From: Microbacterium sp. Root166
GTDB taxonomy: Bacteria > Actinomycetota > Actinomycetes > Actinomycetales > Microbacteriaceae
Length of the DNA stretch: 64,000 bases
Reading direction: 5' to 3'
Assembly: GCF_001427145.1 (NCBI RefSeq)
Contig: NZ_LMGL01000004.1
Span: forward strand, 124,001-188,000
The translations under genes were made by a program, and so were the position numbers. Below the pieces are notes generated by a model, which saw nothing but the letters and a program-made list of their open reading frames with translations, was not told the origin of the DNA and ran no database searches. Within the stretch, counting starts at the first letter, position 1, and each line of letters opens with the position of its first letter. Below, piece after piece: positions 1-64,000 of this stretch.

Positions 1-25
1 GCGGGACCACGAGATAGCGCGTCAT
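1..25 (-). CDS. 5' end of an unidentified gene, cut by the window edge
   Basis: Downstream of pspA on the minus strand, an ATG at 25 is preceded by a purine-rich AGGATGAGGGG stretch that would serve as a ribosome-binding site. Only eight codons (MTRYLVVP) lie inside the window, so no family can be named. The spacing from the pspA stop is about 110 nt and includes a GC-rich hairpin, so this may be a separate unit or the third gene of the TPM-pspA group. The call rests only on the start codon and ribosome-binding site. Confidence 0.4.
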
Positions 26-91
26 CCCCTCATCCTCTCGCAGGGCGACCCGCGCCGCACCGCGTGGCGCACGCCGTGGGCGAACAGCAGA

Positions 92-119
92 GGGGCGCCG
101 GGCTCGCGCCCGACGCCCC
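92..119 (-). terminator. GC-rich hairpin behind pspA
   Basis: Twelve-base arms (GGGGCGCCGGGC and GCCCGACGCCCC) with a four-base loop and one mismatch lie just after the pspA stop. There is no T-run, so it may act as an RNA-stabilising hairpin or a weak terminator instead of a classical intrinsic terminator. Confidence 0.4.
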
Positions 120-134
120 GCCCGCAGCCGATCG

Positions 135-896
135 CTACGGCATGTGCGGCGCGCTCGGCGCGTCGATCGCGGCCTGCGCGGGCGCGGCCCCCGACTTGAG
201 GGCCGCGAGACGGGCCTCGACCTCGGTGAGCTCGCCGACGTCCTCGAGGCTCTCGAACTGGGCGTCCAGCGAGGATGCCGCGAGCTCCTGCTTGCCGGCG
301 GCGAGGGCCTCCTGGCGGCGGACCTTGTCTTCGAACCGGCCGAGCTCGCTGGTCGGGTCGAGCACGTCGATCGACTTGACCGCGTCGTGCACCTTGTTCT
401 GGGCTTCGGCGGTCTTGGCGCGGGCCAGCAGCTCGGAGCGCTTCGACTTCAGCTGCTCCAGCTTCTGCTTCATGCCGTTGAGGCCGTCCTTGAGCTTGGC
501 GACGACCTCGGTCTGCGACGCGATGGTCGGCTCGACGGCCTTCGCCTCGTTCTCCTCGCTGATCTGGCGCTGCAGCGCGATCTTGGCGAGGTTGTCGAAC
601 TTGTCGGCGTCGGCGGTGCTGCCCGCGCGGCGCAGCTCGTCGGCCTTGCGGCTGGCCGCGAGCGCCTTGTTGCCCCACTCGGTCGCCGCCTGGATGTCTT
701 CCTGGTGGTCGCGCTCGAGCAGACGCAGGTTGCCGATCGTCTCGGCGACGGCGGCCTCGGCATCCACGATGCTGTTGGTGAAATCGCGCACCAGCTGATC
801 GAGCATCTTCTGCGGGTCCTCGGCAGAGTCGAGGAGTGCGTTGATGTTCGCCTTCATGAGGGTCGAGATGCGACCGAAGATGGACTGCTTCGCCAT
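135..896 (-). CDS. pspA: PspA/IM30 family protein
   Basis: This 253-residue protein belongs to the PspA/IM30 (ESCRT-III-like) family, which binds membranes under envelope stress. It opens with the family-typical MAKQSIFGRISTLMKANINA and then forms a long, charged, Ala/Glu/Lys/Gln-rich helical coiled coil over about residues 25-225, with no signal peptide or transmembrane segment. Length is slightly above the 220-230 usual for the family. The ATG at 896 has an AGGAAGGAAA ribosome-binding site. The TPM-domain gene lies directly upstream on the same strand (75 nt gap), so the two are probably co-transcribed, a pairing also seen in other actinobacteria. Family assignment is firm; the stress signal is unknown. 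Confidence 0.93.
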   Translation of the reverse strand: MAKQSIFGRISTLMKANINALLDSAEDPQKMLDQLVRDFTNSIVDAEAAVAETIGNLRLLERDHQEDIQAATEWGNKALAASRKADELRRAGSTADADKFDNLAKIALQRQISEENEAKAVEPTIASQTEVVAKLKDGLNGMKQKLEQLKSKRSELLARAKTAEAQNKVHDAVKSIDVLDPTSELGRFEDKVRRQEALAAGKQELAASSLDAQFESLEDVGELTEVEARLAALKSGAAPAQAAIDAPSAPHMP

Positions 897-970
897 CGGA
901 TTTCCTTCCTATCGGACAAAACGGGTGGTGGGACGTGCAGGAGTGGTCGCGCGGAGCGCGCGTGCGCGGA

Positions 971-2989
971 TCAGAAGCGACCACCTCCCCGACGGGCGCG
1001 CGTGCCGCCCCCGCCGAAGCTTCCGGGACTCCGGCCGCGGGAGGAGCCTCCGCCGAACATGCCGCCGAGGCTGCCGCCGCCGGACGAGCGTCCGCTGGAG
1101 CCTCCGCCGCCGAGCATGGAGTTGATGAGGATGCCGCCCAGCACGGCGCCGAGCATTCCGCCGTCTCCGCCGGACTGCTGCTGGCCGCCGCCGAACATGC
1201 CGCCCATGCCGCCGCCGTCGAAGCCGCCGACGTCGGCGCGCGCGAGCTCGATCGCGCGGGCGGCGAGACGCTCTGCCTCGCGGGCGTGCTGCACGGCGGT
1301 TCGCGGGTCGCCCGCGCGCAGCTGCTCAGCGCGGACGAGCGCGGCGCCGGCTTCGGCCAGAGCCGTCCGCGCGGGCGCTCCGACCGCCCCGCGGCGAGAG
1401 GTGATGTAGTCCTCGGCCGTCGAGACCTGACTCTGGGCCTGCTGGATCAGCTGCGCGACCGCCTGGCGGTCCCGCTGTTCCTGCTCCGCGGCATCCCGCA
1501 CCGCTTCGACCAGTGTGTCGATCTGCTGGTTCGCCGCTTCGAGGCCCTGCAGCGCCTGCAGCGGGCGCTTGGCCTGGCTGGAGAGGTTGGCCCGGGCCGC
1601 GTCGACCTGCTGTCGGGTGCCGGCGATCACCGAGGCGATCCGGCCGTCGGGATCGGGCAGAGCGCTTGCGACGGCGATGTCGTGCTCGAGGTCGGCGATC
1701 AGGGCGGCGGCACCCTGCTCGCCCTGTGCGAGGTCGCCCGCGAGCTTCTCGATGGCGTTCTCGAGGAGGGTCGCCTGTGCGACGGCCTCCTCCGCCGCAC
1801 GGATGCCGACCGCGGCCTCTCCGCCGTTGCCGGCCCCGATCGCTCGCTGCGCGGCGGCGAGCTGCTCGTCGGCGAACGCCAGCCGCTGGCGCGCCTGCTC
1901 GGGGTTGTCGTCGATGGTCGCGAGAGCTTCGGGCGCGTAGGACGCGGTGAGGGTGCGAAGCACCTCGGCCGAGCCCTCGAGCGCCGTGGCGGCCGCCGTC
2001 CGCTCCTCCTGGACGCGCGCGAGCTCTTCCGGCGCGTTCTGTTCGAGCTTGCGCAGCTCGTCGAACGCCTCGGCCTTGTCGTCGAGGAGGGTGTTGGCCT
2101 GCTCGCACAGCTCGATGATGCGCGTGTTCCAGGCCCGCACGTCGAGTTCGGAGTCGGGCGTGGCGTCGGCCAGCTGCTGCTGGAGAGTGAAGGCCTCGTC
2201 GAGGTTCTGCTTGGCCGTGGCGAGCGCCGCCTCGAACTCGGCCGTGGCGGCCTCGCCGAACTGAGCCGTGGCGAATCCGAGCTCCTGCGCGCTGGTCTTG
2301 ATGGCGTCGTCGGTCTCGACGAGCGCTGAGGCGGCGCGCCGCTCGAGCTCCTCCAGCGGCACCTGCTCGACGGCGGGCGGGCCGGCGGGTCCCTTCTTGC
2401 GCCGCCGCACGACGACGACGATCACGGCGATCGCGGCGCCGACCGCGACGAGGACGAGGACCCAGGTCAGCAGGCCGCCCCCGCCGCCCGAGTCGCCCGG
2501 GGCTCCCGAGCCGCCGTTCGAGGCGTCGGTCAGTCCGTCCGCGGCGGCGTCGACGGCGCCGAGCCAGTCGTCCGCGCTCAGCGCAGGCTGGATGCGCTGC
2601 TGCTCGATCGTGGCGAGCTGCTCGGCGGTGATGGGACCCTCGGTGTCCGCCGACAGGTAGTACGAACGCCCGTCGACCGCGACAGCGAGGAGGTACTGCG
2701 AGACCCCGAGATCATTCATCTCTGCGGTCGTGTTCGCCCAGTCGGCGTTGTCCGCGGGGTTCGTGAAGTCGTCCACATAGGCCACGTAGAGGTCCAGGCC
2801 CGTCTCGGACTTGAGCTGCTCCAGGCGCGCCTCGGCGTCGGCGGATTCGCCGCTGCTCAGCACTCCCGCCTGGTCGACGACGTAGCCGGCACCGAGCTCG
2901 ACAGGATCGGTCGCCCACGCGGCACCGCCGATCGTCGCGAACGCGACCGTCAGGGTCGCCGTCAGCGCCGCAGTCCATCGCGCACGCAT
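971..2989 (-). CDS. TPM domain-containing secreted/membrane protein
   Basis: A 672-residue protein with a Sec signal peptide (residues 1-26, cleavage after AWA), then a TPM domain (about 30-155), a low-complexity Gly/Ser linker, one transmembrane helix near residues 173-195 followed by RRRKKG, a long Glu/Ala/Gln-rich coiled-coil region (about 200-560), and a Gly/Ser/Arg-rich tail ending GGGRF. Topology is therefore an extracytoplasmic TPM domain with a large cytoplasmic helical part. TPM domains occur in membrane-linked proteins, and in actinobacteria this architecture sits next to pspA, as here. A role in envelope stress with PspA is inferred from that linkage only. The ATG at 2989 has a GGGGGAA ribosome-binding site and precedes a clear signal peptide. 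Confidence 0.85.
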   Translation of the reverse strand: MRARWTAALTATLTVAFATIGGAAWATDPVELGAGYVVDQAGVLSSGESADAEARLEQLKSETGLDLYVAYVDDFTNPADNADWANTTAEMNDLGVSQYLLAVAVDGRSYYLSADTEGPITAEQLATIEQQRIQPALSADDWLGAVDAAADGLTDASNGGSGAPGDSGGGGGLLTWVLVLVAVGAAIAVIVVVVRRRKKGPAGPPAVEQVPLEELERRAASALVETDDAIKTSAQELGFATAQFGEAATAEFEAALATAKQNLDEAFTLQQQLADATPDSELDVRAWNTRIIELCEQANTLLDDKAEAFDELRKLEQNAPEELARVQEERTAAATALEGSAEVLRTLTASYAPEALATIDDNPEQARQRLAFADEQLAAAQRAIGAGNGGEAAVGIRAAEEAVAQATLLENAIEKLAGDLAQGEQGAAALIADLEHDIAVASALPDPDGRIASVIAGTRQQVDAARANLSSQAKRPLQALQGLEAANQQIDTLVEAVRDAAEQEQRDRQAVAQLIQQAQSQVSTAEDYITSRRGAVGAPARTALAEAGAALVRAEQLRAGDPRTAVQHAREAERLAARAIELARADVGGFDGGGMGGMFGGGQQQSGGDGGMLGAVLGGILINSMLGGGGSSGRSSGGGSLGGMFGGGSSRGRSPGSFGGGGTRARRGGGRF

Positions 2990-3153
2990 CGATTCCCCCT
3001 TCGGGACGCGGAATCCTGGCCCTACGCGAGTCTATGCAGGCCCGGGCATGCCGCGGTAGTCCGGCCCGGGGACCTCCCAGCATGGCGCCGGTCAGCGGGT
3101 CGCTGCGCACGGTCCGAGGCGTCGCGGGGTAGCGTGTCCGACTCGGAGGACAC

Positions 3154-4011
3154 ATGGACGATCGCTACGGCACCGATGTGCTCGCCGACGGCTGGAAGGC
3201 ACGCGCGGCGAAGCCGCTGCCCCGGGTCGAGGCATCCCGCGACCTGGTCATCGAGGTGGCGGACGACGGCTTCTGCGGAGCCGTCGTCGGCGTCGCGTCG
3301 GGCATGGTCGAGCTCGAGGACCGGCACGCCCGCCGGCGCCTCTTCCCGCTCGGACCCGGCTTCCTCGTCGACGGCGCCGACGTCGTGCTCGTGCCACCGG
3401 TCGCGGCGCCGGCGAGCACCGGACCACGGCGCACGGCATCCGGCTCCTTCGCCGCAGCCGACGCGCGCGCCCGGGTCGCCCGCGCCAGCCGCATCTTCGT
3501 CGAGGGCCGTCACGACGCCGAGCTCGTCGAGAAGGTGTGGGGCGACGACCTGCGCGCCGAGGGCGTCGTCGTGGAGTACCTGCAGGGCATCGACCTGCTC
3601 GAGGCGGTCCTCGCCGACGAGCCCCCCTCGGCCTCGCGGCGGTACGGCGTGCTCGTGGACCACCTGGTGTCCGGCTCGAAGGAGTCCCGCATCGCGCAGG
3701 CGATCGAGCGCGGACCGCACGGCGCGCACCTGCGCATCGTCGGACACCCGTGGATCGACGTGTGGCAGTGCGTCACGCCGGCGGCGATGGGCATCGAGAA
3801 GTGGCCGGTGATCCCGCGCGGGACCGAGTTCAAGGTCGGCGTGTGCCGGGCGCTCGGCTGGCCCGCCCGCGATCAGGCCGACATCGCGCGCGCCTGGCAG
3901 CGCATCCTCGCGTCGGTGAAGAGCTATCGGGACCTCGAGCCGGCCTTCCTCGGCCGCGTCGAAGAGCTCATCGACTTCGTCACCGCCGAGAGCGTCCCGC
4001 CCGCTCGCTAG
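3154..4011 (+). CDS. DUF3097 family protein
   Basis: A 285-residue soluble protein matching the actinobacterial DUF3097 family; no function is established. The start MDDRYGTDVLADGWK and the central EGRHDAELVEKVWGDDLR are typical. The EGRHD segment (about residues 113-117), with later acidic positions such as VLVDHLVSGSKESRIA, resembles a TOPRIM-like nucleotidyl-transfer fold, but that is my inference. The ATG at 3154 has a GGAGGA ribosome-binding site, and a TAGCGT -10 hexamer lies at 3130-3135. trmB begins 10 nt after the stop, so the genes may be expressed together. Confidence 0.85.
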   Translation: MDDRYGTDVLADGWKARAAKPLPRVEASRDLVIEVADDGFCGAVVGVASGMVELEDRHARRRLFPLGPGFLVDGADVVLVPPVAAPASTGPRRTASGSFAAADARARVARASRIFVEGRHDAELVEKVWGDDLRAEGVVVEYLQGIDLLEAVLADEPPSASRRYGVLVDHLVSGSKESRIAQAIERGPHGAHLRIVGHPWIDVWQCVTPAAMGIEKWPVIPRGTEFKVGVCRALGWPARDQADIARAWQRILASVKSYRDLEPAFLGRVEELIDFVTAESVPPAR

Positions 4012-4014
4012 CCT
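4009..4014 (+). promoter_or_regulatory. -10 hexamer TAGCCT, 6 nt before the trmB start
   Basis: TAGCCT overlaps the DUF3097 stop codon and is followed by exactly six bases (GGAGGG) and the GTG of trmB. The spacing fits a leaderless transcript, but the six bases also look like a ribosome-binding site, so read-through translation from the upstream gene is equally possible. Confidence 0.4.
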
Positions 4015-4020
4015 GGAGGG

Positions 4021-4767
4021 GTGCCCGACTCGCTTCCCCCCGCAGAGATCCCGTTTCCGTTCCGCGAGCAGCCGGTCTCGTTCGTGCGCCGCAGCGGCCG
4101 CATGTCGGACGGCCAGGAGCGCGCGTGGGAAGATCTCGGGCCCCGGTACGTGATCGACACCCCCCGTGACGTGGCCGAGCTCAGCATCCTCCCCGGCTCG
4201 ACAATCGACCCGGCGAGCGTGTGGGGCCGCAGCGCCCCGCTCATCGTCGAGATCGGCTCGGGGCAGGGACACGCCATCGTGCATGCGGCCTCGTCGCGGC
4301 CCGACGCCGACTTCCTCGCGATCGAGGTGTTCCGGGCGGGCATCGCGCGCACCATGCTCGATGCCGAGCGCGCCGGGGCGGACAACCTCCGGCTCGTCGA
4401 GGCGAACGCCCCCGAGGTCCTCGACCACCTGCTGCCCGCGGCATCCGTCTCGGAATTGTGGGTCTTCTTCCCCGACCCCTGGCACAAGAAGAAGCACACG
4501 AAGCGCCGGCTCGTCACGCCGGAGTTCGCCGCGGTCGCTGCGCTCGCCCTGAAGGACGGCGGGATGCTGCGCCTGGCGACGGACTGGGAGGACTACGCCC
4601 TGCAGATGAGGTCGGTGCTGCACGCCGCCGATGACTTCGAGCCGGCGTTCGAGGGGGAGTGGGCGCCGCGCTTCGACGGCCGTGTCCTCACGGCCTTCGA
4701 GCGCAAGGGTGCGCGGGTCGGGCGCGACATCCGCGACCTGGCCTATCGACGGCGGCCGCGCACATGA
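4021..4767 (+). CDS. trmB: tRNA (guanine-N7-)-methyltransferase TrmB
   Basis: This 248-residue enzyme makes 7-methylguanosine at position 46 of the tRNA variable loop using S-adenosylmethionine. The SAM-binding motif VEIGSGQGH lies near residues 75-84, and the family signature FFPDPWHKKKHTKRR near residue 149, with the C-terminal core DWEDYALQM. Length fits the family. The start is the GTG at 4021. The stop overlaps the ATG of the following MFS gene in an ATGA junction, so these genes are translationally coupled. Confidence 0.95.
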   Translation: MPDSLPPAEIPFPFREQPVSFVRRSGRMSDGQERAWEDLGPRYVIDTPRDVAELSILPGSTIDPASVWGRSAPLIVEIGSGQGHAIVHAASSRPDADFLAIEVFRAGIARTMLDAERAGADNLRLVEANAPEVLDHLLPAASVSELWVFFPDPWHKKKHTKRRLVTPEFAAVAALALKDGGMLRLATDWEDYALQMRSVLHAADDFEPAFEGEWAPRFDGRVLTAFERKGARVGRDIRDLAYRRRPRT

Positions 4768-6077
4768 GCGAGCCCGCAGATCTCGCGGGTGCTGTCGACG
4801 ACGACAACCCCGAAGCGGATGCCGCTGCCCGCGACCGCTGGCGGGTGATCCGCCCCCTCGGCCACCGTGACTTCCGCGTGCTGTTCGGCGCCGTCGTGCT
4901 GTCGATCTTCGCCGCCGGCATGTGGGCCGTCGTCATGGTCTACGCCGTCATCGACGCCGGCGGCGGGCCCCTGGAGCTGTCGCTGGTCGCGGGGGCGAAC
5001 GCGACGGGGCTGCTGCTGTGCGCCATCCCAGGCGGCATCGTCGCCGACCGCGTCTCGCGGCGCGCCATCGTGCGCGTCGTGGAGCTCGTGAACTTCCTCG
5101 CGATCACCTCGGTCGTGATCGCCGGGCTCTCGGGCCCCGTCAGCGTCGCGCACCTCGCGGTCGTGTCCTTCGTGCTCGGCGCGGGCGCCGGGTTCTTCTT
5201 CCCCGCGTACACCGCGATCCTTCCCCGCATCCTGCCGCCGGGTCAGCTGCTGGCTGCCAACGGCCTCGAAGGCGCGATCCGCCCGGCGCTGCAGCAGGCA
5301 GCCGGCCCCGCCACCGCGGGCGTCCTGCTCGCCGCGCTGATCCCGAGCCACGCCGCGGTCATCATCGCGATCGCTCACGGCCTGGCGTTCGTGGGGCTGC
5401 TCTTCCTCCGGGCGGAGCCGCCCGCACCTCACGACGAGCCCGAGCGGGCGGCATCCGTCTTCCACGATCTCAAGGAAGCGGTCGTCTTCACCGTCCGCAC
5501 CCCCTGGCTCTTCGCGACGCTGCTGTTCGCGACCGGATGGGTCCTCGTGTTCGTCGGTCCCGAGGAGGTGCTGCTGCCGTTCCTCACGCGGGAGCGCATC
5601 GGCGAGGATCCGCGATGGTTCGGCTTCCTCCTCGCCGTGTACGGGCTCGGCGGCGTCGTGGGCTCGATCGTCGTCTCGTCGAGGAAGCTGCCGCGGCGCT
5701 ACCTGACCGTCATGAACCTGGTGTGGGGCATCAGCACGCTGCCGTTCATCATCGTGGGCATCACCGACCAGTACTGGCTCATGCTGGTGTCGATGTTCAT
5801 CATCGGATTCGGCTTCAGTTATGGCAACGTCATCTGGGGCACACTGCTGCAGCGACGAGTGCCGCGGCACATGCTCGGGCGCATCTCGAGTCTGGACTTC
5901 TTCGTGTCGCTGGCCCTCATGCCGCTGTCGATGGCGCTCGCCGGGCCGCTGGCCGAGGTCGTGCCCCTTCAGACGATCTTCATCGTCGCCGGCCTCCTTC
6001 CGTTCGTCTTCGGCATCGTCGCGATCTTCGCGGCCCGGATGCCGCAGGACGAAATCGCCCACCCCCTGGATCGCTGA
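4764..6077 (+). CDS. MFS transporter
   Basis: A 437-residue major facilitator superfamily protein with about twelve hydrophobic segments. After a charged N-terminal tail (about 30 residues), RPLGHRDFRVLF leads into helix 1. The loop between helices 2 and 3 carries GGIVADRVSRR, the MFS motif A variant. The sequence resembles the enterobactin-exporter/MFS_3 group, whose members export drugs or siderophores; the substrate here cannot be told. The ATG at 4764 overlaps the trmB stop; a longer in-frame extension upstream is rejected because it runs through trmB. The stop at 6075-6077 overlaps the ATG of the next gene. Confidence 0.88.
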   Translation: MSEPADLAGAVDDDNPEADAAARDRWRVIRPLGHRDFRVLFGAVVLSIFAAGMWAVVMVYAVIDAGGGPLELSLVAGANATGLLLCAIPGGIVADRVSRRAIVRVVELVNFLAITSVVIAGLSGPVSVAHLAVVSFVLGAGAGFFFPAYTAILPRILPPGQLLAANGLEGAIRPALQQAAGPATAGVLLAALIPSHAAVIIAIAHGLAFVGLLFLRAEPPAPHDEPERAASVFHDLKEAVVFTVRTPWLFATLLFATGWVLVFVGPEEVLLPFLTRERIGEDPRWFGFLLAVYGLGGVVGSIVVSSRKLPRRYLTVMNLVWGISTLPFIIVGITDQYWLMLVSMFIIGFGFSYGNVIWGTLLQRRVPRHMLGRISSLDFFVSLALMPLSMALAGPLAEVVPLQTIFIVAGLLPFVFGIVAIFAARMPQDEIAHPLDR

Positions 6078-7027
6078 TGCCCGCCTCTCCCGCAGTCGCC
6101 CCCGTCGGCACGCTTCCGGCCTGGTCGTGGGGTCTCGCGCCCGCTTTGCTCGTGTGCCTCGCCGCGCCCGCCTTCTTCGTGCTGCGCGTCCCCTGGGTCG
6201 GCTGGGTGCTCCTCGCCGCCGGCCTCGCGGCGGCGCTGCTTCTCGAGCGAGGGGCGCAGGCCGCGCCGACCCAGACGCCGAAACCGCACGAACGCACCGG
6301 ATCCGGCGCCGAGACGGTGCGTTCTCGCGTTCTCGGCGAGCCTGGCGGGCCCGGGGAGCCGAGGCGGCCGAGCCTGCTGCGCGACCTGTCGCTCATCGCG
6401 ATCGGGCTGCTGATCGTCAGCGCGATCCCGCTGAAGGCCGAGCTCGACAACCTCGCGATCCTCCGGTTCGCGATCGCACTGGGCGGCGCAGTGGCGGTGC
6501 CGTACGCGATCTCACGGTGGGTGTACCGGGACCACGCGATCCGCTTCCCGTGGCGCGGCGGCGGCAGATGGACCTGGTTCCAATGGACCTGGCTCGCGGT
6601 GGTGCTGGTGCTGGGCTGGCTGATCCTGCCGTTCTACTTCATCACCTCGGGCGTGTACCTCAACTGGCCCGTCGTGGACACGCCGGACCTCATCGCTCGG
6701 CTGTTCGTGGGCGTGGGTGCGGTCGGCATCTGGGACGAGCTGTTCTTCATCTGCACGTGCTTCGCGCTCCTGCGCCGGCATTTCCCGTTCTGGCAGGCGA
6801 ACCTGCTGCAGATGATCGTGTTCGTCTCGTTCCTGTGGGAGCTCGGCTACCAGTCGTGGGGCCCCCTGCTCACCATCCCGTTCGCGCTGCTCATGGGCTG
6901 GATCTTCATGCGGACGCGCTCGCTCGCCTACGTCGTCTCGGTGCACCTGCTGTTCGACGCCGTGGTGTTCCTGGTGCTCGTTCACGCCCACAACCCCGGG
7001 ATGTTCGACGGCTTCTTCCTGGTCTGA
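6077..7027 (+). CDS. CPBP family intramembrane glutamic endopeptidase-like protein
   Basis: A 316-residue integral membrane protein with about eight hydrophobic segments. The C-terminal half carries the CPBP/Abi pattern: an acidic motif (WDELFFICTCFALLRRH, near residue 218), a middle segment SFLWELGY and a final helix with SVHLLFDAV. CPBP proteins are CAAX-protease-like and often linked to bacteriocin self-immunity or membrane protein processing; no bacteriocin genes are visible here. The first motif has DE instead of the usual EE, so activity is uncertain. Residues about 68-88 are hydrophilic and encoded by an imperfect inverted repeat. The start overlaps the stop of the MFS gene (TGATG). 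Confidence 0.8.
   Translation: MPASPAVAPVGTLPAWSWGLAPALLVCLAAPAFFVLRVPWVGWVLLAAGLAAALLLERGAQAAPTQTPKPHERTGSGAETVRSRVLGEPGGPGEPRRPSLLRDLSLIAIGLLIVSAIPLKAELDNLAILRFAIALGGAVAVPYAISRWVYRDHAIRFPWRGGGRWTWFQWTWLAVVLVLGWLILPFYFITSGVYLNWPVVDTPDLIARLFVGVGAVGIWDELFFICTCFALLRRHFPFWQANLLQMIVFVSFLWELGYQSWGPLLTIPFALLMGWIFMRTRSLAYVVSVHLLFDAVVFLVLVHAHNPGMFDGFFLV
6277..6338. repeat. imperfect palindrome inside the CPBP gene
   Basis: Arms at 6277-6299 and 6316-6338 are inverted copies that agree at about 19 of 23 positions. Each contains an AACGCACC/GGTGCGTT core. The repeat encodes the hydrophilic linker between the second and third membrane segments and keeps the reading frame open. Confidence 0.6.
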
Positions 7028-7109
7028 CCCGGGCTCGCCCCGGCACTCCGCTGCCCAGGCGCTGCACAGGGCTGCGCGGTACGCTGGACACCGGATCCCA
7101 CCCGGATCC

Positions 7110-7150
7110 CCGGACGACGGATCAGTACCCGGTGAGCGACAAGACTGGCC
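7110..7150 (+). ncRNA. guanidine-III riboswitch (ykkC-III / PRF class)
   Basis: Three blocks of the class consensus occur in the right order and spacing: CCGGACGA (7110-7117), GTACCCGGT (7125-7133) and GACAAGAC (7138-7145). CCGG at 7110-7113 can pair with CCGG at 7129-7132, and GG-TCAGT (7119-7126) with ACTGGCC (7144-7150), giving the interlocked pseudoknot known for this aptamer. The 3' strand of the second helix directly abuts the ribosome-binding site GGGAG (7151-7155), 7 nt before the exporter ATG. That layout fits control of translation initiation, with guanidine turning expression on. The downstream gene is of the guanidinium-exporter type, which is the expected partner. Confidence 0.88.
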
Positions 7151-7162
7151 GGGAGCACAGTC

Positions 7163-7483
7163 ATGTCGTGGGTCATCCTCATCGTTTCCGGCATCCTCGA
7201 AGCCGTCTGGGCGACAGCGCTCGGCAAGTCCGAGGGCTTCACCAAGCTCTGGCCCACGGTCGTCTTCGGGGTCTCGCTGCTGCTGAGCATGGGCGGCCTC
7301 GCCTGGGCGATGCGCGACATCTCCACCGGCACGGCCTACGCGGTCTGGGTGGGCATCGGCGCATCGCTGACGGTCGCCTACGCCATGATCACCGGCGACG
7401 AGTCGTTCTCGTGGGTCAAGATGCTCCTCATCCTCGGCCTCGTCGGCTGCGTCGTCGGCCTCAAGGTCGTCGGCCACGAGTGA
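7163..7483 (+). CDS. SMR family guanidinium exporter (Gdx/SugE type)
   Basis: A 106-residue small multidrug resistance protein with four transmembrane helices. It starts MSWVILIVSGILEAVWATAL, with the essential membrane Glu at position 13. The helix 2-3 region holds GTAYAVWVGIGAS, closest to the SugE/Gdx subtype. Gdx proteins work as dual-topology dimers exchanging guanidinium for protons. The guanidine-III aptamer immediately upstream supports guanidinium as the substrate more strongly than the sequence alone, since quaternary-ammonium SMR proteins look similar. The start has GGGAG at a 7 nt spacing. It is a single gene, so it would act as a homodimer. Confidence 0.92.
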   Translation: MSWVILIVSGILEAVWATALGKSEGFTKLWPTVVFGVSLLLSMGGLAWAMRDISTGTAYAVWVGIGASLTVAYAMITGDESFSWVKMLLILGLVGCVVGLKVVGHE

Positions 7484-7559
7484 GCTGACCGGCCGGGACG
7501 CAAGCCCCGCCCGCCGATCGCAGCTCGCGTCTACTCTCGGAGCGACGAGAGGAGCGCGG

Positions 7560-8018
7560 ATGACGCAGCAGACCGAGCAGCTGGCGGACGCGGCCCGTGC
7601 GCACGAGGTGCGGATCGCGGTCGCCGAGTCGCTGACGTGCGGCAAGCTCGCCAGCACCATCGGTGCGGGAACGGATGCCGAGAACTGGTTCGCCGGGGGT
7701 GTCGTGGCGTACCAGATGCAGGTCAAGGAGGAGGTTCTGGGTGTCGAGCCCGGAATCGATCCCTGCTCGGCCGCCTGCGCGGAGCAGCTGGCACGCGGCG
7801 TGAAGCGGCTGCTCGGCGTCGATGTCGCGGTGTCGACGACGGGCGTCGGCGGACCCGATCCGCAGGACGGCCATCCGCCCGGTACCGTCTTCCTCGGCTG
7901 GGCGACCGCGAGCGAGGTCGGGCATCGCCGGCTGGCGCTGTCCGGCTCGCCCGAGGACGTGCTCGCGCAGACCGTCGAGGCGTCGATCGCCCTTCTCGTG
8001 GAGCTCGTCGGCAGGTGA
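7560..8018 (+). CDS. CinA family nicotinamide-nucleotide amidohydrolase
   Basis: A 152-residue protein equal to the C-terminal domain of CinA (PncC), which hydrolyses NMN to nicotinate mononucleotide in pyridine nucleotide recycling. Signature segments are RIAVAESLTCGKLA (residues 18-31), GGVVAYQMQVKEEVLGV and STTGVGGPDPQDGHPPGTVF. It lacks the N-terminal molybdopterin-binding-like domain of full-length CinA, as is common in actinobacteria. The family Cys-Thr order in ESCTGG is changed to ESLTCGK. The ATG has a GAGAGGAG ribosome-binding site. Confidence 0.9.
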   Translation: MTQQTEQLADAARAHEVRIAVAESLTCGKLASTIGAGTDAENWFAGGVVAYQMQVKEEVLGVEPGIDPCSAACAEQLARGVKRLLGVDVAVSTTGVGGPDPQDGHPPGTVFLGWATASEVGHRRLALSGSPEDVLAQTVEASIALLVELVGR

Positions 8019-8075
8019 CCCGTCGTTCACCGGATTGTCGGCGAACGAGGCTGGGCAGCGGCACCCGCCCGTGGA

Positions 8076-8081
8076 TAGGGT
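8076..8081 (+). promoter_or_regulatory. -10 hexamer TAGGGT for the alkylsulfatase (leaderless)
   Basis: TAGGGT is followed by exactly six bases and then the ATG at 8088, so transcription should begin at the start codon. No -35 element is clear. Confidence 0.5.
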
Positions 8082-8087
8082 CGGAGG

Positions 8088-9923
8088 ATGACCAGCTCGC
8101 ACGACTCCCTGCCGTTCTCCGACACGCGCGACTTCGACGATGCGGCCCGCGGGCTCATCGCCCGCCTGGAACCCAACGTGGTGCACGCAGCGGACGGCCG
8201 CGTCGTGTGGGACAACGACTCGTTCTCGTTCCTCACCGGTGACGCCCCCGACACCGTGCACCCGAGCCTGTGGCGTCAGTCGAAGCTGGTGGCTGCGGAC
8301 GGCCTGTTCGAGGTCGTCGACGGCATCTACCAGGTGCGCGGCATGGATCTGTCGAACATCACGTTCGTCGAGGGTGACACCGGCGTGATCGTGATCGACC
8401 CGCTCATCTCGACCGAGACCGCCGCCGCAGCCTTGGCGCTGTACCGCGAGCACCGCGGGGAGCGCCCCGTCGTCGGTGTCATCTACACGCACAGCCACGT
8501 GGACCACTTCGGCGGCGTCAAGGGCATCGTCACCCAGGACGAGGTGGATGCCGGCATCCCGGTCATCGCGCCGGAGGGCTTCGTCGAGCATGCCATCGCC
8601 GAGAACGTGTATGCGGGGACCGCAATGGCTCGTCGCGCCGGCTACATGTACGGCGCGGTGCTCCCGCGCGGTCCGCGGGGCAGCGTCGGCGCCGGCCTCG
8701 GTCAGAGTCCCTCGACCGGCACCGTGTCGCTCATCTCACCGACCGACTTCATCTCCACCACCGGCGAAGAGCGCACGATCGACGGCGTGCGCATCGTCTT
8801 CCAGATGGCGCCCGGCACCGAGGCGCCGTCCGAGATGCACTTCTACTTCCCGGATCGCAAGGCGCTGTGCATGGCCGAGAACGCCACGCACACGCTCCAC
8901 AATCTGCTGACCCTCCGCGGAGCCCTCGTGCGCGACCCGCACGTCTGGGCGCAGTACCTCAGCGAGGCGATCGAGACGTGGGGCGACGAGGCCGAGGTCG
9001 TCTTCGCCTCGCACCACTGGCCCACGTGGGGGCGCGAGGACATCGTCGAATTCCTCAGCCTCCAGCGCGACCTCTACGCCTACCTGCACGATCAGACGCT
9101 GCGTCTGATCAACAAGGGACTCACCGGCATCGAAATCGCCGAGCAGTTCGAGATGCCGCCGGCGCTCGAGGCGGCGTGGCACACGCACGGCTACTACGGG
9201 TCGGTCAGCCACAACGTGAAGGCGATCTACCAGCGGTACATGGGCTGGTACGACGGCAACCCGGCGCGCCTGTGGCAGCACCCGCCGGAGGCCGCCGCGA
9301 CGCGCTACGTCGAGTTCATGGGCGGCGCCGACGCGGTCGTCGAGAAGGCCCGCGCCTCGTTCGAGGCGGGAGACTTCCGCTGGACCGCTCAGGTGCTCGA
9401 CCATGTGGTCTTCGCCGAGCCCGACCACGCCGCGGCCAAGGCGCTGCTCGCCGACACGCTCGAGCAGCTCGGCTTCAGCGTCGAGAACGGCACGTGGCGC
9501 GCCGCGTACCTCGCCGGCGCGCAGGAGCTGCGCTCCGGCAACTTCGGCTCGCCGACCCAGACCGCGTCGTCCGACATCCTCGGCGCGCTGCCGCCGGAGC
9601 TGCTGCTCGACGCGATCGCGATCCAGATCGACGGGCCCAGGGCATGGCACCTCGATCTGGCCACGCGCTGGGTCTTCCCCGACAGCGACCAGGCGTTCCG
9701 GGTGACGCTCCGCAACGGCGTGCTCGTCGTGGTCGAGAACGGCAAGGGCGACGTCGACCTGACGATCACGGCGCCGCAGGCCTCGATCGCCGGAATCGCG
9801 TCGGGAGACGTCGCCGCAGCGACGGCGGCCGGGCTCAGCCTCGACGGTGACGCGTCGGTGCTGCAGACGATCCTGAGCGTGCTCGACCCGGGAGACCCCG
9901 GCTTCAACATCGTCCTGCCGTAG
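8088..9923 (+). CDS. linear primary alkylsulfatase, metallo-beta-lactamase fold
   Basis: This 611-residue protein matches the SdsA1/BDS1 alkylsulfatases, which release sulfate from medium-chain alkyl sulfates such as SDS. Domains in order: an N-terminal metallo-beta-lactamase domain (about 90-340) with metal motif HSHVDHFGG near residue 135 and later ENATHTLHN and SHHWPTWG; a helical dimerisation domain (about 350-490); and a C-terminal SCP2-like substrate-binding domain (about 500-611). There is no signal peptide, unlike many proteobacterial members, so a cytoplasmic location is expected. Two zinc ions are known for the family. Confidence 0.92.
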   Translation: MTSSHDSLPFSDTRDFDDAARGLIARLEPNVVHAADGRVVWDNDSFSFLTGDAPDTVHPSLWRQSKLVAADGLFEVVDGIYQVRGMDLSNITFVEGDTGVIVIDPLISTETAAAALALYREHRGERPVVGVIYTHSHVDHFGGVKGIVTQDEVDAGIPVIAPEGFVEHAIAENVYAGTAMARRAGYMYGAVLPRGPRGSVGAGLGQSPSTGTVSLISPTDFISTTGEERTIDGVRIVFQMAPGTEAPSEMHFYFPDRKALCMAENATHTLHNLLTLRGALVRDPHVWAQYLSEAIETWGDEAEVVFASHHWPTWGREDIVEFLSLQRDLYAYLHDQTLRLINKGLTGIEIAEQFEMPPALEAAWHTHGYYGSVSHNVKAIYQRYMGWYDGNPARLWQHPPEAAATRYVEFMGGADAVVEKARASFEAGDFRWTAQVLDHVVFAEPDHAAAKALLADTLEQLGFSVENGTWRAAYLAGAQELRSGNFGSPTQTASSDILGALPPELLLDAIAIQIDGPRAWHLDLATRWVFPDSDQAFRVTLRNGVLVVVENGKGDVDLTITAPQASIAGIASGDVAAATAAGLSLDGDASVLQTILSVLDPGDPGFNIVLP

Positions 9924-9930
9924 CGGTACC

Positions 9931-10021
9931 CGGCGGCGTTTCGACAGGAGAACTGCGCTTCTACAGGAGAATCCCGCCGGATTCCTCCTGCGGAAGCTCG
10001 GTTCTCCTGCGGACGCCGCGG
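9931..10021. repeat. long intergenic palindrome (CAGGAGAA family)
   Basis: Arms of about 43 nt (9931-9974 and 9979-10021) flank a 4 nt centre and match as inverted copies with a few mismatches. Each arm carries two CAGGAGAA-like segments. It lies between the alkylsulfatase stop and the tRNA terminator. A similar palindrome with a CAGGA-CGATTC centre lies at 57012-57075. Confidence 0.65.
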
Positions 10022-10029
10022 CAGAACGC

Positions 10030-10061
10030 GAAACGGCCGCCCCTTCGGGACGGCCGTTTCG
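10030..10061 (-). terminator. hairpin terminator of tRNA-Arg
   Basis: AAACGGCCG and CGGCCGTTT form perfect arms around a GC-rich loop containing CCTTCGGG. The A-rich 5' and T-rich 3' ends make it usable from either side, so it can stop both the tRNA and the alkylsulfatase transcripts. Confidence 0.75.
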
Positions 10062-10066
10062 TGTTG

Positions 10067-10139
10067 TGCCCCCGACTGGAATCGAACCAGCGACCTTTGG
10101 TACCGGAAACCAACGCTCTATCCCCTGAGCTACGGAGGC
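10067..10139 (-). tRNA. tRNA-Arg (anticodon CCG)
   Basis: A 73-nt cloverleaf can be folded on the minus strand. The acceptor arms GCCTCCG and CGGGGGC pair with one G-T. The D arm carries GCTCAGGGGATAGAGC. The anticodon stem TTGGT/ACCAA encloses loop TTCCGGT, giving CCG, which reads CGG. The T arm contains GGTTCGATTCC. The discriminator base is A and no CCA is encoded. Confidence 0.95.
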
Positions 10140-10183
10140 GTGCCGATCGAGATTACCACTCCGGCGGGGTGGTTCCCGCCGGG

Positions 10184-10993
10184 TCAGGGGGCGGTGATCT
10201 CCTCGTCGAGGGGAGCGTCCGCCACGACCTCGGTGGCCGCGCGCATGTCGTCGAGCGCCTCGGCGACGCGCTCCGCGAGGTAGGCGTGACCCGCGTCCGA
10301 CGGGTGGTCGCGTCCGATCGGGCCGGTGTCGATCACGTCGAGATAGTTGGCCTCGGTGATCCAGCCCTCGGCGATGGGTGAGATGTACCACCAGCCGCGG
10401 GCGGCGGCGAGCTCCGCGAGATCGGCGTCGATACGCGCCGTCGCCTTCTCGACAGGGAGCACCTGCGGCGCCGGGCCGAGGATCACGATCGTGGCGTCGG
10501 GGTAGCGGGCCTTCAGCGCATCCCAGACGGCGGTCACGGCATCCCGATATCCCGTCGCCGGCAGCCGCCGATCGTTGATGGAGCCCTCGAGGATGATGAG
10601 ATCGGGGTCGAGCGAAGGGTCGAGTGCGGCGACGCGCTCGCCGTACGAGCCGCCGTCGAGGCCGGGCTTGAGATAGCCGCTGCCGCGCACGCCGTCGACG
10701 ATGCCCTGCCAGCCGAGCTGCTCGCTCAGTCGGTAGGCGAAGCCGAGCGTCGGGACGGTGGCGGCGGAGCCGTAGACCCACGAGTCGCCGAAGACGAGCA
10801 CGCGGGCGTTCCCGGGCAGTTCGAGCGCCGCCGGAACAGCCTGGGGGAGCGCGACCGACTCGGCCGCGACAGGCGCCGAGGGGACGATCCACGGACGCCA
10901 CATGCCGAGCGCGCAGACGATCGCGACGGCGAGCGCGGCGCCGAGGAGCGGCAGCCACGGACGCCGTCCGCGGGAGCCTCCGGGCGCGTGCAT
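10184..10993 (-). CDS. SGNH/GDSL-type hydrolase with N-terminal membrane anchor
   Basis: A 269-residue protein with a basic N-terminus, one transmembrane or uncleaved signal segment (about residues 14-34) and an SGNH hydrolase domain outside the membrane. Block I is VFGDSWVYGS with the nucleophile Ser, block III includes GSIND, and block V is DHPSDAGH with the Asp/His pair. Such enzymes are esterases or acyl-transfer enzymes acting on cell-envelope glycans or lipids; the substrate is not evident. The start ATG at 10993 is supported by a -10 hexamer 6 nt upstream; an open frame continuing far upstream through argS is a shadow. Confidence 0.85.
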   Translation of the reverse strand: MHAPGGSRGRRPWLPLLGAALAVAIVCALGMWRPWIVPSAPVAAESVALPQAVPAALELPGNARVLVFGDSWVYGSAATVPTLGFAYRLSEQLGWQGIVDGVRGSGYLKPGLDGGSYGERVAALDPSLDPDLIILEGSINDRRLPATGYRDAVTAVWDALKARYPDATIVILGPAPQVLPVEKATARIDADLAELAAARGWWYISPIAEGWITEANYLDVIDTGPIGRDHPSDAGHAYLAERVAEALDDMRAATEVVADAPLDEEITAP

Positions 10994-10999
10994 GCAGAG

Positions 11000-11005
11000 A
11001 GGGTA
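11000..11005 (-). promoter_or_regulatory. -10 hexamer TACCCT for the SGNH hydrolase (leaderless)
   Basis: On the minus strand TACCCT is followed by six bases and then the ATG at 10993, the spacing expected of a leaderless transcript. Confidence 0.45.
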
Positions 11006-11131
11006 CGTCACGTGAACCTGAAGCGACGCCCGGAGGAACGAAAGGTGTGCAGAACCCGCGCAGATCCTGAGCGATCGCCGGATCCGGCGCTCACGGCAGA
11101 AGCACTCGATCCGGCGTGCGAGGATATCTCG

Positions 11132-11995
11132 GTGCAACGCGTCGTGACCGCCGAACTGGACCTCGATCTGGGGTCGTCCGTCGACCTCATCTTCCAGATC
11201 ACGGCGGCCCAGGGAGCACCCCTCAGCAGCGAGCAGCTCACCTTCACGCAGGGCGATCGCGTCTACACGCCGACCGAGATCGTCGACCAGTCGGGCAGCC
11301 GCCTGCACCGGCTCCTCGGCGAGGCGGGGCGCCTCGAGATCCGCTACGAGGCGACGGTGGACGGGGCCGCCACGTCGAGCCGCACGAGCGACCTCGAAGC
11401 CATCACCTACCTGCGCCCGAGCCGGTACTGCCAGTCCGACGAGGTCTTCCAGCAGGCCCGGCGTCAGTTCCGCGGACTGTCCGGTCACGACCTCATAGCC
11501 GCGGTCTCCAACTTCGTCGCCACGAGCACGACGTACACGCCCGGCCTCAGCCAGGGCACCGACAGCGCCGTGACCACTCTGATGACCGGCCAGGGCGTCT
11601 GCCGCGACTACGCCCACGTGGTCATCGCGCTCCTGCGGGCCATGGACATGCCGGCCCGGTACGCCGCCTGCTTCGCACCGGGTCTGCAGCCGATGGACTT
11701 CCACGCCGTGGCCGAGGCGTACCTCGACGGCGCCTGGTACGTCATCGACGGCACGCGCCTGGCGAACCGCAACTCCCTCGTGCGCATCGCGACGGGGAGG
11801 GATGCCGCGGACTGCGCGTTCCTCAGCTACCACGGCGGCTACGTCGGACTGGAGCGCATGCGCGTCGACGCCTGGGTGCTGCCCGACGACCTCGATACCG
11901 ATGCGACCCGCTCGCTCGACCCTGCCGCCCGGATCGAGGGCGTGGGGACCGATCCGGCGCTCGACGACTTCACCTCGCTGGTGCAGCTGGCCTGA
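11132..11995 (+). CDS. transglutaminase-like domain protein
   Basis: A 287-residue protein with an N-terminal beta-rich part and a transglutaminase-like (papain-fold) domain. The catalytic triad is visible: Cys in GQGVCRDYAHVVIALLR (near residue 156), His in MDFHAVAEAYLDG and Asp in WYVIDGTRL. Bacterial members are usually proteases or peptide-modifying enzymes; the substrate is unknown. No signal peptide. The start is taken as GTG at 11132, which has GAGGA about 7 nt upstream and opens a fold-like segment (VQRVVTAELDLDLG). The frame stays open to 10988, but that extension is Arg-rich and not protein-like. Confidence 0.82.
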   Translation: MQRVVTAELDLDLGSSVDLIFQITAAQGAPLSSEQLTFTQGDRVYTPTEIVDQSGSRLHRLLGEAGRLEIRYEATVDGAATSSRTSDLEAITYLRPSRYCQSDEVFQQARRQFRGLSGHDLIAAVSNFVATSTTYTPGLSQGTDSAVTTLMTGQGVCRDYAHVVIALLRAMDMPARYAACFAPGLQPMDFHAVAEAYLDGAWYVIDGTRLANRNSLVRIATGRDAADCAFLSYHGGYVGLERMRVDAWVLPDDLDTDATRSLDPAARIEGVGTDPALDDFTSLVQLA

Positions 11996-12019
11996 GAAGG
12001 GGCGCCGGGTGCCGCGAAC

Positions 12020-12025
12020 TAGACT
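12020..12025 (+). promoter_or_regulatory. -10 hexamer TAGACT upstream of argS
   Basis: TAGACT lies nine bases before the argS ATG at 12035, giving a leader of only two or three bases. Confidence 0.4.
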
Positions 12026-12034
12026 GGTGCGGCT

Positions 12035-13702
12035 ATGAATCCCGAAGCCCTCTCCGCCGCCCTGCTCGCCGTCGTCGCCCCGCTCGTCGAGGCGCGCCGA
12101 CCCGGCGCGGCCGAGGGTCTCACCGCCGCAGACCTCCCGCTGGAGCGCCCCAAGAACCGCGATCACGGCGACTGGGCATCCAATGCGGCGCTCAAGCTCG
12201 CCAAGGTCTCGGGCGCGAACCCGCGCGAGCTGGCGGCCGAGATCGCCGACGGCCTGACCGCGGTCGAGGGCGTCGCGAGCGTCGAGGTGGCCGGTCCCGG
12301 CTTCATCAACATCCGACTGGATGCCGCAGCCGCCGGCGCGCTCGCGAAGACGATCGTCGATGCCGGCGCCGCCTTCGGCGCCAACGACAGCCAGCGCGGG
12401 AACACGATCAACCTCGAGTTCGTGAGCGCCAACCCCACCGGCCCGATGCACATCGGCCACACCCGCTGGGCGGCGCTGGGCGACTCGATGGCGCGGCTGC
12501 TGCTGGCCAGCGGCGCGACGCTCGTGCGCGAGTTCTACATCAACGACGCCGGTGCCCAGATGGAGCGCTTCGGCCTCTCGGTGCTGGCTGCGGCCAAGGG
12601 CGAGCCGACCCCGGAGGGCGGCTATGCGGGCGGCTACATCGATTCGCTCGCCCAGCGCGTGCTCATCGCACGGCCCGATCTGCTCGAGCTTCCGGCAGAC
12701 GAGCAGGCCGGCATCGCGCGTGACCTCGCGTACGACATGCAGCTCGGTGAGCTGCAGGCATCGCTGCAGAAGTTCAACGTGCATTTCGACGTGTGGTTCT
12801 CCGAGCGCACTCTCCACGCCAAGCCCGCCGACGGCGGGCCGAGCCTCGTCGACGAGGCCGTCGACAGGCTGCGCGAGCAGGGGCACGTGTTCGACCAGGA
12901 CGACGCCGTCTGGGTGCGCACGACCGACTTCGGCGACGACAAAGACAGGGTGATCCGTCGCTCCAACGGCGAGTACACGTACTTCGCCGCCGACGCCGCG
13001 TACTACCTCAACAAGGGCGACCGCGGCTTTGCTCACAAGATCTACCTGCTCGGCGCCGATCACCACGGCTACGTGCACCGGCTCAAGGCGCTCGCGGGCG
13101 CGGCCGGCGACGATCCCGAGAAGGACGTCGAGGTGCTCATCGGCCAGCTCGTGTCGATCAACGGCGCGCGGCTGAGCAAGCGGGCCGGCAACATCATCGA
13201 GCTCGACGACCTGCGCGAGTGGATCGGCACCGATGCGCTGCGCTACTCGCTCGCCCGCTATCCCGCGGACTCGCCGCTGACCCTGGACCCCGAGATCCTG
13301 CGCAAGCGCACCAACGACAACCCGGTCTTCTACGTGCAGTACGCCCACGCGCGCACCCACAACGTCGGCCGGAACGCGGCGGCGTCGGGCGTGGACCGCT
13401 CGGAGTTCGCCCCCGAGCTGCTCGAGCACGAGACCGAGTCGGCGCTGCTCGGTGCGCTGCAGGAGTTCCCCCGCACGGTGGCGTTCGCCGCCGAGGTGCG
13501 TGAGCCGCACCGCGTCGCGCGCTACCTCGAGGAGCTCGCGGGTCTGTATCACCGGTGGTACGACAACTGCCGGGTGATCCCGCTGGGCGACGAGCCGGTG
13601 GAGTCCGTGCACCGCACGCGCCTGTGGCTCAACGACGCCACCGGACAGGTGCTGCGCAACGGACTGGACCTCCTGGGCGTGAACGCGCCGGAACGGATGT
13701 AG
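12035..13702 (+). CDS. argS: arginyl-tRNA synthetase
   Basis: This 555-residue class I synthetase charges tRNA-Arg. The N-terminal tRNA-binding domain is followed by NPTGPMHIGHTRW with the HIGH motif near residue 138. The KMSKS region is represented by ARLSKRAGN near residue 377. The C-terminal anticodon-binding DALR domain ends in the usual short tail (NAPERM). Length fits the actinobacterial family. It heads a same-strand cluster with the DUF2993 gene, lysA, hom, thrC and thrB, the conserved actinobacterial order. Confidence 0.97.
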   Translation: MNPEALSAALLAVVAPLVEARRPGAAEGLTAADLPLERPKNRDHGDWASNAALKLAKVSGANPRELAAEIADGLTAVEGVASVEVAGPGFINIRLDAAAAGALAKTIVDAGAAFGANDSQRGNTINLEFVSANPTGPMHIGHTRWAALGDSMARLLLASGATLVREFYINDAGAQMERFGLSVLAAAKGEPTPEGGYAGGYIDSLAQRVLIARPDLLELPADEQAGIARDLAYDMQLGELQASLQKFNVHFDVWFSERTLHAKPADGGPSLVDEAVDRLREQGHVFDQDDAVWVRTTDFGDDKDRVIRRSNGEYTYFAADAAYYLNKGDRGFAHKIYLLGADHHGYVHRLKALAGAAGDDPEKDVEVLIGQLVSINGARLSKRAGNIIELDDLREWIGTDALRYSLARYPADSPLTLDPEILRKRTNDNPVFYVQYAHARTHNVGRNAAASGVDRSEFAPELLEHETESALLGALQEFPRTVAFAAEVREPHRVARYLEELAGLYHRWYDNCRVIPLGDEPVESVHRTRLWLNDATGQVLRNGLDLLGVNAPERM

Positions 13703-13705
13703 ACG

Positions 13706-14527
13706 ATGAGCGCCGGAGACACGCAGCCCACGGTGCCCCTGTACGACGCGCCCGCCGACGAGCCCGCCCCGCGCCGACGCGGCCGGGGGTGGCCGTGGCT
13801 CATCGCGCTCGGCATCGTCGTCGTGCTCGCCGTCGTTGCGTGGTTCGCGGCGGAGGCGATCGCGCGCGACCTGGTGGCGCAGACCGTTCGCACCGAGATC
13901 CGCGAGCGCCTGTCGCTGCCGGCGGACCACGAGGTCGATGTCACGGTGACCGGCGCGGTGATCCCGCAGCTGATCGGCGGAAGCCTCGATGAGATCACCG
14001 TCTCGTCCGATGACGTGCCCGTCGGGCAGTTCGAGGGAGACGTCACGGTGACCGCGTACGGCGTGCCGCTCCAGGAGGGCGTCGATATGAGCGGCGCCAC
14101 CGCGACGGTCACGCTCGACGCCGCGCAGCTGCAGGCGCTTCTCGGCACGATCGACGGCTTCCCGGCCGACAACGTCGGTCTCGCCGAGCCCGACGTGACG
14201 ATTCAAGCCGAGCTGGCGCTCTTCGGCGTCTCGTTCCCGGTCGGCGTCGCGCTGACGCCGTCCGTCGCGGACGGCGACATCGTCCTCACGCCGTCGTCGT
14301 TCGAATTGGCCGGGGCGCAGATCGACGCCACGGAGCTCAGTGAGCAGTTCGGCCCGATCGCCGACGTGGTGGTGCGGGACTGGACGGTGTGCCTGGCCCA
14401 GTACATCCCAGCCGGCGTCACCCTCACCGGCGTCCGCGTCGAAGGCGAGGTCCTGATCGCCGATGCCGACGTCGACGGGGCGATCGTCACCGACCCCGAG
14501 CTGCAGGCGAACGGCTCCTGCGACTGA
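13706..14527 (+). CDS. DUF2993 (LmeA-like) membrane-anchored protein
   Basis: A 273-residue protein with a short cytoplasmic tail, one transmembrane helix (about residues 33-53) and an extracytoplasmic DUF2993 domain. Family members include mycobacterial LmeA, a lipid-binding envelope protein; whether this one binds polar lipids is inference. The extracytoplasmic part is rich in beta-type repeats such as DEITVSSDDVPVG. It lies 3 nt after argS and 154 nt before lysA. Confidence 0.85.
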   Translation: MSAGDTQPTVPLYDAPADEPAPRRRGRGWPWLIALGIVVVLAVVAWFAAEAIARDLVAQTVRTEIRERLSLPADHEVDVTVTGAVIPQLIGGSLDEITVSSDDVPVGQFEGDVTVTAYGVPLQEGVDMSGATATVTLDAAQLQALLGTIDGFPADNVGLAEPDVTIQAELALFGVSFPVGVALTPSVADGDIVLTPSSFELAGAQIDATELSEQFGPIADVVVRDWTVCLAQYIPAGVTLTGVRVEGEVLIADADVDGAIVTDPELQANGSCD

Positions 14528-14574
14528 GGCGTCGCCCGGCGTCACACATCACGGGGCGGGCATGGCCGTTGCTC

Positions 14575-14580
14575 TAGACT
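14575..14580 (+). promoter_or_regulatory. possible -10 hexamer TAGACT upstream of lysA
   Basis: TAGACT in the 154-nt gap between the DUF2993 gene and lysA would give a leader of roughly 95 nt. No -35 element, lysine riboswitch or terminator is recognisable in this leader. Confidence 0.3.
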
Positions 14581-14681
14581 GCAAGGGCTGTCCGGCCCGT
14601 GATCCCTCCGGCCGCAGAACACGCGCCGATCCGGTCGTCCGGACGGCTCAGCGTCGAAGCTCGAACCGATTGGTCCCACCC

Positions 14682-16103
14682 GTGTCCGCCCCTCCGCAGT
14701 CCCGCACCCTGGCACCGGCATGGCTGGTGGCGCCGCACGAGGCCAACGGCCTCGCTCCGCTCGTCTGGCCGAGCAGTGCGACGCGCGACGAGACCGGCGT
14801 GCTCGTCGTCGGCGGCATCCCCGTCACGCGGCTCCAGGAGCAGTTCGGCACCCCGCTGTGGGTCATCGACGAGGACGAGGTGCGCGCCCGCGCCCGCGAG
14901 GTGCTCGAGGCGTTCCGTTCGGCGGCGGCCCGTCATGGCGTGCAGGCTCGCGTGTACTACGCCGGCAAGGCGTTCTTGAGCGCCGAGGTCGTCCGGTGGG
15001 TCACCGACGAGGGTCTCGCCGTGGACGTGTGCACCGGCGGCGAGCTGGCCGTCGCGCTCGCGGCGGGCGCCGACCCCGCGCGACTGGGCTTCCACGGCAA
15101 CAACAAGAGCGTCGCCGAGCTCGAGGCCGCCGTCTCGGCGGGTGTCGGATCGATCGTCATCGACAGCCTCATCGAGATCGAGCGCCTCGCCGCGATCGCC
15201 GCACGCCACGGGATCACCCAGCAGGTGCTGCTCCGCGTCAACAGCGGCGTGCACGCCGAGACGCACGACTTCCTCGCGACCGCTCACGAGGACCAGAAAT
15301 TCGGCTTCACGCTCTCGGATGCCCCGGCCGCCGTCGCGCGGATCCGCGAGGCGTCGGGGCTCGAGCTGGTGGGCCTGCACTGCCACATCGGCTCGCAGAT
15401 CTTCGGCACGGCCGGGTTCGAAGAGTCGGCGGCCCGCATCGTCGAGCTCCACGCCTCGCTGCTCGCCGGCGGCGATCTGCCCGTGCTCAACCTCGGCGGC
15501 GGGTTCGGCATCGCCTACACCTCCGTCGACGACCCAACCCCGATCGACCGGCTCGCCGTCGGCATCGCCGACGCCGTCGCCGTCCAGTGCGAGGTGCGCG
15601 GCATCCCGATGCCCAACCTGGCGTTCGAGCCGGGCCGCGCCATTGTGGGCCGTGCCGGGGTCACCCTGTACGAAGTGGGCACGACCAAGCCCGTCGAGGT
15701 CGGCGAGGGCGCGCAGCGCCTGTACGTGAGCGTCGACGGCGGCATGAGCGACAACCCCCGGCCCGCCCTCTACGCGGCGGACTTCTCGGCTCGCCTCGCC
15801 TCACGCACGAGCGGGGCCGAGCCGGTGCTCGTCCGCGTGGTCGGCAAGCACTGCGAGTCCGGCGACGTCGTCGTGGACGCGGAGTACCTGCCCGGAGACG
15901 TCGCACCCGGAGACCTGCTCGCCGTACCGGCCACCGGCGCGTACTGCTTCTCGCTCGCGAGCAACTACAACTACGTCCCCCGTCCGCCCGTCGTGGCGCT
16001 GCGCGGGGGAGAGGCACGCGTGATCGTGCGCGGAGAGTCGATCGACGACCTCCTCGCCCGCGACGCGGGCCTCGCAACGACCCCCAGGGAAGGGATCGCA
16101 TGA
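14682..16103 (+). CDS. lysA: diaminopimelate decarboxylase
   Basis: This 473-residue PLP enzyme (fold type III) converts meso-diaminopimelate to L-lysine, the last step of lysine synthesis. The PLP lysine is in VYYAGKAFLS (near residue 95). HCHIGSQI and the phosphate-binding LGGGFG (near residue 270) follow, with the C-terminal KHCESGD containing the conserved Cys. The start is taken as the GTG at 14682, giving VSAPPQSRTLAPAWL, the normal N-terminus. The ribosome-binding site is weak, and the frame extends further upstream. The stop overlaps the hom start in an ATGA junction. Confidence 0.94.
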   Translation: MSAPPQSRTLAPAWLVAPHEANGLAPLVWPSSATRDETGVLVVGGIPVTRLQEQFGTPLWVIDEDEVRARAREVLEAFRSAAARHGVQARVYYAGKAFLSAEVVRWVTDEGLAVDVCTGGELAVALAAGADPARLGFHGNNKSVAELEAAVSAGVGSIVIDSLIEIERLAAIAARHGITQQVLLRVNSGVHAETHDFLATAHEDQKFGFTLSDAPAAVARIREASGLELVGLHCHIGSQIFGTAGFEESAARIVELHASLLAGGDLPVLNLGGGFGIAYTSVDDPTPIDRLAVGIADAVAVQCEVRGIPMPNLAFEPGRAIVGRAGVTLYEVGTTKPVEVGEGAQRLYVSVDGGMSDNPRPALYAADFSARLASRTSGAEPVLVRVVGKHCESGDVVVDAEYLPGDVAPGDLLAVPATGAYCFSLASNYNYVPRPPVVALRGGEARVIVRGESIDDLLARDAGLATTPREGIA

Positions 16104-17419
16104 CCGATTACCGACGTCTTCGCGTCGCGCTCCTCGGAGCCGGCTCCGTCGGCTCGCAGGTGGCCTCGCTGCTGCGCCAGCATGCCGACGAGCTCGCCGA
16201 TCGTGCCGGAGCCCGGCTTGAGCTGGTCGGGATCGCCGTGCGCGACGTCGACGCGCCGCGCGATGTCGAGCTGCCCCGCGAGCTGCTGACCACCGACGCG
16301 GAGTCGCTCATCATGGGCGCCGATATCGTAATCGAACTCATGGGCGGGATCGAGCCGGCGCGCACCCACCTGCTTCAGGCGATCAACTCCGGCGCCGACG
16401 TCGTCACCGCCAACAAGGCGCTGCTGGCCACGCACGGGCCCGAGATCTTCGACGCGGCCGACCAGGTCGGCGCCGAGGTGTACTACGAGGCCGCCGCGGC
16501 CGGGGCGATCCCGATCATCCGTCCGCTGCGCGACTCCCTCGCCGGCGACCGCGTGCAGCGGATCATGGGCATCGTCAACGGCACCACGAACTACATCCTC
16601 GACCGCATGGACACCGAGGGCGCGGAGTTCGGCGACGTGCTCGCCGACGCCCAGCGCCTCGGGTACGCCGAGTCCGACCCGACGGCCGACGTCGAGGGCT
16701 ACGACGCCGCGCAGAAGGCGGCGATCCTGGCGAGCCTGGCGTTCCACACCACCGTGCCGCTGGACTCGGTGCACCGTGAGGGCATCACCTCCATCGACAA
16801 GTCCATGATGGACGCCGCCCGTCACGCCGGCTACGTCGTCAAGCTGCTCGCGGTGTGCGAGCGCCTGACCGGCGGAGAGGGCGAGGGCGAGTCGATCTCC
16901 GTCCGTGTCTATCCCGCCCTCATCGACCGTGCCCACCCGCTGGCCACCGTGCACGGCGCCAACAACGCCGTGTTCGTCCAGGCCGAGGCCGCGGGCAACC
17001 TCATGTTCTACGGTGCTGGAGCCGGCGGCGTGCAGACGGCGTCGGCCGTCCTCGGCGACGTCGTCTCGGCCGCTCGCCGGCACATCGCCGGAGGCGTCGG
17101 GGTGGGCGAGTCGACGCTGGCGAACCTCCCGATCGTCCCGATCGGGCACGTCACCACGCGCTACCAGATCACCCTCGAGGTCGACGACGAGCCGGGCGTG
17201 CTGGCGACCGTCGCCGGCACCCTCAGCGAGGGACGCGTCTCGATCGCGACCGTCGAGCAGACCGTCGTCCACGAGGCCAATGGCGGCCCCGGCGTGGCGC
17301 GACTGGTGATCGGCACTCACAAGGCTTTGGAGCAGGACCTCAGCGAGACGGTCGACCGTCTCGCCGCGAGCGGCGTCGTCGAGCGCGTCGTCTCGGTCCT
17401 GCGTGTGGAAGGAGACTGA
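16100..17419 (+). CDS. hom: homoserine dehydrogenase
   Basis: A 439-residue NAD(P)-dependent enzyme reducing aspartate semialdehyde to homoserine. The Rossmann motif LLGAGSVGS is near residue 12, VVTANKALL near 101, and the catalytic core contains [11 protein letters not shown] and [17 protein letters not shown]-terminal ACT domain (about 355-435, [19 protein letters not shown]) implies allosteric control by threonine, as in coryneform enzymes. The ATG at 16100 has an AGGGA ribosome-binding site and overlaps the lysA stop. thrC follows by 1 nt. Confidence 0.97.
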
Positions 17420-17420
17420 C

Positions 17421-18509
17421 ATGGCACACGTCTGGCGCGGAGTCCTGCGTGAATACGGCGATCGTCTGGGCGTCACGGATGCCTCGACCGTCGTCACCCT
17501 CGGCGAGGGCGGCACGCCGCTCCTGCCCGCCCCCTCACTGTCGCGCCGCACCGGCACCGACGTGTGGATCAAGTACGAGGGCATGAACCCCACGGGCTCC
17601 TTCAAGGACCGCGGCATGACCGTGGCCGTCTCACGGGCCATCGAGCACGGCGCCAAGGCCGTGATCTGCGCGTCGACGGGCAACACGTCCGCCTCCGCCG
17701 CCGCGTACGCGGCGCACGCCGGCATCACCGCGGCAGTGCTGGTGCCCGAGGGCAAGATCGCCATGGGCAAGCTGAGCCAGGCGGTCGCCCACAACGGCCA
17801 GCTCATCCAGATTCGCGGAAACTTCGACGACTGCCTCGAGATCGCGCGCGAGCTCGCCGACCACTACCCGGTGCACCTGGTGAACTCCGTCAACCCTGAC
17901 CGCATCGACGGGCAGAAGACCGCCGCGTACGAGGTCGTGGAGCAGCTCGGAGACGCGCCGGACTTCCACTTCATCCCGGTGGGCAACGCCGGCAACTACA
18001 CGGCGTACACGCGCGGCTACCGCGAAGAGGCCGACCGCGGCATCTCCACGCGCGTTCCCCGCATGTTCGGCTTCCAGGCCGAGGGCTCCGCCCCTCTGGT
18101 GCGCGGCGAGGTCGTGAAGAACCCCGAGACGGTGGCCAGCGCCATCCGCATCGGCAACCCGGCATCGTGGGATCTGGCGCTCGAGGCGCGAGAGGCGACG
18201 AACGGCTGGTTCGGCGCGATCGACGACGAGCGCATCCTCGCGGCGCAGAAGCTCCTCGCCGGCGAGGTGGGCATCTTCGTCGAGCCCGCGTCCGCGATCA
18301 GCGTCGCGGGTCTGCTGGACCGCGTCGAGGCCGGCATCGTGCCGAAGGGCGCCCGCGTCGTGCTCACCGTCACCGGCCATGGCCTCAAGGACCCGCAGTG
18401 GGCCCTGCGCAACGCCGACGGCAGCCAGGTCGAGCCCACCGTGGTCGACGCGGCCACCTCGGACGTGGCATCCGTTCTCGGCTTGAAGCCCGTCGGGACC
18501 CCCGCGTGA
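17421..18509 (+). CDS. thrC: threonine synthase
   Basis: A 362-residue PLP fold type II enzyme converting O-phosphohomoserine to threonine. The PLP lysine lies in GSFKDRGM (near residue 61), with [15 protein letters not shown] and [14 protein letters not shown] as the cofactor-binding loops. Length matches the compact actinobacterial form, without the N-terminal extension of plant and E. coli enzymes. The ATG at 17421 has a GGAAGGAGA ribosome-binding site. The stop overlaps the thrB start (GTGA). Confidence 0.97.
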
Positions 18510-19453
18510 ACGCAGCCGTCGCCCCGGCACCGGGGCGTCGGGTCGTCGTGCGGGTTCCTGCGACCAGTGCCAACCTCGGCCCCGGATTCGACACCCTCGG
18601 CCTGGCGCTGAGCGTGTACGACGAGCTCGATGTCACGGCGCTGCCCGAGGGCGAGCTCGAGATCGCGGTCACCGGAGAGGGCTCCGAGGACGTCCCGCGC
18701 GACGCCTCGCACCTCGTGGTGCGGGCGATCGCCTACGCCTATGAGGCGGTCGGCAGGCGGATGCCGGGACTCCGGCTGCACGCGCACAACGTCATCCCGC
18801 ACGGTCGGGGCCTCGGCTCGTCCGGCGCCGCCGTGGTCTCCGGGCTGCTCGCCGCCAAGGGCCTCCTCGACGGCGAGGTCGAGCTCGGCCCCGACGCACT
18901 GCTCCGTCTCGCGACCGAGCTCGAGGGCCACCCCGACAACGTCGCGCCGGCGCTGTTCGGCGGCCTGACGATCGCGTGGGTCGACGAGCAGGGCCCGCAG
19001 CACAAGAAGCTGCTCGTCCACCGCGGTGTGTCGCCCCTGGTCCTGGTTCCCGGGTTCACGATGTCGACCGAGGTGGCGCGCAGCCTGCAGCCGCTGCAGG
19101 TTCCGCGTGAGGACGCGGTGTTCAACGTCTCGCGCTCCGCGCTGCTGATCGCCGCACTGACCCAGAGCCCGGAGCTGCTGCAGGCCGCGACCGAGGACAA
19201 GCTCCACCAGAACTACCGCGCGAGCGCCATGCCCGAGACCGACATGCTCGTCCGGGCCCTGCGCGCGCAGGGCTTCGCGGCGGTCGTCTCGGGCGCCGGA
19301 CCCAGTGTCCTGGTGCTCGCCGACGGTCCCGGCCGCCGGCTCGAGGCGGCCGCTCTGGCGGCCTCTGCGGCCGACACCCCGTGGGAGCCGCTCATGCTGG
19401 CCGTCGACTTCAAGGGTGGTACAGTGAGGGAGTACGCGGAGGGTTCCACGTAA
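18506..19453 (+). CDS. thrB: homoserine kinase
   Basis: A 315-residue GHMP-family kinase supplying O-phosphohomoserine to ThrC. It opens with [19 protein letters not shown], and the ATP-binding loop [15 protein letters not shown] lies near residue 98. The C-terminal [13 protein letters not shown] is also typical. It is the last gene of the lysA-hom-thrC-thrB run, with translational coupling at nearly every junction. No terminator is seen between it and rho. Confidence 0.97.
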
Positions 19454-19648
19454 ATCGTGAATCTGGCCTCCGTCGCAATTCTGCGAAACCCCGCACGACC
19501 CCCACTTCCTGCTGACGGTCTCTGAGCGCCATCGCGGTACTCATACCGATCGAAGGTCGCGACTTTCGTCGAAGGGTCGGGCAGACGTCTGCACTGCAGC
19601 GCGTCGCGTGCGGTCGTGCATATCCATTCGTTTGACAAGGGAGAACTC

Positions 19649-21643
19649 GTGGAGTCCATCTCCGAGATCCACATCGCCGATGCCGACGCCGAGCGCACGG
19701 AAGCGCTCGACACTGCCGCAACGGTCGACAACACCACCGACGCGACCGAGGTCGCGCCGTCTGCCGCAGAGGAGGCCGAGGCCCCCGCCGCGGCCGACGC
19801 GCCGGCCGACGAGGCCGCCGCCGCTGAGGCGCCGGTCGAGGCTCCGGCCGCGGAGGAGGCGCCCGCCGCCCCGGTGAAGGCGCCGCGCAAGCGTGCGCCG
19901 CGCCGTGCCAAGACGGCCGACGTCGTCGCAGAGCCGGCCGCCGAGACTCCGGCAGCCGACGCCGCCGCAGAGCCGGCATCCGCCGAGCAGGCCCGGGCCG
20001 AGGCCGCCGCCGACGAGGCTCCGGCCGAGGCGCCTGCCGCTGAGGCATCCGCTGCCGCCGTGCCCGACGAGGCACCCGCTGACGCGGCGCCTGCCGCCGC
20101 GGCATCCGTCGACGCGCCCGCCGAGGCGAAGCCCGCCGACGCCGCCGAGGGCGACTCGTCCGAGCAGAACGCCGACGCCGGCGCAGAAGAGGGCTCGTCG
20201 CGCAGCCGCAGCCGCAGCCGCAGCCGAAGCCGCAACCGCAACCAGAACGGCCAGGGCGACGCACCCGCGAACGACCGCGCCCAGAACGACCGCTCCCAGA
20301 ACGGTCGCGGCCAGAACGCGCCCGCCGCCAAGGAAGCTCCCGCCGCGGCATCCGCCGACGCCGACGACGAGCAGTCGCAGGGCAACGGCCGTGGCCGTCA
20401 GCGCAACAAGCGCCGTGGCGCTCCGGCGCAGACCGGTGACGAGTTCGAGACCGAGATCGGCGAGGACGACGTCCTCATCCCGATCGCCGGCATCCTCGAC
20501 GTGCTCGACAACTACGCGTTCGTGCGCACGTCCGGCTACCTGCCGGGCACCAGCGACGTCTACGTCTCGCTCGGCCAGGTCAAGAAGTACAACCTCCGTA
20601 AGGGCGACGCCGTCGTCGGCGCGATCAAGCAGCCCCGCGAGGGCGAGCAGTCGAGCCGCCAGAAGTACAACGCGCTCGTCAAGGTCGACGCGATCAACGG
20701 CCTTTCGGTCGAGGATGCCGCGACCCGCGTCGAGTTCGGCAAGCTCACGCCGCTCTACCCGCAGGAGCGCCTGCGCCTCGAGACCGCGCCCGAGAAGCTG
20801 ACCCAGCGCATCATCGACCTGGTCGCCCCGATCGGCAAGGGCCAGCGCGGACTCATCGTCGCGCCGCCCAAGGCCGGCAAGACCATCGTGCTGCAGCAGA
20901 TCGCCAACGCGATCGCGACGAACAACCCCGAGGTCCACCTCATGGTCGTGCTCGTCGACGAGCGGCCCGAAGAGGTCACCGACATGCAGCGCACGGTGAA
21001 GGGCGAGGTCATCGCCTCGACCTTCGACCGGCCCGCCGAAGACCACACCACCGTCGCCGAGCTCGCCATCGAGCGCGCCAAGCGCCTGGTGGAGCTCGGC
21101 CGCGACGTCGTCGTGCTGCTCGACTCGATCACGCGTCTCGGCCGTGCGTACAACATCTCGGCCCCGACCTCGGGTCGCGTGCTGACCGGCGGTGTCGACG
21201 CCTCGGCGCTGTACCCGCCCAAGCGCTTCTTCGGCGCCGCGCGCAACATCGAGAACGGCGGATCGCTCACGATCCTCGCGACCGCGCTCGTCGAGACCGG
21301 CTCCAAGATGGACGACGTGATCTTCGAGGAGTTCAAGGGCACGGGCAACAGCGAGCTGCGCCTCAGCCGTCAGCTCGCCGACAAGCGCATCTTCCCGGCG
21401 GTCGACGTCAATGCGTCGAGCACCCGTCGCGAAGAGATGCTGCTGTCGGCCGACGAGGTCAAGATCACCTGGAAGCTGCGTCGCGCCCTCGCGGGCCTCG
21501 ACACCCAGCAGGCCCTCGAGGTCGTGCTGGGCAAGCTCAAGGAGACGCAGTCCAACGTCGAGTTCCTCGTGCAGATGCAGAAGTCGATCCCGGCGCCGAC
21601 CGGTGGCGGCCACAGCCACGCGAACGACAACAGCATCCGCTGA
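19649..21643 (+). CDS. rho: transcription termination factor Rho
   Basis: A 664-residue Rho with the long N-terminal extension typical of actinobacteria: residues 1-about 260 are Ala/Pro/Glu/Asp-rich, then Arg/Ser-, Asn/Gln- and Lys/Arg-rich, including a run of Ser-Arg dipeptides near residue 190. The RNA-binding cold-shock-like domain ([20 protein letters not shown]) follows, then the RecA-like ATPase with Walker A APPKAGKT near residue 408, [12 protein letters not shown] and [10 protein letters not shown]. The GTG at 19649 is chosen because AAGGGAG sits 5-6 nt upstream; an in-frame ATG at 19616 has no such site. The 195-nt leader shows no clear promoter. Confidence 0.96.
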
Positions 21644-21661
21644 GCCCCGGAGGCCTTCCGA

Positions 21662-22741
21662 GTGTTGGATTCGGTCAAGCCGCTGCTCGAAGAGCACAAG
21701 GCGGTTCAGGAGGAGCTCTCCGACCCTGCGGTGCACGCCGATGCGGTGCGCGCCAAGCGGGTGAACCGCCGCTACGCCGAGCTCTCGCGCGTCGTGAAGG
21801 CCTACGAGGACTTCGTCGCGGCATCCGATGATCTGGAAGCCGCGCGCGAGATGGCGCGCGAGGACGAGTCCATCGCGGCCGAGGTGCCGGCGATGGAAGA
21901 GGAGCTCACGGCTGCTCAGGAGCGCCTCCGGCGTCTGCTGATCCCGCGTGACCCCGACGACGCGCGCGACGTGATCATGGAGATCAAGCAGGGCGAGGGC
22001 GGCGCCGAGAGCGCTCTGTTCGCGGCCGACCTCCTGCGCATGTACCTGCAGTACGCCGCGTCGAAGGGCTGGAAGACCGAGCTCCTCGAGCGCAACGAGT
22101 CCGACCTCGGCGGGTACAAGGACGTCCAGGTCGCGATCAAGGGCTCGAGCGCCGACCCCGCCCAGGGGGTGTGGGCGCACCTCAAGTACGAGGGCGGCGT
22201 GCACCGCGTGCAGCGCGTGCCGGCGACCGAGTCGCAGGGGCGCATCCACACCTCGACGACCGGAGTGCTCGTCTTCCCCGAGGTCGACGAGCCCGACGAG
22301 GTCGAGATCAACCAGGCCGACCTCAAGATCGACGTCTTCCGCTCGTCCGGTCCGGGCGGCCAGTCGGTCAACACGACGGACTCGGCTGTCCGCATCACCC
22401 ACGTGCCGACGGGCATCGTGGTCTCGATGCAGAACGAGAAGTCGCAGCTGCAGAACCGCGAAGCGGGCATGCGCGTGCTGCGCGCCCGGCTGCTGGCGCG
22501 TCAGCAGGAGGAGCGGGATGCCGCGGCCTCCGATGCCCGCAAGTCGCAGATCCGCGGCATGGACCGGTCCGAGCGCATCCGCACCTACAACTTCCCCGAG
22601 AACCGCATCGCCGACCACCGCACCGGGTACAAGGCGTACAACCTCGACCAGGTGATGGACGGCGCGCTCGAGCCGATCGTCGAGTCCGCGATCAAGGCCG
22701 ACGAAGAGGCCCAGCTCGCGGCTCTGGCCTCCGACGACTGA
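21662..22741 (+). CDS. prfA: peptide chain release factor 1
   Basis: A 359-residue class I release factor for UAA and UAG. The stop-codon-reading PAT motif occurs in [14 protein letters not shown] (near residue 186), and the GGQ motif in [17 protein letters not shown] (near residue 231). It starts at GTG 21662, with a TTG next to it as an alternative, 18 nt after rho. In many actinobacteria rpmE lies between rho and prfA and prmC follows prfA directly; here rpmE is absent and prmC is 4.5 kb away. Confidence 0.96.
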
Positions 22742-22765
22742 CCGGGCCTCGCGAAGGTCTCGCCA

Positions 22766-22828
22766 GATTCGTCTGTGCGAATCGTACGTTTGCGCACGCC
22801 TCGAGAGTCGGTGTCGCACAAACGAGTG
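22766..22828. repeat. palindromic repeat, TTCGTCTGTGCGA family, locus 1
   Basis: ATTCGTCTGTGCGA (22767-22780) and TCGCACAAACGAGT (22814-22827) are inverted copies with two mismatches, separated by about 33 nt. The element fills most of the gap between prfA and the holin-like gene. Confidence 0.6.
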
Positions 22829-22856
22829 GCCCGCGCGCCGCGGGGGAGCGCGCCGC

Positions 22857-22862
22857 TAGGCT
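22857..22862 (+). promoter_or_regulatory. -10 hexamer TAGGCT for the holin-like gene (leaderless)
   Basis: TAGGCT, then exactly six bases, then the GTG start at 22869. Confidence 0.5.
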
Positions 22863-22868
22863 TCGGTC

Positions 22869-23270
22869 GTGCTCACGTTCCTCATCCGCGCCGCCATCTT
22901 CCTGGTCTCCGCGGCGCTCGGCCTGATCGCCGCGGACCTCATCCTCGAGGGATTCCACATCGACTGGAGCGACTGGTGGGGCTTCGTGCTCGCCGTCGTG
23001 ATCTTCGCGGTGATCCAGAGCGTCCTGGCGCCGTGGGTCTTCAAGCTCACGCATCGCCACGCTCCGGCGCTGCTGGGCGGCATCGGCATCATCTCGACGT
23101 TCGTCGCGATCCTCGTGGTCGTGCTGATCCCGAATGCCGGCATCGGCATCTCGCAGCCGATCGCCTGGATCCTGGCGCCGGTCATCGTGTGGCTCGTCAC
23201 GGCCCTGGCGACGTGGCTGCTGCCGCCGCTGTTCATCAAGAAGAAGGTCGACGAGCGCCGCGACGCCTGA
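22869..23270 (+). CDS. phage-holin-family (superfamily IV-like) membrane protein
   Basis: A 133-residue integral membrane protein with four transmembrane helices and a basic tail (IKKKVDERRDA). The pattern ALGLIAADLILEGFHI and AVIQSVLAPWVFKLTHR is that of the mycobacteriophage-type holin-4 family, which is widespread as a housekeeping membrane protein in actinobacteria. No lysin, capsid or integrase gene is nearby, so a lytic phage role is unlikely; function is unknown. A leaderless GTG start is supported by a TAGGCT -10 six bases upstream. Confidence 0.8.
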   Translation: MLTFLIRAAIFLVSAALGLIAADLILEGFHIDWSDWWGFVLAVVIFAVIQSVLAPWVFKLTHRHAPALLGGIGIISTFVAILVVVLIPNAGIGISQPIAWILAPVIVWLVTALATWLLPPLFIKKKVDERRDA

Positions 23271-23298
23271 CTCCTCCCCAGCCTCCGCCGTCAGGCGG

Positions 23299-23357
23299 AT
23301 TCATCTGTGCGAAAACGACGTTCCGGGCCGGACTGGCGCGCGGTTTCGCACAGATAG
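23299..23357. repeat. palindromic repeat, TTCGTCTGTGCGA family, locus 2
   Basis: GATTCATCTGTGCGAAAACG (23299-23318) and CGGTTTCGCACAGAT (23341-23355) are inverted copies around a 22-nt centre. The outer sequence matches loci 1 and 3. Confidence 0.65.
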
Positions 23358-23429
23358 GCGCACCACCCGCGGCTGTGCGGCTGTGGAGAGCGGCTCCAGC
23401 CGGCGGTGGGTGGACGCAAGAGTGGGCGG

Positions 23430-24386
23430 ATGCCGCGGCAAGGACTTCCCTCGGAACTCGGGCCTGCGTTCAGGGTCAGCGCCGCCCGTGAGCTGGGCGT
23501 CGGCGCGGGCAGACTCCGCGGCCGCGACCTGGTGAGCCGATTCCACGGTACGCGCAGCGTCGACACGCCTGAAGATCTCAGCGCTGAAGCATGGGCGCGG
23601 GATGCCTCGCACCTGCGCCGGCGGATCGACGAGTACCGCACGGCGATGCCGGACGGCTCGTTCTTCATCGGTCCGACGGCCGCGTTCCTCTACGGACTTC
23701 CGCTCCCGAACGGCCTTCACGCGAGGATCCACGTCGGGGTGCGGCATCCGCGTACCGCATCGCGGCGGAAAGGAGTGGACGGCATACAGATCCTGCCGCG
23801 GATGGTCGAGACCACGATGATCGAGGGCATGCCGGTGGCCGATGCGGCGACGACGTGGGCGAGCCTCGGCCGCACCCTCGAACTGTACGATCTCGTCGCC
23901 GTGGCCGACGCCATTCTGCGAGTGCCCAGGCACCCGGGAGGCTTTCGCCCGGCGACGGGTCGGGCTCTCGCCTCGGCGGGCGAGCTCGCCGAGAGACTGG
24001 CCTCCGGACGGTGGCACGGTGCTCCGATCCTGCGGCCCGCCCTCGACCGGGCGCGCACGGGCTCCTCTTCTCGCCCCGAGACCTGGATCCGGCTCATCCT
24101 CACCGACGCGGGACTGCCGGAGCCGGTGCTCGACCACGACGTGTTCGGGCTGCACGGCGAGTTCCTGGGCTGCTCCGAGCTCGCCTATCCGCATGAGCGC
24201 GTGGCCATCGAGTACGAGAGCGACCGGCATCTCACGCGGGCCCAGCTCGAGCGGGACATCGACAAGTACACCGCCTACGCGGCAGCGGGCTGGCGGACCA
24301 TCCGCGTCACCGGTTCTCATGTGTTCCGGTACCCGCGCGAGCTGGTCCGTCGCGTCGCCGTCGCGCGTCGCGGTTCATCTGCGTAA
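23430..24386 (+). CDS. uncharacterised DUF559/AbiEi-C-like protein with PD-(D/E)XK nuclease-type C-terminus
   Basis: A 318-residue soluble protein. The N-terminal and central parts (MPRQGLPSELGPAFRV; TAAFLYGLPLPNGLHARIHVGV) resemble the winged-helix and AbiEi-type proteins common in Microbacteriaceae. The C-terminal 60 residues, with VAIEYESDRHLTRAQLERDI and WRTIRVTGSHVF, resemble DUF559/very-short-patch-repair endonucleases, where E-x-(D/E) and a later hydrophobic strand form a nuclease core. Biological role unknown; no antitoxin or methylase is adjacent. The ATG at 23430 follows a GTGGGCGG stretch, a weak ribosome-binding site. The last codons (RGSSA and stop) are encoded by a repeat copy, so the native C-terminus may have been altered. 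Confidence 0.7.
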   Translation: MPRQGLPSELGPAFRVSAARELGVGAGRLRGRDLVSRFHGTRSVDTPEDLSAEAWARDASHLRRRIDEYRTAMPDGSFFIGPTAAFLYGLPLPNGLHARIHVGVRHPRTASRRKGVDGIQILPRMVETTMIEGMPVADAATTWASLGRTLELYDLVAVADAILRVPRHPGGFRPATGRALASAGELAERLASGRWHGAPILRPALDRARTGSSSRPETWIRLILTDAGLPEPVLDHDVFGLHGEFLGCSELAYPHERVAIEYESDRHLTRAQLERDIDKYTAYAAAGWRTIRVTGSHVFRYPRELVRRVAVARRGSSA

Positions 24387-24433
24387 ATCGGCTCTCGGAG
24401 GCATAGCCGAAGGACCGAATCGCACGGACGAAC
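24366..24433. repeat. palindromic repeat, locus 3, copy A
   Basis: First of two near-identical 68-nt units exactly 100 nt apart. It runs from CGCGGTTCATCTGCGT through TCGGCTCTCGGAGGCATAG to CCGAATCGCACGGACGAA. The two ends are inverted copies of each other. The stop codon of the DUF559-like gene (24384-24386) lies inside it. Confidence 0.75.
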
Positions 24434-24465
24434 GCCAGCGGATCGCCCAGCACGCCGCGCCCGCG

Positions 24466-24533
24466 CGCCGCGGTTCATCTGCGTGAATCGGCTCTCGGAG
24501 GCATAGCCGAAGGACCGAATCGCACAGACGAAT
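24466..24533. repeat. palindromic repeat, locus 3, copy B
   Basis: Second unit, differing from copy A at about four positions. Its right end, read in reverse, is GATTCGTCTGTGCGATTCGG, nearly identical to loci 1 and 2. The remainder of 24387-24581 holds only these repeats and a GC-rich spacer. Confidence 0.75.
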
Positions 24534-24581
24534 CACCACGGACGAGCGGATGCCGCGCCCCAGCGCCGCGGCGACTCGAGG

Positions 24582-25163
24582 TCAGATGTGGTACTCGGGC
24601 GTGGTCAGCAGTGCGCGGGTGTCCTCGCCGGCCCGACGGGTCCGCGCCTTGGCCGGGATGCCGACGAGCACGCTGTCGGCCGGGGCATCCTTGGTCACGA
24701 CCGCGTTCGCGCCGACGACCGAGCCGGCGCCGATCGTGATCGGACCGAGGATCTTCGCCCCCGCGCCGACGGCGACGCCGTCTTCGATCGTGGGGTGCCG
24801 CTTGCCGCCCTCGCGCTGACGGCCGCCGAGGGTGACGCCGTGGTAGAGCATGACGTCGTCGCCGACCTCGGCGGTCTCGCCGATCACCACACCCATGCCG
24901 TGGTCGATGAAGAAGCGCCGGCCGATCGTCGCGCCGGGATGGATCTCGATCCCGGTCAGCCAGCGCGTGATCTGCGAACCCGCGCGGGCGACGAACCGCA
25001 CGCGCCGCGTCCAGAGCGCGTGCCAGACGCGGTGCGCCCAGATGGCGTGCAAGCCGGGGTACAAGAGGGCGATCTCGACGCCGCTGCGCGCGGCCGGGTC
25101 GCGCAGCCGGGCGGCGATGACGTCCTCGCGCACGCGCGCGATGAATCCGATTCGCTCGTTCAC
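24582..25163 (-). CDS. cysE: serine O-acetyltransferase
   Basis: A 193-residue enzyme (short EpsC-type CysE) making O-acetylserine from serine and acetyl-CoA. After an alpha-helical N-terminus come [31 protein letters not shown] with the catalytic Asp/His, and left-handed beta-helix hexapeptide repeats ([16 protein letters not shown]). It ends ...EYHI; a C-terminal Ile is the residue CysE family members insert into the CysK active site to form the cysteine synthase complex. The GTG at 25163 overlaps the cysK stop (GTGA), so it is coupled to cysK. Confidence 0.94.
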
Positions 25164-26113
25164 GAGGCGGCCTTCTCGGGCTCGCGCACGTGCTCGTAAA
25201 GCGCGGTCGACAGATACCGCTCGCCCGAGTCCGGGATGATGACGACGATGCGCTTGCCGGCCGCCTCCGGCCGGGCGGCGATCTCGAGCGCGGCCCACAC
25301 TGCGGCGCCCGCCGACATGCCGCCGAGGATGCCCTCGCGGGTCGCGAGGTCGCGCGCCACGGCGATGGCGTCGTCGAAGTCGACGTCGAAGATCTCGTCG
25401 ATGACGGAGCGGTCGAGCACATCGGGCACGAAGTTCGGCCCGATGCCCTGGATGCGGTGTCCGCCGGCGCGGCCCTCGGACAGCATGGGGGAGTCCTTGG
25501 GCTCGACGATCGCGATCTTCACGTCGGGGTTGCGCTCCTTGAGCACCTGCCCGACGCCCGTGATCGTGCCGCCCGTGCCCGAGCCGGCGACGAAGTAGTC
25601 GACCCGCCCCTCGGTGTCGCGCCAGATCTCCTCGGCGGTCGTCCGGCGGTGGATCTCGGCGTTCGCCTCGTGCTCGAACTGCCGCGCCAGCACCGCGCCG
25701 GGGGTGTCCGCGACGATCTGCTGGGCGGTCTGGACCGCCTCGGTCATGCCCTTGTACGGGTCGGTGAGGACGAGCTCGGCGCCGTAGGCCCGCAGCAGGG
25801 TCCGCCGCTCCTTGGACATCGAGGCGGGCATCGTGAGGATCACCTTGTAGCCGCGGGCCGCGCCGATGAGCGCGAGCGCGATCCCGGTGTTGCCGCTCGT
25901 GGACTCCACGATGGTGCCGCCGGGCTTCAGCTCGCCCGACTTCTCGGCCGCCTCGACCAACGCATAGCCCAGCCGGTCCTTGACGCTGGAGCCCGGGTTG
26001 TAGAACTCGAGCTTGACCAGCACCTCGGCGCCGAGCCCTTCCGTGAGGGCGTTGAGCCTCACAAGGGGGGTCTCACCGAAGGCGGTGGTGATGTCGTCAT
26101 GGATGCCGGGCAC
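25160..26113 (-). CDS. cysK: cysteine synthase A (O-acetylserine sulfhydrylase), copy 1
   Basis: A 317-residue PLP fold type II enzyme forming cysteine from O-acetylserine and sulfide. The PLP lysine is in [11 protein letters not shown], the phosphate loop is [13 protein letters not shown], and [10 protein letters not shown] and the C-terminal [10 protein letters not shown] complete the site. It is the first gene of a cysK-cysE pair. The second cysK lies just upstream on the same strand with a 93-nt gap; the two differ, for example, at PDSGERYL against PSFGERYL, so this is an older duplication or a paralogue. Confidence 0.94.
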
Positions 26114-26206
26114 GAAGCTCCCTCAGGTCGGTACGGACGACGACGGCGCGGCGCCGTCCGACAGGGGCGGAGCCCCAGGAACGTGTCACCGCGCCGTCAT
26201 GTCAGA

Positions 26207-27145
26207 TCAATCTTCGCGCAGATCCTCGTACAGGGCGGTCGAGAGGTACCGCTCGCCGAACGAGGGGATGATCACGACGATGTTCTTGCCGGCGGCCTCA
26301 GGGCGCGCGGCGACCTGCAGCGCTGCCCAGATCGCGGCGCCGGAAGAGATGCCGACGAGGATGCCGTCCTGCGTCCCGACGGCGCGCGCGGTGGCGATGG
26401 CGTCGGGGAACTCGACGTCGATGACCTCGTCGATGACGCCCTGATCGAGGATGGCGGGGACGAAGTTCGGCCCGATGCCCTGGATCTTGTGGGGTCCGGG
26501 CGTGCCCTTGGTCAGCAGCGGCGAGTCGGCCGGCTCGACGGCGACGACCTTCGCGTTCGGGGCACGCTCCTTGAGCACCTGGCCGACGCCCGTGATGGTG
26601 CCGCCGGTGCCGATGCCGGCGACGAAGTAGTCGACCTGGCCGTCGGTGTCGCGGAGGATCTCCTCGGCCGTGGTCTCGCGATGGATGCGGGGGTTCGCCT
26701 CGTTCTCGAACTGCTTGGCGAGCACGGCGCCCGGGATCTCGGCGACGAGCTCCTCGGCCTTGGCGATGGCGCCCTTCATGCCGCCCGCGGGGTCGGTGAG
26801 GACGAGCTCGGCACCGTAGGCCTTGAGCAGCAGGCGACGCTCGATCGACATCGACGAGGGCATGGCGAGCACGACGCGGTAGCCGCGCGCCGCGCCGACC
26901 ATCGCGAGCGCGATGCCGGTGTTGCCGCTCGTGGCCTCGACGATGGTGCCGCCCGGCTGGAGCTGGCCCGAAGCCTCGGCGGCGTCGATGATCGCGATGC
27001 CCAGGCGGTCCTTCACGCTGGACGCCGGGTTGTAGAACTCGAGCTTCGCCAGAATGTTGCCGCCGACGCCCTCCGCGATGCGGTTCAGGCGCACCAGCGG
27101 GGTGTTTCCGAAGGCGGAGGTGATGTCGGGGTGGATGCCGGTCAT
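26207..27145 (-). CDS. cysK: cysteine synthase A-like enzyme, copy 2
   Basis: A 312-residue PLP fold type II enzyme with the same architecture as the downstream cys[15 protein letters not shown] at the N-terminus, PLP lysine in [34 protein letters not shown] and [10 protein letters not shown] near the C-terminus. The start ATG at 27145 has an AAAGG ribosome-binding site; a further in-frame ATG nine codons upstream lacks one. Likely an O-acetylserine sulfhydrylase, but an alternative acceptor such as O-phosphoserine or cystathionine chemistry cannot be ruled out. It leads the minus-strand cysK-cysK-cysE run. Confidence 0.92.
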
Positions 27146-27255
27146 TTCGGGCCTTTCAGCGGAGGTCTGCAAGTGGCACCAGCCTAGGGGTGTGCCTCGG
27201 CTGTGAGTCCTTCTATGACAGGGATCGCGGCGGGGGGAGTACCCTGCGCCGGGCC

Positions 27256-27261
27256 TAGGCT
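27256..27261 (+). promoter_or_regulatory. -10 hexamer TAGGCT upstream of prmC
   Basis: TAGGCT ends ten bases before the prmC ATG, with GGGAGG between, giving a very short leader. Confidence 0.4.
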
Positions 27262-27271
27262 GGGAGGACTC

Positions 27272-28150
27272 ATGGCCTCATCTCCCGATTCGCTTCCGCT
27301 CTCCACCGTCGTGCGCCTGGCGGCCGCCCGTCTCGCCGACGCGGGCGTCCCCGATTCGGACGTCGACGCCGAGCTCCTCGCCGCGTTCGTGCTCGCCACA
27401 GGCCGGGGGGCCGTGCAGGCCGCCGCGGTCCGCGGCGACGTCATCACGCCCGACGACGCAGCCCGCCTCGAGGTCCTCGTCACCCGCCGCGCCACGCGCG
27501 AGCCGCTGCAGCACATCACGGGCCTCGCGCCCTTCCGCCACCTCGAGCTGCGCGTCGGCCCCGGGGTCTTCGTGCCCCGGCCCGAGACCGAGATGGTCGC
27601 TCAGCTGGCGATCGACGCGCTGCGGGCCGCGGCATCCCCTTCTCCGATCGCCGTGGATCTGGGCACCGGCAGCGGCGCGATCGCCCTCGCGATGGCGACG
27701 GAAGTGCCCCACGCGCGGGTGTTCGCCGCCGAGAACTCCGTCGACGCCTTCGTGTGGACCAAGGAGAACTTCGCCCGCAGCGGCGCCGACAACGCCGAGC
27801 TCGCCTTCATCGACCTCGAGCACGCCTTCCCCGAACTCGACGGCACCGTGTCGGTCGTCGCATCGAATCCGCCGTATGTTCCGGATGCCGCGATCCCGCG
27901 TGACCCGGAGGTCCGGTTCTTCGACCCGCCGGCCGCGCTCTACGGGGGAGAGGACGGCCTGGACGTCGTGCGGATCCTGAGCCGCGTCGGCCTCCGGCTG
28001 GCCCACCCCGGCGGCACGATCGTGATCGAGCACGGCGAGTGGCAGGGCGAGGCGATCCGCGGCATCCTGGCCGCCGACGGCTGGCACGCGGCATCCACCC
28101 ATCCCGACCTCACGATGCGCGATCGCGCCACGACGGCGCTCCGGCCGTAG
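27272..28150 (+). CDS. prmC: peptide chain release factor N5-glutamine methyltransferase
   Basis: A 292-residue SAM-dependent methyltransferase that methylates the Gln of the GGQ motif in release factors. The N-terminal helical domain is followed by [22 protein letters not shown], the SAM motif [13 protein letters not shown] and the catalytic NPPY in [10 protein letters not shown] near residue 198. Its substrate gene, prfA, lies 4.5 kb upstream instead of next to it. The ATG at 27272 has a GGGAGG ribosome-binding site. Confidence 0.96.
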
Positions 28151-28174
28151 CCCGGCTTCGCAGGCGCCCGCAAG

Positions 28175-28180
28175 TAGACT
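28175..28180 (+). promoter_or_regulatory. -10 hexamer TAGACT upstream of the threonylcarbamoyl-AMP synthase gene
   Basis: TAGACT ends ten bases before the ATG at 28191, predicting a leader of only about four bases. Confidence 0.4.
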
Positions 28181-28190
28181 CCTGTTCGAT

Positions 28191-28877
28191 ATGTCCCCGA
28201 TCTTCGATTGCCGCGATGAGGCTCAGCTGCTCACCGGCATGCGTCAGGCACGCCAGGCCATCGGTCGCGGCGAGCTGGTCGTCCTCCCCACCGACACCGT
28301 CTACGGCGTGGCCGCGGATGCCTTCAGCGCGAAGGCCGTGCAGCGGCTCCTCGATGCGAAGGGACGCACGCGTCAGTCGCCGCCGCCGGTGCTCGTGGCC
28401 GGCCTCACCACGATGCGCGCCCTCGTCGCCGAGGTGCCCGAGCCCATCGAACGGCTCGTCGAGGCGCACTGGCCCGGCGGGCTGACCATCGTGCTTCCCG
28501 CGCAGCCGTCGCTGTCGTGGGATCTGGGCGAGACCCAGGGCACGGTCGCGGTGCGCATGCCCGCGCACCGCATCGCCCTGGAGCTGCTCGAGGAGACGGG
28601 GCCGCTGGCCGTCTCGAGCGCCAACCTCACCGGCATGGCCGCCGGCATCACGGCCGAGGACGCCGCCGGCATGCTCGGCGACAGCGTCTCGGTGTACCTG
28701 AGCGACGGTCCGTCGGAGACCGGAGTGGCCTCGACCATCATCGACGCGACCAGCCTCGTCGGCGGTGAGACCCCGCTGGTGCGGGTGCTCCGCAAGGGCG
28801 CGGTGAGCCATGCCGAGCTGTTCGAGGTGCTCGGCGAGCTGCTGGAGCCCGACGCCGAGGCGCCGGACAGCCCGTGA
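28191..28877 (+). CDS. L-threonylcarbamoyladenylate synthase (YrdC/Sua5 domain)
   Basis: A 228-residue YrdC-fold enzyme making threonylcarbamoyl-AMP for the t6A modification of ANN-decoding tRNAs. It carries VVLPTDTVYGVAADAFSAKAV, the HWPGGLTIVLPA loop and the SSANLTG nucleotide-binding motif. It has only the catalytic domain (TsaC type with a short tail), no C-terminal Sua5 domain. The stop overlaps the GTG of the next gene. Order prmC - this gene - glycosyltransferase - atpI-like is the standard actinobacterial arrangement. Confidence 0.94.
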   Translation: MSPIFDCRDEAQLLTGMRQARQAIGRGELVVLPTDTVYGVAADAFSAKAVQRLLDAKGRTRQSPPPVLVAGLTTMRALVAEVPEPIERLVEAHWPGGLTIVLPAQPSLSWDLGETQGTVAVRMPAHRIALELLEETGPLAVSSANLTGMAAGITAEDAAGMLGDSVSVYLSDGPSETGVASTIIDATSLVGGETPLVRVLRKGAVSHAELFEVLGELLEPDAEAPDSP

Positions 28878-30037
28878 AGCAGTACATCTTCACGATCCTC
28901 TTCACGGCGGCCGTCACGTTCGCCCTGTCGTGGACCGTGTGGCGGCTCAGCCTCAAGTACAAGCTGTACCCCGGCATCCGCGAACGCGACGTCCACAAGA
29001 CGCCGACGCCCCGCCTCGGCGGGATCGCCATGTTCCTCGGAGTGGTGGCGGCGTTCCTGGTCTCGTCGCAGCATCCGTTCTTCGCGATCATCTGGAACGA
29101 GCCCGTGCAGGTCTGGGCGATCCTGGGCGCGACGTTCCTGATCGTGCTCGTCGGCGTGGCGGACGACATCTGGGACGTCGACTGGATGATCAAGCTCGGC
29201 GCGCAGTTCCTCGCCGCCGGCATCATCGCGTGGTTCGGCGAGCTGCAGATCTACTCGCTGCCGATCGGCGGCCTCTCGGTCGGGTCGAGCTGGGTGAGCT
29301 TCACGCTGACCGTGTTCTCGATCGTCATCGTGATGAACGCCGTGAACTTCATCGACGGGCTGGATGGCCTGGTCGCTGGCGTCTGCCTCATCGCGAACGG
29401 CGTCTTCTTCGCCTACACCTACATGCTCGTGCGCGATACGGGCGCCAGTACCTACTTCAACACCGCGTCCTTCATCGCCGCGGTGCTCATCGGCGCGTGC
29501 GTCGGATTCCTGCCGCTGAACTGGAGCCCGGCACGACTCTTCATGGGGGATGCCGGTGCCCTCATGCTCGGTCTGCTCATGGCCTGCTCGGCGATCGCCA
29601 TCACGGGTCAGATCGATCCCGCGATCATGGGCGACAACGACGACTTCGGCCGCTCCCAGCTGCTCGGCGCGTTCATCCCGATCCTGCTTCCGGTGGTGAT
29701 CGTGCTGCTGCCGCTGCTGGACTTCGGGCTGGCCGTCGTGCGCCGCATGAGCCGCGGCAAGTCGCCGTTCTCACCCGACCGCAAGCATCTCCATCACCGG
29801 ATGCTCGACATGGGCCACACCGACCGGGACGCCGTCCTCATCTTCTACGCCTGGACGGCCCTGGTGAGCTTCGCCTTCCTGCTCATGTACATCGGCACCA
29901 CCCTCGAGTGGCCCGGCGACTATCTGTTCGGCGTCGCCTACGGAGTGGTCGGCGTCGTCGCCTGCCTCGTGGTGACGCTCATGCCCTCGCGCCGCCGTGC
30001 GCCCGAATCCGACCCCCTCCTGGAGGACGTTCTATGA
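28874..30037 (+). CDS. MraY/WecA-type undecaprenyl-phosphate sugar-1-phosphate transferase
   Basis: A 387-residue polytopic membrane enzyme with about eleven helices. The catalytic Asp motifs are visible: RLGGIAMFLG, VGVADDIWDVDW, NFIDGLDGLVAG and FMGDAGALMLG, plus a cytoplasmic HLHHR loop (KHLHHRMLDMGH) diagnostic of the WecA/TagO/Rfe branch. Members transfer GlcNAc-1-P (or a related sugar-P) to undecaprenyl or decaprenyl phosphate to start cell-wall glycopolymer synthesis. In mycobacteria the equivalent gene beside atpI is wecA (rfe). The exact sugar is inferred. Confidence 0.92.
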   Translation: MKQYIFTILFTAAVTFALSWTVWRLSLKYKLYPGIRERDVHKTPTPRLGGIAMFLGVVAAFLVSSQHPFFAIIWNEPVQVWAILGATFLIVLVGVADDIWDVDWMIKLGAQFLAAGIIAWFGELQIYSLPIGGLSVGSSWVSFTLTVFSIVIVMNAVNFIDGLDGLVAGVCLIANGVFFAYTYMLVRDTGASTYFNTASFIAAVLIGACVGFLPLNWSPARLFMGDAGALMLGLLMACSAIAITGQIDPAIMGDNDDFGRSQLLGAFIPILLPVVIVLLPLLDFGLAVVRRMSRGKSPFSPDRKHLHHRMLDMGHTDRDAVLIFYAWTALVSFAFLLMYIGTTLEWPGDYLFGVAYGVVGVVACLVVTLMPSRRRAPESDPLLEDVL

Positions 30038-30528
30038 GCGCCAACCCCATCTCGAGCACGCCGATCCTGCGCACCGTCCTGGTGTGGGGCGGCATCGTCA
30101 CCGGCGTGCTGCTTGTGGTCGGCGGCGGGATCGGCTTCCTCGTCGCCGGCGTGGACGGCCTGCTGAGCGCGCTCGTGGGCGTGCTCGTGGCCGCATCGTT
30201 CCTGGGCATCACGGTGGCGAGCATCCTCATCGCGAACCGCTGGTACGGCGATCCGCTCTACGTGCCGGTGTTCTTCGGCATCGTGCTGGGCGGCTGGATC
30301 GTGAAGTTCATCGTATTCATCGTGATCCTGCTGGTGCTGCGCGACCAGCCGTGGGTCCAGCAGACGATCTTCTTCCTGGCCGTCGTGGTCAGCGTGCTCG
30401 CCTCGCTGGTCGTGGACGTCGTGGTGCTCCTGCGCATGCGCGTTCCGCACGTGAGCGACGTCACGCTGCCGACCGACCCCGAGGAGGGGGAGCGCACTAC
30501 CCCGTCGAACCTTCCGCCCGGCACCTGA
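30034..30528 (+). CDS. AtpI-like four-helix membrane protein
   Basis: A 164-residue protein with four hydrophobic segments and a charged C-terminal tail (DPEEGERTTPSNLPPGT). Its position, immediately upstream of atpB with ATGA overlap to the preceding glycosyltransferase, is that of AtpI, the small assembly-associated protein of the F1Fo operon. Sequence similarity to classical AtpI is weak and family assignment rests mainly on position and topology. Confidence 0.65.
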   Translation: MSANPISSTPILRTVLVWGGIVTGVLLVVGGGIGFLVAGVDGLLSALVGVLVAASFLGITVASILIANRWYGDPLYVPVFFGIVLGGWIVKFIVFIVILLVLRDQPWVQQTIFFLAVVVSVLASLVVDVVVLLRMRVPHVSDVTLPTDPEEGERTTPSNLPPGT

Positions 30529-30554
30529 TGTGAATCACAGCCCTGTGAGTTTGA

Positions 30555-30560
30555 TAGGCT
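30555..30560 (+). promoter_or_regulatory. possible -10 hexamer TAGGCT of the ATP synthase operon
   Basis: TAGGCT lies in the 133-nt gap before atpB. Just upstream is a palindrome, TCACAG-CC-CTGTGA (30535-30548), that may be an operator. TGTGAA at 30529-30534 could be a -35 element, but the 20-nt spacing is long. Confidence 0.35.
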
Positions 30561-30661
30561 GAGTCCGCGCCCGCCCGCTCGCCGTCTGAGCACTTGCGGA
30601 TGACGCTCACCGACCATCGTCGCAACGGTTCTCGACCGGTGCCCCGAAGCTGGAGCCAGCG

Positions 30662-31483
30662 CTGTTCAATCTTGCTGCGACCCTGATCGCCCCCCTTGCC
30701 GCCGACGCGCCGCCGGAGTTCCACGGCCCCTCGATCGATGAGTTCTTCCCGGAGATCCTCTTCGTGCCCTTCGGCATCGAGGCGCTGTCCATCCACCGGA
30801 TCCACCTGATCCAGTTCCTCGCGACGATCGCGATCGTGCTGATCTTCTGGCTCGGCACGCGCAACATGCGCATCGTTCCCGGCCGGTTCCAGAGCCTGGT
30901 CGAGATGGGCCTGGACTTCGTCCGCGTCAACATCGGCGAAGACCTCCTGGGCAAGAAGGACGCCCAGCGCTTCCTGCCGCTGCTCACGACGATCTTCTTC
31001 ATGGTGCTGTTCATGAACATCACGGGCATCATCCCGTTCCTGAACATCGCCGGCACGAGCATCATCGCCGTCCCGCTGGTCCTGGCGCTCATCAGCTACT
31101 TCACGTTCATCTACGCCGGCATCAAGAAGAGCCCGAAGAACTTCTTCAAGAACGCGCTCTTCCCCTCGGGCGTGCCGTGGCCGATCTACATCATCGTCAC
31201 GCCGATCGAGCTCATCTCGACGTTCATCATCCGTCCCGTGACGCTCACGCTCCGACTCCTCATGAACATGATGGTCGGCCACCTGCTGCTGGTTCTGTTC
31301 TTCGCCGCCACGCAGTTCTTCGTCGTCGACCTCGGCGGCTGGTGGACCCTCCTGGGTGCCGGCAGCCTCGCGTTCGGCTTCGTCTTCACACTGTTCGAGA
31401 TCCTGGTGGCTGTCCTCCAGGCCTACGTCTTCGCCCTTCTCACCGCGGTCTACATCCAGCTCGCGGTCGCCGAAGAGCACTGA
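30662..31483 (+). CDS. atpB: ATP synthase Fo subunit a, CTG start
   Basis: A 273-residue polytopic membrane subunit that forms the proton half-channels against the c-ring. The essential Arg region appears as LTLRLLMNMMVGHLL, and FFPEILF, LIQFLATIAIVLIFW and FTLFEILVAVLQAYVFALL mark the helices. The reading frame contains conserved N-terminal coding sequence (FHGPSIDEFFPEIL) upstream of the first GTG (30764), yet there is no ATG, GTG or TTG between that GTG and the in-frame stop at 30587. A CTG at 30662 has GGAG six bases upstream and is taken as the start. Starting at 30764 would remove the conserved segment. Confidence 0.8.
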   Translation: MFNLAATLIAPLAADAPPEFHGPSIDEFFPEILFVPFGIEALSIHRIHLIQFLATIAIVLIFWLGTRNMRIVPGRFQSLVEMGLDFVRVNIGEDLLGKKDAQRFLPLLTTIFFMVLFMNITGIIPFLNIAGTSIIAVPLVLALISYFTFIYAGIKKSPKNFFKNALFPSGVPWPIYIIVTPIELISTFIIRPVTLTLRLLMNMMVGHLLLVLFFAATQFFVVDLGGWWTLLGAGSLAFGFVFTLFEILVAVLQAYVFALLTAVYIQLAVAEEH

Positions 31484-31777
<294 letters not shown>

Positions 31778-31805
31778 TCACCGACACCAGCCATAAGGAG
31801 ACAGG

Positions 31806-32366
31806 ATGCTGAACGCTCTTGTCGCGTACGCCGCGGAGGAGGGGGAGACCCACAATCCTCTGCTGCCCGCCACGTACGACATCGTGTGGTCGTCGGTGTG
31901 CTTCATCGTCATCCTCTTCATCTTCTGGAAGGTCGCCCTTCCCAAGATGAAGACGCTGCTCGACGAGCGCTCAGCCGCTATCGAAGGCAACATCGCGAAG
32001 GCCGACGAGGCCCAGCGCAAGGCCGAGGCCGCCCTCGAGGAGTACACGGCGCAGCTCGCCGATGCCCGCAAGGAAGCCGGTGAGATCCGCGACGCCGCCC
32101 GTGAGGACGGCAAGAAGATCGTCGCCGAGGCGAAGGACTCCGCTGCCGCGGAGGCCGCTCGCCTGACCGCGACCGCGCACTCCCAGATCGAGGCCGAGCG
32201 CCAGACCGCGCTCGTGTCGCTGCGCAGCGAGGTGGGCACCCTCGCCCTCGACCTCGCCGGCGGCGTGATCGGCGAGACGCTGTCCGACGACAAGAAGGCT
32301 CAGGCCGTCGTCGACCGCTTCCTCGCCGAGCTCGAGGCATCCGAGGCAGAGAAGGCGTCGAAGTAA
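31806..32366 (+). CDS. atpF: ATP synthase Fo subunit b
   Basis: A 186-residue subunit with one N-terminal membrane helix (about residues 30-48), followed by a long charged helix that pairs with a second b chain as the peripheral stalk. The join is VALPKMKTLLDERSAAIEGNI. The ATG follows AAGGAGACAGG. The stop overlaps the atpH start by one base (TAATG). Confidence 0.95.
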   Translation: MLNALVAYAAEEGETHNPLLPATYDIVWSSVCFIVILFIFWKVALPKMKTLLDERSAAIEGNIAKADEAQRKAEAALEEYTAQLADARKEAGEIRDAAREDGKKIVAEAKDSAAAEAARLTATAHSQIEAERQTALVSLRSEVGTLALDLAGGVIGETLSDDKKAQAVVDRFLAELEASEAEKASK

Positions 32367-33157
32367 TGGGCAGCGCGACCACTCAGGCCCTCGCGGCGAC
32401 GACGAAGGCGCTCGACGCCGCGTCGGGCATCGACCTCGACGTGGCCGGCGAGCTCTTCGCCGCAGCCCACGCCGTGGGCGACTCGTCGCAGCTGAGCGGC
32501 GCGCTCGCCGACTCATCGGCGCCGGCAGCCGCGCGGCGCCAGGTCGTCACCGCGGTCTTCGGACCTTCGGTGCAGCCCGTCACGGCGTCGCTCCTCACGG
32601 CCGTCGTCGATCAGCGGTGGTCCTCGGCCGCCGACCTGGTCGACGCGATCGAGGAGCTCGCCGTGCGGGCAGCCGCCGTCGCCGCCCCCGACGCCGACGT
32701 CGAAGAGGAGCTCTTCCGCTTCTCGCGCGTCGTCGCCGAGAACCCCGAGCTCGAGCTCGCGCTCGGCAGCCGACTCGGGGATGCCGCGGCCAAGGGCGCC
32801 CTCGTGCGCACCCTGCTCGGCGGTCGCGTCAGCGGCGCATCGGCGCTCATCGCGGCGTCGCTCGTGCAGCAGCCCCGCGAACGACGGGTGCGCCAGCTGC
32901 TGTCGCGCGCGACCAAGGTCGTCGCCGACCAGCGTGGCCGTAAGGTCGCGACGGTCTACGCCGCCGCCCCGCTCAGCGCCGCGCAGATCTACCGGCTCGC
33001 CGCCGCGCTCTCGCAGCGCTACGGCACCCGGGTGTCGCTGAACACCGTCGTCGATCCGGCCGTGGTCGGAGGCCTGCGCGTGCAGATCGCCGACGACGTG
33101 ATCGACGCCAGCGTTTCGGCCCGCCTGGCGGACCTCCGTCAGCGACTCGCCGGCTAA
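32366..33157 (+). CDS. atpH: ATP synthase F1 subunit delta
   Basis: A 263-residue delta subunit linking the peripheral stalk to the top of the alpha3beta3 head. It carries the OSCP/delta signature TKVVADQRGRKVATVYAAAPL and ends with NTVVDPAVVGGLRVQIADDVIDASV. It is longer than the about 180-residue E. coli subunit, as is usual in this lineage, but it is not fused to a b-type helix as in mycobacteria. Confidence 0.95.
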   Translation: MGSATTQALAATTKALDAASGIDLDVAGELFAAAHAVGDSSQLSGALADSSAPAAARRQVVTAVFGPSVQPVTASLLTAVVDQRWSSAADLVDAIEELAVRAAAVAAPDADVEEELFRFSRVVAENPELELALGSRLGDAAAKGALVRTLLGGRVSGASALIAASLVQQPRERRVRQLLSRATKVVADQRGRKVATVYAAAPLSAAQIYRLAAALSQRYGTRVSLNTVVDPAVVGGLRVQIADDVIDASVSARLADLRQRLAG

Positions 33158-33232
33158 CAGAGACTTCCCGCCGCAGGCGGTGATTTCGGGGCCTCGTCCC
33201 CACCGATATGTATTGAAAGCAAAGGGAAGACC

Positions 33233-34873
33233 ATGGCAGAACTGTCAATCAGCCCCGACGTCATCCGTGACGCGCTGAAGGATTTCGTCGCCGCCTACGA
33301 GCCCACCGGGGCAGCGGCGACCGAGGTCGGCACCGTCATCGACGCCGCCGACGGCATCGCCCACGTCGAGGGCCTGCCCGGCGTCATGGCGAACGAGCTC
33401 GTGACGTTCGAGGACGGCACGCTCGGCCTCGCTCAGAACCTGGACGAGCACGAGATCGGTGTCGTCGTCCTGGGAGAGTTCTCCGGCGTCGAGGCCGGCC
33501 AGGCCGTCACCCGCACCGGCGAGGTCCTCTCGGTCCCCGTCGGCGAGGGCTACCTCGGCCGCGTGGTCGACCCGCTCGGCAACCCGATCGACGGACTCGG
33601 CGCCATCACGGCGATCGAAGGCCGCCGTGCCCTCGAGCTTCAGGCGCCCGGCGTCATGCAGCGCAAGTCGGTGCACGAGCCGCTCCAGACCGGCATCAAG
33701 GCGATCGACGCCATGATCCCCGTCGGCCGCGGTCAGCGTCAGCTGATCATCGGCGACCGCCAGACCGGCAAGACGGCGATCGCGATCGACACGATCATCA
33801 ACCAGAAGGCCAACTGGGACTCGGGCGACACGAACAAGCAGGTCCGCTGCATCTACGTCGCCATCGGTCAGAAGGGCTCCACGATCGCGGCCGTCAAGGG
33901 CGCGCTCGAGGACGCCGGTGCCATGGAGTACACGACGATCGTCGCAGCTCCCGCCTCGGACCCCGCCGGCTTCAAGTACCTCGCTCCCTACACCGGCTCG
34001 GCCATCGGCCAGCACTGGATGTACCAGGGCAAGCACGTCCTCATCATCTTCGATGACCTGACCAAGCAGGCCGAGGCCTACCGTGCCGTTTCGCTGCTCC
34101 TGCGTCGCCCGCCGGGCCGCGAGGCGTACCCCGGTGACGTCTTCTACCTGCACTCGCGTCTGCTCGAGCGCTGCGCGAAGCTGTCCGACGAGCTCGGCGC
34201 CGGCTCGATGACGGGTCTCCCGATCATCGAGACCAAGGCCAACGACGTCTCGGCGTACATCCCGACCAACGTGATCTCGATCACCGACGGCCAGATCTTC
34301 CTTCAGTCCGACCTGTTCAACGCCAACCAGCGTCCCGCGGTCGACGTCGGCATCTCGGTCTCGCGAGTCGGCGGTGACGCACAGGTCAAGTCGATCAAGA
34401 AGGTCTCCGGCACGCTCAAGCTCGAGCTGGCCCAGTACCGCTCGCTCGAGGCGTTCGCGATGTTCGCGAGCGACCTGGACGCGGCATCCCGTCGTCAGCT
34501 GGCCCGCGGCGCGCGCCTGACCGAGCTGCTCAAGCAGCCGCAGTACTCGCCGTACCCGGTGGAGGAGCAGGTCGTCTCGATCTGGGCCGGCACCAACGGC
34601 AAGCTGGACTCGATCGAGGTCGAGGACGTGCTGTCGTTCGAGCGCGAGCTGCTGGACTACCTCCGTCGCAACACCACCGTGCTCGACACGCTGCGTGAGA
34701 CCAACGTCCTCGACGACGACACGGTGGCCGAGCTCACGGCGAAGACCGATGCCTTCATCCTCGAGTTCCAGGCCGGCAAGGGCCAGGCCATCGGCAAGCC
34801 CGGCCACGAAGAGGTCGCAGCAGCCGAGGCCGAGGACGTCAACCAGGAGAAGATCGTCAAGGGTCGCCGCTAA
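33233..34873 (+). CDS. atpA: ATP synthase F1 subunit alpha
   Basis: A 546-residue non-catalytic nucleotide-binding subunit. The Walker A is GDRQTGKT, followed by [12 protein letters not shown] and the C-terminal [14 protein letters not shown]. The C-terminal extension ([13 protein letters not shown]) is common in Micrococcales. The ribosome-binding site AAAGGGAAG precedes the ATG. The 75-nt gap before it contains small GC hairpins (CCGCC/GGCGG and GGGG/CCCC). Confidence 0.97.
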
Positions 34874-34893
34874 GGCGAAACCGGACTACCACC

Positions 34894-37261
<2,368 letters not shown>

Positions 37262-37263
37262 TC

Positions 37264-37524
37264 ATGCCGCTCCACGTGAGTCTCGTCTCCGCCGACGCGG
37301 AGGTCTGGTCGGGAGAGGCGTCGCTCGTCGTCGCCAAGACCGTCGAGGGCGAGATCGGCTTCATGACCGGTCACGAGCCGGTGCTGGCGATCCTCGCCGA
37401 GGGACAGGTGCGCATCACCCAGACCTCGGGCACGAAGATCGTGGCCAACGCCCAGGACGGCTTCCTCTCGATGGAGGGTGACGACCTGACGGTCGTCGCG
37501 GGCAACGCGGCGCTCATCTCCTGA
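37264..37524 (+). CDS. atpC: ATP synthase F1 subunit epsilon, short form
   Basis: An 86-residue epsilon subunit comprising only the N-terminal beta-sandwich (PLHVSLVSADAEVWSGEAS ... DGFLSMEGDDLTVVAGNAALIS). The usual C-terminal helix-turn-helix (family members are often 120-140 residues), which can inhibit ATP hydrolysis, is missing. The coding frame ends normally with a stop followed 20 nt later by a terminator, so this is not a frameshift. Confidence 0.94.
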   Translation: MPLHVSLVSADAEVWSGEASLVVAKTVEGEIGFMTGHEPVLAILAEGQVRITQTSGTKIVANAQDGFLSMEGDDLTVVAGNAALIS

Positions 37525-37541
37525 CGCGAACACTTCAGATC

Positions 37542-37571
37542 TCGGCCGGTCCCCGCACGGGGGCCGGCCGA
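37542..37571 (+). terminator. terminator of the ATP synthase operon
   Basis: Thirteen-base arms (TCGGCCGGTCCCC and GGGGGCCGGCCGA, one G-T pair) with a GCAC loop, followed by GACGTCTTT. Confidence 0.8.
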
Positions 37572-37591
37572 GACGTCTTTCCGGGAGCATC

Positions 37592-38341
37592 ATGCTGATC
37601 CTTCTTCCGCCGTCCGAGACCAAGCGTCCCGGCGGTCGCGGGCGCGCGCTGGACGCGGCATCCCTCGCCTTCCCGTCCCTCGCGCCGCAGCGGGCGGCCG
37701 TCGTCGACGCGCTGGTCGCTCTCGCCGGCGATGAGGACGCGGCGATGCGCGTCCTCAAGCTCAGCGCCGGTCAGCGAGGCGAGATCGAGGCGAACGGGAT
37801 GCTGCGGGACTCGCCCACGATGGCCGCCGTCGACCGCTACACCGGCGTGCTTTTCGACGCCCTCGACGCCGCCTCGCTGCCGGCGGCGTCGCGCCGGTGG
37901 CTCGGGGCTCACGTGGCGATCCACTCGGCCCCGTTCGGCCCGGTGGGCGCGCTCGATGCCATCCCGGCCTATCGGCTCGGCGCGGCCGCGTCGCTTCCGG
38001 GGCTGCCCGGTCTCAAGCGGGTGTGGGCGGATGCCGTGACCGCCGCCATCGAGGACAGCACGCCGCGATTCGTCCTCGACCTCCGGTCCGAGGCGTACGT
38101 CGCTCTGGGTCCTGTGCCCCGGTCGGTCGCGTCGGTCTACGTGCGCGTGGTCTCGGACGACGGCGGCGGCGCGGTGCGCGCCCTGAATCACTTCAACAAG
38201 CACGCCAAGGGAGCGCTCGTGCGCCGGCTGGCGCAGGAGCGTCCCCGCGTCTCGTCGCTCACCGGACTGGTCCGCTGGGCGGATGCCTCGGGCCTGCGGG
38301 TCGAGTCCGGCGAGCCGGGCGAGATCAGGCTGTTCGCCTGA
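37592..38341 (+). CDS. yaaA: YaaA family peroxide-stress protein
   Basis: A 249-residue member of the YaaA/DUF328 family, DNA-binding proteins that limit oxidative damage by lowering intracellular iron in E. coli. It starts MLILLPPSETKRPGG, the family hallmark, and contains LSAGQRGEIEAN and HFNKHAKGALVRRLA. It follows the ATP synthase terminator and probably has its own transcript. Confidence 0.9.
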   Translation: MLILLPPSETKRPGGRGRALDAASLAFPSLAPQRAAVVDALVALAGDEDAAMRVLKLSAGQRGEIEANGMLRDSPTMAAVDRYTGVLFDALDAASLPAASRRWLGAHVAIHSAPFGPVGALDAIPAYRLGAAASLPGLPGLKRVWADAVTAAIEDSTPRFVLDLRSEAYVALGPVPRSVASVYVRVVSDDGGGAVRALNHFNKHAKGALVRRLAQERPRVSSLTGLVRWADASGLRVESGEPGEIRLFA

Positions 38342-38342
38342 C

Positions 38343-38837
38343 TCAGCGCCGCGTGTGCTGCGCGGTGCGCTCGGTGTTCTCGGCGATGGCGATGAGCGCG
38401 ACGACCGCCTCGATCACGAACCTCAGCGCGATGATCGAGATGAAGGCGACCAGCGGGACGATGATGACGGTGGCGATGATCGCCGCGATGCCTGCGCCGG
38501 TGTTGAGCCACAGCAGCGAGACGCCGCCGACGATCCCGTTCACGAGATACACCACGAAGCCGATCGCGATGGCGATGAGGCCGACGAGGTAGAAGATGCT
38601 CGCGAGGCGGCGCGTGATGAACGTGCGGAAGCTCAGGTCGAACAGCGCCGAGAAGAACCCGCGCCCGACGGCGGTGGCGTCGTCGTGCAGCGACGTGGGG
38701 ACTCCGGTGTTGTCGGGATCGGTCGCAGGGTCGTACACGGGAGCCGCTGACGACGATCCGGGGGCGCCGATCGCCCGAGCGGCCTCGGCGGCGGGGCGGT
38801 CCGGAAGGGGCGGGACGGGAGGGGTGGCGTCGGTCAT
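38343..38837 (-). CDS. DUF4282 domain membrane protein
   Basis: A 164-residue protein with a Pro/Ala/Asp-rich cytoplasmic N-terminus (about 65 residues) and two transmembrane helices in a DUF4282 domain (FFSALFDLSFRTFITRRLASIFYLVG). Function unknown. The ATG at 38837 is favoured because TAGCCT lies seven bases upstream; a GTG six codons earlier overlaps that hexamer. Confidence 0.82.
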   Translation of the reverse strand: MTDATPPVPPLPDRPAAEAARAIGAPGSSSAAPVYDPATDPDNTGVPTSLHDDATAVGRGFFSALFDLSFRTFITRRLASIFYLVGLIAIAIGFVVYLVNGIVGGVSLLWLNTGAGIAAIIATVIIVPLVAFISIIALRFVIEAVVALIAIAENTERTAQHTRR

Positions 38838-38844
38838 GATGCTC

Positions 38845-38850
38845 AGGCTA
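38845..38850 (-). promoter_or_regulatory. -10 hexamer TAGCCT for the DUF4282 gene
   Basis: Seven bases separate it from the ATG at 38837, predicting an essentially leaderless mRNA. Confidence 0.45.
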
Positions 38851-38994
38851 CCCACCGGACGCCCGGATGGTCAGCCCCCGAAACGGTCGTGTCTGCTGAC
38901 ATGCGGTCTGCGGCATCACTAGCATGTGACCTGCGGGGCATGAGCCCCTGCGGCGCGTCGGGTGCGCCGCACATCGACTCTTGGAGGTCGCTAC

Positions 38995-39765
38995 ATGTAC
39001 GACGACTACGGAACCGGAGCGCTCGTCGCGTTCTACCTGGTGCTCATCCCGCTGCTGTTCCTCTTCGCCATCGCCGGTTACGTGGTGGGCTCCTTCTTCT
39101 TGATGAAGATCTTCGAGAAGGCCGGGGTGCAGGGCAAGTGGCGCGCGTGGGTGCCCGTCTACAACCTGATGATCTTCGCCAAGCTGGGCGATCTCTCGCC
39201 GTGGGTGATGCTGGCGGCCGTCGTCGCATCAGCCGTCCTCGGACAGATCCCCGGGATCGGCTTCATCTTCTCGCTCGTCCTCGTGGCAGCCATGGTCCTG
39301 GCAGGCTGGCGCGTCGGGCTCAAGCTCGGCAAGGACTGGCCGCTGCTGCTGCTGTGGCTCATCCCCGGTGTCGGCGGACTGATCTGGCTCGGCATCCTCG
39401 CCTTCTCGCACACGCCGTGGAACCCCAACATTCCGCGTGCTGCCTGGGCGGACTCGTTCCTCAAGGACACCGTCGTGTGGGACGGCGTCCCCGTACAGCC
39501 CGGTGCCCCCGTCGGCCAGGCTGGACCGGGAGCCGCGGCACCGGCCGGCTACGCTCCGCCGGCCGGCTACCAGCCGCCGACGGGCTACCAGCCGCCGGCC
39601 GCCTACACGCCGCCCCAGGCTCCTGCCGCGCCCGCCGGCCCGGCGACACCGCCCCCGGCAGCGGCACAGCCGCCTGTCACGCCGCCCCCCGCGACCGAGC
39701 CGCCCGCGTGGCAACCGCCCGCCACGGACGAGCCGCCCGCGGCGCCCGACGCCCCGCGGCCGTAG
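38995..39765 (+). CDS. DUF5684-like membrane protein with Pro-rich tail
   Basis: A 256-residue protein with four hydrophobic segments over residues 1-150. It contains KWRAWVPVYNLMIFAKLGDL and LILLWLIPGVG-like sequence of the DUF5684 family (signal peptidase-associated small membrane proteins). The last 100 residues are Ala/Pro-rich with repeats of the form GYQPP and AYTPP, probably disordered. Function is unknown. The ATG at 38995 has TTGGAGG nine bases upstream. Confidence 0.8.
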   Translation: MYDDYGTGALVAFYLVLIPLLFLFAIAGYVVGSFFLMKIFEKAGVQGKWRAWVPVYNLMIFAKLGDLSPWVMLAAVVASAVLGQIPGIGFIFSLVLVAAMVLAGWRVGLKLGKDWPLLLLWLIPGVGGLIWLGILAFSHTPWNPNIPRAAWADSFLKDTVVWDGVPVQPGAPVGQAGPGAAAPAGYAPPAGYQPPTGYQPPAAYTPPQAPAAPAGPATPPPAAAQPPVTPPPATEPPAWQPPATDEPPAAPDAPRP

Positions 39766-39771
39766 CGCATC

Positions 39772-39806
39772 CGAGAACCCCTCGCCCTCGTGGCGAGGGG
39801 TTCTCG
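39772..39806 (+). terminator. 15-bp hairpin terminator
   Basis: CGAGAACCCCTCGCC and GGCGAGGGGTTCTCG form perfect arms with a five-base loop, just after the DUF5684-like gene. Confidence 0.75.
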
Positions 39807-39830
39807 CGTCCCCGGCGGGTCCTCGCGGGC

Positions 39831-39836
39831 TAACGT
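39831..39836 (+). promoter_or_regulatory. -10 hexamer TAACGT for the aldo/keto reductase (leaderless)
   Basis: TAACGT, six bases, then the ATG at 39843. Confidence 0.45.
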
Positions 39837-39842
39837 GGACGG

Positions 39843-40832
39843 ATGACCACCGCCTCCTCGCGCCGCGTCGGCGCCTCCGGACTGCTCGTCTCCGCCGTCG
39901 GCCTCGGTTGCAACAACTTCGGCCGCCCCGGCACCCGCACCGAGACGCTGGAGGGCACCCGCGAGGTGCTCGACGCCGCCATCGACGCGGGTGTGACGTT
40001 CCTCGACACCGCGGACATGTACGGCAAGGATCCCGGGCTCTCGGAGACTCTCATGGGGGAGGCCCTGCGCGGCCGCCGTGACCGTGTGGTGCTGGCGACG
40101 AAGTTCGGCCACTCCGGCCGCGACATGGGCTACGGGGTGTCGGGGGCGAAGGCGTCCCGCACCTACGTGCGACGTGCGGCCGAGGCATCCCTCACCCGTC
40201 TGCAGACCGACTGGATCGACCTCTATCAGCTGCACACCCCGGACCCCGAGACGCCCATCGAGGAGACCCTCGATGTTCTCGGCGACCTCGTGCGCGAGGG
40301 CAAGGTGCGCTACATCGGGCACTCGAACCTGTCGGGCTGGCAGATCGCCGAGGCGCACTACGTCGCGGCGCAGCGCGCCGGGGTGCCGTTCGTGTCGGCA
40401 CAGAACCACTACAGCCTGCTGGCCCGCGCCGCGGAGCGCGAGGTGCTGCCGGCGGCAGAGCGGTTCGGTCTCGGATTCCTGCCGTTCTTCCCGCTGCACA
40501 ACGGGCTGCTGACGGGCAAGTTCTCGCGCGACCACGCGCCGGCGGACTCCCGCATCATGCGCCAGCGGAAGCACGTGTGGGAGGAGGCGCCGTGGGATGC
40601 CCTCGAGGCCTTCCAGGCGTTCTGCGACGAGCGCGGCATCACCATGCTGGAGGCCACCTTCGGCTGGCTGCTCTCGCGCCCCGCGCTCGCGAGCGTGATC
40701 GCGGGCGCTACGAGCCCGGAGCAGGTGCGCGGCAACGCGGCTGCCGCGACGGCCTGGGTGCCGACGACCGAGGACCTGGCCGCCATCGACGCCCTGTTCC
40801 CGCTGCCCGAGGACCCCGGCGCCAAAGTCTGA
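39843..40832 (+). CDS. aldo/keto reductase
   Basis: A 329-residue NADPH-dependent AKR. The catalytic tetrad positions are visible: FLDTADMYG (Asp/Tyr), LATKFGH (Lys), IDLYQLHTPD (His) and YIGHSN. The Tyr-loop and C-terminal VIAGATSPEQVRGNAAA (NADPH binding) are typical of the YajO/YghZ-type oxidoreductases. The substrate is unknown. Confidence 0.93.
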   Translation: MTTASSRRVGASGLLVSAVGLGCNNFGRPGTRTETLEGTREVLDAAIDAGVTFLDTADMYGKDPGLSETLMGEALRGRRDRVVLATKFGHSGRDMGYGVSGAKASRTYVRRAAEASLTRLQTDWIDLYQLHTPDPETPIEETLDVLGDLVREGKVRYIGHSNLSGWQIAEAHYVAAQRAGVPFVSAQNHYSLLARAAEREVLPAAERFGLGFLPFFPLHNGLLTGKFSRDHAPADSRIMRQRKHVWEEAPWDALEAFQAFCDERGITMLEATFGWLLSRPALASVIAGATSPEQVRGNAAAATAWVPTTEDLAAIDALFPLPEDPGAKV

Positions 40833-40872
40833 CCCCTCCACGTCACGGTTCGCCGAGGGCGTACGCGCACTG

Positions 40873-40902
40873 TTGTCACGCCCCGGTGACGGGGCGTAGC
40901 GT
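40873..40902 (+). promoter_or_regulatory. promoter of the ABC exporter genes with an internal palindrome
   Basis: -35 TTGTCA (40873-40878), an 18-nt spacer and -10 TAGCGT (40897-40902). The spacer itself is the inverted repeat CGCCCC-GGTGAC-GGGGCG, suited to an operator. Confidence 0.6.
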
Positions 40903-40953
40903 CGCAGTCTGTGCGCGCGCCGCGATCGCGGCCGGCGCAGCGAAGGGACCCTC

Positions 40954-42687
40954 GTGCTCGGAAAGCTCCTGGTGCGCTATCTGCGCCCCGCCTGGTCGCT
41001 CATCGTCGCGGTCGTCGTGTTCCAACTCGCCCAGTCCATCGCGTCGCTGCTGCTGCCGACCCTCAACGCCGACATCATCGACAACGGCGTCGTCACCGGT
41101 GACATCCCCTACATCTGGGAAACCGGCGGCGTCATGCTCGCCGTCAGCCTGGTGCAGGTGGCCTGCGCGATCGTCGCGGTGTACTTCGGGTCACGGCTGG
41201 CGATGGGGATGGGTCGCGACGTCCGACGCGACATCTTCCATCGTGTGGTCGCCTTCTCGCAGCGGGAGGTCGGTCAGTTCGGCGCCCCGTCGCTGATCAC
41301 CCGCAACACGAACGACGTCCAGCAGGTGCAGATGCTCGTGCAGGTGTCGGCGACCCTGATGATCTCGGCCCCGATGCTGGCGATCGGCGGAGTGATCATG
41401 GCGGTCCGCCAGGACGCCGGACTGGCGTGGCTGATGGCGGTGGCGATCCCGGTGCTCCTGATCATCGTCGGGCTGATCGTGTGGCGGATGGTGCCGGCCT
41501 TCACCACGATGCAGAAGCGCATCGACCGGGTGAACCAGATCATGCGCGAGCAGCTCACCGGCATCCGGGTGGTGCGTGCCTTCGTCCGCGAGGACGAGGA
41601 GCGTGCCCGCTTCGCCGGCGCGAGCGACCAGGTGCAGGAGACGGCGCTGCGGGCCGGCAACCTGATGGCCCTGATGTTCCCCGCGGTCATGCTGGTGATG
41701 AACGTCTCGAGCGTCGCCGTGATCTGGTTCGGCGCCTTCCAGGTGCAGGACAACGGCGTCGAGATCGGCACGCTGTTCGCCTTCCTGCAGTACCTGATGC
41801 AGATACTGATGGGCGTCATGATGGCGACGTTCATGTTCGTGATGATCCCGCGGGCCGCCGTGTGCGCGAACCGCATCGGCGAGGTCCTCGACACGGCGCC
41901 GTCGGTCGCCGCGCCATCGGCTCCGGCATCCGTCCCGGCTGCGTCAGGACGCGTCGAGTTCGCCGATGTCGACTTCGCCTATCCCGGGGCCGAAGACGCC
42001 GTGCTGCACGACCTCAGCTTCACGGTGCCGCCGGGCTCGACGACGGCGATCATCGGCTCGACGGGCGCCGGCAAGACGACGCTGGTGGGGCTGGTCGCGC
42101 GCCTGTTCGACGTGACGGCGGGCGCCGTGAAGGTGGACGGCATCGACGTCCGCGAGTACGACCCCGACGAGCTCTGGCAGCGGATCGGCCTGGTGCAGCA
42201 GCGGGCGTTCCTGTTCTCGGGCTCGATCGCCTCGAACCTGCGGTACGGCAACGCCGAGGCGACCGACGAGGAGCTGTGGGACGCCCTCGAGCTCGCCCAG
42301 GCGAAGGACTTCGTCGCGGCACTCGCCGAGGGGCTCGAGGCGCCCGTCGCGCAGGGCGGCACGAACCTGTCGGGCGGGCAGCGGCAGCGCCTCGCGATCG
42401 CCCGGGCCCTGGTGAAACGCCCCGAGGTGTACATCTTCGACGACTCGTTCTCGGCCCTGGATCTCGGAACGGATGCCGCGCTCCGCCGCGCGCTGGACAC
42501 CAGGCTCCCCGATGCCACGCGGATCGTCGTGGCGCAGCGCGTGTCGACGATCCGGCACGCCGATCAGATCATCGTCCTCGACCATGGCCGCATGGTGGGC
42601 CTGGGCACCCACGACGAGCTCGTCGAGACCTGCGAGACCTACGCCGAGATCGTGGAATCCCAGCTCGCGGCGGAGGCGGCGGCATGA
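40954..42687 (+). CDS. ABC exporter half-transporter (permease-ATPase), degenerate nucleotide site
   Basis: A 577-residue half-transporter: six transmembrane helices (about residues 15-300) and a C-terminal ATPase. Walker A is GSTGAGKTT and the signature is canonical LSGGQRQR. However, Walker B ends in FDDSFSALD, with Asp instead of the catalytic Glu, and the H-loop is VVAQRVSTI with Gln instead of His. It should pair with the next gene to form a heterodimer of the TM287/288 or BmrCD type. GTG start with AAGGGA seven bases upstream. The substrate cannot be read from the sequence; multidrug or lipid export is usual. Confidence 0.93.
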   Translation: MLGKLLVRYLRPAWSLIVAVVVFQLAQSIASLLLPTLNADIIDNGVVTGDIPYIWETGGVMLAVSLVQVACAIVAVYFGSRLAMGMGRDVRRDIFHRVVAFSQREVGQFGAPSLITRNTNDVQQVQMLVQVSATLMISAPMLAIGGVIMAVRQDAGLAWLMAVAIPVLLIIVGLIVWRMVPAFTTMQKRIDRVNQIMREQLTGIRVVRAFVREDEERARFAGASDQVQETALRAGNLMALMFPAVMLVMNVSSVAVIWFGAFQVQDNGVEIGTLFAFLQYLMQILMGVMMATFMFVMIPRAAVCANRIGEVLDTAPSVAAPSAPASVPAASGRVEFADVDFAYPGAEDAVLHDLSFTVPPGSTTAIIGSTGAGKTTLVGLVARLFDVTAGAVKVDGIDVREYDPDELWQRIGLVQQRAFLFSGSIASNLRYGNAEATDEELWDALELAQAKDFVAALAEGLEAPVAQGGTNLSGGQRQRLAIARALVKRPEVYIFDDSFSALDLGTDAALRRALDTRLPDATRIVVAQRVSTIRHADQIIVLDHGRMVGLGTHDELVETCETYAEIVESQLAAEAAA

Positions 42688-44729
42688 CCAGCGTGCAGCG
42701 GGGTGCGCCCCAGCGGATGCCGATGCAGCGAGGGCCCATGGGCGTGGCGACCGGCGGAGAGAAGGCGAAGACCTTCGGCCCGAGCGCGAAGCGACTGCTC
42801 GGGACGCTCCGCACCGACCGCGCGGCGCTCGTGATCGTGCTGATGTTCTCCGTGGTGTCGGTGGCGCTCACCGTGATCGGCCCGAAGCTGCTCGGCAACG
42901 CGACGAACGTGGTCTTCGCCGGCTTCATCTCGCTCCAGGTGCCCGCGGGCGCGACCAAGCAGCAGGTGGTCGATCAGCTCGTCGCAGACGGGAACCAGGA
43001 TCAGGCGAACATGATCGCCGCGATGGACTTCACGCCGGGCGCGGGGATCGACTTCACCCAGCTGGCCTGGATCCTCGGCGGAGTCCTCGCGGTGTACGTC
43101 TTCGCGAGCATCTTCGGCTGGCTGCAGGCCCGCATCCTCAACGGCGTCGTCCAGCGCGCCATGCACCGGCTGCGCCTGGACGTCGAGGGCAAGATCCACC
43201 GTCTGCCGCTGGCGTACTTCGACAAGGTGCAGCGCGGCGAGCTCCTCAGCCGGGTGACGAACGACGTCGACAACATCGGTCAGACCATGCAACAGACGCT
43301 CTCGCAGGTCGTGATCTCGCTGCTGACGGTCGTCGGCGTGCTCGTCATGATGTTCGTCATCTCGCCGCTGCTGGCCGTGATCGCGCTGGTGACGATCCCG
43401 CTGACGATCGCGATCACCGTGGTCGTCGCGAAGCGCTCGCAGAAATTGTTCGCCGCGCAGTGGAAGTCCACCGGGACGCTGAACGCCCGCGTCGAGGAGA
43501 CCTTCTCGGGACACTCCATCGTCAAGGTGTTCGGGCACCAGAAGGAGGTCGAGGCGGACTTCCTGGCCGAGAACGAGGAGCTGTACCGGGCGAGCTTCGG
43601 CGCCCAGTTCATCTCGGGCATCATCATGCCCTCGATGATGTTCGTCGGAAACCTGGTCTACGTCGCGATCGCCGTGGTCGGCGGACTGCAGGTGGCCGCA
43701 GGCCTCCTCTCGATCGGTGACGTGCAGGCGTTCATCCAGTACTCGCGCCAGTTCACGCAGCCGCTCAGCCAGCTCGGCTCGATGGCGAATCTGCTCCAGT
43801 CCGGGGTGGCCAGCGCAGAGCGCGTGTTCGAACTGCTGGACCAGGCGGAGGAGGATCCGGATGCCGATCCCGCCGAGACCGCGGATGCCGCAGCCAGCCG
43901 GCTGGCGTTCGAGGGGGTCTCCTTCCGGTATGCGGCGGACAAGCCCCTCATCGAGGATCTGTCGCTGGCGGCCGAGCCCGGCAGCACCGTCGCGATCGTG
44001 GGTCCGACCGGGGCCGGCAAGACGACCCTGGTCAACCTCATCATGCGGTTCTACGACGTCGACGCCGGGCGCATCACCCTCGACGGAGTCGACACGCTCC
44101 TCATGACCCGCGACGACCTGCGTGCCCGCACCGGCATGGTCCTGCAGGACACGTGGCTCTTCTCCGGCACGATCCGCGAGAACATCGCCTACGGGCGGCC
44201 GGATGCGTCGGAGGTGGAGATCGTCGCCGCGGCCACCGCCGCGTACGTGGACCGCTTCGTCCATGCCCTCCCGGACGGCTACGACACCGTGCTCGACGAC
44301 GAGGCCACGAACCTCAGCGTGGGGGAGCGCCAGCTGATCACGATCGCGCGCGCGTTCCTGGCCGATCCCCGCATCCTGATCCTCGACGAGGCCACCAGCT
44401 CCGTCGACACCCGCACGGAGCTGCTGATCCAGCGCGCGATGTCGCGCCTGCGCGCCGATCGCACAGCTTTCGTGATCGCGCACCGCCTGTCGACGATCCG
44501 CGACGCCGATCTCATCCTGGTGATGGAGGACGGATCGATCGTCGAGCAGGGCACGCACGACGAGCTGCTCGTGGCCAAGGGCGCCTACTGGCGCCTCTAC
44601 AACGCGCAGTTCGAGGCCCCGATGGACGAGGAGGTGCTCGAGGACCCGATCGCCGTCGGCGTCTCGTCGTCCGGCGCGTCGCACGCGATCGGCGCCCCGG
44701 CCGCGACAGAGGAACCCACTAGTATGTGA
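42684..44729 (+). CDS. ABC exporter half-transporter (permease-ATPase), catalytic nucleotide site
   Basis: A 681-residue half-transporter with a 30-residue N-terminal extension, six helices and an extracytoplasmic loop (about residues 75-120) that is longer than usual. Walker A is GPTGAGKTT, Walker B is LILDEATSSVD with the catalytic Glu, and the H-loop is IAHRLSTI. Its signature motif is degenerate: LSVGERQL instead of LSGGQ. The C-terminal tail is acidic. It overlaps the previous gene by four bases (ATGA). Together the two proteins give one functional and one degenerate ATP site. Confidence 0.93.
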   Translation: MTSVQRGAPQRMPMQRGPMGVATGGEKAKTFGPSAKRLLGTLRTDRAALVIVLMFSVVSVALTVIGPKLLGNATNVVFAGFISLQVPAGATKQQVVDQLVADGNQDQANMIAAMDFTPGAGIDFTQLAWILGGVLAVYVFASIFGWLQARILNGVVQRAMHRLRLDVEGKIHRLPLAYFDKVQRGELLSRVTNDVDNIGQTMQQTLSQVVISLLTVVGVLVMMFVISPLLAVIALVTIPLTIAITVVVAKRSQKLFAAQWKSTGTLNARVEETFSGHSIVKVFGHQKEVEADFLAENEELYRASFGAQFISGIIMPSMMFVGNLVYVAIAVVGGLQVAAGLLSIGDVQAFIQYSRQFTQPLSQLGSMANLLQSGVASAERVFELLDQAEEDPDADPAETADAAASRLAFEGVSFRYAADKPLIEDLSLAAEPGSTVAIVGPTGAGKTTLVNLIMRFYDVDAGRITLDGVDTLLMTRDDLRARTGMVLQDTWLFSGTIRENIAYGRPDASEVEIVAAATAAYVDRFVHALPDGYDTVLDDEATNLSVGERQLITIARAFLADPRILILDEATSSVDTRTELLIQRAMSRLRADRTAFVIAHRLSTIRDADLILVMEDGSIVEQGTHDELLVAKGAYWRLYNAQFEAPMDEEVLEDPIAVGVSSSGASHAIGAPAATEEPTSM

Positions 44730-44780
44730 GGACGAAGCAGGCCGTCCGGCCTCGCGACAGCCGATGTGGGAGGACAGGGC

Positions 44781-45617
44781 GTGCCCGAGGTATCCACCCA
44801 CTCCCAGACGGTGAGTGTGCCCGGCGGGTCACTCGTGCTGTCGTGGGCCGCAGTGACCGACACCGGACGCCGCCGCGAAGTCAACCAGGACGCGCTCCTC
44901 GCGGTCTTTCCGCTGTTCGTCGTCGCCGACGGCATGGGCGGGCACGTCGGCGGCGAGATCGCCAGCGCGTCGACGATCGACCGGCTCAAGCCGGTCGCCG
45001 AGGCCGGCTCGATCGACCCCAAGGCGATCGAGAAGGCCATCGAGCGTGCCGTCCGGGACATCGCCTCGCACCCGGAGGCCACCGACGACGGGACCGGCAC
45101 GACGCTGACCGGCGTGTACCTCGACACCAGCGGCGACGCCCCTCATTGGGTCACGCTCAACGTCGGGGACTCCCGGGTGTACCTGCTCCGTGACGGCTCG
45201 ATCGTGCAGATCACCACCGACCACTCGGTCGTTCAGGAGCTCATCGCCTCGGGCCGGCTCAGCCCGGAAGAGGCCGAGAACCACCCGTACGGCAACGTGA
45301 TCACACGCGCGGTCGGACCGAGCGAGGGCGTCACGCCCGACTACGTGCGGCTCGACGTCGCCGACGGCGACCGCTTCGTGATCTGCTCGGACGGGCTCAC
45401 GAAAGAGCTGACCGACTACGGCATCCGTCACTTCCTCGACGAGAATCCCGACCCGGCGGATGCCGTGGCGGCGATGCTCGACGCCGCGCTCGAGAACGGG
45501 GGCCGCGACAACGTGACGGTCATCGTGCTCGACGTCTCGTGGCCCTCCGACCAGGCCGATGCCGCCGATGGCGCGGCCGACCACGACGACTCCTCCCCAG
45601 CCCACGGCGAGAGCTGA
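44781..45617 (+). CDS. PP2C-type serine/threonine protein phosphatase
   Basis: A 278-residue cytoplasmic phosphatase of the PPM/PP2C family. Metal-binding motifs in order are REVNQDA, VVADGMGGHVGGE, DGTGTTLTG, VGDSRVYLLRDG, SDGLTKELTD and GGRDNVTVIV. There is no transmembrane segment, unlike mycobacterial PstP, and no kinase gene is adjacent. The GTG at 44781 has GGGAGGA; a GTG 15 nt upstream lacks a ribosome-binding site. The FtsK-type gene follows 60 nt downstream. Confidence 0.92.
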   Translation: MPEVSTHSQTVSVPGGSLVLSWAAVTDTGRRREVNQDALLAVFPLFVVADGMGGHVGGEIASASTIDRLKPVAEAGSIDPKAIEKAIERAVRDIASHPEATDDGTGTTLTGVYLDTSGDAPHWVTLNVGDSRVYLLRDGSIVQITTDHSVVQELIASGRLSPEEAENHPYGNVITRAVGPSEGVTPDYVRLDVADGDRFVICSDGLTKELTDYGIRHFLDENPDPADAVAAMLDAALENGGRDNVTVIVLDVSWPSDQADAADGAADHDDSSPAHGES

Positions 45618-45677
45618 CGCATCCCCGATTCCCCGGTTCGCCGGGGGAGTCACGCTCAGGCGCGCTGAACTGAGGGC

Positions 45678-48515
45678 GTGCGTCACTCCGCTTCACCGCC
45701 CACCCCGTCGCCGTTCGAGTCGCCCGACGTCATCTCGTCCGAGCCGCTGAGTCTTCCGGATGCCTGGACGGCGCCGCCGCGCCCGCCCGTCCCCATCGTC
45801 GCGGCATTCGTCCCGATCGTGGGCGCGGTCGGGCTGTGGCTCGTCACGGGGTCCGTGCTGTCGCTGTGGCTGGCCCTGCTGGGGCCGCTGATCGCCGTCG
45901 CGACGCTCGCGGATGCCGCGCGCAGCGCCCGGCGCGGGAGGCGCCGGCACGAGCGCGACGCCGACCGGGCGCGTGCTCAGGTCGCCCGGGCCATCGAGGA
46001 TCGCCACGGCGAGGAGCGACGGCGCGCGCGGGCCCGTCACCCCGACGTGGCGGCGTTCCTGGCCCGCGACGACGAGGTCTGGAGGGATGCGCCCTGGCGG
46101 ACGGGCGCTCTCCTGATCGGTCAGGGCGACGTGGTCAGCGATGTCCGGGTGACAGGCGGCGAGGGCGACGCGGCGGCGGCCGCCCTGCGCGCACGGGCCT
46201 CACGGCTGCCGGAGGCGCCGGTGGTGCTTCCGGCCTCGCGCGGTGTCGCGGTCGTCGGCCCCGAAGTGCTTGGTGCCGCGGTCCAGCGTGCACTCGCGGT
46301 GCAGCTCTGCCTCGCGGCCCCGCCGGGCGAGCTCGCCCTCGTGGGAGCGCTGCGCGGCGACCTGGCGTGGGCCGAGCGCATGCCCCATCGTCGCCGGGGC
46401 GGGAAGATCCGCCTGGCACTGGTCTCACCGGGAGAGCAGATCCCCGCGGACGCCGACATGGCGATCGCCCGGTGCATCCCGGGCGAGCCCTTGCCGCCGC
46501 GTTGCGGGGCCGTGCTCACGGTGCGCTCGCTCGATGACGCCCGTGTCGCGTTCGGGAGCGATCCGGTCGTGGTGCGTGTCGAGGCCGTGGCCGTCGAGCA
46601 GGCCGAGGCGATCGCGGGAATGCTGTCGACCCGGGCCGAGCGCGCACTCGGGCTGCTTCCGGCATCCGCGGGCCCGCTCAGGCTCGGTTCGCTGCCCGAT
46701 GCGACCGTCGACCGACGGCCGGGCGCACTCGCCGCGGTCGTGGGTCTGGCGGGACCGGACCCGGCCGTGCTCGACCTCGTCGCGGACGGACCGCACGCCG
46801 TCGTCGCGGGTGTGACCGGGTCGGGCAAGAGCGAGCTGCTGATCACCTGGATCCTCGCGCTGTGCCGCAGCCACTCCACGCGTGAGGTCACCTTCCTCCT
46901 CGCCGACTTCAAGGGCGGAACCGCCTTCGACGCGCTCGCCGGCGTTCCGCACGTCACCGGCGTGCTCACGGACCTCGACGGCACCGGGGCGAGGCGCGCC
47001 ATCGAGAGTCTCCGCGCGGAGATGCGCTGGCGCGAGGCCACGATCGCCGGAGCCGGCGCGCGCGACGTCCTCGACGCGCGGGTGGAGGTTCCCCGGCTGG
47101 TGATCGTGGTCGACGAGTTCGCCGCGCTGCTGGGCGATCACCCCGAGCTGCACGCCGTCTTCACCGATGTGGCAGCCCGCGGCCGGGCGCTCGGCATGCA
47201 CCTGATCCTGGGTACGCAGCGGGCGTCCGGGGTGATCCGCGACGGTCTGCTCACGAACTGCCCGCTGCGGGTGAGTCTGCGCGTGACCGACGCGGCGGAC
47301 AGCCGCACCGTGATCGGCACCGACGACGCGGCCCACCTGCCCGGTGGCGTGGCCGGCCGCGGTCAGGCCTTCGTTCGGCGGGCCGGCGACAGCGCGCCGT
47401 ACGCGGTGCGCGCCGCTCTGTCGGAGCCCGCGGATGTCGAGACGGCTGCGCTGATGGCCGGCGACGAGATCCCGCGCCGCCCCTGGCTCCCGCCGCTGCC
47501 GCAGCGCGTGACACTCGACGAGCTCCGAACCCGTGCACCGGGAGGGGACGACCTGCTGCTCGCACTCGTCGATGAGCCCGAGCGCCAGCGTCAGCGCGTC
47601 CTCGGCCTGAGCCGACGGGAGCGGGCGCTCCTCGTGATCGGCGGACCCGGTTCCGGAGTGTCGAATACGCTGTCGCTGCTGGCCGCGCAGGCGGATGGTG
47701 ACGTGATCCGTCTGCCCGGCGGGGGCGAGCCGCTGTGGGACGCGGTCGCCGAGCTCGCCGCGCACCCGCCCGCGCCTGGCACGCTGATCGTCGTAGACGA
47801 TCTGGACGCTCTCGCCGGGCGCCTGCCGCCGGACCATGCGCACGTCGTGCTCGAACGGATCGAGGACCTTCTCCGCCGTGCCGGCTCCGCGGGCCTGCTC
47901 GTTGCGGCCGGTGCGCATCGAGCCGGCGGCACGGTCTCGCGCCTCGTCGACCACTTCCCGCGCCGGCTTTTCCTGCCGTTCCCCTCGCGCGCCGAGCACG
48001 TCGCCGCCGGAGCCGACCCGGCGCGCTTCGATCCGGCCGCACCGGCCGGACGCGCGGTGATCGACGGCGCTGCGGCGCAGATCGCGCTCAGTCCTCCCGT
48101 TCCGGTCGAGATCGTGCACGCCCCTGTTGCCTGGCATCCGCGCGCCGGGCTCACGGGCCTTGCCATCCGCCGGTCACCGGCTGCACGCGCGGTCCTGTCG
48201 CAGTGGGAGCAGGACGGGATCCGCGCGGTGGCGCTGGACGACCATGTCGCGGACCCGTCCCGCTCCGGCGAGGGGCCGGTGCTGCTCGTGGGCGAGCCGG
48301 ACGACTGGCAGCGCAACTGGCGGCTGCTCTCCGAGGTGCGGGGAGACCACGACCTCGTGATCGACACCTCGTGCGCGGCCGAATTCCGGCTGCTCACCGG
48401 TTCGCGCGAGCTGCCGCCCTACTGCGAGGCGGGCCGGGGAAGGGCATGGCTGCTCTCCGCCGGCGCCGACGCCGTGCGCATCGTGTTGCCCCGGCCCTCG
48501 GAGACGATCGCATAA
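45678..48515 (+). CDS. FtsK/SpoIIIE-type ATPase, EccC-like
   Basis: A 945-residue protein with two N-terminal transmembrane helices (about residues 38-78) and two P-loop modules. The first (about 370-580) is complete: GVTGSGKSEL, LLADFKGGTAFD, Walker B LVIVVDEFAALL and the GTQRASGVIRDGLLTNCPLRVSLR sensor region. The second (about 640-780) has a Walker A lacking its Lys (GGPGSGVSN) but keeps LIVVDDLDALAG. This is the layout of EccC motors of type VII secretion rather than of chromosome-segregating FtsK, which has three helices or more and a gamma domain. No WXG100, EccB, EccD or EccE gene is nearby. Substrate unknown. The start is GTG at 45678, giving MRHSASPPTPSPFE. Confidence 0.85.
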   Translation: MRHSASPPTPSPFESPDVISSEPLSLPDAWTAPPRPPVPIVAAFVPIVGAVGLWLVTGSVLSLWLALLGPLIAVATLADAARSARRGRRRHERDADRARAQVARAIEDRHGEERRRARARHPDVAAFLARDDEVWRDAPWRTGALLIGQGDVVSDVRVTGGEGDAAAAALRARASRLPEAPVVLPASRGVAVVGPEVLGAAVQRALAVQLCLAAPPGELALVGALRGDLAWAERMPHRRRGGKIRLALVSPGEQIPADADMAIARCIPGEPLPPRCGAVLTVRSLDDARVAFGSDPVVVRVEAVAVEQAEAIAGMLSTRAERALGLLPASAGPLRLGSLPDATVDRRPGALAAVVGLAGPDPAVLDLVADGPHAVVAGVTGSGKSELLITWILALCRSHSTREVTFLLADFKGGTAFDALAGVPHVTGVLTDLDGTGARRAIESLRAEMRWREATIAGAGARDVLDARVEVPRLVIVVDEFAALLGDHPELHAVFTDVAARGRALGMHLILGTQRASGVIRDGLLTNCPLRVSLRVTDAADSRTVIGTDDAAHLPGGVAGRGQAFVRRAGDSAPYAVRAALSEPADVETAALMAGDEIPRRPWLPPLPQRVTLDELRTRAPGGDDLLLALVDEPERQRQRVLGLSRRERALLVIGGPGSGVSNTLSLLAAQADGDVIRLPGGGEPLWDAVAELAAHPPAPGTLIVVDDLDALAGRLPPDHAHVVLERIEDLLRRAGSAGLLVAAGAHRAGGTVSRLVDHFPRRLFLPFPSRAEHVAAGADPARFDPAAPAGRAVIDGAAAQIALSPPVPVEIVHAPVAWHPRAGLTGLAIRRSPAARAVLSQWEQDGIRAVALDDHVADPSRSGEGPVLLVGEPDDWQRNWRLLSEVRGDHDLVIDTSCAAEFRLLTGSRELPPYCEAGRGRAWLLSAGADAVRIVLPRPSETIA

Positions 48516-48545
48516 CGGTTGACGGCTGCGCGAGTCGCGTGTGGG

Positions 48546-48551
48546 TAGTGT
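48546..48551 (+). promoter_or_regulatory. possible -10 hexamer TAGTGT ahead of the RIO-kinase leader
   Basis: TAGTGT would start an RNA about 36 nt before the small upstream ORF. A TTGACG at 48519-48524 resembles a -35, but the 21-nt spacing is too long for a standard promoter. Confidence 0.3.
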
Positions 48552-48593
48552 GTCACCCGACCGCAAGACCGATGACGACGAAGGGAGTCCGTG

Positions 48594-48650
48594 ATGGCCG
48601 TTGTTGCAGCGAGCCGTGCCCGCATCCCTTCCTTCGAGGTCACCGTCTGA
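48594..48650 (+). CDS. 18-residue upstream ORF (putative leader peptide)
   Basis: ATG at 48594 follows AAGGGAG by six bases, a stronger ribosome-binding site than that of most genes here. It encodes [18 protein letters not shown] and stops at 48650, 37 nt before the RIO-kinase ATG. The gap holds a hairpin (CTCCG-TTCT-CGGAG, 48663-48676) whose right arm includes the likely ribosome-binding site GGAG of the kinase gene. A regulatory leader peptide is my inference; a frameshifted N-terminus is the main alternative. Confidence 0.5.
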
Positions 48651-48687
48651 ATTCCCGGTGGCCTCCGTTCTCGGAGAACACCACCAC

Positions 48688-49518
48688 ATGTCGTTCGACA
48701 CCATCTTCGGCGCATCCGCCGAGTCCCTGCAGTTCCTCGACGCCGAGCCCGGCGATGGCCAGCGCTGGTCCACCTGGCCCTCCGCGTCGCCGACCGAGCG
48801 CGGCCCGCTCCCGCATCCCGCCTGGCTCGAGACGTCCGCCGGCGCCTTCGACACCGAGCTCGGCATCGTCAAGACCGGGAAGGAGGCCGACGTCTTCCTC
48901 CTCGAGCGGGCCGTCCCCGGACGGGACGGCTGCGCCCTCGCGGCCAAGCGCTATCGCGGGGCCGGACGCACCGACTTCCACCGCTCGCACCAGTACGAGG
49001 AGGGACGACGGTTCCGCAACTCGCGCGACGCACGCGCGGTCGCCGGCAAGTCCGCGCACGGTCGCTCGGTGGCCGCAGTGCACTGGGCGGCCAACGAGTT
49101 CGCCGCGCTCTGTACCGCCTGGGATGCCGGCATCCCGGTTCCCTATCCTGTCCAGCTGAGCGGCACCGAGCTGCTCATGGAGTTCATCGGCGCCGGGCGG
49201 ACGGCGGCGCCGCGTCTCGCCCAGGCCGGACTCGACAAGGACGGTTACGCGGATGCCTTCAGGCAGGTCGAGGCGCTTCTGGTGGCGTTCGCGCGCAGCG
49301 GCTACGCCCACGGCGACCTCTCGGCGTACAACCTGCTGTGGCACGACGGACGGGTGGTGGTGATCGACCTTCCTCAGATCGTCGATCTGGCGGCCAACCC
49401 GAACGGCCTGGACTTCCTGCACCGCGACGTCGTCAACGTCTGCGCCTGGTTCGCCCGCAAGGGGGTCGACGCCGACGCGGAGGAGCTCTTCGCCGGGCTC
49501 GTCGCCCAGCTCTGGTGA
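48688..49518 (+). CDS. RIO-type serine/threonine protein kinase
   Basis: A 276-residue RIO1-like atypical kinase. The ATP-binding segment is [16 protein letters not shown] with the lysine in [16 protein letters not shown]. The RIO flexible loop is [18 protein letters not shown]. The catalytic loop is [16 protein letters not shown] and the metal-binding Asp in [17 protein letters not shown]. Bacterial RIO proteins are poorly characterised; a ribosome-linked role is known only in archaea and eukaryotes. The ATG at 48688 is chosen because the sequence becomes RIO-like only after it. Confidence 0.88.
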
Positions 49519-49538
49519 GCCGGGCGACGAGTCGCGGG

Positions 49539-50654
49539 TCAGGCCAGTGCGGTCTCGAGCGAAGCGAGGTCGAGGCCGTGCGCCGTCGCGACGCCGGCGT
49601 TGACCACCGCGCCGCCCATCGTGTTGAGACCGGCCGCGAGCGCGGCATCCGCTCGCAGTGCGTCCCGCCAGCCGTGACGCGCGATCTGCCGGATGTAGGG
49701 GAGGGTCGCATTGGTGAGGGCGGAGGTCGAGGTGTTCGGCACCGCACCGGGCATGTTCGCGACGCAGTAGAACACGCTGCCGTGCACCGAGAAGGTCGGG
49801 TCGGCGTGCGTGGTCGGACGGGTGTCCTCGAAGCAGCCGCCCTGGTCGACGGCGATGTCGACGAGCACGCTGCCGGGCCGCATGCGCGAGACCATCTCAT
49901 TGGTCACGAGCTTGGGAGCCTTCGCGCCGGGGATCAGCACCGAGCCGATCACGAGATCGGAGTCCACGACCGCGCGATCGAGGTCGAACGGGTTGGAGGC
50001 CGCCGTCTTGACGCGACCCTGGAAGTGGTCGTCGAGGAAGCGCAGCCGCTGGATGTTCGTGTCGAAGATGGTGACATCCGCGCCCATGCCCGCCGCGATG
50101 ACGGCCGAGTTCGCGCCGGCGACGCCGCCGCCGATCACGGTGACGCGTGCCGGGCGGGTGCCCGGGACGCCCGACATCAGCAGGCCGAGTCCTCCGGCGG
50201 AGCGCATCAGCGTCGAGGCGCCCACGATGGGCGCGAGGCGGCCCGCGACCTCGCTCATCGGGGCGAGCAGCGGGAGTCCGCCGCCCGCGACCTGGACGGT
50301 CTCGTACGCGATCGCGGTGACTCCGTCGCTCACGAGTCGGTCCGTCAGCGGCCGGTCGGCGGCGAGGTGGAGGTAGGTGAACAGCACGAGGTCGTCGCGG
50401 AAGTACCCGTACTCGCTCGCGATCGGCTCCTTGACCTTGAGCAGCAGCTCGGCGCGCGCCCAGACCTCGGCGGCGTCGTCGAGCAGGGTCGCGCCCGCCG
50501 CCTCGTACTCGGCGTCGGGCATGGACGAGCCGAGGCCCGCGCCGCGCTGCACGAACACCTCGTGGCCTACCGCGACCAGATCGTGAACCCCGGCCGGGGT
50601 CATCGCGACCCGGTACTCGTTGTTCTTCACCTCGGTGGGGACGCTGATCCTCAT
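49539..50654 (-). CDS. ald: alanine dehydrogenase
   Basis: A 371-residue NAD-dependent enzyme interconverting L-alanine and pyruvate plus ammonia. It begins [20 protein letters not shown] with catalytic Arg and Lys positions, carries [15 protein letters not shown] (catalytic His), the nucleotide motif [14 protein letters not shown] and [19 protein letters not shown] (catalytic Asp). GGAAAGGA serves as ribosome-binding site. The asparaginase gene lies upstream on the same strand with a 56-nt gap, so both may form a nitrogen-catabolic unit that ends in ammonia release. Confidence 0.96.
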
Positions 50655-50710
50655 CGTGTGATCCTTTCCGCTCCGCCGTTGGAGCGCTCGGGCTCCTTGT
50701 GGGAGCGCCT

Positions 50711-51700
50711 CTAGAAAGCGGGGCGGATCGCCCCGACATCCTGTCCGCCGCCGGAGACCGACAGCGGAAGCAGTTGCATGGTCGCGGCCACGTCGGCCGG
50801 GACGAGTGCGCCGGTGCGCTCGAGCAGCCGGAGACCGACCGCCGTCGCCGCGCGCAGACTCCCGTCGAGCATCTTCAGCGCGACGGTGGTGCCGTCGGGG
50901 GCGACCATGACCATCACGCCTTCGGCGCCGCCCTTGGCGAAGACGCCCAGCCGCTCGTTGACGATCGTGTCCGGGCGGCCGGGGCCGTCGATGGTCCAGG
51001 GGTTGTCGCGGACCGCCTGCACGAGGAGGCCGGCGCTGCGGTGGAGCGCGAACGGCGAGGTGACCGACGAGTTGCCGATGCGGTGGATGGCGCGCGCGAG
51101 CCCGAACAGGGTGGTGGCGTACACCGGCGCGCCGCAGCCGTCGACCGCGACGGCAGGGGACTTCTCACCCAGCAGGCGCTCGACGACCTCGCGGATGTGG
51201 AGCTGGAGCGGATGCCCCGGCGCGAGGTAGCCGGTGGTGTCCCACCCGTTCGCGACGCAGGTCAGCAGCATCGCCGCATGCTTGCCCGAGCAGTTCATGC
51301 GGATGCGGGCGGCTTCGTCGCGCTCGCGGATCATCTCGTCGCGGGTCGCGGTGTCACTGGGCCAGGCCGCCGGGCAGCCGAGGGCTTCCTCGCCGAGGCC
51401 CGCGTTGTGCAGGATCTCGCGCACCGCGGCGACGTGACGATCGGTGCCGGAGTGGCTCGCTGTGGCCATGCCCAGCTGAGCGCCTTCCAGGGAAGCCCCG
51501 GCGGCCAGGCACGCGAGCGCCTGCAGCGGTTTGAGGCTGGAGCGGGGGAGGATCAGCGCCGACGGATCGCCGAGCTTGGCGGCGATGGTGCCGTCCGGGG
51601 CGAGGACGACGGCGATGCCGGCGTGGCGGGATTCCACGAATCCACTGCGGTCGACGACGGCGAGCTCGACGGCGTCGGCGACGGCGAAGGTCTGCGGCAC
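50711..51700 (-). CDS. asparaginase (thermolabile, Rhizobium etli type)
   Basis: A 329-residue asparaginase of the Asparaginase_II family, distinct from the E. coli type. Key segments are LPRSSLKPLQALACL, with the two catalytic serines and lysine region, MATASHSG, NCSGKHAAML and DGCGAPVYATTL. Members hydrolyse asparagine to aspartate and ammonia. No signal peptide. GTG at 51700 lies six bases behind a TAGGCT -10, supporting a leaderless start. Confidence 0.9.
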   Translation of the reverse strand: MPQTFAVADAVELAVVDRSGFVESRHAGIAVVLAPDGTIAAKLGDPSALILPRSSLKPLQALACLAAGASLEGAQLGMATASHSGTDRHVAAVREILHNAGLGEEALGCPAAWPSDTATRDEMIRERDEAARIRMNCSGKHAAMLLTCVANGWDTTGYLAPGHPLQLHIREVVERLLGEKSPAVAVDGCGAPVYATTLFGLARAIHRIGNSSVTSPFALHRSAGLLVQAVRDNPWTIDGPGRPDTIVNERLGVFAKGGAEGVMVMVAPDGTTVALKMLDGSLRAATAVGLRLLERTGALVPADVAATMQLLPLSVSGGGQDVGAIRPAF

Positions 51701-51706
51701 CCGGCA

Positions 51707-51712
51707 AGCCTA
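51707..51712 (-). promoter_or_regulatory. -10 hexamer TAGGCT for the asparaginase gene (leaderless)
   Basis: TAGGCT, six bases, then GTG at 51700, on the minus strand. Confidence 0.5.
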
Positions 51713-51751
51713 CCGCCGTCGGGGGGAGTGCCCCCGTGACAGACTGTGCAC

Positions 51752-52246
51752 ATGTGGGGTGAGCATCGATACTCCGTCCGGACGACGTGGACGGGGGACC
51801 GCGGCACGGGCACATCCGGCTACCGCGACTACGACCGCGCCGTCACCATGCGCATCGAGGGGAAGCCCGAGCTGCTGGCATCCAGCGACAAGCCGTTCCG
51901 GGGCGATCCGTCGCGGTGGAACCCCGAAGATCTCCTCCTCGCGGCTCTCAGCGAGTGCCATCTGCTGTCCTACCTGCACGCGTGCGTGCAGGCGGGAGTG
52001 GTCGTCGTCCGCTACGAGGACGACGCGTCGGGGCTCATGGTCGAAGACGGTCGCGGGGGCGGCGCGTTCCGCGAGGTGGTGCTGCGGCCTCGGGTGACCG
52101 TCGCGGAAGAATCGATGGTGGATGCCGCGACCGCCGCACACGCGCAGGCCCACGCCTGGTGCTTCATCGCGAACTCGGTGAACTTCCCGGTTCGCCACGA
52201 GCCGCTGATCGAGGTCAGCGGCGCTCGTGCGGCAGGACCTGCTTGA
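51752..52246 (+). CDS. OsmC/Ohr family protein
   Basis: A 164-residue OsmC-fold protein. The family core WNPEDLLLAALSECHLLSYLHACVQAGV holds the reactive Cys near residue 72; the second Cys appears in HAWCFIANSV. Members reduce organic hydroperoxides. It shares a 32-nt 3' overlap with the convergent acyltransferase gene. CAGACT sits six bases before the ATG and may be a weak -10. Confidence 0.88.
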   Translation: MWGEHRYSVRTTWTGDRGTGTSGYRDYDRAVTMRIEGKPELLASSDKPFRGDPSRWNPEDLLLAALSECHLLSYLHACVQAGVVVVRYEDDASGLMVEDGRGGGAFREVVLRPRVTVAEESMVDAATAAHAQAHAWCFIANSVNFPVRHEPLIEVSGARAAGPA

Positions 52247-53000
52247 TCCGGTCGATCGGGTTCTGCGCCGGGGCTTCGTTGTAGGCGTTCGCGAGCTCCT
52301 GGCCCGACAGCGCGTGGATGGCCGCCATGATGTCGTCGGTGGCGAGGCGGCGTGCCTTGCCCGAGTTCGCGGGACCGTGGTGGGACAGATCCAGCGGCTC
52401 GCCGAACTTGACCGTGATGCGGTGCTTCAGCGAGGGACGCTTCGCACCGACGGGCATGACGTCGTCGGTGCCGATGAGTCCGACGGGCACGACCGGTGCA
52501 CCGGTCTGCAGTGCCAGGAAGGCGACGCCGGTCCGGCCCTTGTACAGCCGGCCGTCGAGCGAACGGGTTCCCTCCGGGTACAGCGCGACCGCCTTGCCCT
52601 GCTCGAGGAGCTGCCGCTGCTGATCGAGGGCGTCGAGCGCGGCCTGGCCCGCTCCGCGCTTGACGGGGATGGCGCCGATGGCGGTGAAGAACTCCCGTGA
52701 CGCCCAGCCCTTGAAACCGTCGCCGTCGAAGTAGCTGGCCTTGGCCAGGAAGTGCACCGGCCGCGGGGCGGTGACGGGGATCGCGATGGAGTCGATGAAC
52801 GACAGGTGGTTGCTTGCGAAGATGACCGGTCCATCATGGGGCACCAGCGAGCGGCCCTCGACGTGGGGGCGATAGACCAGGCGCGCGAGCGGAGTGAGGA
52901 CGAATCGTCCGAGGAAGTAGGTCGCGCCCATGCGCGTCGCGGGAGGCTCGGGGGCCTCCTCGAGCGGTCCGTCCGCGTCGGGAACGAGGTCGGAAGTCAT
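52215..53000 (-). CDS. lysophospholipid acyltransferase (PlsC family)
   Basis: A 261-residue 1-acyl-glycerol-3-phosphate acyltransferase-like enzyme. The catalytic HX4D is in ASNHLSFIDSIAI (near residue 63). The second motif is FKGWASREFFTAIGAIPVKR, then YPEGTRSLDGRLYKGRTGVA and VPVGLIG. One short hydrophobic segment (about 27-45) may associate with the membrane. It would acylate lysophosphatidic acid in phospholipid synthesis, though lipid-modifying paralogues exist. Its 3' end overlaps OsmC. Confidence 0.92.
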   Translation of the reverse strand: MTSDLVPDADGPLEEAPEPPATRMGATYFLGRFVLTPLARLVYRPHVEGRSLVPHDGPVIFASNHLSFIDSIAIPVTAPRPVHFLAKASYFDGDGFKGWASREFFTAIGAIPVKRGAGQAALDALDQQRQLLEQGKAVALYPEGTRSLDGRLYKGRTGVAFLALQTGAPVVPVGLIGTDDVMPVGAKRPSLKHRITVKFGEPLDLSHHGPANSGKARRLATDDIMAAIHALSGQELANAYNEAPAQNPIDRIKQVLPHERR

Positions 53001-53006
53001 CCGTCG

Positions 53007-53012
53007 AGGCTA
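53007..53012 (-). promoter_or_regulatory. -10 hexamer TAGCCT for the acyltransferase gene (leaderless)
   Basis: TAGCCT, six bases, then ATG at 53000. Confidence 0.5.
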
Positions 53013-53115
53013 CTCCGGATTCCATTCCGGTATCGGCATGGTCGGTTCTCAGCGCAGACCTAGGAAAGATGCGAAATGATGGAGTCTTCCCCCTGACACG
53101 TCTCGAGGTTTCACC

Positions 53116-54063
53116 GTGCGCATTCGTCCGCTCGCCGCCCTGTCCGTCGCCGCGCTGTCGGCCGTCCTCCTCGCGGGCTGCACCGGTCAGCCCGAGCCCG
53201 AGGCGACGCCCACGAACACCACCGCGGCCGCGGACCTGTGCTCGGTCGCAGCCCCGTCCGGCGCGGTGTCGGACAGCATCACCGTGGGCGGTGAGGTGGG
53301 CACCGAGGCGACCGCCGAGTTCGAGGCGCCCCTCGAGATCACCAGCGCCGAGCGCACCGTCGCCGTCGAAGGCGACGGAGACCCGATCGCCGACGGCGAC
53401 CTGATCACCTACGCGGCGACGATCTTCGACGCCTCGACCGGCGAGGTGCTCGAGGCCGACGGTTACGACACGACCATCCCGCCGGTGAGCGTCACGGTCG
53501 GCTCCGGCGCCGACCAGTTCTTCGGCTGCGCTCCCATCGGCTCGCGCATCGTCATGGCGGTTCCGGCCACCGAGCAGTCGCCCACCGCCGTGGTCTGGGT
53601 GCTCGACGTCCTGGGCAAGTCGCCGACCGCCGCCTGGGGCGAGGAGCAGGAGCCCGTCGACGGCATGCCGACGGTGACCCTGGCCGACAACGGGCAGCCC
53701 GAGATCGAGATCCCCGAGGGCGACGCGCCGACCGAGATCCAGATCGCGGTGCTGAAGGAGGGCGACGGCGAGCCCGTCGCCGCCGGCGACACCACGCTGC
53801 TGCAGTACTACGGCGTCGACTGGGAGACCGGCGAGAGCTTCGACTCCTCGTGGGCGAACGGCGCCCCGATCTCCATCCCCGGCAACACCTACGTCCCCGG
53901 CTTCATCCAGGCGCTCGAAGGTCAGCCCGTCGGCTCGCAGGTGCTCGTCGTCATCCCGCCGGCCCTCGGCTACGGCGAGGCGGGCTCGAGCGAGCACGAG
54001 CTCGCGGGCAAGACGCTCGTCTTCGTCATCGACATCCTCTCCACCGAGCACGCCGCGCAGTAA
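53116..54063 (+). CDS. FKBP-type peptidyl-prolyl isomerase lipoprotein
   Basis: A 315-residue secreted lipoprotein with a signal peptide and lipobox LLAGC (Cys21). A first, degenerate FKBP-like part lies at about residues 45-195. The C-terminal FKBP domain (about 225-315) has the typical VLQYYGVDWETGE-type strand, SFDSSWANGAPISI, VPGFIQALEGQPVGS and IPPALGYGEAG. It would help fold exported proteins. The GTG at 53116 has GAGG about ten bases upstream. dxr follows after 25 nt but has its own promoter. Confidence 0.9.
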   Translation: MRIRPLAALSVAALSAVLLAGCTGQPEPEATPTNTTAAADLCSVAAPSGAVSDSITVGGEVGTEATAEFEAPLEITSAERTVAVEGDGDPIADGDLITYAATIFDASTGEVLEADGYDTTIPPVSVTVGSGADQFFGCAPIGSRIVMAVPATEQSPTAVVWVLDVLGKSPTAAWGEEQEPVDGMPTVTLADNGQPEIEIPEGDAPTEIQIAVLKEGDGEPVAAGDTTLLQYYGVDWETGESFDSSWANGAPISIPGNTYVPGFIQALEGQPVGSQVLVVIPPALGYGEAGSSEHELAGKTLVFVIDILSTEHAAQ

Positions 54064-54076
54064 CGGGCGTCGTCGG

Positions 54077-54082
54077 TAGGCT
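54077..54082 (+). promoter_or_regulatory. -10 hexamer TAGGCT for dxr (leaderless)
   Basis: TAGGCT, six bases, then ATG at 54089. Confidence 0.5.
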
Positions 54083-54088
54083 GGCGCG

Positions 54089-55174
54089 ATGCGACGCGTC
54101 CTCGTCCTCGGCTCGACCGGATCGATCGGCACGCAAGCCCTCGATGTGATCCGGGCCAATCCGCGCCGGTTCGAGGTGGTGGGGCTGTCCGCCGGCTCCA
54201 GCCGTGACGCGATGCAGGCTCAGGCGGACGAGTTCGGCGTGGAGCACGTCGCACTCGGCGCTGCCGAGGCCGAACAGCTGGTGCGGGATGTCGAGGCCGA
54301 TGTCGTCCTGAATGGCATCACCGGCTCGGTGGGCCTCGGCCCGACGCTTGCCGCCCTGGAGTGCGGACGCACGCTCGCGCTGGCCAACAAGGAGTCGCTG
54401 ATCGTCGGTGGCGACCTCGTGACGGCGATCGCGAAGCCGGGCCAGATCGTCCCCGTCGACTCGGAGCACTCCGCGATCGCGCAGGCGCTGCGCTCGGGGG
54501 AGCGCTCCGAGGTGCGGCGGCTGGTGCTCACCGCGTCCGGCGGACCCTTCCGCGGCCGCGACCGCGCATCGCTCGCGGCGGTCACGCCGGCGGAGGCGCT
54601 CGCACATCCGACCTGGAACATGGGCCGTGTGGTGACGACGAACTCGGCGACCCTCGTCAACAAGGGTCTCGAGGTCATCGAGGCGCACCTGCTGTTCGGC
54701 GTCGCCTACGCCGACATCGAGGTGGTCGTGCATCCGCAGTCGATCGTGCACTCGATGGTCGAGTTCGTCGACGGCTCGACCATCGCCCAGGCGTCGCCGC
54801 CCGACATGCGCCTGCCCATCTCGCTCGGGCTGGACTGGCCGCACCGCGTGTCGGGGGTCGGCACACCGCTCGATTGGTCCGGGGCCACCTCGTGGACCTT
54901 CGAACCGCTCGACGACGACGCCTTTCCCGCGGTGCGCCTCGCCAAGCGCGTGGGCAGGGCCGGTGGCACCTACCCCGCGGTGTTCAACGCCGCCAACGAG
55001 CAGGCCGTCGACGCCTTCCATGAGGGCCGGCTGTCATTCCTCGGCATCGTGGACGTCGTCGATCGCGTGGTCGACCAGCACGAGGCGCCCGGCACGCTCA
55101 CGCGCGAGGTTCTCGCCGAGGCCGAGGGGTGGGCGCGCGATGCCGCGGACCGCGCGATCGCGGCGGCCGGCTGA
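54089..55174 (+). CDS. dxr: 1-deoxy-D-xylulose 5-phosphate reductoisomerase
   Basis: A 361-residue NADPH enzyme for the second step of the MEP isoprenoid pathway. It carries [53 protein letters not shown] and [15 protein letters not shown]. In actinobacteria it is followed by rseP and ispG; here three genes intervene before rseP and two more before ispG. Confidence 0.97.
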
Positions 55175-55189
55175 GCCGCTCCCACGTGT

Positions 55190-55260
55190 CGTCTCGGTCG
55201 CTTCGCTCCCTCGCTCAACGACCGCGGGAAGGCCGGTCGTTGAGCGAGCGAAGCGAGACG
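55190..55260. repeat. intergenic inverted repeat (GTTGAGCGAGCGAAGCGAGAC type)
   Basis: A left arm around 55190-55223 (CTTCGCTCCCTCGCTCAACGACC) and a right arm at 55235-55260 (GGTCGTTGAGCGAGCGAAGC) form a large stem-loop between dxr and the convergent Mur ligase gene. This sequence type recurs between convergent genes in Microbacteriaceae, as I recall, and could serve as a shared terminator. Confidence 0.65.
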
Positions 55261-55273
55261 AAACGCGCCTGTT

Positions 55274-56938
55274 TCAGCGCTCGGGGTAGACCGGGCGCTC
55301 GGGGTCGGACGCGGGCGTGGTGTCCGTCGGGTACGGCACCGGCCAGTGCGGCTCCGGCACGGGCCAGCCGGCCTCGCGGAGCGCTCGCCGGGCGAGTTCG
55401 CGCGCCGAGTAGGGCGTGCGGATGCCGCGGATGTCGCGGTAGTCCTGGTGTCCGGGGCCTGCCCAGAGGATCGCGTCACCCTCGCCGACCAGTGCGACCG
55501 CCTCGATGACGGCGCGTTCCGGCGGCGAGAACTCGTGGATCTCGGCATCCGGTCGAGCGCGCCGGGCGCCTTCGAGCAGCGTGGCGCGAATGGAGTCCGG
55601 GTCCTCGTGGCGCGGGTGGTGGTCGGTGACGATCAGGATGTCGCTGCCCTCCACCGCGGTGCGCCCCATGTCGTGCCGCTTGGTCGCATCGCGGTCGCCG
55701 TCCGCGCCGAACAGCATGACGACCCTCCCGGGCGTGACCCGGCGCACGGCCGCGAGCGTCTTCTCGAACGCATCGGGGGAGTGCCCGAAATCGACGTAGA
55801 CGGCCGGACCCGTCTCACCCGAGACGAGCTCCGTGCGCCCCGGCAGGTACGCGTCGATGCGGCCCTCGTCGAGCGCGTCGACCAGGCTCTCCCAGGCGTA
55901 GCCCCCCTCGAGGATCATCACGATCGCCAGCGCGGCGTTCGCGGCCATGTGGCGGCCGATGACGGGGACGAGCGTGGTCAGCGTGCGGCCGTCGCGAGCG
56001 GTGAGACGGAACTGCGTGCCGACGGGCCGCTCATCGAGGATCTCGACGGTCCAGTCTGCGGCGGCTGCGGCGTCCGCATCCGACGCCAGCGCGGGAGTGC
56101 CCACGGTGACGGCCGGAACCTCGCTCCGGCGCACCACTTCGGCGCCCAGCTCGGTGTCGACGCAGATGACGGCACGACGCGAGCGGTCGGGCAGGAACAG
56201 CGGGAGCTTCGCCTCGAAGTACTCGCGCATGTCGGCGTAGTCGTCGAGGTGGTCATGCGTCAGGTTCGTGAACCCCGCGACGTCGAACACGATGCCGTCG
56301 ACGCGACGGCGGCTGAGCGCCTGCGCGCTCACCTCGACGGCGACGGCCTCGACGCCGCGCTCGCGCATGAGCGCGAGGAGGGCGTGCATCTCGTACGCCT
56401 CGGGCGTCGTCAGGCGCGACACGATGACCTGGCCGGCGATGTGGCGTTCGGCGGTCGACGACAGCCCGGTGACGGCGCCGAGCTGTCCGAGGATCCCCTC
56501 GAGGAGATGCGAGACGCTGGTCTTGCCGTTCGTGCCCGTCGTGCCGAAGAGGACGGGCAGCGTGTCGTCGCGACCGGTGCTGTAGACCCAGGCGGAGAGT
56601 TCGCCGAGGATGCCGCGGGGATCGTCCACGATGATCACGGGCAGGCCGCTGGCCTCGGCGGGGGACGCGCCGGCCGCGTCGGTCACGATGGCGACCGCGC
56701 CCTTCTCGGCGGCGGTCGCGGAGAACTCGGCGCCGTGGCGATTGACGCCGCGGACGGCGACGAACACGTCTCCGGAGCGGAGGTCGGCGGTGGCGAGCGT
56801 GAGGCCCGTCAGGGTGACGCCGGCAACGCCCCCGCGTACGTCGACGGCGAAGCGCGCGGCGAGATCCTCGAGCGTGTGGATCGGCGGCGCGTCCGGGCGG
56901 AGCACGGGAGGGAGGGAGGAAGGCGCGTCGGTCGGCAT
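55274..56938 (-). CDS. Mur ligase family protein (MurE-like), divergent amino-acid-binding motif
   Basis: A 554-residue protein with the three MurE domains. ATP loop GTTGTNGKTS (near residue 131), the carbamylated lysine site REYFEAKLPLF and the C-terminal GDRDATKRHDMG are present. At the motif that selects the third amino acid, where DAP-adding MurE has TDDNPR, this protein has TDHHPR, so both metal/amino-acid-contacting D and N are His. It could be a lysine-, ornithine- or other-adding MurE, or a non-canonical paralogue of the dcw-cluster MurE. A purine-rich GAGAGGA precedes the ATG. It stands alone between dxr and a YcnI gene. Confidence 0.82.
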   Translation of the reverse strand: MPTDAPSSLPPVLRPDAPPIHTLEDLAARFAVDVRGGVAGVTLTGLTLATADLRSGDVFVAVRGVNRHGAEFSATAAEKGAVAIVTDAAGASPAEASGLPVIIVDDPRGILGELSAWVYSTGRDDTLPVLFGTTGTNGKTSVSHLLEGILGQLGAVTGLSSTAERHIAGQVIVSRLTTPEAYEMHALLALMRERGVEAVAVEVSAQALSRRRVDGIVFDVAGFTNLTHDHLDDYADMREYFEAKLPLFLPDRSRRAVICVDTELGAEVVRRSEVPAVTVGTPALASDADAAAAADWTVEILDERPVGTQFRLTARDGRTLTTLVPVIGRHMAANAALAIVMILEGGYAWESLVDALDEGRIDAYLPGRTELVSGETGPAVYVDFGHSPDAFEKTLAAVRRVTPGRVVMLFGADGDRDATKRHDMGRTAVEGSDILIVTDHHPRHEDPDSIRATLLEGARRARPDAEIHEFSPPERAVIEAVALVGEGDAILWAGPGHQDYRDIRGIRTPYSARELARRALREAGWPVPEPHWPVPYPTDTTPASDPERPVYPER

Positions 56939-57011
56939 AGCCCGTCCATCCTCTCATCCGGCGACGGGGAACCCCATGCCATCCGGGCGCCGCAGGCCCG
57001 GCGCGCCGAGG

Positions 57012-57075
57012 TCAGGAGATCTGGCGAAGACAGGACGATTCCGGGCGAATCGTCCTGCTCCGGCCAGATCTCCTG
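57012..57075. repeat. intergenic palindrome (CAGGAGATCTGGC family)
   Basis: Arms TCAGGAGATCTGGC...GACGATTC (57012-57041) and their inverted copy (57046-57075) agree at about 26 of 30 positions around a CGGG centre. The design resembles the palindrome at 9931-10021. Confidence 0.7.
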
Positions 57076-57103
57076 ATCCGGGTGGCGGCCGAGGCGGGGG
57101 CGG

Positions 57104-57808
57104 TCAGGCCTTGCGTGCCCGGCCGCGCACCAGTACGACGATCAGCGCCGCGATGCCTGCCACGAGTCCGCCCGCGGCGAGCCAGCGTGCGATCGGGTCG
57201 GCCGTGGCCTCTGTGCTCGAAGCGGCCGGGCGGGCGTCATCGGCTCCCGCCGCGTGAGCGTGGCCGTCAGCCTCCGCCTCGGCCTCGCCGACCGCGACGA
57301 CCGGGGCGGGCGACTCGAGGTCATGCGGATCCTCGCCCTCGCCCGCGATCTCGGTCCACGCGTTCTCGCCCTCGGCGCACAGCTGCGTGACCGGGAACGC
57401 CACCGTCGTTCCGGCCGCGCTCTGGTCGAACAGCACGTCCATCGCGAACTCGGCTTTGAACCCGTCCTCGACGGGAGTGTCTGCGGTGAACGTGACGCCG
57501 GTCGGCACACTGTCCGTGCCGAGCTCGCGCGTGATGGTCCAGCCGCCCTGCACGATCGGCGTGGCGTTGCCCACGCCGTCCGGGATCTCGATCTCGAAGG
57601 CGGTCGTGGGTGAACCGTCGCAGCCGTGCGACGACGCGAAGGTGAGCGTCGCCGTGGCGCCCGCAGAAGCCGAGCCGGGATCGACGTGGACGTGTGCGGA
57701 CGCGGCCAGGGGAGCGCCGATGACCAGGGCGACCCCGGCGGCGGCGCCGGTGAGGACGATCGCGCGGGTGCGGTGGGAACGGCGGGGAAGGGTCGTGAAG
57801 GTGTTCAT
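57104..57808 (-). CDS. YcnI family protein (DUF1775), copper-linked
   Basis: A 234-residue protein with a signal peptide (cleavage after ASA), a mature N-terminus AHVHVDPGSASAGAT, a beta-sandwich DUF1775 domain (FASSHGCDGSPTTAFEIEIP) and a C-terminal membrane anchor (about residues 205-228) ending in RGRARKA. YcnI proteins bind copper through an N-terminal His and conserved Trp, and sit beside copper import genes. A His-rich stretch (GHAHAAG) occurs before the anchor. The start ATG at 57808 follows GAAAGAA. The next gene upstream encodes a membrane protein. Confidence 0.9.
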   Translation of the reverse strand: MNTFTTLPRRSHRTRAIVLTGAAAGVALVIGAPLAASAHVHVDPGSASAGATATLTFASSHGCDGSPTTAFEIEIPDGVGNATPIVQGGWTITRELGTDSVPTGVTFTADTPVEDGFKAEFAMDVLFDQSAAGTTVAFPVTQLCAEGENAWTEIAGEGEDPHDLESPAPVVAVGEAEAEADGHAHAAGADDARPAASSTEATADPIARWLAAGGLVAGIAALIVVLVRGRARKA

Positions 57809-57911
57809 TCGGATTCTTTCGTCAGAGTGCGCGCGGCGGCGAGGGCCGTCGCGTCGCGAGTGCAGGGAACACCGGCCCGCGCGCGGATGCGCGGGCCGGA
57901 TCATGCCGCGG

Positions 57912-58493
57912 TCAGTGAGCCGCGATGACGAAAGAGGGCGGTCCGCGCCTCGAGAGGTCGCACAGGCGGACGCGACGCACGACCGCGACGACGGCCCCGG
58001 CAACCACGCGCACGCGGACGATCGGGCGTGGTGCGATGGCGGAGGCCCGGCGAAGGACCGATCGGATGCCGCGGCCCAGGGCACGCAGCATCCGCTCGCC
58101 GGTGTACAGCACGACGACGGTGGCCGCCGCGGCGACGACGTGGCCGATGAGCATCGGCGCGTCCGGCAGCAGCCAGGCGGCCGGCAGCGCCGCGCCCGTC
58201 GCCGTCGCGCTGTGCACGTGGCCGGCCATCGCGTCGGCGTCGACGCCGGCGGTGAGCGCGAACGACAGGTGGAAGAGCCCCTGGGCGGCCAGCACGGTGG
58301 CTGCTGCCCGCCAAGACGAGAGCCGGCGGCCGACGAGCGCCACCGCGATCGGCGAGCTGAGGATGCCGAGGGTCGCGACCAGCACGGGAGCCGGGGCGCC
58401 GCCGCCGGCGAGAGTGTGGGAGGTCGCCGCGACGATGGTGGCGATCCACGCGGCCGCGGCGCCTCGCAGGGCGCGGACGTGGCGTGGGCTCAC
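57912..58493 (-). CDS. uncharacterised membrane protein next to YcnI
   Basis: A 193-residue protein with about five hydrophobic segments and several His residues (TSHTLAGGG, MAGHVHSA, LIGHVV). The C-terminal part is basic. It lies 103 nt upstream of the YcnI gene on the same strand and may form a copper-handling unit with it, though it does not match CopD/YcnJ clearly. GTG start with an AGGAGGA ribosome-binding site. No family recognised. Confidence 0.7.
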   Translation of the reverse strand: MSPRHVRALRGAAAAWIATIVAATSHTLAGGGAPAPVLVATLGILSSPIAVALVGRRLSSWRAAATVLAAQGLFHLSFALTAGVDADAMAGHVHSATATGAALPAAWLLPDAPMLIGHVVAAAATVVVLYTGERMLRALGRGIRSVLRRASAIAPRPIVRVRVVAGAVVAVVRRVRLCDLSRRGPPSFVIAAH

Positions 58494-58561
58494 AGGATCC
58501 TCCTCGCTCGAGCCTAGGCGAGACGGAGCGCGGTCACGGCCAACTCGAAGACAGAGGCGGG

Positions 58562-58567
58562 TACCGT
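58562..58567 (+). promoter_or_regulatory. -10 hexamer TACCGT for rseP (leaderless)
   Basis: TACCGT, six bases, then GTG at 58574. Confidence 0.45.
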
Positions 58568-58573
58568 GAACGT

Positions 58574-59923
58574 GTGGAAGCTCTCGCGTTCGTCATCGGC
58601 GTCGTCCTCTTGGTCGTCGGCCTCGCCGTGTCGATCGCGCTGCACGAACTGGGCCACCTGTGGCCCGCGAAGAAGTTCGGCGTGCGCGTGGGCCAGTACA
58701 TGATCGGCTTCGGCCCGACCCTGTGGTCCAAGCGCGTCGGTGAGACGCAGTACGGCATCAAGGCCATCCCGCTCGGCGGCTACATCTCCATGGCCGGCAT
58801 GTACCCGCCGTCCCCCACCGAGACGGCGGATGCGGCATCCGGTCGCCAGCGGTCGGGCAGGGCCGGCGGCGGCTTCTTCGCGACGATGGTGCAGGACGCG
58901 CGCAGCGCCAACGACCAGACGCTCGTCAGCGAGGACGACGACCGCGTCTTCTACAAGCTCCCGGTGTGGCAGCGCGTCGTCATCATGCTCGGCGGGCCGG
59001 TGATGAACCTCCTGTTCGCGATCGTGCTCTTCTCGATCCTGCTGTCGGGCATCGGCATCCAGAGCGCCACCACGACCGTCTCCAGCGTCAGCGAGTGCAT
59101 CATCCCCGCCGACGCCGGGCGCACCGAGTGCGAGCCGGGCGATCCCGCCGCACCGGCGGCCGCGGCCGGCATGCAGCCGGGCGATGTGCTCCTCGCCGTC
59201 GACGGTCAAGACGTCGCGACCTTCGCCGAGGCGGCCGCGCTCATCCAGGCGTCGCCCGAGCAGGCGATCGACATCACGGTGGAGCGTGACGGCGAGACGC
59301 AGACCCTGACGGTCACGCCCGTCGCCGTCGAACAGCCCGTGCTCGACGCACAGGGCGCCCCCGTGCTCGATGCGAACGACCAGCCGCAGACCGAAGAGGT
59401 CGGCGTCGCCGGCATCCGGCAGGAGGTGGCCTACCTCCGCCAGCCGATCTGGTCCGGAGCGCAGGCGGCCGGTGACAATGCGATCGCGGTGGCCGGCGTC
59501 CTGTGGCAGCTGCCGGTCAAGGTCTGGGAGACCGCCGCGACGCTCGTGACCGGCGAGGAGCGCGACCCCAACGGCCTGCGCAGCATCGTCGGGGCGGGCA
59601 TGCTCGCGGGCGAAGTGGCAGCGGCCGAGGCGCCCGTCCTCAACCGGGTCGCCGGATTTCTGTCGCTCCTGGCGTCGCTGAACGTGACCCTGTTCGTCTT
59701 CAACCTCATCCCGCTGCTGCCGCTGGATGGCGGCCACATCGCCGTGGCGCTGTGGGACGGCATCAAGCGCGCATGGGCCAAGGTGTTCCACCGTCCTCCG
59801 CCGAAGCCGGTCGACGCGACCAAGCTGGTGCCGGTGACCTTCGTGGTCGTGATCGCGCTCATCACGACGGGCGCGGTCCTGATCCTCGCCGACATCCTCA
59901 ACCCGGTGTCGCTCTTCGGCTGA
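58574..59923 (+). CDS. rseP: site-2 metalloprotease (RseP/Rip1 family, M50)
   Basis: A 449-residue intramembrane zinc protease. The catalytic HELGH lies in the first helix (near residue 25), the second metal ligand is in LLPLDGGHIAVALW (near residue 385), and a PDZ domain (about residues 195-260, with AAGMQPGDVLLAVDGQDV) sits between helices 2 and 3. Targets in actinobacteria are anti-sigma factors and divisome proteins. The hydrophilic stretch at about 82-115 is Ser/Gly/Arg-rich. It sits in the conserved dxr-rseP-ispG neighbourhood. Confidence 0.93.
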   Translation: MEALAFVIGVVLLVVGLAVSIALHELGHLWPAKKFGVRVGQYMIGFGPTLWSKRVGETQYGIKAIPLGGYISMAGMYPPSPTETADAASGRQRSGRAGGGFFATMVQDARSANDQTLVSEDDDRVFYKLPVWQRVVIMLGGPVMNLLFAIVLFSILLSGIGIQSATTTVSSVSECIIPADAGRTECEPGDPAAPAAAAGMQPGDVLLAVDGQDVATFAEAAALIQASPEQAIDITVERDGETQTLTVTPVAVEQPVLDAQGAPVLDANDQPQTEEVGVAGIRQEVAYLRQPIWSGAQAAGDNAIAVAGVLWQLPVKVWETAATLVTGEERDPNGLRSIVGAGMLAGEVAAAEAPVLNRVAGFLSLLASLNVTLFVFNLIPLLPLDGGHIAVALWDGIKRAWAKVFHRPPPKPVDATKLVPVTFVVVIALITTGAVLILADILNPVSLFG

Positions 59924-59938
59924 GCCGGCGCCGCGCCG

Positions 59939-61861
59939 TCAGGCGTCGACGGGCGTGAGCGCGTGCGCCACCAGGCGCTCGAGCGTGATCATGCCGTCGC
60001 GCGACAGGATCGACTCGAGGTGGCCCTGGACCGAGGCGTATCCCGGCCCGCGCAGCGCGTAGACGTCGCCGCTTGCGTCCGCGGCGACCGCGGTCTCTCC
60101 GACCGCTGTGGTGCCCGCGGGGACGCGCGCCGTGAAGGTGTTGTAGAAGCCGATGGATGCCGGCATCCCGAACACCTCCACGGTCTTCTGCAGTCCCTGG
60201 TGCGGCGCGGCCAGCGGCGCGAGCTCGAATCCGACGGAGTCCGCGAGGATCTGATGGCTCAGGCACACGGCGAGGAGCGGCCGGCCGGAGGCGCGGCGGG
60301 CCGACACGACCTCGCGCATGCGCTGCATCCGCGCGGTCGACGGATCGCGGGGGTCGCCGGGGCCGGGGCCCGAGACGACGAGGTCGGCCGCGTCGAGGTC
60401 GGCGTCGGTCACGGCGTCCCAGGCCGCGATGCGGGTGTCGAGTCCGAGGTGGCGCAGTTGGTGGGCGAGCATCGTCGTGAAGCGGTCCTCGGCGTCGACG
60501 ACGAGGGCCGAACGTCCGGCGAACGGCCCGGCGCCGTCGGCGCCCTGCGGGTTCAGCCAGAACGAGGCGAGGCGGGCGTTGCGCGAAGCCAGAAGCTCGG
60601 CGATCTCGGGGTCGTCGGCGAGCAGGCGGGGCTCGGGCGCCGGTGCGTCCTCGTCGATCGGCGCCGCGGGCGCGGCCACGACATCACGGGGGATCGCGCC
60701 GATGGCGCCGAGCACTCCGGCGGCCTTGCCATGGGTCTCGCCGACTTCGCCGTACGGGTCGGAATGGCGCACGAGGGTCGCGCCGACGGGCACCCGCAGG
60801 CGTCCGTCCTGGAGGTACGCGGTGCGGATGAGGATGGGGGCGTCCAGGTCGTGCGTGGGCTCGCCCTCGCCGACTTCGGCGCGGGGCGTGAAGAGCGCCG
60901 CGACGCCCGAGTAGTAGCCGCGCGGCGTGCGCTCGTGGCGCGTGATGACCGTGCACGCGTTCTGCATCGGCGAGCCGGTCACGGTGGGCGCGAACATGGT
61001 CTCGCGCAGGATGTCGCGAGGATCGAGCCGGCTGCGGCCGCGCAGCACGTACTCGGTGTGCGTCAGGCGTGACATCTCCTTGAGATGCGGACCGGTGATG
61101 CGGCCGCCGTCCGAGCACACGGCGCTCATCATCTTGAGCTCCTCGTCGACGACCATGAAGAGCTCTTCGGTCTCTTTGGTCGACTCGAGGAACTCGGTGA
61201 GCGTCTCGGCCGTGGCGCCGCCCGCGGGATGGCGGAACGTGCCCGAGATCGGGTTCATCGTGACGATGCCGTCCTGCGCGCTGACATGGGCCTCGGGGCT
61301 GGCCCCGACGGCCACGTGCCCGGGCGTCACGATCGCGAAGGTCCAGTAGGCGCCGCGCTCGTACTCGAGCAGCGCGCGGAACCAGGTCAGCGCCGCGGTG
61401 GCCGGATCCAGGTCGACGCCGGCGGTGAAGTCGCGGCGGATCACGAAGTTGGCGCCCTCGCCCCGGCCGATCTCGTCGGCGATGACCCGGCGGACGATGT
61501 CGGCGTAGGCCTCGTCGGCGATGTCGAACCCGGCGTCGGCGAGCGGAACGGGCTCGGTCGGCAGCTGGGCGAGCACCTCGTCGCGCGACAGGGCCTCGCG
61601 TCCGGTCACGATGAGACAGCGCAGCGGCGCACCGTCGTCGTGGCACTCGAACCCGCGCTCGCGCACCTGGCGGAACGGCACGAGCGCGAGGACCTCGCGT
61701 GCCGTGCCCGCGGCGTCGACCAGCGGGATGTCGGCGAGGAGGTCGACGTCGACGACATCGCCGGTGAGGACCTCCACGGTGACGGCGTCACGGGCGATGA
61801 GGGCGAACGGGATGCCGCGCGCAGCAAGCTCGCGCAGGGAGAGGTGGGCGAACCCGGTCAT
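59939..61861 (-). CDS. fused anthranilate synthase (TrpE+TrpG), PhzE-like
   Basis: A 640-residue bifunctional enzyme: chorismate-utilising domain (about 1-430) and class I glutamine amidotransferase domain (about 455-640). The first has PhzE-type segments EGANFVIRRDFTA, GERGAYWTF-type ERGAYWTFAI, MNPISGTFRHPAGG, VVDEELKMMSAVC and APTVTGSP. The second has GPGPGDPRDP, the nucleophile in LLAVCLSHQILA and HLE in VQGHLESIL. Sequence is closest to PhzE (2-amino-2-desoxyisochorismate synthase) and fused streptomycete TrpEG. No phenazine gene is nearby, and a trp attenuator precedes it, so anthranilate formation for tryptophan is the better call. No LLES feedback motif is seen in the N-terminal part. 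Confidence 0.88.
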   Translation of the reverse strand: MTGFAHLSLRELAARGIPFALIARDAVTVEVLTGDVVDVDLLADIPLVDAAGTAREVLALVPFRQVRERGFECHDDGAPLRCLIVTGREALSRDEVLAQLPTEPVPLADAGFDIADEAYADIVRRVIADEIGRGEGANFVIRRDFTAGVDLDPATAALTWFRALLEYERGAYWTFAIVTPGHVAVGASPEAHVSAQDGIVTMNPISGTFRHPAGGATAETLTEFLESTKETEELFMVVDEELKMMSAVCSDGGRITGPHLKEMSRLTHTEYVLRGRSRLDPRDILRETMFAPTVTGSPMQNACTVITRHERTPRGYYSGVAALFTPRAEVGEGEPTHDLDAPILIRTAYLQDGRLRVPVGATLVRHSDPYGEVGETHGKAAGVLGAIGAIPRDVVAAPAAPIDEDAPAPEPRLLADDPEIAELLASRNARLASFWLNPQGADGAGPFAGRSALVVDAEDRFTTMLAHQLRHLGLDTRIAAWDAVTDADLDAADLVVSGPGPGDPRDPSTARMQRMREVVSARRASGRPLLAVCLSHQILADSVGFELAPLAAPHQGLQKTVEVFGMPASIGFYNTFTARVPAGTTAVGETAVAADASGDVYALRGPGYASVQGHLESILSRDGMITLERLVAHALTPVDA

Positions 61862-61897
61862 GATCGGTCTTTCGTCGTGGGGGCGGTCGGCCCTACG

Positions 61898-61925
61898 AAA
61901 AAGAAGACCGCCCCGAGGGCGGTCT
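61898..61925 (-). terminator. attenuator terminator of the fused anthranilate synthase gene
   Basis: On the minus strand AGACCGCCC (61925-61917) pairs with GGGCGGTCT (61913-61905) with a TCG loop, followed by TCTTTTT. It lies 36 nt before the structural gene and so ends transcription early when formed. Its 5' arm can instead pair with GGCGGT at 61941-61947. Confidence 0.9.
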
Positions 61926-61957
61926 GAGGTCACGCGAACCCACCGCCTTATGCGGTG
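61918..61957 (-). promoter_or_regulatory. attenuator segments 1-3 (pause and antiterminator pairing)
   Basis: Reading the minus strand: segment 1 CACCGC (61957-61952), segment 2 GGCGGTG (61947-61941), segment 3 AGACCGCC (61925-61918). Segments 1+2 pair as the pause hairpin; 2+3 pair as the antiterminator; 3+4 form the terminator. A ribosome stalled on the Trp codons (61965-61960) would mask segment 1, allowing 2+3. Confidence 0.85.
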
Positions 61958-61983
61958 AGCCACCAGGACAGGTGCGCGGACAT
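61948..61983 (-). CDS. trpL: trp leader peptide
   Basis: An 11-codon ORF, MSAHLSWWLTA, with two adjacent Trp codons, overlaps the attenuator. Comparable actinobacterial leaders (for example in Streptomyces venezuelae) contain two or three adjacent Trp codons before trpE or trpEG. There is no ribosome-binding site; the ATG lies six bases behind a TAGGTT -10, so the leader peptide is likely read from a leaderless mRNA. Confidence 0.88.
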   Translation of the reverse strand: MSAHLSWWLTA

Positions 61984-61989
61984 GGGGCG

Positions 61990-61995
61990 AACCTA
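61990..61995 (-). promoter_or_regulatory. -10 hexamer TAGGTT, promoter of the trp leader
   Basis: TAGGTT with an upstream TGG (extended -10), six bases before the trpL ATG, sets the transcript start at that ATG. TCGACA further upstream is too distant (23 nt) to be a standard -35. Confidence 0.55.
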
Positions 61996-62037
61996 CCACA
62001 CGGCAGGTGGCGGCATCCTGTCGATGACGCCCGTCGT

Positions 62038-63270
62038 TCAGCGCGTCGCGCGCTCCAGCATGGCGGCGACGTGACGCCATCCGACGGCCTCGTACCCGAC
62101 GACCACGACAGCCGGTGCGCACGCGATGAGCAGCAGCGCGGTGCCCATCGAGGCCCCGAGCGACACGGCGACGACGCTCGCGACGAGAGCGGCGACCGAT
62201 CCGAGGTAGAGCCAGATGTGGAACGGATCGAACTGCATCACGGTGATCGCGTAGATCCCGAAGAGGAACGTCTCGTACACGAGCACCGGGATCGCGATGC
62301 ACAGCACTGCGAAAGTCGCGTCGACGTGCGCGTGGTCGGTGATGACGTTCGCGGCGACGTGGAGGCCCGCGCCGACGGCGACGAGCGACCCGAATATGAA
62401 CAGGTGCAGGTAGCCCCACGGGAATCCGCGCCAGCGGTGATGCTCGAGCACCTTGCCGAAGGGGAGCACGAAGTAGCTCCACCACAAGCCGAACGCGAGC
62501 GCCGTGCCGCCGAAGGCCACGAGCCCTGCCTCGAGGGACCAGCCGTACTCCTCGATGACGGCCGAGATCGCGAGGATGGTGCCGAGAATGACCTCGCCCA
62601 GCGTGATGATCACCAGGAGGCCGTACCGCTCGGCGATGTGATGGGGGTGCCAGGGGGTGGGACCGTAACGCTTCTCGGCGAAGTACGGACCCGCGAGTTC
62701 GAACAGCGACAGGAGCGTCGTCAAGACGAGCGTGATCCCGAGCGGCAGGTTGAGGAAGATGAGCGCAATCCACCCGACCTGGGCGATCGAGACGTTGACG
62801 GCGTAGGCGATGCACGTCCTGCGGCGCTTCTCGTCGTGCCGCGCGGCGCGGATCCACAGCGCGATCGTCGCGACGCGCATCACCACGTACCCGGCGACCA
62901 TGACGGTGTTGTCGAAGATGTGGCCCTCGTCGACCGAGTGGAACACGTCGGGCACGCCAAGGGCGACGATGAGGACGCCCACCATGATCACGAGCGTCGC
63001 GATGCGGAAGAACGCATCGTCGGTGTCGTACGCCGACGCAAGCCAGGAGTAGTTGACCCACGCCCACGCGACAGCGAACGTCGAGAACGCGAGGCCGGTG
63101 AGCGCTGTCGACACGTGGCCCAGCTCGAGATAGTGCGCGGCCTGCGACCCGATCTGGCTGAAAGCGACGACGAAGACGAGATCGAACAGCAGCTCGAGCG
63201 GGGTCGCAGTGCGATGCGGCTCGTTCGGGTCTCGGCCGACCATGCGTCCGAGGTGGTGGCTCAGGCTCAT
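62038..63270 (-). CDS. low temperature requirement protein A (LtrA) family membrane protein
   Basis: A 410-residue polytopic protein with about eleven hydrophobic segments. The N-terminal TPLELLFDLVFVVAFSQI, the AERYGLLVIITLGEVILGT block and SYFVLPFGKVLEHH are diagnostic of the LtrA family, named from a Listeria gene needed for growth in the cold; the biochemical role is unknown. It sits between the trp-type gene and the divergent ispG. The start at 63270 has TAGTTT six bases upstream. Confidence 0.88.
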   Translation of the reverse strand: MSLSHHLGRMVGRDPNEPHRTATPLELLFDLVFVVAFSQIGSQAAHYLELGHVSTALTGLAFSTFAVAWAWVNYSWLASAYDTDDAFFRIATLVIMVGVLIVALGVPDVFHSVDEGHIFDNTVMVAGYVVMRVATIALWIRAARHDEKRRRTCIAYAVNVSIAQVGWIALIFLNLPLGITLVLTTLLSLFELAGPYFAEKRYGPTPWHPHHIAERYGLLVIITLGEVILGTILAISAVIEEYGWSLEAGLVAFGGTALAFGLWWSYFVLPFGKVLEHHRWRGFPWGYLHLFIFGSLVAVGAGLHVAANVITDHAHVDATFAVLCIAIPVLVYETFLFGIYAITVMQFDPFHIWLYLGSVAALVASVVAVSLGASMGTALLLIACAPAVVVVGYEAVGWRHVAAMLERATR

Positions 63271-63276
63271 GCCGGA

Positions 63277-63282
63277 AAACTA
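63277..63282 (-). promoter_or_regulatory. -10 hexamer TAGTTT for ltrA-like gene (leaderless)
   Basis: TAGTTT, six bases, then the ATG at 63270. Confidence 0.45.
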
Positions 63283-63353
63283 CACCGCCCGCGTGACGCC
63301 GAGATCACGGCATCCGCTCAGCCCACGGCCAGCCCCGCGCGCGGACCGCCGCG

Positions 63354-63359
63354 TAGGCT
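63354..63359 (+). promoter_or_regulatory. -10 hexamer TAGGCT for ispG (leaderless)
   Basis: TAGGCT, six bases, then GTG at 63366. Confidence 0.5.
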
Positions 63360-63365
63360 GGGGGC

Positions 63366-64000
63366 GTGCCAGCCGTCAATCTGGGGATGCCCAAGGTTCC
63401 CCACACGCTCGCCCCCCGTCGCAAGAGCCGCCAGATCAAGGTCGGCAAAGTGCTCGTGGGCGGTGATGCTCCCGTCAGCGTTCAGTCGATGACCACCACG
63501 CCGACCACCAACATCAACGCGACGCTGCAGCAGATCGCCGAGCTCACCGCGTCGGGCTGCGAGATCGTGCGGGTCGCGGTTCCGTCCCAGGATGACGCCG
63601 ATGTGCTGCACATCATCGCGAAGAAGAGCCAGATCCCGGTCATCGCCGACATCCACTTCCAGCCGAAGTACGTCTTCCAGGCGATCGACGCGGGCTGCGC
63701 CGCGGTGCGCGTGAACCCCGGCAACATCCGCCAGTTCGACGACAAGGTCGGCGAGATCGCGGCCGCGGCCAAGGCGGCAGGCGTCTCGCTGCGCATCGGC
63801 GTGAACGCCGGATCGCTCGACCCGCGCCTGCTGCAGAAGTACGGCAAGGCCACCCCCGAGGCACTCGCCGAGAGTGCGCGCTGGGAGGCGAGCCTCTTCG
63901 AGGAGCACGACTTCCACGACTTCAAGATCTCGGTCAAGCACAACGACCCCGTGATCATGGTGGAGGCGTACCGCCAGCTCGCCGCCATGGGCGACTGGCC
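63366..64000 (+). CDS. ispG: 4-hydroxy-3-methylbut-2-enyl diphosphate synthase, N-terminal part
   Basis: The first 211 residues of IspG (GcpE), an iron-sulfur enzyme of the MEP pathway, run off the right edge. [64 protein letters not shown] and AVRVNPGNI are family signatures of the TIM-barrel domain. The C-terminal Fe-S domain lies outside the window. Together with dxr it supplies isoprenoid precursors. Confidence 0.95.

Follow-up and report, generated by a model that had tools for sequence, protein, structure and literature searches.

The window, that is, the whole stretch of 64,000 nucleotides from Microbacterium sp. Root166 that was analysed, contains a gene for a fused anthranilate synthase preceded by a short leader and a hairpin. 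All elements of this putative attenuator lie on the minus strand, and they are listed here in the order in which they would be transcribed.

61996..62000 (-): TGTGG, the extended part of the -10, recognized from conservation within the genus
61990..61995 (-): -10 hexamer TAGGTT, ending 6 bases 5' of the leader ATG (sequence and comparison with relatives)
61948..61983 (-): leader ORF MSAHLSWWLTA*, 11 codons, probably leaderless, with transcription putatively starting at 61983 or a neighbouring base
61975..61981 (-): 5' arm of the 5'-end helix, leader nt 3-9 (fold, coevolution with the spacer, compensatory changes)
61960..61965 (-): tandem Trp codons 7 and 8 (TGGTGG, leader nt 19-24), the putative stall site, from the sequence
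61952..61960 (-): segment 1, predicted by folding to pair with segment 2
61938..61947 (-): segment 2 (GGCGGTGGG...), pairing with segment 1 or segment 3
61929..61936 (-): 3' arm of the 5'-end helix, in the spacer that separates segments 2 and 3 (fold, coevolution, compensatory changes)
61917..61925 (-): segment 3, the 5' arm of the terminator, whose core ACCGCC (61918-61923) pairs with segment 2 (folding, terminator scan)
61905..61913 (-): segment 4, the 3' arm of the terminator (alignment pairing, terminator scan)
61898..61904 (-): T-tract TCTTTTT (sequence, terminator scan)
59939..61861 (-): PhzE-family fused anthranilate synthase, 640 aa (Pfam Chorismate_bind and GATase; best solved relative 3r74)

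A short ORF with tandem Trp codons thus stands upstream of a gene of the Trp pathway. The basic parts had been named in a sequence-only reading of this DNA and were confirmed at their places, at a level well above chance: the 11-codon ORF with two TGG codons (61983-61948), the TAGGTT (61995-61990) six bases ahead of its ATG at 61983, and the 9-bp hairpin (61925-61905) with a T-tract running to 61898, 86 nt from the leader ATG. That reading had packed everything into 100 nt upstream of the structural gene, which is too tight, as the gene starts at 61861 and the leader ATG lies 122 nt upstream. A terminator scan of 61700-62200 returned two sites against 0.1 expected, namely a weaker 5-bp hairpin on the plus strand and the present one, an intrinsic terminator ahead of the gene as in a trp attenuator.

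Rfam placed no family at the attenuator site at gathering score, and within the window it found only a tRNA and a guanidine-III riboswitch. The riboswitch (7090-7153, plus strand, 55.2 bits) lies nine bases 5' of a 106-aa ORF (7163-7483), which by eye presumably resembles an exporter of the small multidrug-resistance type. Next to the attenuator, an LtrA-family gene (62038-63270, minus strand) ends 54 bases 5' of the leader ATG; since it is on the same strand, transcripts that read through from it would include the attenuator but lack a leaderless 5' end.

The product of the fused gene carries Chorismate_bind and GATase domains in one chain (Pfam), and its best solved relative is 3r74, with 503.7 bits over residues 19-635 against 65.2 bits for the next; 3r74 is taken here to be the Burkholderia PhzE. 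With both domains present and PhzE as the closest solved structure, the enzyme belongs to the PhzE type, in agreement with the first reading. An assignment to TrpE-clade3 (TIGR01815), a different type of fusion to which Sinorhizobium meliloti TrpE(G) presumably belongs, was rejected at 137.6 bits versus a cut-off of 739.15. A trpE_most search of the own genome gave three matches, the best at 286 bits and under the cut-off of 517.7. This best match is PabB (340 bits versus a cut-off of 328.4); another comes nearest to isochorismate synthases (TIGR00543, 220 bits, just under the cut-off of 224.75), and the third is the fused gene itself. In the same genome trpB, trpD and trpC are over their cut-offs, with trpC beside trpB, and one stand-alone glutaminase scores above the cut-off of the trpG_papA subfamily. 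As judged from absence, the fused gene is likely the only candidate for an anthranilate synthase in this genome, and its PhzE-like product is the likely housekeeping anthranilate synthase of a genome in which no canonical TrpE was found. An LLES-like motif, which we take to be the Trp feedback site, was found within the first 70 residues in 0/73 fused enzymes (the window protein and its relatives), which may leave most of the control by Trp to attenuation.

Evidence for the leaderless start came from relatives. In a fetched set of 66 fused-gene loci, with seven further host-family matches left out, 61 have upstream a Trp-Trp ORF no longer than 18 codons. Among the other five, a contig end cuts the upstream DNA in two (L027, L043), a single Trp codon and a -10 six bases 5' of the start are present in each of two more (L066, L071), and no leader was found upstream of the fused gene in L041. 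Where the leader has a single candidate start, a TAnnnT ends 6 (27 loci) or 7 (22 loci) bases 5' of it in all 49 loci, with one further TAnnnT match in total over gaps of 0-44 in the same loci. When the most upstream start was taken for all 61 leaders, TAnnnT stood at 6-7 bases in 51, and when any candidate start was allowed, in 60; the exception, L042, has a leader with no TAnnnT at that distance. A second set consisted of named relatives, the best 80 of 559, of which three had too little upstream DNA. Of the remaining 77 loci, again with any start allowed, 76 have a Trp-Trp leader 6-7 bases after TAnnnT, and the last, from Rhodococcus, has a gap of 8 bases.

SD-like 4-mers were found 5' of the leader start in 0/61 cases, which, with TAnnnT at 6-7 bases across relatives, agrees with the earlier description of a probably leaderless leader that has no ribosome-binding site. 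Among 38 distinct same-genus sequences, every base of the TGTG that precedes the -10 is conserved at 80% or above, and conservation is slight beyond it. A -35 box resembling TTGACA (at least 4/6, spacings 15-20) occurs in only 2/38 of these sequences, and a sigma-70 scan found no -35; in other host-family genera 8/21 have such a match, and a weak -35 is possible there. Judged against relatives, the position of the -10 would put the start of transcription at the start codon, no SD is seen, and transcription very likely begins at the leader's own ATG. The almost fixed distance from -10 to start across many genera suggests that leaderlessness is part of the mechanism and no accident.

The leader RNA (61983-61890) folds with -45.2 kcal/mol, whereas its shuffles average -34.6 (z -3.2), and 0/200 of them fold as well. 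The four segments and their pairings 1:2, 2:3 and 3:4, already proposed from the letters of this locus, all form in folding. Counted from the first base of the last Trp codon, segment 2 starts 14 nt downstream in 64/72 loci and 12-16 nt downstream in the rest (15 here), a spacing that fits the leading edge of the ribosome, given the size of the ribosome footprint. The pairings exclude one another, and by folding and geometry a ribosome stalled at the Trp codons would free segment 2.

The effect of ribosome position was modelled with a mask assumed to extend 15 nt ahead of the P-site codon, while the nascent RNA was folded to the end of segment 3. Loci were chosen for TAnnnT at 6-7 bases, and L110 and L123 were computed outside the tally. 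With the ribosome stalled at the last Trp codon, segment 3 was predicted to pair upstream (mean probability at least 0.5) in 59/60 host-family loci; with the ribosome at the stop codon it did so in 6/60, and with no ribosome still in 16/60. In 11 Streptomyces-like loci the corresponding counts were 11 stalled, 6 at the stop codon and 4 with no ribosome; for these loci the simple mask model is imperfect and reproduces the stop-codon state poorly. The full RNA at equilibrium favours the terminator in every ribosome state (medians 0.97-0.99), so the switch must be kinetic, and kinetics is something that folding cannot prove. Ribosome-mediated trp attenuation, as originally suggested for this site, is very likely on both lines of evidence, as the Trp-Trp leader is conserved (76/77, among the best 80 of 559 relatives) and masked folding reproduces the predicted switch.

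The helices were further examined on an alignment, A1, of 54 distinct sequences from 59 host-family loci, from which L067 was left out because its hairpin is doubtful. The terminator helix pairs in 98.8% of cells, and three of its pairs changed on both sides, including a swap from A-U to C-G. Jointly, three helices give a covariation of 0.146; shuffling yields 0.079 (0/500 reach the observed value) and sliding no more than 0.069. Pairing of the 2:3 helix is possible in 92.3% of cells, with no covariation of its own on A1, as expected where four segments share one sequence; the 1:2 helix shifts register from species to species and is for that reason hard to count on a single alignment. Sequence, conservation and coevolution agree on the parts of the predicted attenuator and on their geometry.

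A fifth element, absent from the first reading, is a helix that joins the 5' end of the leader, its first codons, to the spacer after segment 2. On A1, six of its seven pairs changed on both sides, and 71.8% of cells pair, a figure held down partly by a register that differs between genera. The first paired base is nt 1-3 in 48/72 loci, and in Embleya the helix can begin at base 1, with GTGATCGCGA facing TCGCGATCAC. An alignment-free test compared the pairing of each leader 5' segment with its own spacer and with the spacers of other genera. For 62 distinct pairs, taken from 72 loci of 12 genera and with L123 dropped, swaps between genera were as good in 4/5000 cases (1/2000 in an earlier run), and controls were as good in 535/5000 (reversed spacer), 3248/5000 (downstream stretch) and 4047/5000 (upstream stretch). 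In the named set, drawn from the best 80 of 559 relatives and overlapping the first set, 0/5000 swaps were as good; this test used 11 groups and 66 distinct pairs from 76 loci after three loci with no recognized terminator, short spacers and duplicates had been dropped, and three MAGs with no genus name were grouped as Microbacterium. The own spacer was no better than swaps in two of the 12 genera of the first test (g43, g25) and in two of the 11 groups of the second (Blastococcus, Yinghuangia). Among the matches listed from open-licence PMC papers, no trp leader with a helix between its first codons and the spacer after segment 2 was seen in print.

The fused gene is not universal in the host family. 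At E up to 1e-60 it was found in 37/299 host-family genomes, while TrpE matched strongly, at E up to 1e-115, in 252/299; a cross-count by hand gave 19 genomes with both, 18 with the fused gene only, 233 with TrpE only and 29 with neither, and all 6/6 same-genus genomes are in the fused-only class. The TrpE threshold detected 13/14 controls and missed that of Corynebacterium glutamicum; divergent TrpE can therefore escape, and the fused-only and neither counts are upper limits. The TrpE status of the own genome was taken from a looser search than this survey. A phylum search of 396 genomes gave 20 with a match, and 20 fused-gene loci were newly fetched. A leader with TAnnnT at 6-7 bases precedes 13 of them, and no leader was found at the other seven, of which five are preceded by an isochorismatase gene, another by a DAHP synthase gene and the last by an ORF with no known domain. 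That leader-lacking copies lie behind isochorismatase and DAHP synthase genes agrees with a role in secondary metabolism; L122, among these seven, comes from a genome with no other fused copy above threshold.

A covariance model of the family, whose training set includes the present sequence, scored the attenuator site at 70.3 bits and the next place in the own genome at 22.3, and no second strong copy of the element was found there. Across 150 host-family genomes, matches of at least 36 bits fell at fused genes except in two genomes, G146 and G192 (inspected down to 33 bits), which have no fused-gene match and in which each Trp-Trp leader has a TAnnnT seven bases 5' of its start. In G146 (C1:3691889-3691984) a leaderless-looking Trp-Trp leader, MHMTTAWWPTFSVG, with a hairpin and T-run, stands ahead of a gene with a methyltransferase domain; in G192 (C5:30816-30907) the same leader design, MSRNAMQSWWAA, stands ahead of a gene that is TrpB-like by eye. 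Canonical trpE was considered as a second home of the leader and rejected, as no convincing Trp-Trp leader was found within 700 bases upstream of the match in the 30 genomes examined out of the 252 with a strong TrpE match; two chance-looking ORFs were seen in them.

Taken together, the locus is best read, with a probability of roughly 0.9, as a leaderless, ribosome-mediated Trp attenuator in control of the one anthranilate synthase candidate that the genome was found to have; the start site, the ribosome positions and the response to tryptophan are very likely as follows. The ribosome would have to load at the 5' ATG before the nascent RNA folds the start site away. When Trp-tRNA is low, it would stall at codons 7-8 and cover segment 1 and the 5' arm, so that segment 2 could pair with segment 3 once the latter is made, the terminator would not form and the gene would be transcribed. 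When tryptophan suffices, the ribosome would reach the stop codon just 5' of segment 2 and cover that segment, which would leave segments 3 and 4 to form the terminator. If no ribosome has loaded, or the ribosome has gone, the 5' codons would pair with the spacer and segment 1 with segment 2, which would close the start site and again allow 3:4 pairing.

With the 5'-end helix, each transcript may in this way have a single, timed opportunity for ribosome loading, and the helix is a possible physical basis for the kinetic character that the first reading suggested for the switch, itself an inference. Sequence, conservation and coevolution show the helix; its role as a timed gate is putative. In a fuller form, offered tentatively and at somewhat less than even odds, this would be a fifth element conserved throughout the Actinomycetota, in which pairing of the first codons with the spacer leaves the start open for about 35-45 bases of polymerase travel. 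That would give one timed loading chance for one ribosome per transcript, both Trp-tRNA and the capacity for leaderless initiation would be read, and failure to load would mean "stop". The opening of about 35-45 bases is our own estimate, based on the length of the exit channel. A competing account, likewise somewhat short of an even chance, makes the helix no more than the lower part of a common 1:2 pause hairpin, with no role in gating ribosome loading; the helix does continue the 1:2 hairpin in the same arm order. However, it reaches the first bases of a probably leaderless message (nt 1-3 in the 48 loci above), where its pairing must compete with initiation, and a 2025 study makes the case for ilvBNC that a hairpin of this sort blocks leaderless initiation (PMC11857589). 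Either way, the coevolving helix opens a testable question, that of a ribosome that can load only at the 5' end and races the folding of the RNA.

Other explanations concern the whole locus. That the best solved relative of the enzyme is PhzE could mean that it makes aminodeoxyisochorismate for a secondary metabolite and no anthranilate for Trp. This is very unlikely, however, for an enzyme gene under apparent Trp-codon control in a genome with no other anthranilate synthase candidate found, and the copies that lie behind isochorismatase genes have no leader. It is less probable still, to the point of being far-fetched, that the hairpin serves only to terminate the upstream ltrA-like gene, as intergenic terminators ordinarily do, and that the Trp-Trp ORF is there by coincidence: a strong terminator does lie downstream of this same-strand gene, but the leader ORF, its Trp codons, the segment spacing and the -10 are conserved together across many genera. 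The attenuator could also be as described and its leader be translated from a message that starts further upstream and has a 5' UTR, leaderless initiation not being its working mode. Read-through transcripts from the ltrA-like gene, which ends so near the ATG, can exist. Yet the -10 holds its distance of 6-7 bases in nearly all relatives examined, conservation within the genus drops upstream of TGTG-TAnnnT, and SD-like 4-mers precede none of the 61 leaders. Moreover, for Streptomyces lividans, whose leader is nearly the same as the leaders of the Streptomyces-like relatives, leaderless transcription is reported from RNA-seq (PMC8079986). Initiation behind a 5' UTR is accordingly rated unlikely, and the leaderless attenuator is preferred.

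Several known systems resemble this one. The ilvBNC operon of C. glutamicum has a near-leaderless leader, and an anti-antiterminator hairpin, H1, has been argued to cover the leaderless start site, much like the start-covering helix considered here; that system has branched-chain codons, three hairpins and another gene (PMC11857589). Trp attenuators predicted in Corynebacterium and Streptomyces share Trp codon runs, triples of complementary segments and GC-rich terminators with the present element; that report does not use the word "leaderless", and the part of it considered makes no mention of Microbacterium (PMC1262725). In S. meliloti, rnTrpL starts with the ATG of trpL, whose translation was seen by Ribo-seq, and trpE(G) is under transcription attenuation by Trp, as proposed for Microbacterium (PMC7298713, PMC10117765). 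S. meliloti belongs to another phylum than Microbacterium. Mycobacterial polycysteine short ORFs, reportedly described by Canestrari in 2020, are likewise said to be leaderless attenuating ORFs, with cysteine instead of Trp, and a trp attenuator has reportedly been described in Streptomyces venezuelae as well.

The closest parallel is the trpL1-trpE of S. lividans TK24, which has a tandem-Trp leader (MFAHSTRNWWWTAHPAAH there) that is leaderless by RNA-seq, a rho-independent terminator and a monocistronic anthranilate synthase gene trpE; the leader there has three Trp codons and 18 codons in all, whereas that of Microbacterium has two and 11 (PMC8079986). Leaders near-identical to TrpL1 precede fused enzymes of 51-54% identity in a Streptomyces-like genus (g109), where segment 2 lies inside the ORF, in contrast to Microbacterium, where it follows the stop codon. 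The novelty implied in the first reading is not supported, since trp leaders of the leaderless kind, placed before genes for anthranilate synthase, have been published for S. lividans (PMC8079986) and S. meliloti (PMC7298713, PMC10117765), and the kind of switch is already known. The element in Microbacterium was itself seen in none of the matches listed from open-licence PMC papers. What is added here is how widely the element is conserved, how nearly constant its -10 distance is, and that a 5' helix coevolves in a trp leader. In conclusion, leaderless trp attenuation, so far seen for single species, is extended to a gene-linked element across many actinobacterial genera.
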